Positions 1-43,515 of a DNA stretch of 43,515 nt are shown piece by piece. The DNA comes from a virus: the IMG/VR virus record IMGVR_UViG_3300010045_000001, positions 1-43,515 of that record. The stretch is one strand, 5' to 3'. Each line of letters begins with the position of its first letter. Position 1 is the stretch's first letter. The notes below the pieces were generated by a model. It had not been told where the DNA came from, made no database searches, and saw only the letters and a program-made list of their open reading frames with translations. Made by a program: the position numbers and the translations under genes.

Positions 1-186
1 GGCCGCAACGACCCGCGGCTCGGCGCGAAGGCCGGCGGCTACCTCGACGAAGAAGTAGCCGCCTACCGGGGCTGGTTCTGGACTGCGTTGCGCACGCCGC
101 CCGCCGACATGGACGCGCTGACCCTCGTGGACTACCAGCTAGGCCGGTCCCTGGTCGACGCGATCCGCCAACAGCAAGCCAAGTGA
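1..186 (+). CDS. Tail assembly chaperone, -1 frameshift extension (gpGT-like C-terminal part)
   Basis: An open frame of 61 codons runs from base 1 to TGA at 184-186 with no start codon of its own. It begins inside the 123-bp stretch repeated at the window end, so on the circle it continues the chaperone gene at 43073-43450 in the -1 frame. A short gene with a -1 extension just upstream of the tape measure is the lambda G/GT arrangement; the fused product would be about 168 aa. The extension contains an aromatic YRGWFW stretch and ends in a Gln-rich tail. These chaperones coat the tape measure during tail assembly. No canonical slippery heptamer is visible. Confidence 0.75.
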   Translation, partial: GRNDPRLGAKAGGYLDEEVAAYRGWFWTALRTPPADMDALTLVDYQLGRSLVDAIRQQQAK

Positions 187-198
187 GAGGCGGACCCG

Positions 199-2757
199 TT
201 GGCGGACAAGGATCTCACGTTCTCGATCTTCGGTCGGGACGTCAACGCGTCCAAGGTTTTGCGCCAGGTGGGCGGGGCGGTCGGCTCGCTCGACGAGAAG
301 CTCGACGGACTCGGCAAGACGAGCCTCAAGAGCCTCGCCGGACTTGAGGCGGCGGCCGTCGGCGCCGGTGTCGGTGTGGCCGGCGGCGTGCTGGTGGCCA
401 CCGGTGCCATCGTCGCCGCCGGTGTCGCCCTCGCGGGCAACTCCGCCGAGGTCGGCGCGGCGTGGGGCAACGTCGTCGAGGAGTTCAAGAGCGGCGCCGA
501 GGAAGCCGCGGCCCCGATGCGCGGGCCGCTGCTCAACTCGATCAAGACCCTGCACGGCACCACTCGCGCGCTGCAACCGCAGCTGCGCGACGCGTTCACC
601 GCGGGCATCCCCGCGCTTGAGGCCCTGACCAGGGGCGCCGACGGGTTCGCCCGCTCAGCCATGCCCGGCGTGGTCAAGGCAGTCCGATCGAGCGAGCCCG
701 TGTTCCGCGGGTTCGAGTCGTTCCTCGTCGACACCGGCCTCGGCTTCAACGACTTCTTCACCGGGCTCAGCACCGGCGCGTCGTCGAGCGGGCAGATCCT
801 CGCCGAGGTCGGCGGGATCGTGCGGGACACCCTCGGGACCGTCGGGCCCCTGCTCGCGAACCTCGCGAACGAGGGTGCCCCCAGCGTCGAGCAGCTCCGG
901 ATCGTGCTGGGCAACCTGTTCGACGTGATCACCGCCCTCACCACCGGCGGTTTCCCGGTCATGTTCACCGCGGCGAACGCCGCGTTGCAGGTTCTCGGCG
1001 GGCTGCTCGCGGTGGTCGAGCCGATCGCCTCGGAACTGGGCACGCTGATCGGTGTCCTCATCTCGCTCGCCGCCGCGTTCAAGCTGCTCAGCACCATCGG
1101 CGGCGGTATGCAGGCGATCGGCGCCGGGCTGACCGGGTTCGTCTCGCAGGTCCGCGACGCGGGCAACAACGCCGAGGCGGGCAAGGGGAAGTTCTCCGCG
1201 CTGACGGCGTTCATGGGCGGCCCGTGGGGCATCGCGTTCGGCGTGGCCGGCGTCGCGCTCGCGATCTTCGGGGCGAAGTCGGCCGAGGCCGAGCAGCGGC
1301 AGCAGGACCTCGCGAACGCGCTGCGACAGAGCAAGGGCGCGATCGACGACAACGTTCGGAGCGTCGCGCTCAAGAACCTCCAGGACGTCGGCGCGCTGGA
1401 CAAGGCGAAGCAACTCGGGATCTCGACGCGCGACCTGACCGACGCCTACCTCGGGCAGGGCGACGCCGCGAACGACCTCAAGGCCCGGCTCAACGGGATG
1501 ATCGACGCAATGGACCGCGAGGGCGTGCCGCTGCAAGAGAATGCGGCCGATACCAAGCGGCTCGTCGACGAGATGATGAAGCGCGCCACCACCGGACGCG
1601 ACCTGATCAGCGTGCTCGACGACAGCAGCGACCCCAACCGCAAGGCGGTCGAGGACGCGCGGCTACTCGCCGACGCGATGGGAGCGGCGAGCCGCGCCAC
1701 GGACGACATGACCCTCGCGGGCCGGACGAACGAGCACGCCGTCGGCGAGCTGCGTGCCGCGTACATGACGTTGCAAGACAGCGTCGGCGACACCAACGCC
1801 CGGTTGGACGCGCTCGAAAAGATCATGAACCGCTTGTCCGGTCAGAACGAGACGTACGAAGAAGCGGTGCAGTCCCTCAACGACACGGTGCGCGGGATCG
1901 GCGACACGTTCGGCGGCAACGCGGACCAGGCGAAGGGGTGGGGCGACGCGCTGCTCGACGCCTCGGGCAAGGTCATCACGACCAGTGAGAACGGCTCGAA
2001 GCTGCGCGACACCATGAAGGACTTGCAGCGCAACACGTTGGCCGTGGCGGACGCGATGGCCAGGAACGGGGCCTCGCAGCAGGAAGTCGCGGCGTTCGTC
2101 TCGGCGACCCGGGATCGGTTCCTCGAACAGCGTGACGCCCTCGGGCTCACCGAGTCCGGCGCTAACCGGCTGCTCGACGCCTACGGGCTGCTCCCGGGCG
2201 AGGTGAGCACGGTCATCCTGACGCCCAACCTCGGCGACCGCATGGCCGCGGTGGACGCGTTTCGCGCCAAGATCACGACGCTCCCGAACGGGCACGTGAT
2301 CATCCACGCGGACACCGTGAACGCGCAGGGCTCGATCGATCGCATGGTCCAGGCCAACGACGGCCGAATCGTGCGGATCAACATCCAGACCAACGGCACG
2401 ATCCAGCCCAAGGACCAGTACGGGCGCCCGGTCGGCATGTCCTACGTGGCGTCGGGCGGTCCGGTCGAGGCGGGCAAGCCCTACATGGTCGGCGAGCGCG
2501 GCCCGGAACTCGTGTTCCCGGCCGAGTCCGGATGGGTGGCCAACGCCCGCGACACCGCCGAGATCATGCGCGGCGGCCGGCTGGACAACGTGCACGGCGT
2601 CGGCTCGCCCGGCTCGATGGTCTACGGCGGGGCTGTTCCCGAGGTGCGCGTGACGTTCGACTGGGGCAGCGGTTCGGGCCTCACCGGTGCCGACCGGCTG
2701 CTGTGGGAGTGGATCAAGAGCACGGCCCGGACACGCGGAGAGGTGGTGTTCCGGTGA
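199..2757 (+). CDS. Tape measure protein
   Basis: An 852-aa protein starting at TTG 199, ten bases after GAGAGG. It is the longest tail gene in the downstream part of the late operon and sits between the tail chaperone and the minor tail protein, the standard tape-measure position. It has Gly/Ala-rich hydrophobic stretches (residues about 51-80, 255-310 and 340-355), long polar helical regions, and near residue 765 the motif GERGPELVFPAESGW that ends many actinophage tape measures. It sets tail length and enters the host envelope during DNA injection. The stop overlaps the next start (GTGA). Confidence 0.93.
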   Translation: MADKDLTFSIFGRDVNASKVLRQVGGAVGSLDEKLDGLGKTSLKSLAGLEAAAVGAGVGVAGGVLVATGAIVAAGVALAGNSAEVGAAWGNVVEEFKSGAEEAAAPMRGPLLNSIKTLHGTTRALQPQLRDAFTAGIPALEALTRGADGFARSAMPGVVKAVRSSEPVFRGFESFLVDTGLGFNDFFTGLSTGASSSGQILAEVGGIVRDTLGTVGPLLANLANEGAPSVEQLRIVLGNLFDVITALTTGGFPVMFTAANAALQVLGGLLAVVEPIASELGTLIGVLISLAAAFKLLSTIGGGMQAIGAGLTGFVSQVRDAGNNAEAGKGKFSALTAFMGGPWGIAFGVAGVALAIFGAKSAEAEQRQQDLANALRQSKGAIDDNVRSVALKNLQDVGALDKAKQLGISTRDLTDAYLGQGDAANDLKARLNGMIDAMDREGVPLQENAADTKRLVDEMMKRATTGRDLISVLDDSSDPNRKAVEDARLLADAMGAASRATDDMTLAGRTNEHAVGELRAAYMTLQDSVGDTNARLDALEKIMNRLSGQNETYEEAVQSLNDTVRGIGDTFGGNADQAKGWGDALLDASGKVITTSENGSKLRDTMKDLQRNTLAVADAMARNGASQQEVAAFVSATRDRFLEQRDALGLTESGANRLLDAYGLLPGEVSTVILTPNLGDRMAAVDAFRAKITTLPNGHVIIHADTVNAQGSIDRMVQANDGRIVRINIQTNGTIQPKDQYGRPVGMSYVASGGPVEAGKPYMVGERGPELVFPAESGWVANARDTAEIMRGGRLDNVHGVGSPGSMVYGGAVPEVRVTFDWGSGSGLTGADRLLWEWIKSTARTRGEVVFR

Positions 2758-5573
2758 CCGTCGACGTGTTCCGCTACCCGCTGGTCGAGCTGTACGCGGG
2801 CGGCGACTGGCACGACGTCACCGAGGACGTCCGGCACCGCAGCGGCATCAAGGTCGACCGTGGGCGGGGCGGCGAGGACGACTCGACGCCGCCGCAGACG
2901 TGCACGGTCACGTTCGACGACAGCAGCGGCGCCTACAACCCGCGCAACCCCACCGGCCCGTACTACGGCTCGTTGGGCCGGAACACGCCGCTACGCGTCG
3001 GGCTCCGGTTGGCCTCGACCACGTTCGACACGCCGGTGACCAACGGGTGGGGGAGTACCGACGACGTCGACGGGCAGACCGTGTACGCCTGGTCGACCTC
3101 GGGTGGGGCCGCCTCGAACTACAACGTCGCCGCCGGTGTGGCCACGCACGCGCTCGCGGCCGCGGGCGACGTCCGGCTCAGCTACCTCTCGGCGGTCGAC
3201 CTGCGCAACTGCGAGGTGCGGACCACGGTCACCGTGCCGACGAGCAACGTCACCGGCACGAGCCTCGGCGCGGGCATCGCCGCGGCGAACCTCGTCGTGC
3301 ATGGTCAGTCCACCTCGGATTACTACCTGTTGCGCCTGGTCATCCGGACCGATGAGAGCGTGACGCTCGACGTGTTCGACGCGGCGCTCTTGAGCGTGAG
3401 CGGCACGGCTACCGTCGTGCCGGGCCTGACCCACACGGCCGGGCAAGCGCTGCGCGTGGCGTTCGCCGTCGAGGGCCGCACCCTGCGCGCGAAGGTGTGG
3501 CCGACGACCGCGCCGGAACCGTTCGAGTGGCACAAGACCGTCACCGACGAGGACGCCACCGGCGCCCGGCCGACCCTGACCGGTCAGGCCGGGTGGGTCG
3601 GCATCCGCTCGTCGCTGGTCGGGGGCAACACCAACGGGCCGATCACGCTGTCGTACAGCGATTTCGAGCTGCGCTCCCCGAGGTTCGCGGGCGAGGTCAG
3701 CACGTGGCCGGCCACCCGCGACGTGTCCGGCAACAACATCACGGTCAGCGTGACCGCCTCGGGCATCAAGCGGCGTGCCGCGCAGGGAGCGAGCCCGCTC
3801 GACTCGCCGCTGCTACGCGCGATCCGCGGCAACAGCACGGCGGCGTTCGCCTACTGGCCGTTGGAAGACCGGCAGCGCGCCGTCGCCGAGGAAGTCACCG
3901 CCGTCCGCGGCACGGGCCGGCTGTCGTGGGTCCTGCCCACCGTGGCCACCAACACAGCCCCCCAGATCCGGTGGGCGTCGAACCGGGACCTCGCGGGAAG
4001 CGGCCCGCTTCCGGAGGTGACGAGTTCGGTCCTCGTCGGGCGGCTCGACCCGCTCACCTCGGCGGCCGCCTGGTACGTGGTGTGGTGCGAGAAGATCCAC
4101 ACCACCAACGGCGCGTACACCCAGTTCACCACGGGCGGCACAGACCCGATCTACGTCGTGATGCTGCTCGACCCCGGTGTTTCGCAGACGCTGCTAAACC
4201 TCTACCTGTCGCAGATCGGCGCCGGAATCTCCGTCGCCATGTTCACCTACGACTTCGGCAGCGTGTACGCCGCCGAACAGCCGCACCTCTTCCGTGTCGA
4301 CGCCGTGCAGTCCGGCGGCAACGTGGTCTTCCGACTGTGGATCGACGGCACGCAGGTCGCCTCGCACACGCAGAACACGTTCACCCTGCGGGGCCTCGAA
4401 CTCGTGCAGATCGGGTCCGTACCCAACGCCACCGGCCCGACCGTGATCGGGCACGTGGCCGTGTACGAGACCACGCCGCCGCTGTCGGCGATCTACGAAG
4501 CGTTCCGCGGCAACCCGTCCGAGACGACCGCGCAGCGGATGAAACGGCTCTGCGCCGAGGAAGACGTCGAGTTCGATTGGGTCGGCATCCTCGAATCGGG
4601 CACCTACCCGCCGGTACTCGGTGACACACCGCGAGTCGGTGCACAGCGGTCCGAGTCCCTGCTGTCCCTGCTCGACGATGCAGCCACGGCGGACGCCGGA
4701 ATCCTGTTCGAACAGCGCGGTCTGCACGGCTACCACTACCGGACCCGGCGTTCGCTCTACAGCCAGCCGGCCGCACTGACCCTCGACTACGACAACGGCG
4801 AGATCGCCCCGCCGTGGCGGCCGGTCGACGACGACCGGTTCACCCGCAACGACGTCACGGCCGCACGCACCGACGGCGGCTCGTACCGGCACGAGGTCAC
4901 CACCGGCCGACTGTCCACCGCTGCCCCCGAGGACGGCGGCGCCGGTCGCTACCGCGACTCGATCGACGTCAACGTGCAGAGCGACACGCAACTGCCCGGT
5001 ATCGCGGAGTGGCGTGCACATCTCGGCACGGTCGACGAGGTCCGGTACCCGGTGGTCACCGTGCAGGCTCACGGGCACGCGCTACGCGGCAACGCCTCGG
5101 CGCAGTTCGCCCTACTCGACCTCGACGCCGGTGACCGGCTCGTGATCGACAACGCACCCGACACACCGGACGCGGTCAATCAGCTCGTCGTCGGCTACAC
5201 CGAGTGGATTACGGAGCACGAGCACGAGTTCGGGCTCGTGTGCGTGCCCGGCTCGCCCTACGAGGTGCTCGTCCTCGGCGACGCGAGCCGCGGCCGGCTG
5301 GGATCGGACGTCACCACGTTGGCGGAAGACCTCGACACCACCGAGACGGCCGTCGACGTGCAGATCGCCGCGGGCGGTGCGTTGTGGACCACCAACGCCG
5401 GCGACTGGCCGTTCCGCATCGTCGTCGGCGGCGAGGTGATGACCGTGACCGCCGTGAGCGGCAGCTCGTCGCCGCAGACGTTCACGGTCACGCGCAGCAC
5501 CAACGGCGTGGTCAAGACGCACGTCACCGGCGCGGCCGTCGCGCTCGCCGACCCCATCCACCTCGGGCTGTAG
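2754..5573 (+). CDS. Minor tail protein with LamG-like middle region
   Basis: 939 aa from GTG 2754, which overlaps the tape-measure stop by four bases; the frame is open further upstream but that part is only a shadow of the tape measure. Residues 1-90 (FRYPLVELYAGGDWHDVTED and the PYYGSLGRNTPLRVG segment) are typical of the tail-tip minor proteins of actinobacterial siphoviruses. The middle carries two beta-rich segments, the second opening with AAFAYWPLED, as in concanavalin/LamG-like insertions of these proteins. The C-terminal part has a baseplate-like beta domain (GDRLVIDNAPDT, then VNQLVVGYTEWI). It probably forms the tail tip and contacts the cell wall. Which exact tail-tip component it is cannot be told. 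Confidence 0.88.
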   Translation: MTVDVFRYPLVELYAGGDWHDVTEDVRHRSGIKVDRGRGGEDDSTPPQTCTVTFDDSSGAYNPRNPTGPYYGSLGRNTPLRVGLRLASTTFDTPVTNGWGSTDDVDGQTVYAWSTSGGAASNYNVAAGVATHALAAAGDVRLSYLSAVDLRNCEVRTTVTVPTSNVTGTSLGAGIAAANLVVHGQSTSDYYLLRLVIRTDESVTLDVFDAALLSVSGTATVVPGLTHTAGQALRVAFAVEGRTLRAKVWPTTAPEPFEWHKTVTDEDATGARPTLTGQAGWVGIRSSLVGGNTNGPITLSYSDFELRSPRFAGEVSTWPATRDVSGNNITVSVTASGIKRRAAQGASPLDSPLLRAIRGNSTAAFAYWPLEDRQRAVAEEVTAVRGTGRLSWVLPTVATNTAPQIRWASNRDLAGSGPLPEVTSSVLVGRLDPLTSAAAWYVVWCEKIHTTNGAYTQFTTGGTDPIYVVMLLDPGVSQTLLNLYLSQIGAGISVAMFTYDFGSVYAAEQPHLFRVDAVQSGGNVVFRLWIDGTQVASHTQNTFTLRGLELVQIGSVPNATGPTVIGHVAVYETTPPLSAIYEAFRGNPSETTAQRMKRLCAEEDVEFDWVGILESGTYPPVLGDTPRVGAQRSESLLSLLDDAATADAGILFEQRGLHGYHYRTRRSLYSQPAALTLDYDNGEIAPPWRPVDDDRFTRNDVTAARTDGGSYRHEVTTGRLSTAAPEDGGAGRYRDSIDVNVQSDTQLPGIAEWRAHLGTVDEVRYPVVTVQAHGHALRGNASAQFALLDLDAGDRLVIDNAPDTPDAVNQLVVGYTEWITEHEHEFGLVCVPGSPYEVLVLGDASRGRLGSDVTTLAEDLDTTETAVDVQIAAGGALWTTNAGDWPFRIVVGGEVMTVTAVSGSSSPQTFTVTRSTNGVVKTHVTGAAVALADPIHLGL

Positions 5574-5574
5574 C

Positions 5575-5607
5575 CCTCGGCGAGGAACGGCCTGGTCCTC
5601 GCCGAGG
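5575..5607 (+). terminator. 12-bp hairpin after the minor tail gene
   Basis: CCTCGGCGAGGA (5575-5586) and TCCTCGCCGAGG (5596-5607) are perfect inverted repeats with a 9-nt loop, starting two bases after the stop codon at 5571-5573. There is no T-run, so it is more likely an attenuator or RNA-processing hairpin than a full terminator. The 14-mer CGGCCTGGTCCTCG occurs at 5588-5601 and again at 5612-5625. Confidence 0.55.
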
Positions 5608-5654
5608 CGCGCGGCCTGGTCCTCGTTCCCGTCTTCCCGGAAAGGAGGGCACCC

Positions 5655-6137
5655 GTGGCCGAGTTCGCCGCTGGGCAGAAGCTCACCGCCGACGAGCTGA
5701 ACCGCCGGGGCCTCATCGTCTACGGACGGCGCGACAGCAACAGCACGGGCTCTGCGTCCTCGGCGGCCGTCGGCGCGCTGCGAGTGGACAACGTGCCGTT
5801 CATCGCGGGCCGGGCCGTCATCGTCAACATCTCGTGCCACCCCAACAGCACCGTTCCCACCGACAACTTCCGCGGCGAGATCCGGTGGCGGGCCGGCGGC
5901 ACAGCCGTCGCGTCCGACCCGATCATGATCAACGGGCAGTTCTACCGGCCGCCCGTCGACGCGCAGGTGTGGCGGTTCGTCCACATCCCCTCGGCAACGG
6001 CGACCGTGTCGTTGCTGCTCTGCTGCGCCCGCGACTCCGGAAGCGGCTCGTGCAGCTACTACGCGGACGGCACGCGGAACACCGAGCTGTGGGTCGAGTT
6101 CGCGAACACCATCACCGACACCGGTGTCGACGCGTAG
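5655..6137 (+). CDS. Small tail-module protein, putative minor tail protein
   Basis: 160 aa from GTG 5655 with a strong ribosome site (AAAGGAGGG, 5641-5649). It begins AEFAAGQKLTADELN, an opening often seen in small tail-associated proteins of actinophages, followed by a beta-rich body ending in FANTITDTGV. It lies between the tail-tip protein and the lysis genes, the usual place for accessory tail-tip or fibre proteins. There are no membrane segments or signal peptide. The role is inferred from context and the opening motif only. Confidence 0.65.
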   Translation: MAEFAAGQKLTADELNRRGLIVYGRRDSNSTGSASSAAVGALRVDNVPFIAGRAVIVNISCHPNSTVPTDNFRGEIRWRAGGTAVASDPIMINGQFYRPPVDAQVWRFVHIPSATATVSLLLCCARDSGSGSCSYYADGTRNTELWVEFANTITDTGVDA

Positions 6138-6147
6138 GGGAGTGCCC

Positions 6148-6348
6148 GTGATCGCCGTGACCTGTTGGCACGACACGGAGTTCGACCGGTGGAACGGCGA
6201 GGTCGTCGACCGGACCGAGGTCAACGCCACCGGCCGGGACCAGGACCACATGCGCGAGCTGCTCGTCGACGCCTACGCACGCGTCACCGGCGAGACCATC
6301 ACGCCCGCCGACCTCGACCTCACCATCGTCGCCCGCCCGTCCGCCTGA
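6148..6348 (+). CDS. Hypothetical 66-aa protein
   Basis: Start chosen at GTG 6148, six bases after AGGGGAG (6135-6141); GTG 6142 and GTG 6124 are in-frame alternatives, but 6124 lies within the preceding gene. The protein (opening IAVTCWHDTEFDRWNGEVVD) is short, acidic and soluble, with no motif I recognise. It sits between tail and lysis genes, where phages often keep small connector ORFs. Confidence 0.55.
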   Translation: MIAVTCWHDTEFDRWNGEVVDRTEVNATGRDQDHMRELLVDAYARVTGETITPADLDLTIVARPSA

Positions 6349-6385
6349 AGGCCAAGCCCGGCCCCTGCACGAAAGGAGGTCGGGT

Positions 6386-6649
6386 GTGGACCCGGCAACC
6401 GCAACCGTCCTCGGGCGGATCGAGGACAAGCTCGACGACGTCAACGACAAGGTCGAGCGCTACGGCCAGCAGCTCGCCCGCCACGACGTCCGGATCGAGC
6501 ACGTCGAGGACCACGTCAAGGGCTTGCAGGGCGACCGGACCCACGACCAGCGCCAGGGCGTGAGCGTCCGGGCCGCCTTGATCGTCGGACTCTGCACCGT
6601 GCTCACCAGCACCGGCGGATCGGCGTTGGTCAACCACCTCACCCGCTGA
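6386..6649 (+). CDS. Small coiled-coil membrane protein of the lysis cassette (holin-like)
   Basis: 87 aa from GTG 6386 after AAAGGAGG (6370-6377). Residues 10-50 form a charged coiled coil (LGRIEDKLDDVNDKVERYG); residues about 63-80 are one hydrophobic segment (AALIVGLCTVLTSTGGSALV), followed by a short tail. This layout resembles the small membrane proteins, some called DUF2746-like, that flank endolysin genes in actinophages. It lies directly upstream of the amidase. It may be a second holin or a holin regulator; the 7683 gene is the other holin candidate. Confidence 0.6.
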   Translation: MDPATATVLGRIEDKLDDVNDKVERYGQQLARHDVRIEHVEDHVKGLQGDRTHDQRQGVSVRAALIVGLCTVLTSTGGSALVNHLTR

Positions 6650-6678
6650 CCCGGGCCCCACCACAAGGAAGTATCAAG

Positions 6679-7629
6679 GTGGAGATCATCTCCCGCGCCC
6701 GATGGGGCGCCCGCTACGACAACGGTTTCCGGGCCGCGCCACTTCCCGCCCGCGAACTGTGGCTGCACCACTCCGTGACCATCGCCCCTGACCTCGTGTG
6801 GGTCGACACGGACGGCGATGGGGTGGAAGACGACGAGGAACGCGCGATGCGCACCCTCGACCAGATCGGCGAGGACAGGTTCGGCGGCGGGATCAGCTAC
6901 ACGTTCGCCGTCATGCCCTCGGGCCGCATCTACGAGGGGCACGGCGTCGACCGCCAGGGCGCCCACACCGGCGGCCGCAACGACGTCGCCCGCGCGATCG
7001 TGCTCGTCGGCGACTACAGCAACCGCGGCCCCACCGACGCGCAGAAACGCGCCGTCGCGTGGCTGATCGAACACGGCCGCCGTCAGGGCTGGTGGACCGT
7101 CTCGGGTCTCAACGGCGGGCACCGGCAGGCCCCGAACCAAATCGCGACGGCGTGCCCCGGCGACGCCGCGCTGCGCGAGATCCCCGCCATGAACCAGCTC
7201 GCCGCCGACTACCGGGCGGGTCGGATCAACCTCGACCAGGAAGCAGACGACGACATGTGGACCGACGAGGAAAAGCGATTGTTGTTCGCGTGGCTGGAAG
7301 ACGCCGTGCGGCGTCTCCAGTCGATCCACATCTACGGGTTCCGCGCGTTCGACCCCGACAAGCAAACCCCGCCGTCGTGGCGGGCGGGCGGCGACTTGAC
7401 GTTCCTCGACCAGAAGATCGGCGGCGGGCTCGCACCGCTGATCGCCAAGGTGGACGCCGGGTTCTCCGCACTGTCGGACGACGAGGCGAAGCTGCTCGCC
7501 GCGATCCGGGCGCAGCCGACCGGCGCCGAGGTCGACGTCGACGCCCTCGCCGAGCAGTTGCGCGCCGGACTGAGCGCCGAACTCGCCCACGACCTCGGGC
7601 GCCGGCTGATCAGCACCGACCAGCAGTAG
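6679..7629 (+). CDS. Endolysin, N-acetylmuramoyl-L-alanine amidase (Amidase_2/PGRP)
   Basis: 316 aa from GTG 6679. Residues 1-190 form a zinc amidase domain: ARWGARYD opening, histidines in LWLHHS (30-31), a second ligand histidine in GGHRQAPN (148) and cysteine in ATACPG (159). It would cut the bond between muramic acid and L-Ala of the peptide stem. Residues 43-53 hold DTDGDGVEDDE, an EF-hand-like calcium loop inserted after the first zinc ligands. The C-terminal 125 residues are helical and acidic and probably bind the wall or oligomerise. No signal peptide is present, so export depends on the neighbouring holins. Confidence 0.92.
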   Translation: MEIISRARWGARYDNGFRAAPLPARELWLHHSVTIAPDLVWVDTDGDGVEDDEERAMRTLDQIGEDRFGGGISYTFAVMPSGRIYEGHGVDRQGAHTGGRNDVARAIVLVGDYSNRGPTDAQKRAVAWLIEHGRRQGWWTVSGLNGGHRQAPNQIATACPGDAALREIPAMNQLAADYRAGRINLDQEADDDMWTDEEKRLLFAWLEDAVRRLQSIHIYGFRAFDPDKQTPPSWRAGGDLTFLDQKIGGGLAPLIAKVDAGFSALSDDEAKLLAAIRAQPTGAEVDVDALAEQLRAGLSAELAHDLGRRLISTDQQ

Positions 7630-7682
7630 AGCGGCCGACGCCCCACCAGACCCCCGAAACCCCAACCGTCCAAGGGAGAACC

Positions 7683-7862
7683 ATGCTCTACGCGAAGGCA
7701 CTCGTGGCCGCGCTCGTCGCCGGACTCACCGGTATCGGCGCCGGGCTGACCGACGACGTCCTCACGCAGGCCGAGGTGATCGCCGCGGTGGTCGCCGCGG
7801 TGACCGCCGGCGGCGCGGTGTGGCGCGTGCCGAACAAGGACGTCGACGAGGACCAGGCCTAG
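7683..7862 (+). CDS. Holin
   Basis: 59 aa from ATG 7683 after AAGGGAGA. Two hydrophobic segments, about residues 5-22 (ALVAALVAGLTGIGAGL) and 31-46 (AEVIAAVVAAVTAGGAV), are joined by a short acidic turn and followed by a charged tail (NKDVDEDQA). Size, topology and position after the endolysin fit a class II holin that forms membrane lesions at lysis. The last codons contain one copy of the 11-mer CGAGGACCAGG found 13 times in the genome. Confidence 0.78.
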   Translation: MLYAKALVAALVAGLTGIGAGLTDDVLTQAEVIAAVVAAVTAGGAVWRVPNKDVDEDQA

Positions 7863-7952
7863 CCGACGATCACACGGGGGAGATGACCCGGGCCGGACCT
7901 GCTCGCGGGCGTCCCGATTAATCGCCTCGCTCAGCCAGTCGAGCCACGACGA

Positions 7953-7993
7953 GGGCCGGCGCACCGCTCATCACGCGGTGCGCCGGCCCTTTT
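7953..7993 (+). terminator. Strong terminator closing the late operon
   Basis: A perfect 15-bp stem, 7953-7967 with 7975-7989, loop TCATCAC, followed by TTTT (7990-7993). It separates the lysis cassette from the excisionase/integrase operon. Confidence 0.9.
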
Positions 7994-8008
7994 CGTCTAT
8001 CCGATTAC

Positions 8009-8024
8009 TTCAGTGTTGACTGAA
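8009..8024 (+). promoter_or_regulatory. Candidate operator upstream of the excisionase-like gene
   Basis: TTCAGT (8009-8014) and ACTGAA (8019-8024) are perfect inverted arms around GTTG. The dyad runs into the ribosome site (GAAAGG) of the 8036 gene and contains TTGACT (8016-8021), a good -35-like hexamer. A protein bound here would block expression; the excisionase itself or the phage repressor are candidates. Confidence 0.4.
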
Positions 8025-8035
8025 AGGTGGTCGTC

Positions 8036-8251
8036 ATGGCGCGACCCAAGACCGCGAACGAGACGAACGTCCGGCTGTGGACCAAGCAGGAAACCGCGGC
8101 GCTGCTGCGCGTTTCCGAGCGGACCGTCGAGCGCATGATCGACAGGGGCGACGTCGAGGCGGTGCACCTCGGGCGCGCGGTCCGGGTGCGCGCTCAGTCG
8201 GTGCTCGCCCTCGTCGAGGCGAGCCGACTGGACCCGCCACGGCCCGACTAG
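8036..8251 (+). CDS. xis: Excisionase-family HTH DNA-binding protein
   Basis: 71 aa from ATG 8036, eight bases after GAAAGG; an in-frame GTG at 8027 is less well placed. Residues 17-60 (LWTKQETAALLRVSERTVER, then DRGDVEAVHLGRAVRVRAQS) match the helix-turn-helix plus wing of the excisionase/MerR-like HTH_17 family. Such proteins bend DNA at attachment sites and tip the integrase toward excision, and many also repress their own promoter. It is the first gene of the rightward operon that ends with the integrase, which supports the role. Confidence 0.75.
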   Translation: MARPKTANETNVRLWTKQETAALLRVSERTVERMIDRGDVEAVHLGRAVRVRAQSVLALVEASRLDPPRPD

Positions 8252-8284
8252 ACACGCCGACCGCAGGGTTGCGGAGGAGCTTCT

Positions 8285-8320
8285 CTCTGTGTGCGATAAC
8301 CTTGCTTATCGCACACAGAG
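8285..8320 (+). promoter_or_regulatory. 15-bp perfect dyad in the leader of the 8362 gene
   Basis: CTCTGTGTGCGATAA (8285-8299) and its exact reverse complement (8306-8320) flank the loop CCTTGC. A second hairpin follows at once: CGAGGGG (8323-8329) with CCCCTCG (8336-8342). Neither is followed by a T-run. The first looks like a repressor operator or an RNA switch between the excisionase gene and the rest of the operon. Its arm GTGTGCGAT is close to the origin iteron GTGTGCCGAT at 21943. Confidence 0.55.
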
Positions 8321-8361
8321 ATCGAGGGGTTTTCGCCCCTCGGGAAGGATCTTGAAACCGA

Positions 8362-9696
8362 ATGGACAAGATCGTTAAGGCCACCCCCGCGAGCGTCACC
8401 AGAACCGCCCGCGCCGTGCTGCGCGCGGCCGGTCTGCTCGACGCCGTCGTGAAGGTCAGCAGCGCCGAGGGCCCCGTCGGCGACAACGGCCGGCAGATGT
8501 GGGTCACCGACGTCGACATGGTGCGCAGCGAGAAGTCGGTCAAGGCGGCCGTCGACGCGCTGTCGGCCGCCTACCCCGGCGCGACCGTCAAGGCCACGCC
8601 GTACGCCAACATCATGATCGTGCGGGTGACCCGTCCGCAGGACGAGGACACCACCGCGGCGGCCGCCGTCGTGATCGACGGCCCCGCCGAGGGCTACCAG
8701 GCGACCGGCGAGTTCGGCCCCGGCCGCGACAAGCGGTTCGCCGACGGCCGCCCGTGGGCGCAGCAGATCGACGTCGCGCGCCGCGAGGGCATCACCGACA
8801 CCACCGAGGCCGAGCGCGCCGCGCGGGTGTACCTCGCGGAGGACCGCCGGAACGAACACCCCGAGCTGCGCACGTGGGCACCGGGCGACGAGCTGCCCAA
8901 GACGCCGCCGCACACCGTGTTCGACGTCGACGGCTACGTGTGGGAGCACCAGGCGCACGGGATCGGCGTGTACCGCTTGGCCGCGGCGGGCCGCGAGCTG
9001 CTCGCCGCTGAGGTCGAGCCCGGCGACGAGCTGCTGTTCGACACCGTCGGCGAGCGGCTGTGGCCGTACTTGCTCGACGGCGAGGGCCCGGTCACCGAGA
9101 CCGTGCCCGTGCGCGGGGTGGCGGCCGCGCAGGTGCCCACGCTCCCTCGGCAGTGGCTCGCCCCGAGCGGCCGCCCGATTGGCCACCCGACCGGCATCTA
9201 CAACGGGCACGAGTTCGAGTACGACCGCGAGAACGACCTGCACCTGTGCGTGCTCTGCGAGCGGTACGAGGTCATGGTCAAGGTGGAAGCCGACGAGTTG
9301 ACCGGCGAGTACCCGAGGTGCACCGGGTTCCCGGCCTACGGCGGCGACCTCGCCCGGGTCTACCTCCGGCTCACGATCAACCCCGACGTCGCCGGCGACG
9401 CCACGCGCATGATCGCCGACGCGTTGTGGCAGTTCACGCCGGTGATCGGCCGCACGCCGCGGTTCGGGTGGAACCCGGACACGTGCAAGCTGCTGGTCGA
9501 GACCGCCCCGGGCCGGGTCGACGAGCTGCACGAGAAGTTGATCGACTACCGCCGGACCCCCATCCCCACCGACGACGGCGGGTTCGAGATCCCGGTCGTG
9601 AGGATCGACCAGCTCACCGGCGACGAGGGCCTCGAACTGCTCGCCGACAACTACGCGCGGTACGTGGCGGAGCACGGCACCCGGGCCGGTGCCTGA
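8362..9696 (+). CDS. Hypothetical 444-aa protein, early operon
   Basis: Starts at ATG 8362; the nearest Shine-Dalgarno-like sequence (GGGAAGGA, 8342-8349) is 12 bases away, so translation may depend on the leader hairpins. I do not recognise the family. It is soluble, acidic and alpha/beta. The second half holds Cys pairs (LCVLCERY, then PRCTGF) that could bind zinc, within a region GIYNGHEFEYDRENDLHLC. It is the first of the translationally coupled genes running to the integrase (stop and next start overlap as TGATG). A role in the lysogeny decision or host takeover is possible but unproven. Confidence 0.75.
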   Translation: MDKIVKATPASVTRTARAVLRAAGLLDAVVKVSSAEGPVGDNGRQMWVTDVDMVRSEKSVKAAVDALSAAYPGATVKATPYANIMIVRVTRPQDEDTTAAAAVVIDGPAEGYQATGEFGPGRDKRFADGRPWAQQIDVARREGITDTTEAERAARVYLAEDRRNEHPELRTWAPGDELPKTPPHTVFDVDGYVWEHQAHGIGVYRLAAAGRELLAAEVEPGDELLFDTVGERLWPYLLDGEGPVTETVPVRGVAAAQVPTLPRQWLAPSGRPIGHPTGIYNGHEFEYDRENDLHLCVLCERYEVMVKVEADELTGEYPRCTGFPAYGGDLARVYLRLTINPDVAGDATRMIADALWQFTPVIGRTPRFGWNPDTCKLLVETAPGRVDELHEKLIDYRRTPIPTDDGGFEIPVVRIDQLTGDEGLELLADNYARYVAEHGTRAGA

Positions 9697-10052
9697 TGAC
9701 CACGTGGGTTCCCGACTACGAGTTCGAGGCCGGCGACGGGCACGTGTGGGCGCGGCCCGTGGCGGCGTCCGAGGACTGCCCCGACTGCTCGTGCTGCACC
9801 AAGAACCTGTGCACCAAGGCGGCCGCGGCCGAGTTGCCGTGCTGGTGGATCGTCGGCAACCGCGGGCCGGGCACGGCCGACGTGTCCAAGTGCCCGTGCG
9901 GGCAGAAGATCGAGGACCGCGCGACCGCGCGCTCGTACCTGAACGCCTCGCCCGAGGTGCGCGCCGAGTACGAGGCGGACTGCGCGCCCGAGAAGCTCGC
10001 CAAGATCAAGCAGCTCGCCGCCGAGATCGAGAACGAAGGGGCCGCATCGTGA
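9696..10052 (+). CDS. Cysteine-rich putative zinc-binding protein
   Basis: 118 aa from ATG 9696, overlapping the preceding stop by one base. Cysteines cluster as CPDCSCCTKNLC near residues 29-40, one at about 51 and CPCG near 70, followed by a charged helical tail that ends in a long amphipathic helix. The spacing suggests one or two zinc knuckles, as in small nucleic-acid-binding phage proteins. I do not recognise the family. It is coupled to both neighbours and so probably acts with them. Confidence 0.65.
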   Translation: MTTWVPDYEFEAGDGHVWARPVAASEDCPDCSCCTKNLCTKAAAAELPCWWIVGNRGPGTADVSKCPCGQKIEDRATARSYLNASPEVRAEYEADCAPEKLAKIKQLAAEIENEGAAS

Positions 10053-11137
10053 ACCGCCCACGCCGCCGACCGGAGAACCTCGCGTCGTTGGAGCTGCGCA
10101 CGGTCGCCGAGGACGTGCTCGCGACAACCGGGCTCGACGGCCGCGACGACCTGCCGCGCGCGGCCGCGCTCATGCTCGAACTCGTCCTCGACCTCGAACG
10201 GGCCGGGGTGCTCGACCTCGCGCTCGACGGGCTGCCGACCGATCCCGACGTCGACGCCCGGATCACCGGGCTCGCGGTCGCGCTCCGGTCGCACGTCGAC
10301 CAGGTCCGCAAGAGCACCGAGGACGCTCCCACGTCCGAGCAGCTCGCCGCGCGGCAGCAGCTCGCGACCAGGATGCGCGACGCCGCCACGCCGGTGATCA
10401 GCGGGCAGCCGGACGGGCTCGCCCGCCGGACGGCCCTGCTGCTCGACACTCTCGGCGGGCACCTCGAACACGGCGTCGCGTTCGGCGGGCTGCTGCCGCG
10501 CCGGTTCGGCCAGGTCGCCGAGGCGCTCTCCGACTACGGCGCGCTCCCCAAGGTGTTCGCCGAGGGCGGCTCGCTGTCGCCCGGTACGTACCGGGTGATC
10601 AAGCGCGTCGAGGTCGACGACCGCGGGGCCCGCTACGTCGACGAGCCCGGCGGCGTGCCGGTCGCCGGGCTGTGGGCACCGACCCTCACCCTGATCGAGC
10701 CGCTCCCCGACGGCGCGCTCGTCGAGCTGGACCCTGCCGACGTCCTCGGCGAGGCCGCTGATCTGCTGCCGCGCAAGTCGCCGGCTGAGTGGTTGGAGTG
10801 GGTCGGCGAGAACCCCGGCCGGGCCCGTGACGTGCTGGGCGTCGAGTACGGCCGGCCGGAAGAACCGCGCGAGGCCCTCGTCGCCGTGCTGACGACCACG
10901 ATCGAGCACGCGGGCGAGTGCGTCGCCGTGTGGCTGCCGGCCCCCGGCCGGATCTGCCACGCGGCGGCCGGTCCGAACATGCCTCACCGGTGCGTCGCCA
11001 AGCCCGAGGCCGGCCAGCACCGGCGCTCGCTCGTGAACCACGAGTGCGCGTGCGGCACGCAGCTCACGGCGACCGAGGTGCCCGACGCGTTGGCTCAGCT
11101 CGTCGGGCTGCGCAGCGGGACAGGGGCGGGCTCGTGA
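10049..11137 (+). CDS. Hypothetical 362-aa protein with C-terminal Cys/His cluster
   Basis: GTG 10049 overlaps the previous stop by four bases (GTGA). The first 140 residues are helical and Leu/Ala-rich (LMLELVLDLERAGVLDLALD). The last 80 hold several Cys and His residues (GECVAVW, RICHAAAG, PHRCVAK, NHECACG) compatible with a treble-clef or zinc-ribbon fold. No enzyme motif is recognised. It lies within the tightly overlapping early operon. Confidence 0.7.
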   Translation: MNRPRRRPENLASLELRTVAEDVLATTGLDGRDDLPRAAALMLELVLDLERAGVLDLALDGLPTDPDVDARITGLAVALRSHVDQVRKSTEDAPTSEQLAARQQLATRMRDAATPVISGQPDGLARRTALLLDTLGGHLEHGVAFGGLLPRRFGQVAEALSDYGALPKVFAEGGSLSPGTYRVIKRVEVDDRGARYVDEPGGVPVAGLWAPTLTLIEPLPDGALVELDPADVLGEAADLLPRKSPAEWLEWVGENPGRARDVLGVEYGRPEEPREALVAVLTTTIEHAGECVAVWLPAPGRICHAAAGPNMPHRCVAKPEAGQHRRSLVNHECACGTQLTATEVPDALAQLVGLRSGTGAGS

Positions 11138-11658
11138 CGACGACGCCCGAGGTGCCGCTCGCCCCGCCGGTGCTGCTGCCCGGCCGCCCGCCCGCCGGCT
11201 ACGTGCTCGTGCACGACCAGCACGGCGAGGAACTCACGCGGCGGCCGCTGCTGTTGGGCGCCGAGTTCGCCGAGTTCGCCGAGGGGTTCGAGGGCGGGCT
11301 GTGGCAGGTCACCGCGGCCGCCACGGTCGGGCTGCCCGTGGGGACGCCGCTCCGCGTGAGCCTCTACGACGAGGTCGGCATGTTGGTCGACTCCGTGGTT
11401 GTGGAAGTCGCCGCCGACCTCGGGCCCGCGTGGCGGGCGTTCGGGGACAAGGTGTCCGACGGGGCACGGGCCGTGCTCGCCGACGAGACGTTCGACGGCG
11501 ACCGGGTCGCGCGTGCCGCTGCCTACCTGCTCGACCTGGTCGGGGTGAACATTGCGCGAGGCGTGCCACTTGAGGGGGAGGTCGCCCGGCGGGTGACCAT
11601 GCTCGCGAACGTGCTCGCCGAACGCATCCGTGCCGAGAAGGGGTGGGACCAGGGATGA
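11134..11658 (+). CDS. Hypothetical 174-aa protein, early operon
   Basis: GTG 11134 overlaps the preceding stop (GTGA). After a Pro-rich opening (TPEVPLAPPVLLPGRPPAGY) there is a beta-rich middle and a helical C-terminal half (ARAAAYLLDLVGVNIARGVP). No motif is recognised. Its C-terminal half resembles in style the helical part of the preceding gene product (both have LARRT/RVARAA-type helices and VNIARGV/LEHGVAF), so the two may be distant relatives. Confidence 0.6.
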   Translation: MTTTPEVPLAPPVLLPGRPPAGYVLVHDQHGEELTRRPLLLGAEFAEFAEGFEGGLWQVTAAATVGLPVGTPLRVSLYDEVGMLVDSVVVEVAADLGPAWRAFGDKVSDGARAVLADETFDGDRVARAAAYLLDLVGVNIARGVPLEGEVARRVTMLANVLAERIRAEKGWDQG

Positions 11659-12365
11659 CCTCACCAGACAAGAGCAGCGGCCCGGCCGCTGGATACCTGC
11701 CCGACCCGCTCGACGTGTGGTCGGCGCTCGAATCGGTGTACTGGTCGGCGCAGCAGTCCGCGCACCCGTGGGCCGAGGCCCTCGCCGGGCTGCGCGACAC
11801 CTACCTCGGCGTGCAGTCGGCCGCGCTGGTCGTCGCCAGGATCAACGACCCGGCCACGCCCGAGGCGTGGCAGGACGACCCGCGCGCCCTCGTGTCCTAC
11901 GACCTCGGGCGCCTGGTCGTGGGCGAGCGGGCGTGGCCGGTGCGGCTGACGACCGCGCTCGCCACCGGCGTGAACGAGCTGCCGCCCGACATGGACGTAG
12001 TCCGCGGCCGGTGGCAGGTGCGGGTGTCCGAGTTCGCCCGCCGCACGCAGTACGCCCTCGACTGCCTCGCGGCGGGCGAGGTGCCGACCGAGGTCGGGCT
12101 TGAGGGTGTGCGGCTGCACGTGCCGGGCGAGCGGCTGCCGGCCGCGCCGGTGGGGTTCCTCGGCGGCCCGCACGGCGGGTTGCTGGCCTCGACCGAGGAG
12201 AGCATCGCGCAGGCCGAGCAGACCGTCGACACGGCCGCGCTGTGGGTCGAGTACCTCGGCGAGTGGGCGACGGCCGCCGTGTACGTGCTCGCGCTCGACC
12301 ACCGCGCGCAGCTCGTCGAGCTGTTCGTCGACTACATCACGGGAGGTGGACGTCGTGACGGCTGA
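11655..12365 (+). CDS. Hypothetical 236-aa protein, early operon
   Basis: ATG 11655 overlaps the previous stop (ATGA); an in-frame GTG at 11643 lies inside the upstream gene. The protein is mostly helical with Trp/Tyr-rich segments (DVWSALESVYWSAQQSAHPW and TAALWVEYLGEWATAAVYVL). The last segment is hydrophobic enough to pack against a partner but is not a clear membrane span. No family is recognised. Confidence 0.65.
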   Translation: MTSPDKSSGPAAGYLPDPLDVWSALESVYWSAQQSAHPWAEALAGLRDTYLGVQSAALVVARINDPATPEAWQDDPRALVSYDLGRLVVGERAWPVRLTTALATGVNELPPDMDVVRGRWQVRVSEFARRTQYALDCLAAGEVPTEVGLEGVRLHVPGERLPAAPVGFLGGPHGGLLASTEESIAQAEQTVDTAALWVEYLGEWATAAVYVLALDHRAQLVELFVDYITGGGRRDG

Positions 12366-12681
12366 GCACTCCCCCGCCGTGGGCGGCTACGTGATGGTGT
12401 TCAGCGGGCTCGACACCGACGAACTCGGGCTCGCCGGGTCGCCGTACCGCGAGCGGTTCCGCACGGTGGCCACGCCCGAGGCGTTCGAACATCTCGGGTC
12501 CGGCGCCCTGTCCTGCGACGTGCCAGACACGATCGCCCTCGTCGAGCTGATCACCCCCGACGGGCTGCGCATCGACTCGCGGCTCGTGCTCATGACCGAC
12601 GAGCAGAACCGGGGCGAAGCGGTCGACGCGATCCGGTACGCGATCGACAACGACCCCGGCCCCGTGCCGGCGGAACCGTGA
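12355..12681 (+). CDS. Hypothetical 108-aa protein, early operon
   Basis: Start at GTG 12355, eight bases after GGGAGG (12341-12346); GTG 12346 is an in-frame alternative. A small acidic alpha/beta protein (GGYVMVFSGLDTDELGLAG, ending NDPGPVPAEP). No motif is recognised. It overlaps both neighbours and therefore belongs to the coupled operon. Confidence 0.6.
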   Translation: MTAEHSPAVGGYVMVFSGLDTDELGLAGSPYRERFRTVATPEAFEHLGSGALSCDVPDTIALVELITPDGLRIDSRLVLMTDEQNRGEAVDAIRYAIDNDPGPVPAEP

Positions 12682-12881
12682 CCGACATCGAGGACCAGGA
12701 CCACGGCGGCGACGTCGCCGCCGTGGTCCGCCGGCTTGCTGAGCGCGGGATCACCGGGCTCCCCGAGCAGCACCTCGTGATCGTGCTCGCCGGGGCGGGG
12801 TCGGTTGCCGCGGCGGTCGCCGAGGTCGCCGAGTCCGAGTGGTGGACCGTGGATGGTTGGGAGGCAACGTGGGAGGACTGA
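12678..12881 (+). CDS. Hypothetical 67-aa acidic protein upstream of the integrase
   Basis: GTG 12678 overlaps the previous stop (GTGA), and the gene's end overlaps the integrase start by 13 bases. It reads TDIEDQDHGGDVAAVVRRLA, then a short Gly/Ala-rich helix (VIVLAGAGSVAAAVAEVAE) and a Trp-rich end (EWWTVDGWEATWED). No family is recognised. The start region contains one copy of the dispersed 11-mer CGAGGACCAGG (12689-12699). Confidence 0.55.
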   Translation: MTDIEDQDHGGDVAAVVRRLAERGITGLPEQHLVIVLAGAGSVAAAVAEVAESEWWTVDGWEATWED

Positions 12882-13993
12882 ACCCGGGCGAGGTGCTCGT
12901 CGGCGAACTCGTCGAGCACGGGCCCGGCCACGCCGGCGGGCTCGCGGTCATCGAGGCCGACGAGCGCGCCGAGCGCGACCGGCACCTGTCCGACAGCGCG
13001 TGGCAGCGCATCGTCAACGCGGTCCCCAAGAACACGAAGCGCGCGTACGCCCGCGTGCTGCGCGGCGTCACCGGCGAGGACGAACCATCGGCCGCCAAGG
13101 GCCGCATCCCGTGGCAGCACATGGCGTGGGAACCGTGGTGTGCGACGTCCGGGCGCACGGCGGGCAACGGCGACCAGCCCGCCACCCGCGAGACGTTCGC
13201 GCAGTGGGCGAGCGACCTGATCGACAACGGGATCGGCGTGCCCGCGCTCGAACAGGCAGTGGCCGCGGTGCAGCGCTACCACCGGGCGTACGGCCACCGG
13301 GGGCATCCCGATCCGGAGCACGTCGAGGCCGTGCTCACCGATCACCGCGCGGGCACCGGGCACACGCCCGACCAGGTCGCGCCGGTGACGCTGCCGATCC
13401 TCGCCGCCATGCTCGACACCTGCGACCGGGACACGGTCAAGGGCCGGCGCGACGCCGCCATGCTGGTGACCGGGCTGGCCGGGATGTTCCGCCGGTCCGA
13501 GATCGCCGCGCTCGACCTGTCCCGGATGCGGGAGAGCGCCGAGGGCCTGGTCTACCGGCTGCCCAAGAGCAAGACCGACCGGCGGGCCCGCGGCGTCGAG
13601 GTCGTGATCCCGCGCAGCCGTCGGTCGGGCAGCCCGACCGACCCCGTCGCGCTCGCGCTCGCCGTGCGCGCGGACCTCGCCGAGCAGGGCATCACCGAGG
13701 GGCCGCTGTTCCGGTCGGTGGACCGGTACGGGACGTACCGGGGCCCGCTCGACCCGAACGGCTACGACGTCGCCCGGGTGATCAAGGGACGGATCAGCCT
13801 CGCCGGGCTCGACCCGCACCCCTACTCGGGTCACTCGCTGCGCGCCGGCGGTGCCACGGCCGCGTACCTCAAGAGCGCGACCATTCGAGAGATCATGGAT
13901 CAGGGCCGGTGGAAGTCGCCCGGTCAGGTGTTGGAGTACATCCGGCGCGTGGACCGGTGGACCGACAACGCCGCCGCCAAGCTCGACCTCTGA
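12869..13993 (+). CDS. int: Tyrosine recombinase (phage integrase)
   Basis: 374 aa from GTG 12869, four bases after GGGAGG; the in-frame GTG at 12839 lies deep in the previous gene. Residues 40-145 look like a SAM-like core-binding domain (QRIVNAVPKNTKRAYARVLR). The catalytic domain has Arg208 (FRRSEIAALDLS), Lys235 (PKSKTDRRARG), His322-x-x-Arg325 (GHSLRAGGATAAYL), Trp348 (GRWKSP) and nucleophile Tyr357 (LEYIRR), so all key residues are present. It would integrate the circle at a host attB and, with the 8036 excisionase, excise it. It is the last gene of its operon, so its expression is tied to the early genes. Confidence 0.95.
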   Translation: MGGLNPGEVLVGELVEHGPGHAGGLAVIEADERAERDRHLSDSAWQRIVNAVPKNTKRAYARVLRGVTGEDEPSAAKGRIPWQHMAWEPWCATSGRTAGNGDQPATRETFAQWASDLIDNGIGVPALEQAVAAVQRYHRAYGHRGHPDPEHVEAVLTDHRAGTGHTPDQVAPVTLPILAAMLDTCDRDTVKGRRDAAMLVTGLAGMFRRSEIAALDLSRMRESAEGLVYRLPKSKTDRRARGVEVVIPRSRRSGSPTDPVALALAVRADLAEQGITEGPLFRSVDRYGTYRGPLDPNGYDVARVIKGRISLAGLDPHPYSGHSLRAGGATAAYLKSATIREIMDQGRWKSPGQVLEYIRRVDRWTDNAAAKLDL

Positions 13994-14010
13994 CCAGCAC
14001 CACCAACACG

Positions 14011-14048
14011 AAGCGGGCCCCGTCACCAACCGGTGACGGGGCCCGCTT
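14011..14048 (+). terminator. Strong terminator after the integrase
   Basis: A perfect 17-bp stem (14011-14027 with 14032-14048) with tetraloop AACC, followed by TTTC. The AA on the left arm makes it usable in both directions. Confidence 0.9.
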
Positions 14049-14051
14049 TCG

Positions 14052-14142
14052 TCGTTCTCCCCCGCTCACGCGGGGACCTACGCCCGGTCTGTTGTCGAGC
14101 TGAAACAGCCAACCGGTACACCCCCGCTCGCGCAGGGACCAG
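14052..14142 (-). repeat. Two hairpin repeats around a 33-nt segment: attP arm sites or decayed type I-E CRISPR-like unit
   Basis: Two 29-nt units, 14052-14080 and 14114-14142, match at 21 of 29 positions with a 62-bp period. Both share a CCCCCGCTCrCGCrGGGACC core, and the first folds as CCCCGC-TCAC-GCGGGG. Read on the minus strand (GGTCCCyGCGyGAGCGGGGG) they resemble the type I-E CRISPR repeats common in actinobacteria, and 29 + 33 nt is a normal repeat-spacer size. No cas gene is present. The 33-nt segment 14081-14113 holds a dyad (CTGTT 14089-14093, AACAG 14104-14108), so an integrase core site between arm sites, i.e. attP just downstream of int, is an equally good reading. Confidence 0.45.
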
Positions 14143-14279
14143 ATCAAGTTCGCCGAAATCCTCGCGCCACCGGGGCGACGCGCTGACTGCCGTGGCCACG
14201 CTAGCGCAGCACCCCGACAATCCTGTCCGCACTTCTCGGGAGTGCGGTGATCACTTCCCCGCTACGTTGCGTTGCGGGT

Positions 14280-14312
14280 GGTGACCAGCCGAATACGAGT
14301 CGGCTGGTCACC
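14280..14312 (-). terminator. Terminator-like hairpin for the leftward operon
   Basis: A perfect 13-bp stem (14280-14292 with 14300-14312), loop ATACGAG, three bases beyond the stop of the leftward FtsK-like gene. There is no T-run. A second 7-bp hairpin, CCGCACT/AGTGCGG (14227-14247), follows downstream on the same strand. Confidence 0.7.
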
Positions 14313-14314
14313 GC

Positions 14315-16501
14315 CTACCCGTCGCGTCGGGCCGCGAGCCACTCGCCGAGGTAGCGGTCGAACTCGTCGAGGCGGAACCCCTTGGGGTTCTTGCCCGGTT
14401 CGAGGTTCATGTCCCTCGTCGGCGGTCTGAGCGTCTTCCCCATGACCCGGGTCAGCTCAGCCGTCACCGCCGTGGCCGCGAGCGGCACGCCGTTCGCCGT
14501 GCAGTGCGCGGCGATCTCGGCGACCGACGCCCGCGGCACGTCCCGGTGCGAGCTGTTGACGACGATCGCCTCGCGGACCAGGGCGACGAGCCGGGGCACG
14601 TCTCCCCCGTCGGTGAACCGCTGCCACACCGCGGCATCGGCCGGGTTCAGCTCCGGTGCGCCGGCGCGCACGGCGGCCGCGCGGCTCGCGCCCTTGTCCG
14701 TGCCCGGCCACCGAACGAGCCGGGTCTCGGCGCCGACGATGCCGTAGCACTTCCCGGCGTCGCGCGGGTCGTTGACCTTGGCCGGCCGCAGGGTCGAGGG
14801 CCGGGCCCCGCCGTGCCGCCACTCGGCGGGCAGTGCCGCCTCATCGTCGGCCGACATGGCGAACAGCCACACCGTGTCGATCTGCGAGGTGACCACGCGG
14901 GACTTCATGAGGTCGCTCTGCCGCTTGTTGTTGGCCAGGTTGACCCGCACCCACACCTTCCGGCCCGAGACGATGATCGAGTCGACCAGGTCGCGCAACG
15001 TCTTGTGCTGCGCCAGTGACCAATACTCGTCGACGGCGAGGACCCACGGCCGCCCCATGTCCTCGTTCCACTCGTTCTCGCCGGATGCGGTGAACCGGGC
15101 CGTCCGGTCCTCGATCAGCGCGACGAGGAACCTGAGCACCCGCTCAGCGCGGACCAGGTCCGCCGCGAACACGCCCTCGTGCATGGCCGGCGCGAACGTT
15201 TCGAGGTCGGCCCCGCCCATGAGGTCGATCCCGACCAGGTGCGCGCGGCCGGCCAACCACCGCAGGCACTCGCGCTGCGCCGTCGACTTGCCCGATCCGG
15301 TGGTCCCGATCAGCAGCATGGAGTCGATCAGCGGCACCCGGACCGTGCTGCCGTCGTAGGACCGGACCAGCGGGGCCCGCTGCGTCAACGTCCACCCCGG
15401 CGGGGCCTCTACCGCGTCGACGGGGTCGGCGATCAGGTCCTCATGGATGGTGCGCACGACGTACCGCTGCATCTCCCCCGCGACCGGGCTCACGATCAGC
15501 CCGCCGCGGAGGGTGTTGAGCGCGTGCGCGAGGTCGTCGAGCTGCCGCAGGGTCAGCCGGTGCGCGGTGCGGATCTCGAACCGGAACCCCCACTCGCCGC
15601 GCCGGACCTGCTCGACGACGGCCCGCGCCTTGACCTCGACCAGCCGCTCTTGCAGTTCGGCCATAGCCCCTCGGTTCGAGGCGGACAGCAGCAGCCCGAC
15701 CGGCACGACCGGGGCCTCGCCCGCCACACCGGTCAGCAGCTCGTCGTCGTCGGCACCGCAGGCGCGCAGCCACGCGCGGCCGATCCACGCGAGCCCGGCC
15801 GCCGTCACCGACAACACGCCGAGATCGCCCCACCACGGCATCCACTCGAACAGCGCCGGCGGCCCCCACACCACGGCGGGCCCGCCGATGCCGACGAGCA
15901 CGCCGGTCCGGATCGCCCGGTCCCGGCGCAGCTCGACCCGATGCTGATGTACGGCGTCGGTGAGGTTGCCGTGCTGCCGTTGCAGCGCGCCCACCGTGGC
16001 GGCCGCCCCCGAGTCGTTCAGGTCGAGCGTGCGGACCGCCTCGCGCACCTGGCGGGCGAGACCCTGCGCGGCCGCGCGCTGGTCGGCGATCTCGGCGGCC
16101 CGGTCGGGCTGCCGGACCCACCGGAGAACCGCGTCCGGCGCGACGAACAGTGCCCCGGTGCCCAACCACCACAGCCCGAGTCCGGTCGCCCGCAACACCT
16201 TCGGCGCCCCGACCTCGACGAGCCGAGCGAGGTCGACCTCGGGCAAGCGGAACCTCGTCGAAGGTCCGGCGACCTCGCCGAGGTCCGGGGTCCGGACCTC
16301 GGCGAGGTCCGGGTTCGAGGGTCCGAGGTCCGGGGTCCGGACCTCGGCAGGGTCCGGGTTCGAGGGTCCGAGGTCCGGGGTCCGGACCTCGGCAGGGTCC
16401 GGCACCGGACCCCACGCCAGTGCGGCGGACCCTGCCACCACCGGCGCGGGGTCCGAGGTCCGCCACTGCGCAGGGCGGATCACGTTGTCGTTCTCGCTCA
16501 T
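14315..16501 (-). CDS. FtsK/SpoIIIE-type DNA translocase, TraB-like
   Basis: 728 aa from the ATG at 16501; ATG 16513 is an in-frame alternative four bases after the upstream stop. A repeat-rich N-terminal stretch (residues 33-75) is followed by hydrophobic segments at about 104-122, 198-218 and 226-245, then the motor domain with Walker A GTTGSGKS (399-406) and Walker B VLAVDEY (487-493). The C-terminal 90 residues contain a winged-helix-like segment (SVAEIAAHCTANGVPLAATA) at the place of the FtsK gamma/TraB DNA-reading domain. In actinomycete plasmids and AICEs this protein alone moves double-stranded DNA between hyphae. It is last in a leftward operon with a multi-span membrane protein and two small genes. 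Confidence 0.88.
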   Translation of the reverse strand: MSENDNVIRPAQWRTSDPAPVVAGSAALAWGPVPDPAEVRTPDLGPSNPDPAEVRTPDLGPSNPDLAEVRTPDLGEVAGPSTRFRLPEVDLARLVEVGAPKVLRATGLGLWWLGTGALFVAPDAVLRWVRQPDRAAEIADQRAAAQGLARQVREAVRTLDLNDSGAAATVGALQRQHGNLTDAVHQHRVELRRDRAIRTGVLVGIGGPAVVWGPPALFEWMPWWGDLGVLSVTAAGLAWIGRAWLRACGADDDELLTGVAGEAPVVPVGLLLSASNRGAMAELQERLVEVKARAVVEQVRRGEWGFRFEIRTAHRLTLRQLDDLAHALNTLRGGLIVSPVAGEMQRYVVRTIHEDLIADPVDAVEAPPGWTLTQRAPLVRSYDGSTVRVPLIDSMLLIGTTGSGKSTAQRECLRWLAGRAHLVGIDLMGGADLETFAPAMHEGVFAADLVRAERVLRFLVALIEDRTARFTASGENEWNEDMGRPWVLAVDEYWSLAQHKTLRDLVDSIIVSGRKVWVRVNLANNKRQSDLMKSRVVTSQIDTVWLFAMSADDEAALPAEWRHGGARPSTLRPAKVNDPRDAGKCYGIVGAETRLVRWPGTDKGASRAAAVRAGAPELNPADAAVWQRFTDGGDVPRLVALVREAIVVNSSHRDVPRASVAEIAAHCTANGVPLAATAVTAELTRVMGKTLRPPTRDMNLEPGKNPKGFRLDEFDRYLGEWLAARRDG
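16281..16410 (-). repeat. 45-bp tandem repeat inside the FtsK/TraB-like gene
   Basis: Nearly three copies of a 45-bp unit begin at 16281, 16326 and 16371 (the last is truncated). Each holds the 10-bp palindrome GGTCCGGACC (16290-16299, 16335-16344, 16380-16389) within a larger CGAGGTCCGG-rich dyad. The period equals 15 codons, giving protein repeats of the type PDLGPSNPDxAEVRT. Related copies occur in the next gene at 16794-16926. Confidence 0.9.
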
Positions 16502-16517
16502 GTTCTGCCCCATCTGC

Positions 16518-17816
16518 TCAGACCTCGGCGAGGTCTGCGCGCTCGCGCACAGCCGCCCACAGAGCCGGCACGTAGTCGTTCGGCACCTTCCGACCACCTG
16601 CACGAACGGCGGTCTTGAACGTCCGCTGATTCGGCCGTTTACCCTCGGCGACCATCTCCCGATAGACCTGCACGCCCACCACCACCAGAGCGGCGAACAC
16701 GTCGTCATCTGCGTCGGGCACCTGCTCGCGGGTCAGCGCGGGGAACTGCTCCGTACGAGGTCCGCCGGGGTCCGGGGCCGGCTGGACTTCGAGGGTCCGG
16801 ACCCCTGCGAGGTCCGGCGTCGAAGGTCCGGCGTCGAGGGTCCGGACCTCGGCGAGGTCCGCAGGGTCCGAGGTTCGGACCTCGCCGAGGTCCGGGTTCG
16901 AGGGTCCGGGGTCCGGGGTCCGGACCTCGGCAACGACGACGGCAACAGGGTCCGAGGTCCTGACCTCGGACCCCCACGGCGAGGACTGGGCGAGGTCCGC
17001 CAACTTGTCGACGTGCTTGATCACGGCCAGTTCGGCGAGTAGCCGGCTACGCGCTTCCTCGTCGTGCGCGACGTTGGACAGCTTGAGCGCGCGGTCGAAC
17101 TTCTTCCGGTCCTTGGCCTTGGTGGGCACGCCGTCGACAACCATCCACGCGAGCCGCCGGGCGTGCCGGTCGGCCCGGCGCCGTGCTGCGTCCCGATCGT
17201 CGTTGGCCAAGCCGAGGCGGGACAGCGCCCGTTGCAGCAGCTCGTTCGCGATGCGAGCCGCGGTGCCGGTCGACACCTTGTTCGGGTTGTTGTGCCGCAG
17301 GTCCAGCCCAAGCGCCAAGTGCAGCGCGACCAAGCCCAACACCGGGCCGAGGACCACGCGGGCGAGGCCGACCAAGAAGTCGTCCGTGACCATCACGGCC
17401 ATGAACGCCGAGGCACCGGTCAACGTCCACGCCACTGCCTGATACGGCCCGTGGCCGGGGGCGTCCTTGGGGTTGCGCGCCTGGGCACGCAGCGCCAACC
17501 CACACGAGATCAACAGGACTTCCAGCAGCGAGAACATGCCGATGCGCTCGACCACGTTCTCGATGCCGATCTCGTGCTCGAAGAACCGCCACGAGGTGTC
17601 GGCGCTGAGACCGAGGCTCATGAAAGCGGCCGTGTAGAAGCCGGCGGAACCGGCCGAGGTCTTCTCCGCGGCCGGCCTGCGCCGGGCAGAGCGGGCACGG
17701 ACCGCCCGCACGGCCAGGAGGACCGCGAAGAGGACCGCGCCACCGGCGCCCATGAACATCCACAACCGGTCAACCCGAACTGCGGTCAACCACTCAACGA
17801 CCGATGTCACGTTCAC
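16518..17816 (-). CDS. Multi-span membrane protein (DUF2637/Spd-like)
   Basis: 432 aa from the GTG at 17816. Hydrophobic spans lie at about residues 17-38, 92-110, 124-143 and 149-171, with the loop FMSLGLSADTSWRFFEHEIG between the first two; this matches the DUF2637-type membrane proteins often found beside FtsK/TraB genes in Streptomyces plasmids and AICEs. A basic cytoplasmic region (ARRRADRHARRLAWM) is followed by a repeat-rich linker (284-345; AEVRT, GPSNPD) and a C-terminal domain (REMVAEGKRPNQRTFKTAVR) that could bind DNA. The stop is four bases from the alternative FtsK start, so the pair is coupled. A role in plasmid-type spread or as a translocase partner is inferred. Confidence 0.75.
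   Translation of the reverse strand: MNVTSVVEWLTAVRVDRLWMFMGAGGAVLFAVLLAVRAVRARSARRRPAAEKTSAGSAGFYTAAFMSLGLSADTSWRFFEHEIGIENVVERIGMFSLLEVLLISCGLALRAQARNPKDAPGHGPYQAVAWTLTGASAFMAVMVTDDFLVGLARVVLGPVLGLVALHLALGLDLRHNNPNKVSTGTAARIANELLQRALSRLGLANDDRDAARRRADRHARRLAWMVVDGVPTKAKDRKKFDRALKLSNVAHDEEARSRLLAELAVIKHVDKLADLAQSSPWGSEVRTSDPVAVVVAEVRTPDPGPSNPDLGEVRTSDPADLAEVRTLDAGPSTPDLAGVRTLEVQPAPDPGGPRTEQFPALTREQVPDADDDVFAALVVVGVQVYREMVAEGKRPNQRTFKTAVRAGGRKVPNDYVPALWAAVRERADLAEV
16794..16926 (-). repeat. Degenerate copies of the 45-bp repeat in the membrane-protein gene
   Basis: GGTCCGGACC palindromes occur at 16794-16803, 16839-16848 (45 bp apart, the same period as in the neighbouring gene) and 16917-16926, set in CGAGGTCCGG-rich sequence that extends loosely over 16755-16997. 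They encode AEVRTxDxGPSxPDL-type residues in the linker of the membrane protein. Confidence 0.8.
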
Positions 17817-17860
17817 GCGCTACTTCACACTCCCTGTGTGCTTGGGTGCTTACGGCCTGG

Positions 17861-18301
17861 TCAAGCGCTTGGCCACGCGGGCGGCCCGGGTGGCGACGGC
17901 TGTGGCGTGAGGCGTTCCTTGAGGATCACCAGCTCGTCACCGCGCCGAGCAGCGAACCGCAACGCCCACGCGCTCACACGGCCGGGGTCGGAGGGGTCGA
18001 CCACGCCCTCGACGACGTGGCGGGCGAACGCCTCGGCGGTCCCGATCGCCGCCGAGTAGTTCTTGCCCGCCAACGGCAACTCACCGAGACCGTTGACGTC
18101 CTCGACCAGGAACCGGCGCCACTGCACCGACGTCGACCACGGGCCGTCGTGCTCGTCGAGCTGGGTGCTCGCCACCGGGTACACCCGCATGTGGCGGCCC
18201 TGCGTGAGGTCGACGCACGGCACCGGGACGGCCCGCGTGCTGTGGTCGTCGACGCGAACCCACGTCAGCGCGTTCGCCGGGAACACCTTGTGCACGGTCA
18301 T
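17861..18301 (-). CDS. Hypothetical 146-aa protein in the transfer-like operon
   Basis: ATG at 18301, TGA at 17863-17861. A soluble protein opening TVHKVFPANALTWVRVDD with a WSTSVQWRRFLVEDVNG segment and a helix-rich C-terminal half ending in a Pro-rich tail. No family is recognised. It lies three bases after the stop of the upstream small membrane gene and 44 bp from the start of the large membrane protein, so one leftward operon (18544 to 14315) is likely. Confidence 0.7.
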   Translation of the reverse strand: MTVHKVFPANALTWVRVDDHSTRAVPVPCVDLTQGRHMRVYPVASTQLDEHDGPWSTSVQWRRFLVEDVNGLGELPLAGKNYSAAIGTAEAFARHVVEGVVDPSDPGRVSAWALRFAARRGDELVILKERLTPQPSPPGPPAWPSA

Positions 18302-18304
18302 CGG

Positions 18305-18544
18305 TCAGCCTCTCCTGTTCCGGCGGCCGCGGCCGAACGCCAACCAGCACAACACGACGAGCAGCCACACCGAGGCGGCGACGAACTCGTAGACCAGGGC
18401 CGCCTCAAGACCCCACCGGGCCTCTACGACGTGGGTTCCACCGAGCAGCAGGGCGACCAGGATGAGGACCCAGGACACCGCACCGCCCCACGGGAAGCGG
18501 TGCGGGTCATGGTCGCGGGGGTCGAGTGGTTCACTGCGGATCAC
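18305..18544 (-). CDS. Small two-span membrane protein
   Basis: 79 aa from the GTG at 18544. Two hydrophobic segments, about residues 21-36 (GAVSWVLILVALLLGG) and 49-69 (ALVYEFVAASVWLLVVLCWLA), are flanked by a basic tail (GRGRRNRRG). It is the first gene of the leftward operon. Small membrane proteins of this size (Spd type) are usual in actinomycete transfer modules; the assignment here is by context only. Confidence 0.65.
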   Translation of the reverse strand: MIRSEPLDPRDHDPHRFPWGGAVSWVLILVALLLGGTHVVEARWGLEAALVYEFVAASVWLLVVLCWLAFGRGRRNRRG

Positions 18545-18626
18545 GGGCGGGCTCCGTCCGTCCTAGGGCCCGTGCCGCGGTGGAGTCGCTGCACGGGCCC
18601 GCTTGATTGCGGGTACGCGGCCAACC

Positions 18627-18671
18627 TTGAACTAGTGGGACTAGTCTGTCAATCTACTGGCCCCACTAGTT
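18627..18671 (+). promoter_or_regulatory. Divergent control region with three ACTAGT boxes, candidate GntR operator
   Basis: AACTAGTGGG (18630-18639) and CCCACTAGTT (18662-18671) are exact reverse complements; a third box, GACTAGTC (18639-18646), lies between them. TTGAAC (18627-18632) and CAATCT (18650-18655), 17 bp apart, are possible -35 and -10 elements for the rightward repressor gene. The boxes lie between the divergent GntR gene and the leftward transfer-like operon, where a KorSA-type repressor would control both. Confidence 0.65.
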
Positions 18672-18698
18672 TGGCTGAACCGTGAAAGGATCTTGCGC

Positions 18699-19529
18699 AT
18701 GAGGCGCTACCTCGAACTTGCTCACCTGATAGAGCAGCGGATAGACGACGGCACCTATCCCGAGGGGAAGCGTCTGCCCGGCCGCGACCGGCTCGCCCGC
18801 GAGTTCGGCGCGGGGTCGGACACGATGACGCAGACCCTCACGTACCTCCGGGCCGAGGGGGTGATCGAGATCCTCCCCAAGTCCGGTGCGTGGCCGGTCT
18901 CCCGCGAGCAGCGGCGGCCAGCGCGCTGGCAGATCGACGTCGGCACCATCCGACGCAGCCCGCGCGGCTACCTCATGGGCGCGGGAACGGGCGACTGGTC
19001 GCCGATCGGGCAGCCCGAGGTCGAGCGTGTGCCGCTCCCGGCCGACGTCGCGCTGCTGCTCGCCGACGAGGTGAGCCCGCTCGTCGAGGGCGACCAGGCG
19101 GTTGTTCGCCGCCGGGTCGTCGGGCCTGGGTACGCCGTGCAGCTCACCTCGACCTACCTCTCGCCGCGGCTGGTCGAGCAGTTCCCGGTCGTCGCCGACG
19201 TCGACACCGGCGCCGGCGGGTGGATCGACCGGGTTGAGGAGCATTTCGGGTCGCCGGTGTCCGCCGAGTGGTCCGCGTACGGCCGCCGCCCGACACCCGA
19301 CGAGGTCGAGCTGTTCGAGCTGCCCGCCGGCGCGTCGGTCCTACAGCTCTACCGGCTGATCACGACCTCAGCCGACACGCCGCTCGCCGTCGAGGTGGCG
19401 GTGTGGGACGCGCGCCGGGTCGAACTCGTCGGCCGGATGCACCGCGACACGTCCGCCACATGGCCGGTTCCGCCCGCCACTATGCGAAACTCCCCCGGGG
19501 ACGATGATCACCGCAACCCTGCGGTCTGA
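18699..19529 (+). CDS. GntR-family (HutC/UTRA) transcriptional repressor, KorSA-like
   Basis: 276 aa from ATG 18699, eight bases after GAAAGGA; the in-frame TTG at 18693 is less likely. Residues 1-68 form the GntR winged helix (LAHLIEQRIDDGTYPEGKRL, then LAREFGAGSDTMTQTLTYLR and a wing near GVIEILPKSG). Residues about 90-250 are a UTRA-like effector domain (VVRRRVVGPGYAVQLTSTYL, ASVLQLYRLITT). In pSAM2-type elements the GntR repressor KorSA silences transfer and replication genes, and the position here, divergent from the FtsK operon and upstream of rep, is the same. The ACTAGT boxes upstream are its likely target. Confidence 0.88.
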   Translation: MRRYLELAHLIEQRIDDGTYPEGKRLPGRDRLAREFGAGSDTMTQTLTYLRAEGVIEILPKSGAWPVSREQRRPARWQIDVGTIRRSPRGYLMGAGTGDWSPIGQPEVERVPLPADVALLLADEVSPLVEGDQAVVRRRVVGPGYAVQLTSTYLSPRLVEQFPVVADVDTGAGGWIDRVEEHFGSPVSAEWSAYGRRPTPDEVELFELPAGASVLQLYRLITTSADTPLAVEVAVWDARRVELVGRMHRDTSATWPVPPATMRNSPGDDDHRNPAV

Positions 19530-19697
19530 TGATCGTTCGCGCACGCGCGCGTTGCCGGCTATGGGCCGGCTATACCAGGTCAGACCCCTTGTTACTCCAT
19601 TTGTGTGATCCACCGATTCAGCCGCCGGGCGTCGCGCGTCGCACCCGCTACACCCGGGGCAGGATCACCCCCACGAAGTGAGATGGGCACGCCAAAC
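19530..19697. other. Non-coding stretch between the repressor and the rep leader
   Basis: No gene seen. It contains a direct repeat GCCGGCTAT (19554-19562 and 19565-19573) and a less GC-rich patch at about 19580-19620 (CCTTGTTACTCCATTTGTGT) where a promoter could lie. No convincing -35/-10 pair was found. Confidence 0.5.
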
Positions 19698-19915
19698 GGC
19701 CCCCGCGCTTGAGCAACGCGAGGGCCGAGAGGAGTGAAGCAAGACCCCCCGGTGAGCGCCGGGGGTGTGCTGAGCGGACGGGATCGCACCCCCGCCGCTC
19801 GGGACGCCTGATTCGACTTGAGACCCGCAACCAGGCGAGACCCATCGTAGCCGGCGGCACCGACAGTGCCGCCCCGCATACGACGTGTCGCGCCGGAAAG
19901 GCGCAGACGCGTATG
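19698..19915 (+). promoter_or_regulatory. Highly structured leader of the putative rep gene
   Basis: Successive hairpins: 19698-19707/19717-19726 (10 bp, one mismatch); 19746-19752/19759-19765 (CCCCCGG/CCGGGGG); 19772-19782/19791-19800 (10 bp, one bulge); 19805-19810/19832-19837 (CGCCTG/CAGGCG); 19853-19860/19866-19873 (GGCGGCAC/GTGCCGCC). Last, CATACG (19877-19882) pairs with CGTATG (19910-19915), which contains the start codon, and encloses GCGCC-GGAAA-GGCGC (19890-19904), whose loop carries the ribosome site. This suggests translational copy-number control or an antisense-RNA target. Confidence 0.6.
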
Positions 19916-21925
19916 GGTGATCTCGCTCACGAGGGAGGCTCGCTCGCCGTCGGTCTGGGAGGACCGTCACGACGGCTCGACCGCAAGAGCCCCCGCCGCG
20001 GCCGACCGGTCGAGGTCGACCCGGGCGACCCCACGAGTCCGGACCGGGCGGCCGCGGCCGTGTGGCACCGCCACGCGGGCGAGGTGGACTGCTCGCCGCA
20101 CCTCGCGGGCGAGGTCGACAGCTACCTACTGCGCGCCGGCATCCGGTACGCCCTGTTGCGCTACGTCCCCCGCTCCGTGCGGCTGACCTGGTGGCGCGAG
20201 CTGAAGGCCGTTCCGCTGCCCGACGGCGTGCGGGTGTGCTGGGACGGGGCCGAGGTGTGGCTCGACGAGGTCGAGCGCCGGCTCGTGCGCCAGGACTGGC
20301 ACGAGAAGCGGATGCGGAAGTGGCGCCGGTTCGCCGCCCTGGTCGCCGCGAGCACGCAGCGCGGCGGCCGCCCGATCACCGGCCCCGGCCTCACCCTGCC
20401 CGAACTCGCCGTCGCCCTCGGCGACCCGGGCAAGCCGATCAGCGAACGCTGGGTTACCCGAATCATCCGGTGGTATCGCGACGAGAAGCTGCTGCGCGTC
20501 GTGCTGCCCGGCACCCGATCGGCCCGCCTGCACGTCCCCGAGGACGAGCTGAAGGCCGGCCAGGTCGAACGCACCGCGTACGAGGTCGCCGTCGAGGCCG
20601 CGCACGACGCCCGTCACCGCGTGCTCAAGCGCTGGCACGAGGACGAACTCGCCGCCCGTGCGGCCGGGGTCGCTCCCCCACCCCACCCCGACGAACTCGC
20701 CGCGTTCCGCACGCACCTCGGGCCGGTGCCCGAACGCGATGACGACGTGTACCTGCTGCGCGTGGCGCAGGTGTACGAGCTGCTGATCCCCGAGGCCCCA
20801 GACGTCCGCGACGCTCCCCCGCAACGGTCCCTCCCCCGTGGAGTCGTCGACCTCGCGGCCGCCCGCGAGCGTCGCGCTCAGGCCCGGCACGGCACCCTCT
20901 CGACGGCGGGCGTGAGGCCCGGCATCGAGGCCGTTCTGTCCACGCTGGACCAGCCGCGCGGACCTCGTCGGCAGCTCACCCGGGCCCTGCGCGGTCTCTC
21001 AGTCCACACTGAAGCGTCAGAAAGTTCTACCCCCTCGCTGTTCACCACCGAAGGTGGTTCTGTTCTCCAAAACAGCGGGGTTGTGGATGAACGACGCCCT
21101 TCGGGCGGCTCATACGCAGAGGTCCTCGCAATGCCCGAGGGTCCGAATCACCCCATGCACACCGGCCCGGCCCCTCTCCGGGCAGCGTGGCGGCTGTTGC
21201 GGGGAATCCTGACCAGGCGCGATCAGGGTGAGGCCGTGCTGCCGCGGCAGCTCTGCGTCGGGGTGACCCCGGTCAAGCTCGCCCGGTGGATCGGGCCCTA
21301 CGTCGCCGCCGGCTGGTCCGACGCGCAGCTCGTCGCCGTCATCGCGCACCGCGGCGGGGCCTGGTCCTACGTCCCGCCCGAGATCCCCAACCCCCTCGGG
21401 TGGATCAGGGCCGCGCTCAACCGCCGACCCCCGACCGCTCCCCCGCTGCCCGACGAGATCCGCGGGCTCGTCGACGAGGTCGAGAACGAGAACGAGCGGG
21501 CCCGGCGCGAGCGCGAGCAGCGCGCACCCGAGATCCACAAGGCGGCTCACTGGGCGGCGATCGCCGGCTGCGAGCTGTGCGACGACCTCGGGTTCCGGCA
21601 GCTCGACGGCAGCGGTCCGCCCGTGCGCTGCTACCACTCCCCCGCCGACGCCGCCGAGGCCGTCGTCGAGGACCAGGCCCCCGCGCTGCCCCTCGACCAG
21701 GTCGACGAGCTGATCGCCCGCACGCTGGGCAAGCCGCGGGGCCTGGTCGACGACGAGGTTCTCGCCGAGGCCCGGCGCCGCTACGACGCGCGCCGTGCCG
21801 CCGAGGTCGTCGAGGACCAGGCCCCGGCCGCCGAGGTCGTCGAGGACCAGGGCGGCCGGCTCACCCACCAGCAGGCAATGACGCTGATCCGCAACGGGTT
21901 CAAGAACCGCAAGGGTCGGCGCTGA
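19913..21925 (+). CDS. Putative replication initiator with winged HTH and zinc knuckle
   Basis: 670 aa from ATG 19913. The frame is open to 19709, but that part encodes Arg-rich non-protein-like sequence over the structured leader, so the shorter start is preferred. Residues about 150-215 (LTLPELAVALGDPGKPISER, VTRIIRWYRDEKLLRVVL) look like a winged helix. A second domain (LPRQLCVGVTPVKLARWIGP through IPNPLGWIRAALNRR) and a Cys cluster CELCDDLGF...CYH resemble replication proteins of actinomycete plasmids and phages. The C-terminus repeats VVEDQAP three times. The gene is followed at once by iterons and a long non-coding region, as expected of rep beside its origin. The family assignment is inference. 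Confidence 0.6.
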   Translation: MGDLAHEGGSLAVGLGGPSRRLDRKSPRRGRPVEVDPGDPTSPDRAAAAVWHRHAGEVDCSPHLAGEVDSYLLRAGIRYALLRYVPRSVRLTWWRELKAVPLPDGVRVCWDGAEVWLDEVERRLVRQDWHEKRMRKWRRFAALVAASTQRGGRPITGPGLTLPELAVALGDPGKPISERWVTRIIRWYRDEKLLRVVLPGTRSARLHVPEDELKAGQVERTAYEVAVEAAHDARHRVLKRWHEDELAARAAGVAPPPHPDELAAFRTHLGPVPERDDDVYLLRVAQVYELLIPEAPDVRDAPPQRSLPRGVVDLAAARERRAQARHGTLSTAGVRPGIEAVLSTLDQPRGPRRQLTRALRGLSVHTEASESSTPSLFTTEGGSVLQNSGVVDERRPSGGSYAEVLAMPEGPNHPMHTGPAPLRAAWRLLRGILTRRDQGEAVLPRQLCVGVTPVKLARWIGPYVAAGWSDAQLVAVIAHRGGAWSYVPPEIPNPLGWIRAALNRRPPTAPPLPDEIRGLVDEVENENERARREREQRAPEIHKAAHWAAIAGCELCDDLGFRQLDGSGPPVRCYHSPADAAEAVVEDQAPALPLDQVDELIARTLGKPRGLVDDEVLAEARRRYDARRAAEVVEDQAPAAEVVEDQGGRLTHQQAMTLIRNGFKNRKGRR

Positions 21926-21942
21926 CTCCCCTACCACGCGAC

Positions 21943-21986
21943 CGTGTGCCGATCGTGTGCCGATCGTGTGGAAAGCGTGTGCCGCT
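21943..21986 (+). repeat. Four phased 11-bp iterons (candidate replication origin)
   Basis: Units start at 21943, 21954, 21965 and 21976: CGTGTGCCGAT twice exactly, then CGTGTGGAAAG and CGTGTGCCGCT. All four begin CGTGTG with an exact 11-bp period, one helical turn, so a bound initiator would sit on one DNA face. They start 17 bases after the stop of the putative rep gene, typical of iteron plasmid origins. Confidence 0.65.
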
Positions 21987-22584
21987 CCCCCACCGGCGGC
22001 CGCCGCCCGGCCGCGTGGTGCGTGGGTGATCACCGGCGGCCCGGCCCGCGTGGTCGCCGAGGCGGCGTGGGGGAGCGGCGTGGGGGAGCGTGGCGCCCTG
22101 GTCCTCGTCGACGAGCGGGCGAACGCCCCTGGTCCTCGCCCCCGGGCCGCGGCGACGAGCTGCCCGTCGACCCCCCGTCGGCGGCCGGGCCGACCCTGGC
22201 CAGGTTGGACACGTCGACCGCCGACGGGTCGGCGACGCCGGGCGGCGACCCCCCCTCCCCACCCAAGCACCCAAGCGGGCAAAACCCCAGGTCAAGCGGG
22301 TACGCGGCCACTCCCCGCAGGTCACCGGCGTCCGCTCCCCCACGCGCCCGCGTGCCGGCGGCCGACCGGAGCGGAGACGGTTGCCCGGCCGGCCGCCGAC
22401 GGGGGAGGGGCGCCGCGTGCGTAGCCGCGTACCCGCTGGTCACCCATGCTGCACCGGCAGCGTGCCGCCCGCTTGGGTCGCGTGCTCCCCCACGCGACGG
22501 CAAGCGCACGACGGACAAGCCACGCGGCACGCTCGCGCACCACGCGGCCGCATCACCTCGACGGCCCGGGAAGTGATGCGACTA
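21987..22584. other. Long non-coding origin-like region with dispersed 10-mers
   Basis: About 600 bp without a credible gene; the open frames are Arg/Pro-rich shadows. The 10-mer GTGGGGGAGC occurs at 22067-22076 and 22080-22089, and its reverse complement at 21984-21993, 22334-22343 and 22484-22493. The last copy lies in a perfect hairpin, GTCGCGTG (22477-22484) with CACGCGAC (22491-22498). Two copies of the dispersed 11-mer CGAGGACCAGG (reverse strand) lie at 22097-22107 and 22128-22138. Together with the iterons this is the best candidate for ori and possibly a cis-acting transfer locus. Confidence 0.55.
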
Positions 22585-22641
22585 CCCCGATCGGGGGATA
22601 AGAGGGTTACGGACTTTACGTAACTTCCGGAACCTCCGTAA
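22585..22641 (+). promoter_or_regulatory. Cluster of palindromes before the Phd-like gene (candidate autoregulatory operator)
   Basis: CCCCGATCGGGG (22585-22596), TTACGTAA (22616-22623) and TTCCGGAA (22625-22632) are perfect palindromes, and TTACGGA (22607-22613) pairs with TCCGTAA (22635-22641). Four TTACG half-sites lie within 35 bp in the least GC-rich DNA nearby, so a promoter with overlapping operator sites is likely. Confidence 0.55.
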
Positions 22642-22651
22642 GGTGCGCGTC

Positions 22652-23095
22652 ATGTCCAACGACAGCGACACCACAACCACCACCACCCCGGCGCCGACCC
22701 TGGTCGCCTCATCCGTGATCAGCAAGGCGTTCGGCGAGTACCTCTTGCGCGCAGCGCGCGGCGAGGCGTTCGCCGTCACCCGCAACGACAAGCCGCTCGC
22801 CGCGCTGGTCGACTACGCGTGGTACCAGGGCAAGAGCGCGCCCGAGGGCCGGCTCACCCCCACCATGCGGTCCGCCGAGGACGGCTTGCCGATCGACCGC
22901 ACCGACTACGTCGGGTTCGTGCGCGCCGTGTGGCAGAACCCCGGCGCCGGCGAGGAGTACGTCACCGTGCGGCGGGGCACGGTCGAGGCCGCGGCCCTCA
23001 TGCTCGACGAACTCGCCGGCACCTACGCGGGCGAGGAGTTCGGGCGGTTCGCCCGGCAGCTCGCCGTCGTGCTGTTCGACGTGTCGGGGGTGTGA
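22652..23095 (+). CDS. Phd/YefM-like DNA-binding protein without an obvious toxin partner
   Basis: 147 aa from ATG 22652 (GTG 22643 in frame upstream). After a Thr-rich lead, residues 17-60 (SSVISKAFGEYLLRAARGEA, AVTRNDKPLAALVDYAWYQG) match the Phd/YefM antitoxin fold that binds palindromic operators. The remaining 85 residues are longer than in a classic antitoxin and not recognised. The next gene does not resemble Doc, RelE or a PIN nuclease, so this may be an orphan regulator or a partition/maintenance protein. Palindromes just upstream fit autoregulation. It heads an operon of six genes to 25578. Confidence 0.65.
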   Translation: MSNDSDTTTTTTPAPTLVASSVISKAFGEYLLRAARGEAFAVTRNDKPLAALVDYAWYQGKSAPEGRLTPTMRSAEDGLPIDRTDYVGFVRAVWQNPGAGEEYVTVRRGTVEAAALMLDELAGTYAGEEFGRFARQLAVVLFDVSGV

Positions 23096-23096
23096 C

Positions 23097-23624
23097 GTGC
23101 CCGGCCACGACCTCAGCCTCGCCGACCTGATCGTTCCGCACAGCACGCCTGTCCCGGACGAACCGCCCGTCCCCCTCGGCGGCGAGCAGCTCGGCCGCAT
23201 GATCGACGGCGCCGCCGCGCTGCTCGCCAAGGTGGTGGAGTCCCACGAGGAAAGGGCGTTCCCGCTGCGCGTGCCGCACCTGCGCTCGCTGATCCTCGCC
23301 CTCGTGGGCCTGGTGAAGTCCTCGCGCGACGTGGTCGCGCGCGTGCAGCACGACGCCGCCCACTGGGCTGCGCTGCCCGCCGCCGACGAGCGGGCCCCGC
23401 GCTGGACCGGCGAGAACCCGCCCGACTTCGAGCTGCCACCGGGCACGCCCGACGAGGTGCGCGAGAAGCTGCTCGACGCCGTGGGGGAGTGGGGCCGCAC
23501 GTCCGACGGCGACCTCGACCTTGCCGAGACCACCCTGTTGCAGCTCGCCGCGCTGCTGACCCCGTGGGACCAGCCCGCCCGCCCGGTCGTCGAGCCGGTC
23601 GACGAGCCCAAGGGGGAGCGGTGA
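23097..23624 (+). CDS. Hypothetical 175-aa protein following the Phd-like gene
   Basis: GTG 23097, one base after the previous stop. A helical protein (GGEQLGRMIDGAAALLAKVV, HLRSLILALVGLVKSSRDVV) with Pro-rich linkers and an acidic tail. No toxin or enzyme motif is seen. Because it follows an antitoxin-like gene directly it should be tested as a possible partner, but the sequence gives no support for toxicity. Confidence 0.6.
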   Translation: MPGHDLSLADLIVPHSTPVPDEPPVPLGGEQLGRMIDGAAALLAKVVESHEERAFPLRVPHLRSLILALVGLVKSSRDVVARVQHDAAHWAALPAADERAPRWTGENPPDFELPPGTPDEVREKLLDAVGEWGRTSDGDLDLAETTLLQLAALLTPWDQPARPVVEPVDEPKGER

Positions 23625-24205
23625 GCAAGAAGACGCCCGACGAGCTGCCCGTCGATCCGTTCTGGCCGGCGCCCGACCAGCGTGCCGCGCAGGGTGCCCC
23701 GCCGTGGCCGCGGCCGCTGTCCAAGCACGAGCGCGAGGCGGTCCGCTACCGCTCGCGCAAGGTGGTCGACAAGCCGATCCCCAAGGGGTGGCGGCACTCC
23801 GACAACGACACCCGGATCACGCTGACCAACGGTCGCGAGCTGTGGGTGAACCTGCTGCCGATGGCGTGGGGGATGCTCGACCGGGCCCCGCAGCAGTGGG
23901 TCGACCACGACCGGTTGCACCGGGACGGGCCCGGCGGGCCCGACTGGATGGGCGCGAACGACACCCGGCTCTACATCCTCAACCCCTCGTGGTGGCCCGG
24001 CGTGTCGGTCTGCTCGGGCTGTTGGTGGCACCGGGACGGCGAGCACGGCGAGCGTCGCAACCCTTACGTCACCGGCGAGCGGCCCGAGGGCTACGTGAGC
24101 CTCTCCGACGAGGTCCGTGAACGCCGGTTCGGCGCGCTCCAACAGCAGGACCGGGCCGGTGCCGCCGTGCTCGCTTTCCGCCACTCCCGAGAGGACGCAC
24201 GTTGA
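23621..24205 (+). CDS. Hypothetical 194-aa protein
   Basis: GTG 23621 overlaps the previous stop (GTGA) after GGGGGAG. It is rich in Trp and basic residues with a Pro-rich N-terminus (DELPVDPFWPAPDQRAAQGA). The middle (NDTRLYILNPSWWPGVSVCS) has one Cys-x-x-Cys (CSGC) near a His. No family is recognised. Confidence 0.65.
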   Translation: MSKKTPDELPVDPFWPAPDQRAAQGAPPWPRPLSKHEREAVRYRSRKVVDKPIPKGWRHSDNDTRITLTNGRELWVNLLPMAWGMLDRAPQQWVDHDRLHRDGPGGPDWMGANDTRLYILNPSWWPGVSVCSGCWWHRDGEHGERRNPYVTGERPEGYVSLSDEVRERRFGALQQQDRAGAAVLAFRHSREDAR

Positions 24206-24660
24206 CCGACCAGAAACCGCCCACGATCCAGCGGCCGCTGATGGACCCGTTCACCGAGGACGCCACGCGCCGGCTGCGCGAGGCCCTCGACGTCGCCCGG
24301 GTGTCGGGCAACTACACCGAGGTCAACCGGATCAGCAACCACCTCGCCGCCGAGTCCGGGGTGTCCGCCGACAAGGTGCTCGCGATCGGCTTGTTCCGGC
24401 TCAGCGTCAAGGCGGGCGAGGCGGGCGACGAGGGCGAGGCGGCCCTGCTGCGCACGCTGATCCCGGAACTGTGCTCGCGCGATGCCGTGATCACCGCCGT
24501 CGTCGGCGGGTTCATGGCGGCCGGGTTCGCCGAGGGGTGGCTGCCCGCCCCGGCCTACGACGAGATGATCGGGCACCTGTACCCCTCGGGCGTGATCGAC
24601 ACGAGCACCGAGACCGGCCGCGCCGTGGCGCGCATCGAGCGGCGGGAGATCCAGCCATGA
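24202..24660 (+). CDS. Hypothetical 152-aa protein
   Basis: TTG 24202 overlaps the previous stop, with GAGAGG upstream. A helical, soluble protein (TRRLREALDVARVSGNYTEV and CSRDAVITAVVGGFMAAGFA). The latter is mildly hydrophobic but not a clear membrane span. No motif is recognised. Confidence 0.6.
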   Translation: MTDQKPPTIQRPLMDPFTEDATRRLREALDVARVSGNYTEVNRISNHLAAESGVSADKVLAIGLFRLSVKAGEAGDEGEAALLRTLIPELCSRDAVITAVVGGFMAAGFAEGWLPAPAYDEMIGHLYPSGVIDTSTETGRAVARIERREIQP

Positions 24661-24794
24661 GCTACCGCAGCAGTTACCGCCGTCGCCGGCGCGGGTCGTT
24701 GTTCCCGGGCTTTTGGCCCCTCATGGGCGTCGTGGCCCCGATCGTCACGCTCGCCGTGATCATCCCGCTCGCGATCACCGGCAATCTCCGCTAA
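24657..24794 (+). CDS. 45-aa basic single-span membrane peptide
   Basis: ATG 24657 overlaps the previous stop (ATGA). A strongly basic N-terminus (SYRSSYRRRRRGS) is followed by one hydrophobic span (FWPLMGVVAPIVTLAVIIPL). It probably sits in the membrane with the Arg-rich end inside, where it could bind nucleic acid or lipid head groups. It could serve the transfer apparatus or superinfection immunity; no direct evidence. Confidence 0.5.
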   Translation: MSYRSSYRRRRRGSLFPGFWPLMGVVAPIVTLAVIIPLAITGNLR

Positions 24795-24816
24795 CCGCAA
24801 CCGAAAGGAACCCATC

Positions 24817-25578
24817 TTGACCACCACGCTCCCGATCCTGGTCGCCGAGGACGTCGCGGCCGTCCTCGGCGCCGAGGCGACGCTCGTGCGCACCGGCGAG
24901 GCGTTCACCGATCACCGGTACAACTGCATGGCGTGCCGCACCGACGGCGACTTCCGCGAGGAAACGGCGGCCGCCGTGGCGTTCATCGCGCCGGACGAGG
25001 TGATCCTCGCCCTGATCCATGCCCGGTGCGGCGACAGCGCCACCTACCCGGTGGGGGAGATGGCAGCCCGGTTCGGCCGCCCCGACGACCCCGCCCCGGC
25101 TCCCGACCGGTCGCCGGTGCCCGACACCACCGCGGCGACCGTCGTGCAGCTCCGCGACGGCAAGCTCTACCCGGCGCTCGTGATCACCCCCGGCTCGAAC
25201 GTCCGCGCGTTCGCCGTGGGGTCGAGCACGGCGGTCGACTCGGCGGTTGAGCAGATGCGCGCCGAGGGGTTCGGCACGTTCGACCTCACCGGTGGGCAGT
25301 GGCCGGTCGAGCTGGACCGGTGGTCGGTGCGCCTCGACGCGGGCCGCCTCGCCGAGATCCGCAAGCCGGGCGGGCTGTGGTGGGTCAGCGACCCGCCGAG
25401 GCACATGCCGGCGCAGTGGCGGGACGCCGCGAAGGACGTCCGGCGCTGTGTGGTGCTGATCCTCGGCTCGACCATGCCCGAGGGCGACCTCGCGGCCCTG
25501 CGAGCCGCCATGTCCGCGGCGGCGTCGGCGGGCGGTCTGGTCGGCGCGCTGCTGCCCGTGCGCGGCACGTTCAGCTAG
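24817..25578 (+). CDS. Hypothetical 253-aa protein, end of the plasmid-like operon
   Basis: TTG 24817 after GAAAGGA. The N-terminal third has Cys and His residues (RYNCMACRTDGDF, ALIHARCGDS) that may bind zinc. The rest is alpha/beta (LYPALVITPGSNVRAFAVGS). No family is recognised. It is closed by an 18-bp terminator at 25609-25651. Confidence 0.65.
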   Translation: MTTTLPILVAEDVAAVLGAEATLVRTGEAFTDHRYNCMACRTDGDFREETAAAVAFIAPDEVILALIHARCGDSATYPVGEMAARFGRPDDPAPAPDRSPVPDTTAATVVQLRDGKLYPALVITPGSNVRAFAVGSSTAVDSAVEQMRAEGFGTFDLTGGQWPVELDRWSVRLDAGRLAEIRKPGGLWWVSDPPRHMPAQWRDAAKDVRRCVVLILGSTMPEGDLAALRAAMSAAASAGGLVGALLPVRGTFS

Positions 25579-25608
25579 CCGCACAACCGGTCACCCGGAG
25601 TAACCAAG

Positions 25609-25651
25609 GGCGAGGGGCCCGCGCTCTCGATACGAGCGCGGGCCCCTCGCC
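25609..25651 (+). terminator. 18-bp-stem terminator
   Basis: A perfect stem, 25609-25626 with 25634-25651, loop TCGATAC. It closes the 22652-25578 operon; only a weak T content follows, but the stem is very strong. Confidence 0.85.
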
Positions 25652-25696
25652 GTTCCACGCTAGCCCGCCCCCGTCGCCGGGCTACCGCAGAGTAGG

Positions 25697-25870
25697 AATC
25701 GAACTAAGGTTCGATTTGCGCTCTATCGGAGCAGCGTCTTTACCCGTTAGCAACATCGTCGAAACGTCATCTACTGTCACCCGATCGAGTGACATGTTTT
25801 GTCACGCTGTGTAGAAAGGTGTGATCTCTGGTTCATCCGGTTAGGGGTGAGCCTGATGAACCAATCACAC
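25697..25870 (+). promoter_or_regulatory. Control region of the 25856 gene: operators and start-codon hairpin
   Basis: AATCGAAC (25697-25704) pairs with GTTCGATT (25709-25716). Three alternating half-sites follow: GTCAC 25776-25780, GTGAC 25789-25793, GTCAC 25801-25805. Finally GTGTGAT (25819-25825) and GGTTCATC (25830-25837) pair with GATGAACC (25855-25862) and ATCACAC (25864-25870). In the mRNA this stem buries the start codon (25856) while the ribosome site AGGGG (25843-25847) sits in the loop. The segment is notably less GC-rich than its surroundings. Confidence 0.6.
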
Positions 25871-26986
25871 ACAGTGACGGACCTGTGCGGAGCGAGCGAC
25901 GGCGACAAGCCGTGTGTCACCCCTGTCGCGCAGGGCCGATTGTGTGATCGGCACGAGGGCGTGCTGTTCGCCGCGCTGACCCGAGTGCCCGCGCTTGAGG
26001 CCGAACTCGCCGTGACGATCGCCCGGCAGGACCGGCTACAGGCAGCGACCGAGGGCGGCCGTAGCGCAGTGGTGCCGCTCGCGTTCTCGTGGTCCGGCGC
26101 CGAGGCCGGGTGGGCGTTGACCAACACGTTGGTCACGTGGGCGAGCGCGCTCGCCGTCGCCCTCGGGATGCAGCTCGACGAGCACGGCCACCCGTGGGAC
26201 CTCGCGTTCGAGTCGGTGCCCACTGGCCCGCGGCACGCACGCAGTCACGTCGTGGCCGTGCCGCAGCGCATCGTCGAGCACCACGAGCAGCGGGTCGACG
26301 AGGACACCGGCGAGCCGTACACCGCGACCGTCGTCGAGATCATCCCGGCGCGCTACCACGACGACCCGGCGGCGATCGTGCCGCCGGCCGAACTCGCCGC
26401 CCGCGCTGCCCACTGGCTCGCGCGGCACCTGGCCGACCTGGTCGCCCTCGACGCCGCCGCGCAGGCCCTCGACGAGATCGTGCACGTCGTCGGCCGCACC
26501 CGGCACGTGATCGACCGGGCCCCGGCCCGCTGGTACGTCGGCGGGTGCGACCGGTGCGGGACCGCGATGTACGGCCGCCCCGGCGTCGCCGAGATCCTCT
26601 GCCCGAACCGGGCGTGTGTCGACGTCCTCGACCCCGCGGTGTGCTCTGTGCACGACGAGCCGGGGGAGTGGTGCGACAGCCGGTGCCACATCACCGAGGC
26701 CGTGGTCGCCCGCACCCGCTACGACGTCGCCGCCCGCCGCGAGTGGATGCTCGCGGCCGCCAAGGACTACCTCGCCACGGCGCCCGAGGCGATCACCGCC
26801 GTCAAGTTGCTCGCCGAGGTCGACCTCAACGTGAACACGCTGCGCCAGGCGGGCCGGTTCCGCGAGGACCGCGACCGGGCGCCCGAGATCACCGTCGACC
26901 ACACCCACCCCGACGGCCGGGCGCGCTACCGCATCGGCGACGTCCTCGACCTGGCCCGGCGCATCGCACTGCGCCGCGCGGAATGA
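25856..26986 (+). CDS. Hypothetical 376-aa protein with zinc-finger-like Cys cluster
   Basis: Start at ATG 25856 after AGGGGTGA; the frame is open to 25799 but that part lies over the operators. Residues about 240-290 hold CDRCGTAMYGRPGVAEILCP, then a Cys near ACVDV, and CSVHDEPGEWCDSRCH, consistent with one or two zinc-binding sites. The C-terminal 80 residues (EAITAVKLLAEVDLNVNTLR, ARYRIGDVLDLA) look like a small helix-turn-helix/MerR-like reader. It is probably a DNA-binding protein; its isolated position behind its own controlled start suggests a switch function (inference). Confidence 0.65.
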   Translation: MNQSHTVTDLCGASDGDKPCVTPVAQGRLCDRHEGVLFAALTRVPALEAELAVTIARQDRLQAATEGGRSAVVPLAFSWSGAEAGWALTNTLVTWASALAVALGMQLDEHGHPWDLAFESVPTGPRHARSHVVAVPQRIVEHHEQRVDEDTGEPYTATVVEIIPARYHDDPAAIVPPAELAARAAHWLARHLADLVALDAAAQALDEIVHVVGRTRHVIDRAPARWYVGGCDRCGTAMYGRPGVAEILCPNRACVDVLDPAVCSVHDEPGEWCDSRCHITEAVVARTRYDVAARREWMLAAAKDYLATAPEAITAVKLLAEVDLNVNTLRQAGRFREDRDRAPEITVDHTHPDGRARYRIGDVLDLARRIALRRAE

Positions 26987-27068
26987 CGGGTGATTGACCG
27001 GGCCGCTCACCTGCGGTAATAATCGGCCGCAGACAGGCGAGCTGTGCCCGTCATCCCACCCGTTCGCG

Positions 27069-27098
27069 AACCCCCGCAGCCACAGGCGCGGGGGTTTT
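27069..27098 (+). terminator. Rho-independent terminator
   Basis: AACCCCCGC (27069-27077) pairs with GCGGGGGTT (27088-27096), continued by TT and then CGCG; an outer CGCGAA/TTCGCG pairing extends it. It ends transcription of the 25856 gene. The remaining bases to 27331 are GC-rich with short inverted repeats (GCCGCGGCCGCGGC near 27180) and no gene I can support. Confidence 0.8.
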
Positions 27099-27331
27099 CG
27101 CGTTTCCGGGCCCGGCCTCGCCGCCCCACGTAGCTCGACCGGCCCCCCGGCCGGCCCCCGTCCACCTCGACCAGCACCGGGCCGCGGCCGCGGCCGAGAA
27201 GCGCACGCGCGACGTCCCCCGAACGCGCACGCGCCCCGCCGCCGCGCCGTCGAGCGCCGTCGCGGCCCGGTGCATCCCCTTCCATCCCGGGCCGCCCGAG
27301 GGCGCACCCCCACGCCCTCGGGAGGTTCCCC

Positions 27332-27778
27332 GTGTCCGCTGCCGTCGTCGCCGCCGCCGGCCTCACGTTCCCCGCTCCCAACGTCGTCGACATGCCGGTC
27401 CGCCTGGTGGTCGGCGACGTCGAGCTGCGCCTCGGCACGGTCGCCGTCGAGCTGCCCGCCCGCCGTGGGCAGGGCGCGGCCGCGCTGGCGAACCTGTTGC
27501 GCGCGGCGGCCGAGGTCATCGCGGGCCGCCGCCACAACTGGCCACGTCAGGCGTGGTGGGTCGGCGACGACGTGCGGCTGCCCGCGAGCGTCGCCCGCGG
27601 CCGGGTCGTGCAGGTCGACCAGCACGCCAAGAGCTACCTCGTCGACGTCGGCGGCCGCCGACGGCCGGTCCGGGTGCTGTGGTCCGAGGTCGACCCGGTC
27701 GCCGCCCGCGAGCAGGTCGACCCGATCGCCCTGCGCGCCGTGCTCAACGCGCTCTACGCCGCCCGTGTCCGCGCGTGA
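27332..27778 (+). CDS. Hypothetical 148-aa protein upstream of the tail-fibre gene
   Basis: GTG 27332, seven bases after GGGAGG. The N-terminal half is beta-rich (VVDMPVRLVVGDVELRLGTV), followed by a helix (ALANLLRAAAEVIAGRR). The C-terminal half, GRVVQVDQHAKSYLVDVGGR, looks like a small SH3-like barrel. No family is recognised. First gene after a terminator, so it probably has its own promoter within 27100-27320. Confidence 0.65.
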   Translation: MSAAVVAAAGLTFPAPNVVDMPVRLVVGDVELRLGTVAVELPARRGQGAAALANLLRAAAEVIAGRRHNWPRQAWWVGDDVRLPASVARGRVVQVDQHAKSYLVDVGGRRRPVRVLWSEVDPVAAREQVDPIALRAVLNALYAARVRA

Positions 27779-27788
27779 GGGGGCTGTC

Positions 27789-28037
27789 GTGTTCAACCGC
27801 GATGCCCGCCGGCGCGCGTTCGTCGAGCGCGAGATCACCCGGACCCGCCTCGACCAGCAGCGCTACCTCGACCAGGTGCTCACCACCATCACCCACCCGC
27901 GGTTCCGGCGCGATGAGGAGTGGCTCGACCTGTCCGAGGTCAGCGACACCTACAGCCGCGCGTTCCGGTCCGGGGTCGTGATCGACACGTACCTCGACGA
28001 GCTGTCGGGGCTGATCGACGACACGTCGAGGGGGTGA
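27789..28037 (+). CDS. Hypothetical 82-aa charged helical protein
   Basis: GTG 27789 after GAGGGG. The product is a highly charged helix (FNRDARRRAFVEREITRTRL) followed by an acidic half (EEWLDLSEVSDTYSRAFRSG). The frame is open much further upstream but that part is an Arg/Pro-rich shadow. It may be a small assembly or fibre-associated protein given its place before the tail fibre; unproven. Confidence 0.6.
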   Translation: MFNRDARRRAFVEREITRTRLDQQRYLDQVLTTITHPRFRRDEEWLDLSEVSDTYSRAFRSGVVIDTYLDELSGLIDDTSRG

Positions 28038-28041
28038 GCCC

Positions 28042-29280
28042 GTGGCACTGCGCCCCGTTCACGTCGAGATCACCCACCCCGACCAGGTCACCCCGGCCCG
28101 CGGGAAGGTCGTGTTCTCGACCTCGTACGCCCTGCGCGACAGCACGGGCAAGGTGATGCACGGCCCCACGAACACCGTGGCGCGGCTGTCCGCCGGCGAG
28201 GCCCTCGTCAACATCCCGCCCAACGATGACCCGGCCTACAGCCCGTCGGACGGCACCACCACCGTGGTTGTCGACACCGACGTGTGGCGCAAGACGTTCG
28301 ACGTCGTGATCCCGGCCGGGGTCGGCACGATCGAGTTCGCCGACCTGGTCGAGGTCGAGACCGGCGAGCCGGTCAACACGTACGCCCTCGCCTCGCAGCT
28401 ACTCGCGTACCTGCCCAAAAGCGGCGGCACCATGACCGGCGCGCTCACGCTCTCGGGCTCTCCCAGTGCTGATCTGCACGCCGCCTCGAAACGTTACGTC
28501 GACGAGACGGCTGCCGTCGGCGGCGTCGCCGACGCGACCACCACGAGCAAGGGCGTCGTGCAGCTCGCGGGCGACCTCGGCGGCACCGCTACGGCGCCCA
28601 CCGTGCCCGGCCTCGCCAACCGGCAGCCCCTCGACGCTGACCTCACCGCGATCGCCGCGCTCACCCCGACCGACGGCGACCTGTTGCAGCGCACCGCCGG
28701 CGCATGGGCCAACCGCACACCGGCGCAGGCCAAGGCGACCCTCGGGCTCGACCAGGTCGACAACACCAGCGACGCCGCCAAGCCGGTCAGCACGGCCACC
28801 AGCACGGCCCTCGCAGGCAAGGCCACCAAGCCGATCATCCGCCGCGCGTACATCACGAGCGGCAACGTCAACCCGTTCCCGGACACCGCCGGCGCGTGGG
28901 TCGCGCTTCCCGGGTTCGAGCTGTCGATCCCGGCCGCCGTCGGCGACGACGTCGAGCTGACGATCACCGCCATGCGCACGAACACCGAGAGCGCGTTCCT
29001 CGACGCCGCGGTGATCGTGGGCTCGACCATCGTGCGCTACCTCGGCACCGGCGGCGCCTCGCCCGGCATCGAGGGCGATCCCGGCTGGTACCCCGGCGCA
29101 CCCGGCACGCACTACCCGGCGCAGAACGGCCCGCGCGGGTTCACCGTCACCGCCCCGGACCTCGACGGCAGCAACGTCCGGTTCGTCATCGCCTGCCGCG
29201 GCGCCGGTGCCGGGCAGCTCTACGCGAGCACGTCGTTCCCCTTCTACTGGCGAGCCCTGAACCGAGGTGTCGTGGGATGA
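28042..29280 (+). CDS. Tail fibre / receptor-binding protein
   Basis: 412 aa from GTG 28042. The N-terminal 125 residues are a beta-rich attachment domain (ALRPVHVEITHPDQVTPARG). They are followed by the fibre signature KSGGTMTGALTLSG with HAASKRYVDETA, a repetitive shaft (TTTSKGVVQLAGDLGGTATA, LGLDQVDNTSDAAKPVSTA) and a C-terminal beta domain (residues about 275-412) that would bind the host surface. These motifs are standard in siphovirus tail fibres. The gene is not in the tail operon; it lies between the plasmid-like block and the packaging site. Confidence 0.85.
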   Translation: MALRPVHVEITHPDQVTPARGKVVFSTSYALRDSTGKVMHGPTNTVARLSAGEALVNIPPNDDPAYSPSDGTTTVVVDTDVWRKTFDVVIPAGVGTIEFADLVEVETGEPVNTYALASQLLAYLPKSGGTMTGALTLSGSPSADLHAASKRYVDETAAVGGVADATTTSKGVVQLAGDLGGTATAPTVPGLANRQPLDADLTAIAALTPTDGDLLQRTAGAWANRTPAQAKATLGLDQVDNTSDAAKPVSTATSTALAGKATKPIIRRAYITSGNVNPFPDTAGAWVALPGFELSIPAAVGDDVELTITAMRTNTESAFLDAAVIVGSTIVRYLGTGGASPGIEGDPGWYPGAPGTHYPAQNGPRGFTVTAPDLDGSNVRFVIACRGAGAGQLYASTSFPFYWRALNRGVVG

Positions 29281-29657
29281 CCCGTCAACACCGGGTGGTC
29301 GAGATCGAGCTGCCCGACCACCTCAGCACGTTCGCCGCCATCACCGCCGTGGTGCGCGCCGTGCGCGACACGACCCTCGTGCGCGGCGGGCTCACACCGC
29401 CCGAGGTCAACGCCGTCGCCGACGACCTGCTCAAGTGGATGGAGAACCACCAGCGACGCGCGGCCGCCGCCGTCGTGGCCACCGCCATGCCCGCCCCGCT
29501 GCTGACCATCGAGCCCGGCCTCACCGAGGACGAACTCGCCGTGTGGCTGCGCGAGGCGGGCGAGTACTCGCGCGCCGGAACCATCATGATGGGGCTCGAC
29601 TACGGGTTCGCCCCCGTCGACCAGGCCCCGCCCGTCGACGAGCCGGTGCAGCCGTGA
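29277..29657 (+). CDS. Hypothetical 126-aa protein behind the tail fibre
   Basis: ATG 29277 overlaps the fibre stop (ATGA). A helical N-terminal half (LSTFAAITAVVRAVRDTTLV) is followed by an acidic, Pro-rich end. Tight coupling to the fibre gene would suit a fibre chaperone, but the sequence shows no known chaperone motif. Confidence 0.6.
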   Translation: MTRQHRVVEIELPDHLSTFAAITAVVRAVRDTTLVRGGLTPPEVNAVADDLLKWMENHQRRAAAAVVATAMPAPLLTIEPGLTEDELAVWLREAGEYSRAGTIMMGLDYGFAPVDQAPPVDEPVQP

Positions 29658-29953
29658 GGGCCGGGATCGGCGCCGTCGAGCACGTGCCCGTCGACGAGGT
29701 CGTAGCCGCTGCCCGTGCCGCCGGTGAGCGCGTGTTCGTGCTCGCGCAGCGCATCGGCGACTACGAGCTGTTCCGGCGCGAGCACGGCCTCGAACATCAC
29801 CAGGGCTGTTACCTCAACAGCGTGGCCACCCTGCGCGGTGCGCAGGTGCGCTACTGGGTCAGCCTGCCCGACGCGCACCTGCGCCACGACGCAACCGAGC
29901 TGTACGTGTGGTTCCGCCGCAACCTCGCCCGCCTCGGCGCCGACGGCGCGTGA
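29654..29953 (+). CDS. Hypothetical 99-aa protein
   Basis: GTG 29654 overlaps the previous stop (GTGA). A small alpha/beta protein (EVVAAARAAGERVFVLAQRI, YWVSLPDAHLRHDATELYVW). No motif is recognised. Coupled on both sides, to the 29277 gene and to the HNH gene. Confidence 0.6.
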   Translation: MRAGIGAVEHVPVDEVVAAARAAGERVFVLAQRIGDYELFRREHGLEHHQGCYLNSVATLRGAQVRYWVSLPDAHLRHDATELYVWFRRNLARLGADGA

Positions 29954-30294
29954 CGATCAGGCTGTGCCTCGGCGTACCGAACGGGCCGCCCTGCTGGGAG
30001 ACCACCACCTCGTCACGCTGTGCCGAGTGCGCGCGGATCGTCGAGAGCAACCGCACCCGCGCCAAGCGCGAGCGTCGCCCGGCCGTCGACCACGCTGAGC
30101 GCGAACGCCGTGCTGCTGCTGTGCGAGCGCATGTGGAACAACATGGGTGGTGGTGTCCGGGGTGGGGGAGAACGGGGCACACCTCGACCGACCTCACCGC
30201 CGACCACGTGCACCCGGTCGGCGCGGGCGGTGCCGAGGACGGCCCGCTAGGTGTGCTGTGCCGCTCGTGCAACGGCGCCAAGGGTTCGCGCTAG
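29950..30294 (+). CDS. HNH endonuclease
   Basis: 114 aa from GTG 29950 (GTGA overlap). The N-terminal part has Cys residues (LCLGVPNGPPC, RCAECARI) forming a probable zinc site, a basic helix follows, and the C-terminal HNH core reads ADHVHPVGAGGAEDGPLGVL then CRSCNGAKGSR, with the catalytic DH, the Asp/Leu-Gly-Val-Leu turn, CxxCN and K. HNH proteins beside terminase genes are required for cos cleavage and packaging in HK97-like phages. It sits just upstream of the repeat-rich packaging region. Confidence 0.88.
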   Translation: MTIRLCLGVPNGPPCWETTTSSRCAECARIVESNRTRAKRERRPAVDHAERERRAAAVRAHVEQHGWWCPGWGRTGHTSTDLTADHVHPVGAGGAEDGPLGVLCRSCNGAKGSR

Positions 30295-30401
30295 CTGGCC
30301 CCGAACAGGTGCACCCCGGCGTACTCCAGGATCACGCACGTTCCGAAGAGGATCACGAGCAGGTCGCGCAAGAGCTTGACGACCTCGCGTAGCTGGGTCA
30401 T
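30291..30401 (-). CDS. 36-aa leftward membrane peptide
   Basis: ATG at 30401-30399, TAG at 30293-30291, overlapping the HNH stop on the other strand. AGGGGA lies seven bases upstream of the start. The product opens TQLREVVKLLRDLLVILFGT, continues CVILEYAGVHLFGAS, and has one hydrophobic span at about residues 13-27. It is the only leftward gene in the head/packaging region. Small single-span peptides here could act in superinfection exclusion; function unknown. Confidence 0.5.
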   Translation of the reverse strand: MTQLREVVKLLRDLLVILFGTCVILEYAGVHLFGAS

Positions 30402-30510
30402 AGCCGTTCCCCTCATCTGCGCGGTTGTCCGCCGTATCGGCCGAGGTCGGCAGATCGTTTCGGCTGCGAGCCGAGGTGGTCAGTCGATCACGAGGTCCGA
30501 GAGCGAGGGG

Positions 30511-30708
30511 CTAGGCCACCTGGCCTAGGCACGTCGACGCGAGCCTCTGACCTGCGGTTTTACCTGTTTTCGCAGGTCAGAGGGGGTGCCCCCCCTCTGC
30601 TCCCTCCTGACCTGGGCTTTCACGACCCCTTAGAAGGCTGTCTTTTCCTCTGTACGGGTCTGGGAGTTTTGAGCTCAAAGTCGCCCGACAAAACCGCAGG
30701 TCAGGAGG
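30511..30708 (+). other. Candidate packaging (cos/pac) region with inverted repeats
   Basis: CTAGGCCA/TGGCCTAG (30511-30528) is a near-continuous palindrome. CCTCTGACCTGCG (30544-30556) pairs with its exact reverse complement (30571-30583). GGGGGTG/CCCCCCC follows (30582-30596). TGACCTGCGGTTTT (from 30548) has its exact reverse complement at 30693-30708, next to the palindrome TTTGAGCTCAAA (30668-30679). The core GCAGGTCA recurs upstream of the large terminase at 32150-32157. Repeats just before terS and after an HNH gene are the expected setting of a cos site. Confidence 0.55.
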
Positions 30709-30714
30709 GTGGAC

Positions 30715-31296
30715 ATGGCGGGAGTGGGTCCGCCCCCGACCGGCCACGCACGACGCCGCAACGCGAGCGTCGCCATGACGACATTGCCCGCCGAGGGCCG
30801 CAAGGGCGCCGACCCTCCGAGGTTCCCGCTGCGCTCCGACCTCGTGCTGCGCGCCCGGCTCGCCGTCGCCCTCGACCGGCAGGTTGAACTACAGCTCGCC
30901 TACGACGAGGGCAAGCCGGTAGGGGACAAGCTCGACCTCGCCAAAGAGAAAGTCTTTGTGCTGCAACATGTTCTAGCCGAACAGGACGAGGACGAGGCCG
31001 CGCTGTGGGCTGAGCTGTGGGACACACCGCAGTCGGTCGAGTGGGTGCGGCAGCGGTGGACGCGCGAGGTCGCGATGTACGTGCGGTGGTCGGTGCGCGC
31101 CAACGGCGGCGACCTCGACGCCGCCAAGGAAGCGCGGCAGCTCGCCGACCGCCTTGGGCTCAACCCGCAAGCGCTGCTGCGCCTACGCTGGCAGATCGCC
31201 GTCGACGAGGTCGGCGAACAGCGCGACCAGAACGCAGCACCGGCGGCACCCGAACCGTCGAGGCCTCGGCTCAAGGCGGTGGACGATGCGGGCTGA
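30715..31296 (+). CDS. terS: Terminase small subunit
   Basis: 193 aa from ATG 30715, five bases after AGGAGGG. The opening (AGVGPPPTGHARRRNASVAM, TTLPAEGRKGADPPRFPL) is characteristic of actinophage small terminases. A helical body (ALWAELWDTPQSVEWVRQRW) and a C-terminal Pro-rich tail follow. It would recognise packaging-site DNA and load the large terminase. Position between the repeat region and terL agrees. Its ribosome site is part of the CAGGTCAGGAGGG repeat, so autoregulation by site binding is possible. Confidence 0.85.
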   Translation: MAGVGPPPTGHARRRNASVAMTTLPAEGRKGADPPRFPLRSDLVLRARLAVALDRQVELQLAYDEGKPVGDKLDLAKEKVFVLQHVLAEQDEDEAALWAELWDTPQSVEWVRQRWTREVAMYVRWSVRANGGDLDAAKEARQLADRLGLNPQALLRLRWQIAVDEVGEQRDQNAAPAAPEPSRPRLKAVDDAG

Positions 31297-31492
31297 CGAC
31301 GACCAGCAGCACAACGCCGCGCACACGCTCGAACTGCTCGCCGCCATGATCCGTGACCGGGCGCCGGAACGATTCGCCGTGGCGGTCTCCAACGACGTGG
31401 TCGAGACGACGGGCCCGGTGGACACGTGGCGGAAGTACGAGACCACTGGCGGCCGCACGGTCGTTGTCGAGTTGGAGTGGGGACCGCCGTGA
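31286..31492 (+). CDS. Hypothetical 68-aa protein
   Basis: ATG 31286 lies 11 bases inside the end of terS. A small acidic protein with an N-terminal helix (NAAHTLELLAAMIRDRAPER) and a beta-rich end (RTVVVELEWGPP). No motif is recognised. One of four overlapping tiny ORFs between the two terminase genes. Confidence 0.5.
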   Translation: MRADDDQQHNAAHTLELLAAMIRDRAPERFAVAVSNDVVETTGPVDTWRKYETTGGRTVVVELEWGPP

Positions 31493-31728
31493 CGGCTGAA
31501 CTCCGCTACGACCTCGTCGTCAACGTGCCGCCGCCTTTCCGTTCGCGCACACCGGCGAGTGAGTGGGCCGAGGTGCTCGCCGCTTTTGCCGCGCTGGCTG
31601 ACAACGGCCACGCCGAGGCGTTCACGCCCTCGTGGCGGCGGCGGCCGCCGGCCGTCGTGCCGCTGTGCCTCGCCGGGCCGCGACACGAGAGCAGGTGCGG
31701 AGGTGGGACGGATCAAGCTCGTGCCTGA
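31489..31728 (+). CDS. Hypothetical 79-aa protein
   Basis: GTG 31489 overlaps the previous stop (GTGA). It opens TAELRYDLVVNVPPPFRSRT, then a helix (WAEVLAAFAALADNGHAEAF) and an Arg/Pro-rich end. No motif is recognised; the low-complexity end leaves the exact extent uncertain. Confidence 0.45.
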   Translation: MTAELRYDLVVNVPPPFRSRTPASEWAEVLAAFAALADNGHAEAFTPSWRRRPPAVVPLCLAGPRHESRCGGGTDQARA

Positions 31729-31876
31729 CCTGGTCGTGACGATCAACGGCGTCGACGTGTCCGACCTCGTGCAAGCGGTGACGTTCGAGAACAGGTTCGC
31801 GCTCGACGAGGCCGAGGCCCGGATCGCCGAGGGTCGGCGCGACGCACCGGTGATGAGGGTCCGCGATGACGGCTGA
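31703..31876 (+). CDS. Hypothetical 57-aa protein
   Basis: GTG 31703 overlaps the previous gene by 26 bases; GTG 31721 is an alternative start. Sequence GRIKLVPDLVVTINGVDVSD is followed by an acidic helix (FALDEAEARIAEGRRDAPVM). The segment VTINGVDVSDLVQAVTFEN resembles the opening of tail-tube proteins, which may be chance. Start uncertain. Confidence 0.45.
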   Translation: MGRIKLVPDLVVTINGVDVSDLVQAVTFENRFALDEAEARIAEGRRDAPVMRVRDDG

Positions 31877-32111
31877 GCAGCCCGGCCCGGTCGGCGACCA
31901 GGTCGCCGCGTGGGTCGACGAGTACCTCGACCGCCCGCTCGTGCTGGACCCGTGGCAGCGTGCCTCGCTCGACTACGCGGTTGACCGGTGGAACGCGACG
32001 ACGCCCGCCGAGTACGCCCGCGCCGCGGTGGTCTGCCGCGCCCGGTGGTCCCTGCTGAACTCGAGCATTTTCGAGGGCCGCTCGGTTTTTGCCCTGGTCG
32101 CCGGCTGCTGA
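31866..32111 (+). CDS. Hypothetical 81-aa protein just before terL
   Basis: ATG 31866 overlaps the preceding gene. It opens TAEQPGPVGDQVAAWVDEYL and continues LDPWQRASLDYAVDRWNATT, resembling the N-terminal adaptor segment of some terminase-associated proteins. No catalytic motif is present. A 6-bp hairpin (32117-32132) follows the stop. Confidence 0.55.
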   Translation: MTAEQPGPVGDQVAAWVDEYLDRPLVLDPWQRASLDYAVDRWNATTPAEYARAAVVCRARWSLLNSSIFEGRSVFALVAGC

Positions 32112-32116
32112 GCTGA

Positions 32117-32132
32117 GCCCTCATTCGAGGGC
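32117..32132 (+). promoter_or_regulatory. Short hairpin before the terL ribosome site
   Basis: GCCCTC (32117-32122) and GAGGGC (32127-32132) with loop ATTC, followed by the GCAGGTCA repeat core (32150-32157) and the terL ribosome site GGGGGTGG. It could tune terL translation or be part of a second terminase-binding site. Confidence 0.4.
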
Positions 32133-32172
32133 GAGAATCCGAACTTCTCGCAGGTCACGGGGGTGGTTCCTC

Positions 32173-33876
32173 GTGCCCTGGCGTGGTCCCCAAGAGCGCG
32201 GCGAGTTCCCGACCCTCGGGTACCAGGTCGGCGAGTGGATCGAGGCGAACTGCATCCTGCCCGACGGGCCGCGGATGTATCAGCCCTACCGCCTCACCGA
32301 CGAGATGTGGAAACACCTGCTGTTCGCGCACCGGCTGACCCCGGACGCGCGGCCGGGTGACGACACGGACGCCAACACCTACGCGGGTACGCAGCTCGTT
32401 CGCCCCCAGAAGTGGGGGAAGGATCCGTTCGCGGCGACGAGGTGTCTCGCCGCGGCGTTCGCGCCGATCGTGTTCGACGGGTGGGACGCACGAGGCGAGC
32501 CGGTCGGCCGCCCGCACCCGTCCCCGTGGATCGCCTGCGCGGCGTACGCCGAGGAACAGACCGCGAACACCTTCCGGCCGATCGTGACCATGCTCGACCA
32601 CGGGCCGCTGTCCGGAACTCCCGGCCTCGACGTCGGTGACACCCGGATCAAGCTGCCCGGCGTCGGGTGGATCGACCCGCTCACCAGCAGCGCCAAGTCG
32701 CGCCTCGGCGGCCGGTTCACGTTCGTCACGGTGACCGAGAGCGGGCTGCTCACCGGCACGCACCCCACCGGCGGCGTGACCTTCGTGCGCACCCTCAAGC
32801 GCAACGTCGGCGGCATGTCCGGGCAGTGGTTCGAACTCACAAACCCTTGGGATCCAACGGAGTACAGCGCGGCTCAGCTCACGTATGAGGCGAAAGCCCC
32901 GGACGTCTGGATCGACTACCGCAAGCCGCGCATCACGGTCGACATCGAGGACGCCGCCGCCGTCGAGCGAGAGGTGATCTACCTCTACGGCGACAGCGCG
33001 CGGGCTAACGGCGGGTGGGTCAGCGAGCGGCGGATCAGGTCCGAGATCCAGAACAAGGCGACCGGTGAGGCCGAGGCCCGGCGGTTCTACTTGCAGGAGA
33101 TCATCGGCGGTGCGAGCAGCGCGGTCGTGAAAGCGATCTGGGACTCGCTCGCGCGGCCCGACCAGGGCGGCGAGCACGAGCCCGACCCGCTGCGCCCCGG
33201 CGAGGCAGTCGCCCTCGGGTTCGACGGCTCGCGCAGCAAGGACGCCACGGCGTTGATCGCCGCGCGCATCCGTGACGGCAAGTTGTTCAAGTTGGGCATC
33301 TGGACTCCGGCTGACTTCCCCCCGGACAAGCGCATCCCCCGGCCGATGGTGCACCGGGCCGTGGTGGCGGCGTTCGCCGCCTACGACGTCCATTTCCTAC
33401 TGGCCGACCCGTACAAGTGGCAGGAGTACCTCGACGTCTGGGAAGGCTTGTTTCCCAAGCGGGTCATCGAGTTCCCGACCAACGTTGAGGCCCGAATGGA
33501 TGCCGCGGTCACGCGGTTCCGCGACGCGCTGTTCGCGGGCGAGCTGCTGCACGACGGCGACGAGGAACTCACCGCGCACGTGCTCGCGGCCGCCCTGGTC
33601 AAGGGCAAGCGGAAGCAACAGCGCGAGGACGACGAGGGCACGCCACAGCACTATGTCAGCGTCGGCAAGAAGCGCGCGGACAGCCTGATCGACGCGTTCG
33701 TTGCGGCGATCCTCGCGTTCCACGCGCGAGGAATCGCGATCGAAAAGGGCGCGCTCGTGATCGAGCCGACGCCCGTACCGGCGGCCGTGAACACCGCCGT
33801 CGACCCCGTCACCGGCGTTCCGCACACCGCCACCGGCCGTGAGCTGTTCCGACCGAACACCCGTCTCAACATGTAG
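32173..33876 (+). CDS. terL: Terminase large subunit (ATPase/nuclease)
   Basis: 567 aa from GTG 32173 behind GGGGGTGG. The usual opening PWRGPQERGEFPTLGYQVGE of actinophage large terminases decides this start over the in-frame start at 32089. The ATPase Walker A-like motif is RPQKWGKDPF (77-86), with Asp where Ser/Thr is normal after GK. The central part (PWIACAAYAEEQTANTFRPI) agrees with the ATPase domain. The nuclease domain has VALGFDGSRSKDATALIAAR, ADPYKWQEYLDVW and a late Asp pair (ADSLIDAF) as metal ligands. It pumps DNA into the prohead and cuts it. Confidence 0.93.
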   Translation: MPWRGPQERGEFPTLGYQVGEWIEANCILPDGPRMYQPYRLTDEMWKHLLFAHRLTPDARPGDDTDANTYAGTQLVRPQKWGKDPFAATRCLAAAFAPIVFDGWDARGEPVGRPHPSPWIACAAYAEEQTANTFRPIVTMLDHGPLSGTPGLDVGDTRIKLPGVGWIDPLTSSAKSRLGGRFTFVTVTESGLLTGTHPTGGVTFVRTLKRNVGGMSGQWFELTNPWDPTEYSAAQLTYEAKAPDVWIDYRKPRITVDIEDAAAVEREVIYLYGDSARANGGWVSERRIRSEIQNKATGEAEARRFYLQEIIGGASSAVVKAIWDSLARPDQGGEHEPDPLRPGEAVALGFDGSRSKDATALIAARIRDGKLFKLGIWTPADFPPDKRIPRPMVHRAVVAAFAAYDVHFLLADPYKWQEYLDVWEGLFPKRVIEFPTNVEARMDAAVTRFRDALFAGELLHDGDEELTAHVLAAALVKGKRKQQREDDEGTPQHYVSVGKKRADSLIDAFVAAILAFHARGIAIEKGALVIEPTPVPAAVNTAVDPVTGVPHTATGRELFRPNTRLNM

Positions 33877-33886
33877 GGGGCCCATC

Positions 33887-34162
33887 ATGGCCGTGACGTT
33901 CAGCGTGCCCGCGCCCTCGCGCGAGTCCACCAGCAACGCCCTCGGCGTGGCCGGTCTCGTGGGCCTGGTCCTCGCCGTCGGCGGGCTCACCGGCTCGCCC
34001 TGGTGGTCGCTGCTGGTCGGCTCGCTGCTGCTGCTCGCGCTGTCGTGGGTCGGACACCAGCAGGTGACGGCCGCCGCCAAGCGCGCAGCGGAGCGCGCCA
34101 CGACCGGCGCGGCCGCGGCGTCGACCGCACCGGCCCCGGCCGCCGCCTCGGCGGGGGGCTGA
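33887..34162 (+). CDS. Small two-span membrane protein between terL and portal
   Basis: 91 aa from ATG 33887 after AGGGGG. Hydrophobic spans lie at about residues 18-33 (ALGVAGLVGLVLAVGGL) and 38-53 (WWSLLVGSLLLLALSW), then a basic helix (AAAKRAAERA) and an Ala/Pro tail. A membrane protein here is not part of the standard HK97 head module. It may be an immunity or exclusion factor, but no function is recognised. Confidence 0.6.
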   Translation: MAVTFSVPAPSRESTSNALGVAGLVGLVLAVGGLTGSPWWSLLVGSLLLLALSWVGHQQVTAAAKRAAERATTGAAAASTAPAPAAASAGG

Positions 34163-34163
34163 C

Positions 34164-35603
34164 GTGGGCTCTTGGCTGTGGCCGGACACCCGGGCGACCG
34201 AGGTCACCGCGCAGCAGCTCGCCGCCACCGGTGCCGCGCCGGGCTACGGCGTCGACCCGATCGACGGCGATCGCGGGTGGCGGCCGATGGGGTCGGCGGG
34301 CCCGCGGGCAATCCCCGTGTGGACGCTGGAGAAGTCCCGCGCGTACTCGATCAACGCCTACCGGTCGAACCCGATGGCGAAGGCCATCATCGACACCTAC
34401 ACCTCGTTCTGCGTGGGGGACTCCGGGGTCAAGTACCAAGTCGACAACCCCAAGGTCGCCCGCTACGTCGAAGAGTTCTGGGACGACCCGCGCAACATCG
34501 TCGGCGCCATTCAGGAACTCCTGTTGCGCGACGCCATGCTCAACGGCGAGCAACTGCTCGAACTGCTCGTCGGTACGTGGTCGGGCGTGACGCAGTTCTG
34601 CCCGATCGACGTCTCGGCGATCAGCGAAATCACGGCCTACAAGGGCAACCCGCTGTGGCCCGACAAGGCCCTGTTCCGGCGCGCGGGTGAGGACGTCTAC
34701 CGCAAGATCGCCGCCGTCGACGACGCGAGCGGACTCCGGGCCGGGCAAGCGCTGTGGTTCGCGCCGTGGCGCACGACCGCAATGGACATGCGGAGTCAGC
34801 CGTTCCTGTCCACCGTGCTCGATCAGCTCGACGACTACGACACCGTGCTGAGCAACTTGGTCGACCGGACCGCGCTCGCGAGGTACCTCGTGTGGACGGT
34901 CAAGGTCAACGGCGGTCAGCCGCAGGTCGACGCGTGGGTCCAGGCCCGAGGCGGGCTGCACGTGCCGCGCTCCGGATCGGTCGAGGTGCACAACGATCAG
35001 GTCGAGTGGAAGCCGCAGACCGCGCAGACCGGCGCGTACGAGGACACCAAAGCCGCGGCGAGCATCCTCACCGAGGTCGCCGCCGGTGCCGGGCTGTCAA
35101 AGGTGTGGCTCGCTGAGCCCGAGGACGCGAACAAGGCGACGAGTCAGAGCATGGCCGAACCGGTCCGGCGCCGCGTGCAGGGCGTACAGGGCCTGTGGTT
35201 GGGCCACATGACGGCGCTCGTGCGGTTCGCGATCGACCAGGGTGTGAGGGCCGGACGGCTGCCGCGCACGGTCGACGTCGTCGACGCCAAGACGCAGGAG
35301 AGCTACCAGATCCCGGCCGCCATGTCGGCCCGGGTCACCGGCCCCGAGGTCGCCGCCGCCGATGCGCAGATCACCGCGGCGACGTTGCTCAACCTCGCGA
35401 GCGGTCTGGAGAAGCTCGTCGAGCACGGGGTGTTGAGCCGCGAGGCAGCTCGCGTCGCCGCCCGCCGCGCGTGGGAGGACTACGTCGGGGTGCCCTACGT
35501 GGCCTCGCTCGACGACCCCACGGCCGATGTCGACGACGTCGCCACCCACGTGGACGCCAAGCAGGACAAGGTCAAAGCGGCTGAGCCGATGCTCGCCGCT
35601 TAG
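34164..35603 (+). CDS. Portal protein
   Basis: 479 aa from GTG 34164, directly after the preceding gene. It has the portal opening (GSWLWPDTRATEVTAQQLA), the conserved helix WTLEKSRAYSINAYRSNPMA with AKAIIDTYTSFCVG, the wing region (NGEQLLELLVG) and the stem/crown part (QSMAEPVRRRVQGVQ). It forms the dodecameric ring at one capsid vertex through which terminase pumps DNA. Its order between terL and the protease/capsid gene is canonical for HK97-like phages. Confidence 0.9.
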   Translation: MGSWLWPDTRATEVTAQQLAATGAAPGYGVDPIDGDRGWRPMGSAGPRAIPVWTLEKSRAYSINAYRSNPMAKAIIDTYTSFCVGDSGVKYQVDNPKVARYVEEFWDDPRNIVGAIQELLLRDAMLNGEQLLELLVGTWSGVTQFCPIDVSAISEITAYKGNPLWPDKALFRRAGEDVYRKIAAVDDASGLRAGQALWFAPWRTTAMDMRSQPFLSTVLDQLDDYDTVLSNLVDRTALARYLVWTVKVNGGQPQVDAWVQARGGLHVPRSGSVEVHNDQVEWKPQTAQTGAYEDTKAAASILTEVAAGAGLSKVWLAEPEDANKATSQSMAEPVRRRVQGVQGLWLGHMTALVRFAIDQGVRAGRLPRTVDVVDAKTQESYQIPAAMSARVTGPEVAAADAQITAATLLNLASGLEKLVEHGVLSREAARVAARRAWEDYVGVPYVASLDDPTADVDDVATHVDAKQDKVKAAEPMLAA

Positions 35604-35656
35604 CTCGAAACCCCCTTCCCCGTAACGAACTTCTACCCCGACAGGGGGATTTCGCC

Positions 35657-36235
35657 ATGCCTCCGATCACCCGCGAGCGCGCTGCCGAGGCACTCGGGAT
35701 GCTGCCCGCCGAGGTCGTCGACGTCGACGAGCAGCACGACCCCGTTCTCGGCGGCTACCGCGTCGAGCTGCACGACGGCACCCGCGCCGTGGTGCACGAC
35801 GACGGGACCGTCACCCTGCACGTGAACGGCCTCGGCGACCGGCTGTCGCCCGCCGCCCGCGCGCTGAGCCCGGGTGTCCGGTTCGCCGACCTGTCGACCA
35901 CGTTCGCCGACCTCGCCGACCAGGTCGCCGACGCGACCGCGGCGTTGGTCGAGATGTTGCGCGAGCAGCTCGTCGACCCCGGCGACGAGGACCAGGGCGA
36001 CGGCGATCCGCCGCCGGTCGAGCTGCCCACGCCGGTCGAGCTGCCCACGCCGGTGGACCCGGCCGAGGTGCCCGCCGGATCCGCCGAGGCCGTGCTCGCG
36101 TGGGTCGGCGACGACCAGGACCGGGCCCGTGCCGCGCTCGCGGCCGAGGGCGACCGGGACAAGGGCCCGCGCGCCGGGCTGTCCCGCGCCCTCGCCGAGA
36201 TCCTCGCGCCCTCGACGGGTGGTGGTGACGAGTGA
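35657..36235 (+). CDS. Hypothetical 192-aa head-module protein
   Basis: ATG 35657 after CAGGGGG. The N-terminal half is beta-rich (GGYRVELHDGTRAVVHDDGT), followed by a helix (FADLADQVADATAALVEMLR), an acidic Pro linker with a duplicated VELPTP, and a C-terminal segment (AEAVLAWVGDDQDRARAALA) that often appears in small proteins between portal and capsid genes of actinophages. It contains one CGAGGACCAGG copy (35986-35996). Possibly a head-assembly accessory factor. Confidence 0.65.
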   Translation: MPPITRERAAEALGMLPAEVVDVDEQHDPVLGGYRVELHDGTRAVVHDDGTVTLHVNGLGDRLSPAARALSPGVRFADLSTTFADLADQVADATAALVEMLREQLVDPGDEDQGDGDPPPVELPTPVELPTPVDPAEVPAGSAEAVLAWVGDDQDRARAALAAEGDRDKGPRAGLSRALAEILAPSTGGGDE

Positions 36236-36630
36236 GCGACACCGCCCCGGCGCCGGCGAGCGAGGCCCTCGTCGCCGGAATGCCCTCGTGGACCGACGTG
36301 CAGCAGCTCGTTCGCCGCGCGCTGCGAGCCCGCGCGCAGTCCAGCCTCGACGGCTACCACTGGGTGTGGATCGTCGACATGACGGCGAGCCACGTCGTGT
36401 ACGAGGTCGCCGACGACGAGCTGTGGCAGTGCGGCTACACCGTCGCCGGCGCCGAGGTCACCCTCGGCGACGCTGAGCGGGTCGCCCGCGCCTACGTCAC
36501 GGTGCCCGCCGGCGAGGACCAGGGCGACGGCGAACTCGCGGCCGCGGTCGAGTCGGCGCAGCCCGGCGAGCGGGACCACCTCGTCGGCCGCGTGCTCGAA
36601 GCCAAGAGCGACAGCAGCACCGGCGGCCGT
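36232..36630 (+). CDS. N-terminal segment of the capsid maturation protease fusion, out of frame with the rest
   Basis: GTG 36232 overlaps the previous stop (GTGA). Residues 1-132 (opening SDTAPAPASEALVAGMPSWT, then HWVWIVDMTASHVVYEVADD and HLVGRVLEAKSDSSTGGR) look like the N-terminal part of an actinophage protease-capsid fusion. Conserved continuation (VFAVRIIAVGDSLNGNRYSE) is in the +1 frame from 36629. The original frame stays open to 37161 but is Arg/Pro-rich nonsense. A GT dinucleotide lost from CGTGTGTTC (here CGTGTTC, 36628-36634), a sequencing error or a +1 recoding site would all explain it. Confidence 0.6.
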
Positions 36631-38599
36631 GTTCGCGGTCCGGATCATCGCCGTCGGCGACTCGCTCAACGGCAACCGCTACTCCGAGGCCGTGCTCGCG
36701 GCGGCCGCGCCGCTGTACGAGGGCGCGAAAGCCTACGACCGCCACCGGTCCACGGAAGACCTCAAGAGCGGCACGATCGCCGGTCTCGTCGGGCACTACC
36801 GCAACGTCACCGCCACGGCCGAAGGCCTCGACGCAGACCTCTACCTGCTGCCGAGTTCCACCCACGCCGCCGAGGTCCTCGACGCCGCCCTCGCCGCGCA
36901 AGCGGACGGACTCCCGCCCACGGCCGGGATCAGTCACGACGTCCTCGGCACCTTCCGCGCCCTGTCCGAGAACGGCCGGTCGCTGCGCGAAGCAACGGCG
37001 ATCACCCACGTGTTCAGCGCCGACGTGGTCAGCGACCCGTCGGCCGGCGGCCGCGCGACGCGGGTCGTCGCGGGCGGCATCCACCTCGACCAGATCACCC
37101 CGGCGCCCTCGGGCGGCCCGACCCACCAGCAGGAGAACGCCATGCCCGAGTTGACCCGTGAGGCCCTGGCGGAAGCCCTCGCCGACCTCATCAAGAACAC
37201 CGGTCCGGCCGCTGCCGGACCGGCCACCGAGAACGCCGCCACGGCCGCGACCACCCCACCGGTGGTCACGGTCACCACCGCTCGCGAGTCGTTCGCGGGC
37301 CGGGCCCTGGTCCGCGGCATGGTCGCCGAGGCCGGGCTGCCCGAGGCCGTGGTCGAGTCCGTCGTCGCCGCGCTGCCCGAGCACATCACCGAGGCGGACG
37401 TCTCGCGGCACATCGAGGCCGTGCAGTCGGTCGTCGCCGGGATCGAGCGCGCCGGGCTCGCCCCCGAACTGGGCGGCCGCGGGCAGGTCACCAGGGAATC
37501 GCACGAGAAGAAGGTCGAGGCCCTCGATCTGTTCTTCACCCCGGACAAGCCGGGCGGTTACACCTCGTTCGTCGAGGCGTACTGCGACATCAGCGGCGAC
37601 CGGCAGGTGACCCGCGGCGGCGACATGGCCCGGCGCATCCTGCGCGAGTCGTTCGCCTCCCCGTTCGACAGCGCCGTGCACACCAGCGAGGCCCTCGACA
37701 CCTCGTCGTGGCCGCAGATCCTCGGCGACTCGATCACCCGCCGGGCCGTCGCCGAGTACGCGCGGCCGAACCTCCAGACGTGGCGCCTGGTCGTCAGCTC
37801 GACGCCCACCGTCACCGACTTCCGCGAGCAGAAGATCGACCGCCTCGGCGGCTACGGGACGCTCCCGATCGTCGCGCAGACGGGGGTCTACCAGCAGCTC
37901 ACCTCGCCCACCGACGAGGAAGCCACCTACTCCGTGGTCAAGCGGGGTGGGATCGAGGTCATCACGTGGGAGATGATCCGCAACGACGACGTGCGGGCCC
38001 TGTCCAAGATCCCGACCAAGCTGGGCCTCGCCGCCGCGCAGACGTTGTACAGGTTCGTGTGGGACATGTTCGTCACGAACGCCGCGACGAGCTACGACAG
38101 CGTCGCCCTGTTCCACGCGTCGCACGCGAACACGGACGCCGCTTCCGCGTTGTCGCACTCGACCCTTGCGACCGCGCGGCAGAAGATGGGCGTGCAGTCC
38201 GCCTACGGCGACAGCTCCGACGTGCTGTCGATCGAGCCCAAGTACCTCGTGGTCCCGGCGGGACTTGAGGACATGGCGTTCATGCTGACCACGTCGGCCG
38301 TGGCGATCCCCGCCACCCCGGCCGGTCCGTCCGACGCGCCGAACATCCACCGCGGCATGGTCCCGATCAAAATCCCGTACTACTCGGCGCAGGCCACATG
38401 GTTCGTGGTCGCCGACCCGTCGCTGTGCCCGACGATCGAGGTCGGGTTCCTCGACGGTCGCCAGGAACCGGAGTTCTTCACGCAGTCGGACCCCTCGCAG
38501 GGCAGCACGTTCTCGGCGGACAAGCACGAGATCAAGATCAGGCACGTCTACAGCGGCACCGTGCTCGACCACCGCGGCATGTACCGCGGCGTCGGCTGA
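36629..38599 (+). CDS. Capsid maturation protease - major capsid protein fusion
   Basis: 656 aa in the frame opened at GTG 36629, which has no good ribosome site. Residues 1-165 are the prohead protease domain (GDSLNGNRYSEAVL, GLVGHYRNVTATAEGLDADL, GISHDVLGTFRALSENG). Residues about 172-270 are a scaffold-like helical region and the rest is an HK97-fold major capsid protein (DRQVTRGGDMARRILRESFA, ITWEMIRNDDVRALSKIP, DHRGMYRGVG end). An internal ATG at 37142 follows a perfect AGGAG with six-base spacing and would yield a protease-free scaffold/capsid protein of 485 aa. Protease-scaffold-capsid fusions are known in actinophages. Confidence 0.88.
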   Translation: MFAVRIIAVGDSLNGNRYSEAVLAAAAPLYEGAKAYDRHRSTEDLKSGTIAGLVGHYRNVTATAEGLDADLYLLPSSTHAAEVLDAALAAQADGLPPTAGISHDVLGTFRALSENGRSLREATAITHVFSADVVSDPSAGGRATRVVAGGIHLDQITPAPSGGPTHQQENAMPELTREALAEALADLIKNTGPAAAGPATENAATAATTPPVVTVTTARESFAGRALVRGMVAEAGLPEAVVESVVAALPEHITEADVSRHIEAVQSVVAGIERAGLAPELGGRGQVTRESHEKKVEALDLFFTPDKPGGYTSFVEAYCDISGDRQVTRGGDMARRILRESFASPFDSAVHTSEALDTSSWPQILGDSITRRAVAEYARPNLQTWRLVVSSTPTVTDFREQKIDRLGGYGTLPIVAQTGVYQQLTSPTDEEATYSVVKRGGIEVITWEMIRNDDVRALSKIPTKLGLAAAQTLYRFVWDMFVTNAATSYDSVALFHASHANTDAASALSHSTLATARQKMGVQSAYGDSSDVLSIEPKYLVVPAGLEDMAFMLTTSAVAIPATPAGPSDAPNIHRGMVPIKIPYYSAQATWFVVADPSLCPTIEVGFLDGRQEPEFFTQSDPSQGSTFSADKHEIKIRHVYSGTVLDHRGMYRGVG

Positions 38600-38613
38600 T
38601 CCCTCGACCTCTC

Positions 38614-38644
38614 GCGGCCCCTCGGCACCTCGCCGAGGGGCCGC
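38614..38644 (+). terminator. 13-bp hairpin after the capsid gene
   Basis: GCGGCCCCTCGGC (38614-38626) pairs perfectly with 38632-38644, loop ACCTC, with no T-run. It is followed by a tandem 11-mer, CTGTCCTGTTT (38658-38668 and 38669-38679). A partial terminator here would let capsid mRNA exceed downstream mRNA. Confidence 0.6.
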
Positions 38645-38700
38645 TGCTGTCCCGGTTCTGTCCTGTTTCTGTCCTGTTTCGCTGATCGGAGCGACCCCTC

Positions 38701-39108
38701 ATGCAACTCGCCGACCTCGCGGGCGACCACGTCCTCACGATTCCCGTCCTCGGGCAGGCCACGGCCGGCACCGCCGACGAGTGGTCGGGACCGCCGTGCC
38801 CGTTCCGCGCCCGGATCACCGCCGTCGAGTGGGTGCCGTCCGCTGCCGTCACCGCCGACGGCACGAACTACGCCACTCTCGGGCTGCGCAACCGCGGCAC
38901 CGCCGGGGCCGGGTCCGTGCTACCCGCAACGCGCGCCTACTCGTCGGTCAACAGCGTCGCGTTCGTCACCGAGAGCATGACGCTCTCCGGCACGAGCGCG
39001 AACCTCGACCTCGCCGACGGCGACGTCCTCACCGTGCAGAAGGTCAACACGGGCACCGGCCTCGCGATCCCGGACGGCATCGTCCGGGTGTACGTGCAGG
39101 TGCGGTGA
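38701..39108 (+). CDS. Putative head decoration protein
   Basis: 135 aa from ATG 38701. A beta-rich, Thr/Gly/Ala-rich protein (DHVLTIPVLGQATAGTADEW, LADGDVLTVQKVNTGTGLAI) with no membrane segment. It follows the capsid gene, where many siphoviruses encode capsid cement or decoration proteins. The assignment rests on position and composition; no signature is recognised. Confidence 0.6.
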   Translation: MQLADLAGDHVLTIPVLGQATAGTADEWSGPPCPFRARITAVEWVPSAAVTADGTNYATLGLRNRGTAGAGSVLPATRAYSSVNSVAFVTESMTLSGTSANLDLADGDVLTVQKVNTGTGLAIPDGIVRVYVQVR

Positions 39109-39395
39109 TGCACGGCGCGATTCCGGCGACGCCGGTCGCGCTCACCGGCGCCGACCAGGCGGTAGCCACCGGCCGCACCATCTACCGCGGGATCACCGTG
39201 CGGGAGACCGCCGGGGCCGTGGCCACGGTGCGCGTGTTCGACAACGCGAGTACGGCGACCGGCACCCTGCTCGACTCGATCGCCCTCGCCGCGAACGCGT
39301 CGCTCTCGCTGCTCTACGTCGGCGGGCTGTCCGCCCACAACGGCGTGTACGTCGACGTCACCGGCGCCGTCGAGGGTTCCGTCCGGATCGCCTGA
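39108..39395 (+). CDS. Hypothetical 95-aa beta-rich head protein
   Basis: ATG 39108 overlaps the previous stop by one base (TGATG). Sequence GRTIYRGITVRETAGAVATV is followed by VFDNASTATGTLLDSIALAA and LSLLYVGGLSAHNGVYVDVT, a small beta-sandwich-like pattern common in phage head or fibre accessory proteins. It may be a second decoration component coupled to the 38701 product. Confidence 0.6.
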   Translation: MHGAIPATPVALTGADQAVATGRTIYRGITVRETAGAVATVRVFDNASTATGTLLDSIALAANASLSLLYVGGLSAHNGVYVDVTGAVEGSVRIA

Positions 39396-39406
39396 CCCCC
39401 CGATCA

Positions 39407-39442
39407 CCGGCGCGCGGCCGAGTTGCCCCGGCCGCGCGCCGG
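39407..39442 (+). terminator. 14-bp hairpin between decoration and connector genes
   Basis: CCGGCGCGCGGCCG (39407-39420) pairs perfectly with 39429-39442, loop AGTTGCCC. No T-run. Like the hairpin at 38614, it probably steps down transcription or protects the upstream mRNA. Confidence 0.6.
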
Positions 39443-39465
39443 CCTACCCACCCGAGGGGGTTCAC

Positions 39466-40458
39466 GTGGCGACGACGCGCGTCGCCCGCACACAGCGGGC
39501 CGCACTGGAACACGTCTTCTACGACACGGACGGCGAGACACCGGTCGCCGCGACGGGCACGGTCACCGTGGCCGTGGTCGACGCCAACGGCACAGCCGTC
39601 ACGAGCGGCAACGCCACGGCGGCCGGGACCACCTACACGTTCACGCTGCCCGCGCAGTCCGCCCTCGGCGAGCTGCTCGTCACGTGGACCGGCACCGTCG
39701 ACGGCACGACCGTCGCCGAGGTCGACGTCGCCGAGGTCGTCGGCGCCCACCTGTTCGGCCTCGCCGAGGGCCGCGCGAGCGACCCCACGCTCGCCGACCG
39801 GACCAAGTACCCGACCTCGGCGTTGGTCGCGGCCCGCCTGGTCGTCGAGGTCGAGTGCGAGGAAATCTGCGACCGGGCGTTCGTGCCCCGGTATCGCCGC
39901 CTGGTCCTCGACGGCACCGGCACGGACGAGCTGATCCTCGCGGACAGCGAGATCCGCGACGTCCTCGCCGTGCGGGTCGCACCGCGCGCCGACGGCACGT
40001 TCGTCGCGCTGTCGGCCGACGAGCTTGCGGCCCTGGTCGTCGCTCCCGACCGGACGCTGCGCCGGGTCGACGGCCGTTCGTGGACCGAGGGCCGGGGCAA
40101 CGTGATCGTCGAGTACGAGCACGGGTGGAAGGCCCCGCCGGCGGACCTCGGGCGCGCGATGCTGCGCCGGTTCCGATCGGTGCTGAACCTGAACAAGGGC
40201 GGCGTGCCGGACCGGGCGCAGAGCTACAGCACCACCGACGGCACCACGTACCGGCTCACCCTGCCCGAGGCGTACCGCACCGGAATCCCTTTCGTAGACG
40301 GGATCTACGCCCGGTACTCGCTGCGCGCCACCGGCGGCGGCAAGGACCAGGGCGGCGGGGGAGCGGGCACCGGCGGCGGGACCGCACCGGCCCCGGCCTC
40401 GCGCACGCTCGACTACAACCCGCGCCGCGACTCGCTGTTCCACGGGGGGGTGAGGTAG
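39466..40458 (+). CDS. Head-tail connector with N-terminal Ig-like domain
   Basis: 330 aa from GTG 39466. Residues 1-90 form a beta-sandwich, Ig-like domain (GTVTVAVVDANGTAVTSGNA, LGELLVTWTGTVDG). Residues about 100-290 fit a gp6-type head-tail adaptor (YPTSALVAARLVVEVECEEI, VIVEYEHGWKAPPADLGRAM). A Gly-rich tail ends YNPRRDSLFHGGVR. Position after the head genes and before the tail terminator supports a connector. The N-terminal Ig-like extension is an addition to the usual short adaptor. Confidence 0.75.
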   Translation: MATTRVARTQRAALEHVFYDTDGETPVAATGTVTVAVVDANGTAVTSGNATAAGTTYTFTLPAQSALGELLVTWTGTVDGTTVAEVDVAEVVGAHLFGLAEGRASDPTLADRTKYPTSALVAARLVVEVECEEICDRAFVPRYRRLVLDGTGTDELILADSEIRDVLAVRVAPRADGTFVALSADELAALVVAPDRTLRRVDGRSWTEGRGNVIVEYEHGWKAPPADLGRAMLRRFRSVLNLNKGGVPDRAQSYSTTDGTTYRLTLPEAYRTGIPFVDGIYARYSLRATGGGKDQGGGGAGTGGGTAPAPASRTLDYNPRRDSLFHGGVR

Positions 40459-40907
40459 TGGCGGGCACGAACGCCGTCAAGGCGAAGAAAGCCGTGATCG
40501 ACGTCCTCGACGCCGCCCTCACCCCGACCGGTGTGCAGGTGAGCTACCACTACCCGGGCGACGACGCAGAGCGCGAACTCGTGCACGCGGGCCGGGTCGA
40601 GGGCAACCACTCGTACCACGCCATGAAAGGCCGGCGGCCGCGCCACCCGCGCGAGGAAGACGCCACGTTCCGGCTGTTCGTGGTCGTGACCAAGCCCGGC
40701 GCGACCCCGTACGAGGTCGAGCTGCGCTGCACCGAGATCGGCGAGGCGATCGAGCACGCGCTCAGCGAGTCGTTCGCCGTCGACGGCGTCCCCGGGCTGC
40801 TGTCGATCCGGGTGACCGCGGTCGACCTCGACAGCGACACCGCCGACGAAGAGGGCTCGATCGCCGTCCTCACCTACGACGTTACCGCGAAGTCCGTCGT
40901 GGTCTAG
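40458..40907 (+). CDS. Tail terminator / head-tail joining protein
   Basis: 149 aa from GTG 40458, overlapping the previous stop (TAGTG). Sequence TNAVKAKKAVIDVLDAALTP is followed by beta strands (ATFRLFVVVTKPGATPYEVE) and a helix (CTEIGEAIEHALSESFAV), the pattern of lambda gpU-like tail terminators of actinophages. It would cap the finished tail tube and join it to the head. Assignment by size, pattern and gene order. Confidence 0.7.
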   Translation: MAGTNAVKAKKAVIDVLDAALTPTGVQVSYHYPGDDAERELVHAGRVEGNHSYHAMKGRRPRHPREEDATFRLFVVVTKPGATPYEVELRCTEIGEAIEHALSESFAVDGVPGLLSIRVTAVDLDSDTADEEGSIAVLTYDVTAKSVVV

Positions 40908-40961
40908 CGCTGCGCGCTTCCCCATTGCCCCCCTTGCTCTTTCCTGTTCAGGAGAACGCTC

Positions 40962-41279
40962 ATGCGTCGTATCAAGATGTGCGCCCGCGAGGGCTGCCCC
41001 AACGTCGCCGTCGGGGTGTCCCGCTGGAACCCCAAGGTCAAGCCCGAGAGCCGGTTCTGCCGCGAGGACTACCTCGCCACCGTCGAACCCGTCGTCGCCG
41101 AGGTCATCGGCCCGTGCCTGATCACGGACTCGTTCACGCAGGACGGGGTCGACCTCGGCGACGAGGTGCGCCTCGACCCGATGCAGGTCGACGTCGCGCA
41201 GCTCGTGTACGCGCAGCACATCCGGATCAAGCCCGCACCCAAGGCCAAGGCGTCGGCGGCCGCGGACAAGAACGGCTGA
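40962..41279 (+). CDS. Hypothetical 105-aa tail-module protein with Cys residues
   Basis: ATG 40962 after AGGAGAAC. The N-terminus has CAREGCPNVAVG and a Cys near residue 33 (RFCREDYL), possibly a small zinc site. The rest (VVAEVIGPCLITDSFTQDGV) is mixed, with a basic Ala/Lys tail. It lies between tail terminator and tail tube, where small proteins of unknown role are common. Confidence 0.6.
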   Translation: MRRIKMCAREGCPNVAVGVSRWNPKVKPESRFCREDYLATVEPVVAEVIGPCLITDSFTQDGVDLGDEVRLDPMQVDVAQLVYAQHIRIKPAPKAKASAAADKNG

Positions 41280-41282
41280 GCC

Positions 41283-42014
41283 GTGGCACACGTCGCGCTC
41301 GACGTCACGACGTGGCTGTCCGGCTACGACCTCACCGGCGACAGCAACGCGACCACCACCAACATCGAGGTCGAGCCCGGGATCGACACCCGGTTCCGGA
41401 TGCGCGGGCAGTCCCGTATCGGCGGGCTGCACACCGCCTCGACCAACGTCAACGGGTTCGCGTCCTACGGCGCGGCCGAGGTCGACGACACCCTGAACAA
41501 CGGCCTCGGCGCGCTGCACGTGCTGAGCCAGTCGCCCGACGGCGACGAGGGGTCGGTCGCGTGGTTCTGGGTGGCCCGGTCGTTCAGCTACCAGACCTTT
41601 GGGGCCGTCGGCGAGGTTTCGCCGTTCACGCTGGCCGCGCAGTCCGCCCGCGCCAACGGCGCTCGCGGCGTCGGCGCGGTGCGCGGCCGCGTGCTCAAGA
41701 CCAATGACGCCAACGTGTCCGCCACCGGCCCGGCCGGGACGGCGTACGAGCTGGGCGCCGTGGCGTCCGGCCGCTACCTCTACGCCGCGCTCCACGTGTT
41801 CGCGGCCGGGACCACCGTGACGGCCGTTCTCCAGTCGGCACCGGACAACACGTTCGCCGCGCCCACCACCCGCGCCACGTTCGGCCCCATCACCGCCACC
41901 GGCGCCGTGTGGGCGACGCGTGTCGCGGGCCCCATCACCGACACCTGGTATCGCCTCAACGTCACGGCGATCACCGGCTCGTTCTCGCTCGCGCTGGTCG
42001 CGGGCATCAAGTGA
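41283..42014 (+). CDS. Major tail protein (tail tube)
   Basis: 243 aa from GTG 41283, three bases after the previous stop. Opens AHVALDVTTWLSGYDLTGDS with SRIGGLHTASTNVNGFASYG, as in tail-tube proteins of actinophages, followed by a beta-rich C-terminal part resembling an added surface domain (RVLKTNDANVSATGPAGTAY). Polymerises into the tail tube. It shares the SRIGGL core and gene position with the next product, so two tube-type subunits are encoded. Confidence 0.75.
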   Translation: MAHVALDVTTWLSGYDLTGDSNATTTNIEVEPGIDTRFRMRGQSRIGGLHTASTNVNGFASYGAAEVDDTLNNGLGALHVLSQSPDGDEGSVAWFWVARSFSYQTFGAVGEVSPFTLAAQSARANGARGVGAVRGRVLKTNDANVSATGPAGTAYELGAVASGRYLYAALHVFAAGTTVTAVLQSAPDNTFAAPTTRATFGPITATGAVWATRVAGPITDTWYRLNVTAITGSFSLALVAGIK

Positions 42015-42024
42015 GGAGTGCCCC

Positions 42025-42435
42025 GTGACGCTGGCACTGATCGACGCCCGATTCGAGTTCAACGGGGTTGACCTGAGCGACCACGTCACCTCGGTGACGC
42101 TGCCTCGGGAGATCGAGGCGCTTGAGGACACCGCGATGGGCGACACCGGTCGCTCGCGCATCGGTGGTCTTGAGGACAGCACGGTTCAGGTCAACTTCAA
42201 CCAGGACTTCACGGCGGCGGCCGTCGACGCCACGATCTCCGCGGCCCTCGGCACGGTGGTCGTGATCAAGGTCCGGCCGACGTCGGCGGCGATCGGCGCG
42301 ACGAACCCGGAGTACGTCGGCAGCTACCTCGTGTCGCAGTACAGCCCGTTCGGCAACGGCGTCGGCGAGCTGGCGACCGTCAACTGCTCGTGGCCCCTGT
42401 CCGATCCGACCGGCGTCGCCCGCAACGTGGCTTAG
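42025..42435 (+). CDS. Second tail-tube-like protein
   Basis: 136 aa from GTG 42025 after GAGGAG. Sequence TLALIDARFEFNGVDLSDHV, then EALEDTAMGDTGRSRIGGLE and VQVNFNQDFTAAAVDATISA, is the compact lambda-gpV/SPP1-gp17.1 type tube fold. It may be the main tube subunit, with the larger 41283 product as a decorated variant, or the reverse. Both lie before the chaperone and tape measure. Confidence 0.75.
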   Translation: MTLALIDARFEFNGVDLSDHVTSVTLPREIEALEDTAMGDTGRSRIGGLEDSTVQVNFNQDFTAAAVDATISAALGTVVVIKVRPTSAAIGATNPEYVGSYLVSQYSPFGNGVGELATVNCSWPLSDPTGVARNVA

Positions 42436-42441
42436 CCCGCC

Positions 42442-43059
42442 GTGGCCCGGATCGAGGTCACCGGCACGGCCGACTTCCACCGGGCCGCGCTCGCCCTCAA
42501 GGCGGCGGGCGAGAACAAGCTCGCCCGGGAGATGCACAAGTCGCTGCGCAAGGGCGCGAGTCCGCTGGTCGAGGACGCGCAGCGCCGGGTTCGCGCGCTG
42601 CCGATGAAGGCGACGCCCGAACGCATCGGCAAGGACGGCAAGGCCAAGCGTCCCCCGGCAACGACCATACGAGGCGGTGCCTCGGCGCGGTCCGCCCGCG
42701 CGCATGTCGCGCTGGGCAAGAAGAAACGGCCGTCGGACCGGCTCAAGATGCGGGCTTACGAGGGGTCCGGGCTGCGCGACACGGTCGCCCGCGCCACCTC
42801 GGCGAAGACGTCCGTGACCGCGCGTTCCGCCGCGCTCCGCGTGCGGGCCGCCCAAGCCAAGATGCCGCACGACCAGCGGCGTCTACCTCGCTACATGAAC
42901 CGCGGCGAGTGGCGACACCCCGTGTTCTCCAACGAATACCGCTGGGTCAAGCAGACCACCGCGCCCGCCTGGTTCGACGACGCCGCGGCCGAGGTCGGCC
43001 CCGGCGTGCGTGACGACGCGATCAAGACCGTCGGCGAGTTCCTCGACAAGATCGTCTGA
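42442..43059 (+). CDS. HK97-gp10-like tail/connector protein
   Basis: 205 aa from GTG 42442. Sequence ADFHRAALALKAAGENKLAR, then EDAQRRVRALPMKATPER and the end segment WFDDAAAEVGPGVRDDAIKT, is typical of gp10-like (neck/tail completion) proteins, which are basic and helical. The order after the tube genes rather than before them is slightly unusual. No enzymatic motif. Confidence 0.65.
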   Translation: MARIEVTGTADFHRAALALKAAGENKLAREMHKSLRKGASPLVEDAQRRVRALPMKATPERIGKDGKAKRPPATTIRGGASARSARAHVALGKKKRPSDRLKMRAYEGSGLRDTVARATSAKTSVTARSAALRVRAAQAKMPHDQRRLPRYMNRGEWRHPVFSNEYRWVKQTTAPAWFDDAAAEVGPGVRDDAIKTVGEFLDKIV

Positions 43060-43072
43060 AGGGCAACCGGAC

Positions 43073-43450
43073 ATGAAATTCATCGTGCGCGGGATCGACT
43101 ACCCGTGGGACCACCAGCGGCTGACGCTGCGCGAGGCACGCGACGCAGAGAAGGCGACCGGCGTGCCGATCAACGACCTGTTGCGCGACTTCAACGGGCG
43201 CAAGCACGAGACCGGCGCGCGGGGAATGGACGGCTACGCCGCGTTCCTGTGGGTCGCGATGCGCAGGAGCGATCCCGCCGTGAAGTTCGAGGACGTGCTC
43301 GACCTCGACGTGTCCGAGGTCGACGAGAACTGGGACGACGAGATCACCCCGGCGGCCGACGAGGTGACCGACGAGACCCCTCCCGTCGCGCTGGCCGCAA
43401 CGACCCGCGGCTCGGCGCGAAGGCCGGCGGCTACCTCGACGAAGAAGTAG
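43073..43450 (+). CDS. Tail assembly chaperone (gpG-like)
   Basis: 125 aa from ATG 43073 (GGGCAACC upstream); stop TAG 43448-43450. Sequence KFIVRGIDYPWDHQRLTLRE, MDGYAAFLWVAMRRSDPAVK and FEDVLDLDVSEVDENWDDEI is a typical first tail chaperone. The -1 frame is open throughout the 3' half and continues across the circle junction into the extension that ends at 186. The only repetitive C stretch where slipping could occur is ACCCCTCCC (43376-43384); it is not a canonical heptamer. Confidence 0.8.
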   Translation: MKFIVRGIDYPWDHQRLTLREARDAEKATGVPINDLLRDFNGRKHETGARGMDGYAAFLWVAMRRSDPAVKFEDVLDLDVSEVDENWDDEITPAADEVTDETPPVALAATTRGSARRPAATSTKK

Positions 43451-43515
43451 CCGCCTACCGGGGCTGGTTCTGGACTGCGTTGCGCACGCCGCCCGCCGAC
43501 ATGGACGCGCTGACC
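43393..43515 (+). repeat. 123-bp terminal repeat identical to bases 1-123 (circle junction)
   Basis: Bases 43393-43515 equal 1-123 without mismatch, and reading frames continue sensibly across the join (tail chaperone into its -1 extension). This is most simply the overlap of a circular or circularly permuted assembly. True direct terminal repeats would not normally fall inside a tail gene. Confidence 0.92.

Follow-up and report, generated by a model that had tools for sequence, protein, structure and literature searches.

A directional 8-bp repeat array in the membrane-protein and FtsK-like genes of a putative phage-plasmid

Background

A cis-acting site for transfer has been described for rolling-circle plasmids and for pWTY27, and theta plasmids of the SCP2 and pZL12 types are described as requiring a tra gene and adjacent genes (PMC3583192). 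TraB and TraA bind the clt repeats (PMC3583192). SpdA2 of pIJ101 binds palindromes (sps) within its own gene, spdA2, and the phenotype of its loss is in stability, not transfer (PMC4170104). The integral membrane protein SpdB2, encoded by pSVH1, both binds DNA and is an interaction partner of TraB (PMC4170104, citing Tiffert 2007).

We analyzed a stretch of 43,515 nucleotides (the window; IMG/VR record IMGVR_UViG_3300010045_000001) that contains a dense array of short repeats. The array resembles the clt/TRS sites of pSVH1, pWTY27, and pJV1, which are also clustered, element-specific repeats of 7-9 bp beside an FtsK-like transfer gene; the clt of pWTY27 extends 16 bp into traA. Unlike these, the array lies inside membrane-protein and FtsK-like coding sequences and has about 38 copies, and in relatives the array type does not track the translocase, including its C-terminal domain. 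The sps sites of pIJ101 also lie in the coding region of a spread gene and are bound by its own product; for the array, binding is a proposal. In addition, sps is a conserved 12-bp palindrome in one to three copies in the gene of the small SpdA2, whereas the repeat here is an element-specific 8-mer, of which a membrane-protein gene contains tens of copies. SpdB2 binds DNA without sequence specificity, and the available part of the source on it mentions no intragenic array.

Gene content of the window

The window encodes proteins with matches to tape measure, terminase, capsid/protease, and endolysin. Judging from a terminal repeat of 123 bp, it appears to be a complete circle. It also has a Rep-like gene followed by repeats; on pAS20800, iteron-like repeats and ParAB come after the gene related to this candidate. 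The features around the array are listed in Table 1.

Table 1. Features of the array and the surrounding genes (positions in the window)
Feature	Position	Strand	Basis
Tyrosine recombinase, SCP2.07c / pZL12.36c type	12839..13993	+	
FtsK/SpoIIIE-like ATPase, 728 aa; N-terminal linker codons hold the first part of the array	14315..16501	-	Pfam FtsK_SpoIIIE
RRGGTCCG array, 38 8-mers including six head-to-head GGTCCGGACC pairs, two genes	16263..16999	+	
45-bp tandem repeat inside the FtsK-like gene, 2.8 copies, codes AEVRTPDLGPSNPD	16278..16402	+	
Membrane protein, 432 aa	16518..17816	-	Homology to transfer-region membrane proteins
Diverged array section within the membrane-protein linker	16759..16999	+	
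Small gene, same operon; conserved in sister phage G467	17861..18301	-	
Divergent GntR-family regulator, as in the SCP2, pZL12, and NBC_01664 transfer regions	18693..19529	+	
Probable plasmid replication protein with a relative on pAS20800	19709..21925	+	

The FtsK-like product matches the Pfam model with 25.3 bits (cut-off 24). It has no match at E 0.05 to the NCBIfam TraB model NF041214, and its best NCBIfam match, EccCa, scores 14 bits, far under the cut-off of that model. The membrane protein has homologues, likewise membrane proteins, in the transfer regions of Streptomyces NBC_01664 (1e-20) and pZL12 (pZL12.73c, 2e-8). It has an N-terminal membrane domain, a repeat linker at about residues 275-365, and a C-terminal three-helix domain at about residues 370-432 (helices predicted with AlphaFold2, pLDDT 76). 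Pfam finds no DUF2637 (PF10935) in it, a family that the NBC_01417 and NBC_00043 relatives match at about 1e-32.

The transfer region of pZL12 (pZL12.71c-73c) is arranged like that of the window, with a divergent GntR gene, a homologous membrane-protein gene, and an FtsK-like gene. It differs in that pZL12.73c lacks an array and in that the pZL12 FtsK is not detectably similar by blastp; the window FtsK belongs to another subfamily. The window shares with the pZL12 type the phage structural genes, the GntR - membrane protein - FtsK module, and an SCP2/pZL12-type recombinase. We infer that a phage-plasmid with an SCP2/pZL12-like transfer region is the best reading of the window, and that the phage probably lives as a plasmid in a soil bacterium.

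Searches for close relatives found none of the window FtsK or membrane protein in viral contigs, and none of the FtsK in genome contigs, plasmids, or 395 actinomycete genomes. The phage matches of this FtsK are distant only, and it is absent from 50 records that share a related capsid.

The array and its repeat unit

An earlier note on this DNA described six copies of a palindrome, GGTCCGGACC, in two neighboring genes. There are indeed six exact copies, at 16289, 16334, 16379, 16794, 16839, and 16917, with three of the positions first given each off by one. The first three are in the FtsK-like gene; the last three are in the membrane-protein gene directly upstream, in its linker part. The palindrome is confined to this region as had been claimed: there is no copy in the 43,515 bases outside 16289-16926 (0.36 expected as the mean of shuffles, maximum 3). 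A 45-bp spacing had been reported for both genes. It is found in the FtsK-like gene (45 and 45 bp), where TRF reports a repeat of period 45 with 2.8 copies and 97% identity at 16278-16402, but in the membrane-protein gene the intervals are 45 and 78 bp.

The palindrome is not the basic unit; it is secondary and consists of two directional 8-mers placed head to head. By listing every GGTCC within 16230-17020, we derived a directional unit RRGGTCCG (CGGACCYY on the coding strand), with copies often 7, 14, or 17 bp apart. All 38 copies of GGTCCG in 16240-17010 are preceded by two purines, compared with 13 of 69 in the rest of the window. The 8-mers, 28 of them on the + strand and 10 on the other, are packed into 0.74 kb, where they cover the linker codons of the membrane-protein gene and the first part of the FtsK-like gene.

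A tRNA predicted by ARAGORN at 16841-16918 was rejected as an artefact of the array. We also rejected a replication origin or a packaging site, because Rep and the repeats that follow it (21.9-22.6 kb) and the terminase (32 kb) are located elsewhere. In genomes at large, arrays of GGTCCGGACC are mostly unrelated intergenic or coding repeats, and the 10-mer by itself is therefore no marker.

Selection at the DNA level

The array is under selection as DNA, as the earlier note had supposed, and this conclusion is well supported. When the same protein was resampled with the phage's own codon usage (4000 samples), 8.1 copies of RRGGTCCG were expected and 37 are present; no sample reached 37, and the maximum was 17. 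By the same measure GGTCCGGACC is present six times against 0.7 expected. The excess persists in the diverged copies of the membrane-protein gene alone (18 8-mers, 4.2 expected), in a single copy from the FtsK-like gene (6, 1.2 expected), and in the non-repeat first 33 codons of that gene (4, 0.4 expected), and is therefore not accounted for by recent tandem duplication. The 8-mer is present in six frame/strand classes and codes for 16 different short peptides, none of which has the SRDD/E motif of sps. The note had singled out a protein repeat kept while its DNA drifted as the pattern that would speak against selection on DNA; the analysis did not see this pattern and saw the opposite. A stricter permutation of codons within each gene gives Z 4.3-4.6 in the window, a value that the best 6-mer of other genes also reaches, and taken alone this test is weak and insufficient.

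Alternatively, slippage or local duplication in GC-rich DNA may have spread low-complexity linker repeats that have no function as DNA. The linkers here are Pro/Gly-rich and tolerant, the three copies in the FtsK-like gene are 97% alike, and similar one-strand clusters arise in coiled-coil genes. We consider this origin very improbable, given the range of frame/strand classes and peptides, the excess in diverged copies and non-repeat codons, and the arrays of relatives, which occupy both strands and all frames with Z 10-13.

Arrays in related elements

The sister phage G467 (IMGVR_UViG_3300037193_001696; L147, L152) is collinear with the window for the recombinase, FtsK-like, membrane-protein, small, GntR, and Rep genes. 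It has no exact GGTCCGGACC, only sites with one mismatch. In the corresponding place there is a CGGGCC array with CGGGCCCG palindromes in all frames, which extends over two adjacent membrane-protein genes beside the FtsK gene (L152, about 360-900 and 1406-1556).

A set of genes related to the FtsK of G467 occurs on Streptomyces plasmids, several of which have terminase and capsid genes. These plasmids have an array inside the membrane-protein gene upstream of FtsK, except in MMBL 11-1, where it is in the reading frame following that gene. The motifs are GAGACC (NA02950, NBC_01664, L215), CGGACC (MMBL 11-1, S. globisporus), GGCTCA (NBC_01333, NBC_01259, L212), and CGCTCA (L213). Most of the arrays in Streptomyces phage-plasmids with the same gene pair use several frames. 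Those of GGCTCA and CGCTCA are on both strands and in five frame classes with permutation Z 10-13; none of the other 50 NBC_01333 genes exceeds 5.8. The complete NBC_01333 sequence has a single GGCTCA cluster (22 of 57 copies in 1.3 kb), which the complete NBC_01417 sequence lacks. A CGAAGC array in NBC_01417 and NBC_00043 is confined to a single strand, and its sequence may encode a coiled coil; SCP2 has only a CGAAGC cluster, like these possible coiled-coil genes. The clt-like setting beside an FtsK-like gene that the earlier note had proposed thus recurs in relatives. The array is neither universal nor indispensable in every member, because none is found in pZL12, which has the membrane-protein and FtsK genes, or seen in L214.

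Plasmids of Pseudonocardiaceae also have genes related to the FtsK of G467, and here noncoding clusters directly adjoin the gene or operon: GGACGG/CCGTCC upstream of it on pGBA129-24a and TCCCCG downstream on pAmyja1.

Candidate reader of the array

The note had suggested the FtsK/TraB-like protein as the reader, in the manner of clt/TRS. In this reading its C-terminal domain would bind RRGGTCCG and load the hexamer. There are precedents: the TraB of pSVH1 reads 8-bp repeats via a C-terminal winged helix, and the TraA of pWTY27 binds the 7-bp repeats of its clt. The 8-mer is directional, its array here borders on the FtsK gene, and pAmyja1 and pGBA129-24a have clusters next to their FtsK genes. 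The comparison of relatives does not bear this assignment out. Over 716 amino acids, the FtsK proteins of NBC_01333 and NBC_01417 are identical, and the DNA of the two plasmids is nearly identical starting just after the membrane-protein gene, but the membrane-protein gene and the array differ. The FtsK proteins of L213 and NBC_01664 are 91% (core) and 97% (C-terminus) identical, and the arrays are CGCTCA and GAGACC. Conversely, NA02950 and NBC_01664 share GAGACC with FtsK proteins that are only 51% identical (C-terminus 45%). Together with the lack of a TraB family match for the window FtsK, this makes a translocase reader unlikely.

Array type instead follows the C-terminal 75 amino acids of the membrane protein, and not its N-terminal membrane domain. 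The NA02950 and NBC_01664 membrane proteins share the C-terminal domain (Z 11) but not the N-terminus (Z 0). The window and NBC_01664 proteins share the N-terminus (Z 43) but not the C-terminus or the motif. The window and G467 have a C-terminal type in common (Z 6), with the motifs CGGACC and CGGGCC, and their FtsK proteins and membrane-protein N-termini are unrelated or marginally similar at most. Since array type follows its C-terminus and not FtsK, the membrane protein is more likely than the translocase to be the reader. That it binds sites in its own gene is suggested by a single line of evidence, the shared inheritance of array and C-terminal domain, which could also reflect physical linkage of adjoining codons and not recognition.

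In the GGCTCA group, the C-terminal domain resembles a helix-turn-helix (HTH) domain, with weak Pfam matches to HTH and best Foldseek matches to Lrp/AsnC and DeoR regulators (probability up to 0.92, E 0.5). For the C-terminal domain of the window protein, Foldseek and VIA-align gave weak, mixed matches and no clear match to HTH.

Proposed function

Our main reading, to which we give a probability of about 0.45, is that the array is an element-specific, clt-like site. It would lie within the gene that probably encodes its reader and would serve to dock the phage-plasmid at the membrane for the neighboring translocase. The element would be a circular actinophage with plasmid functions whose FtsK-like translocase operon holds directional 8-bp sites in its coding sequence. 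The array would be maintained as DNA, with the AEVRTPD repeats a by-product in flexible linkers. The most likely reader would be the putative DNA-binding domain at the C-terminus of the membrane protein, encoded by the array's own gene. The membrane protein may draw the element's own DNA to the membrane and pass it on to the FtsK-like translocase, which would transfer it or spread it between cells or hyphal compartments; clt plays this part for TraB. We infer the binding, docking, and transfer steps from the comparisons above.

The membrane protein, or another factor, may instead bind the array for stability or segregation and not for transfer, as a membrane-tethered analogue of SpdA2 and sps. 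The pIJ101 phenotype is a precedent for this, and pZL12, reported to be transferable, has the gene pair without an array, which keeps a role in stability alive. We regard such a role as unlikely, as ParA genes are already present elsewhere on NBC_01333, NBC_01417, and pZL12, and the array is tied to the FtsK operon.

More tentatively, the docking array may belong to a widespread, undescribed self-addressing cassette for transfer or segregation. One gene would encode the membrane protein and its sequence-specific DNA-binding domain and would hold the array read by that domain. The cassette would be exchanged as a unit between phage-plasmids, with a constant FtsK motor and a separate address for each element. 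If the docking reading is right, it points to the inside of the membrane-protein gene as a possible place for the cis site of many phage-plasmids, predicts the reader of that site, and explains how one motor serves elements with different addresses. Compared with clt and sps, it is the intragenic, element-specific, and exchangeable form that is unusual.

Genome ends and repeats

The genome has a direct terminal repeat of 123 bp, and that of its collinear sister phage, IMGVR_UViG_3300037193_001696 (ends in records L152 and L147), is 141 bp long. These repeats are consistent with both genomes being circular and complete.

Directly 3′ of the tyrosine recombinase gene are two copies of CCCCGCTC[AG]CGC[GA]GGGACC with a spacing of 62 bp. 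The pair could be the recombination site of this enzyme or a CRISPR-like remnant with one spacer; allowing 3 mismatches, the motif count is not higher than chance. A stretch of ~700 bp without a confident gene, 3′ of the Rep-like gene, contains tandem CGATCGTGTGC and GCGGCGTGGGGGA repeats and is a candidate plasmid origin. In the Amycolatopsis plasmid pAS20800, a CCCGGAAC cluster and iteron-like ATTTACGG repeats immediately follow a relative of this Rep.

Arrays in other records

Streptomyces genomes and one IMG/VR record have a CCGGACC/GGTCCGGACC array in common; with the window's FtsK-like protein as query, no FtsK was found there. The L123 copy is intergenic, and its host element has a P4-type primase, a serine recombinase and iteron-like repeats. 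Tandem arrays containing GGTCCGGACC also occur, apparently intergenic for the most part, in unrelated bacteria: Thermoanaerobaculia, Sorangium, Polyangiaceae, Myxococcales and Achromobacter (L126, L144, L142, L128, L140). In another phage record, L217, a GAGACG/CGTCTC array spans the 3′ end of an FtsK-like gene and extends past it. The tRNA that ARAGORN called within the window's own RRGGTCCG array, its type unassigned, is spurious and stems from the inverted repeats.

Coordinates of repeats and associated features
Feature	Record	Position
Direct terminal repeat	window	1-123 = 43393-43515
CCCCGCTC[AG]CGC[GA]GGGACC copies	window	14060-14078, 14122-14140
Rejected tRNA call	window	16841-16918
Candidate origin	window	21926-22642
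Repeats after Rep relative	L193 (pAS20800)	12834-13165, 13201-13640
CCGGACC/GGTCCGGACC array	L123	9309-9871
CCGGACC/GGTCCGGACC array	L132	528-1166
CCGGACC/GGTCCGGACC array	L143	5725-6186
CCGGACC/GGTCCGGACC array	L145	6915-7379
FtsK-like phage gene	L217	7959-10037
GAGACG/CGTCTC array	L217	9399-10208
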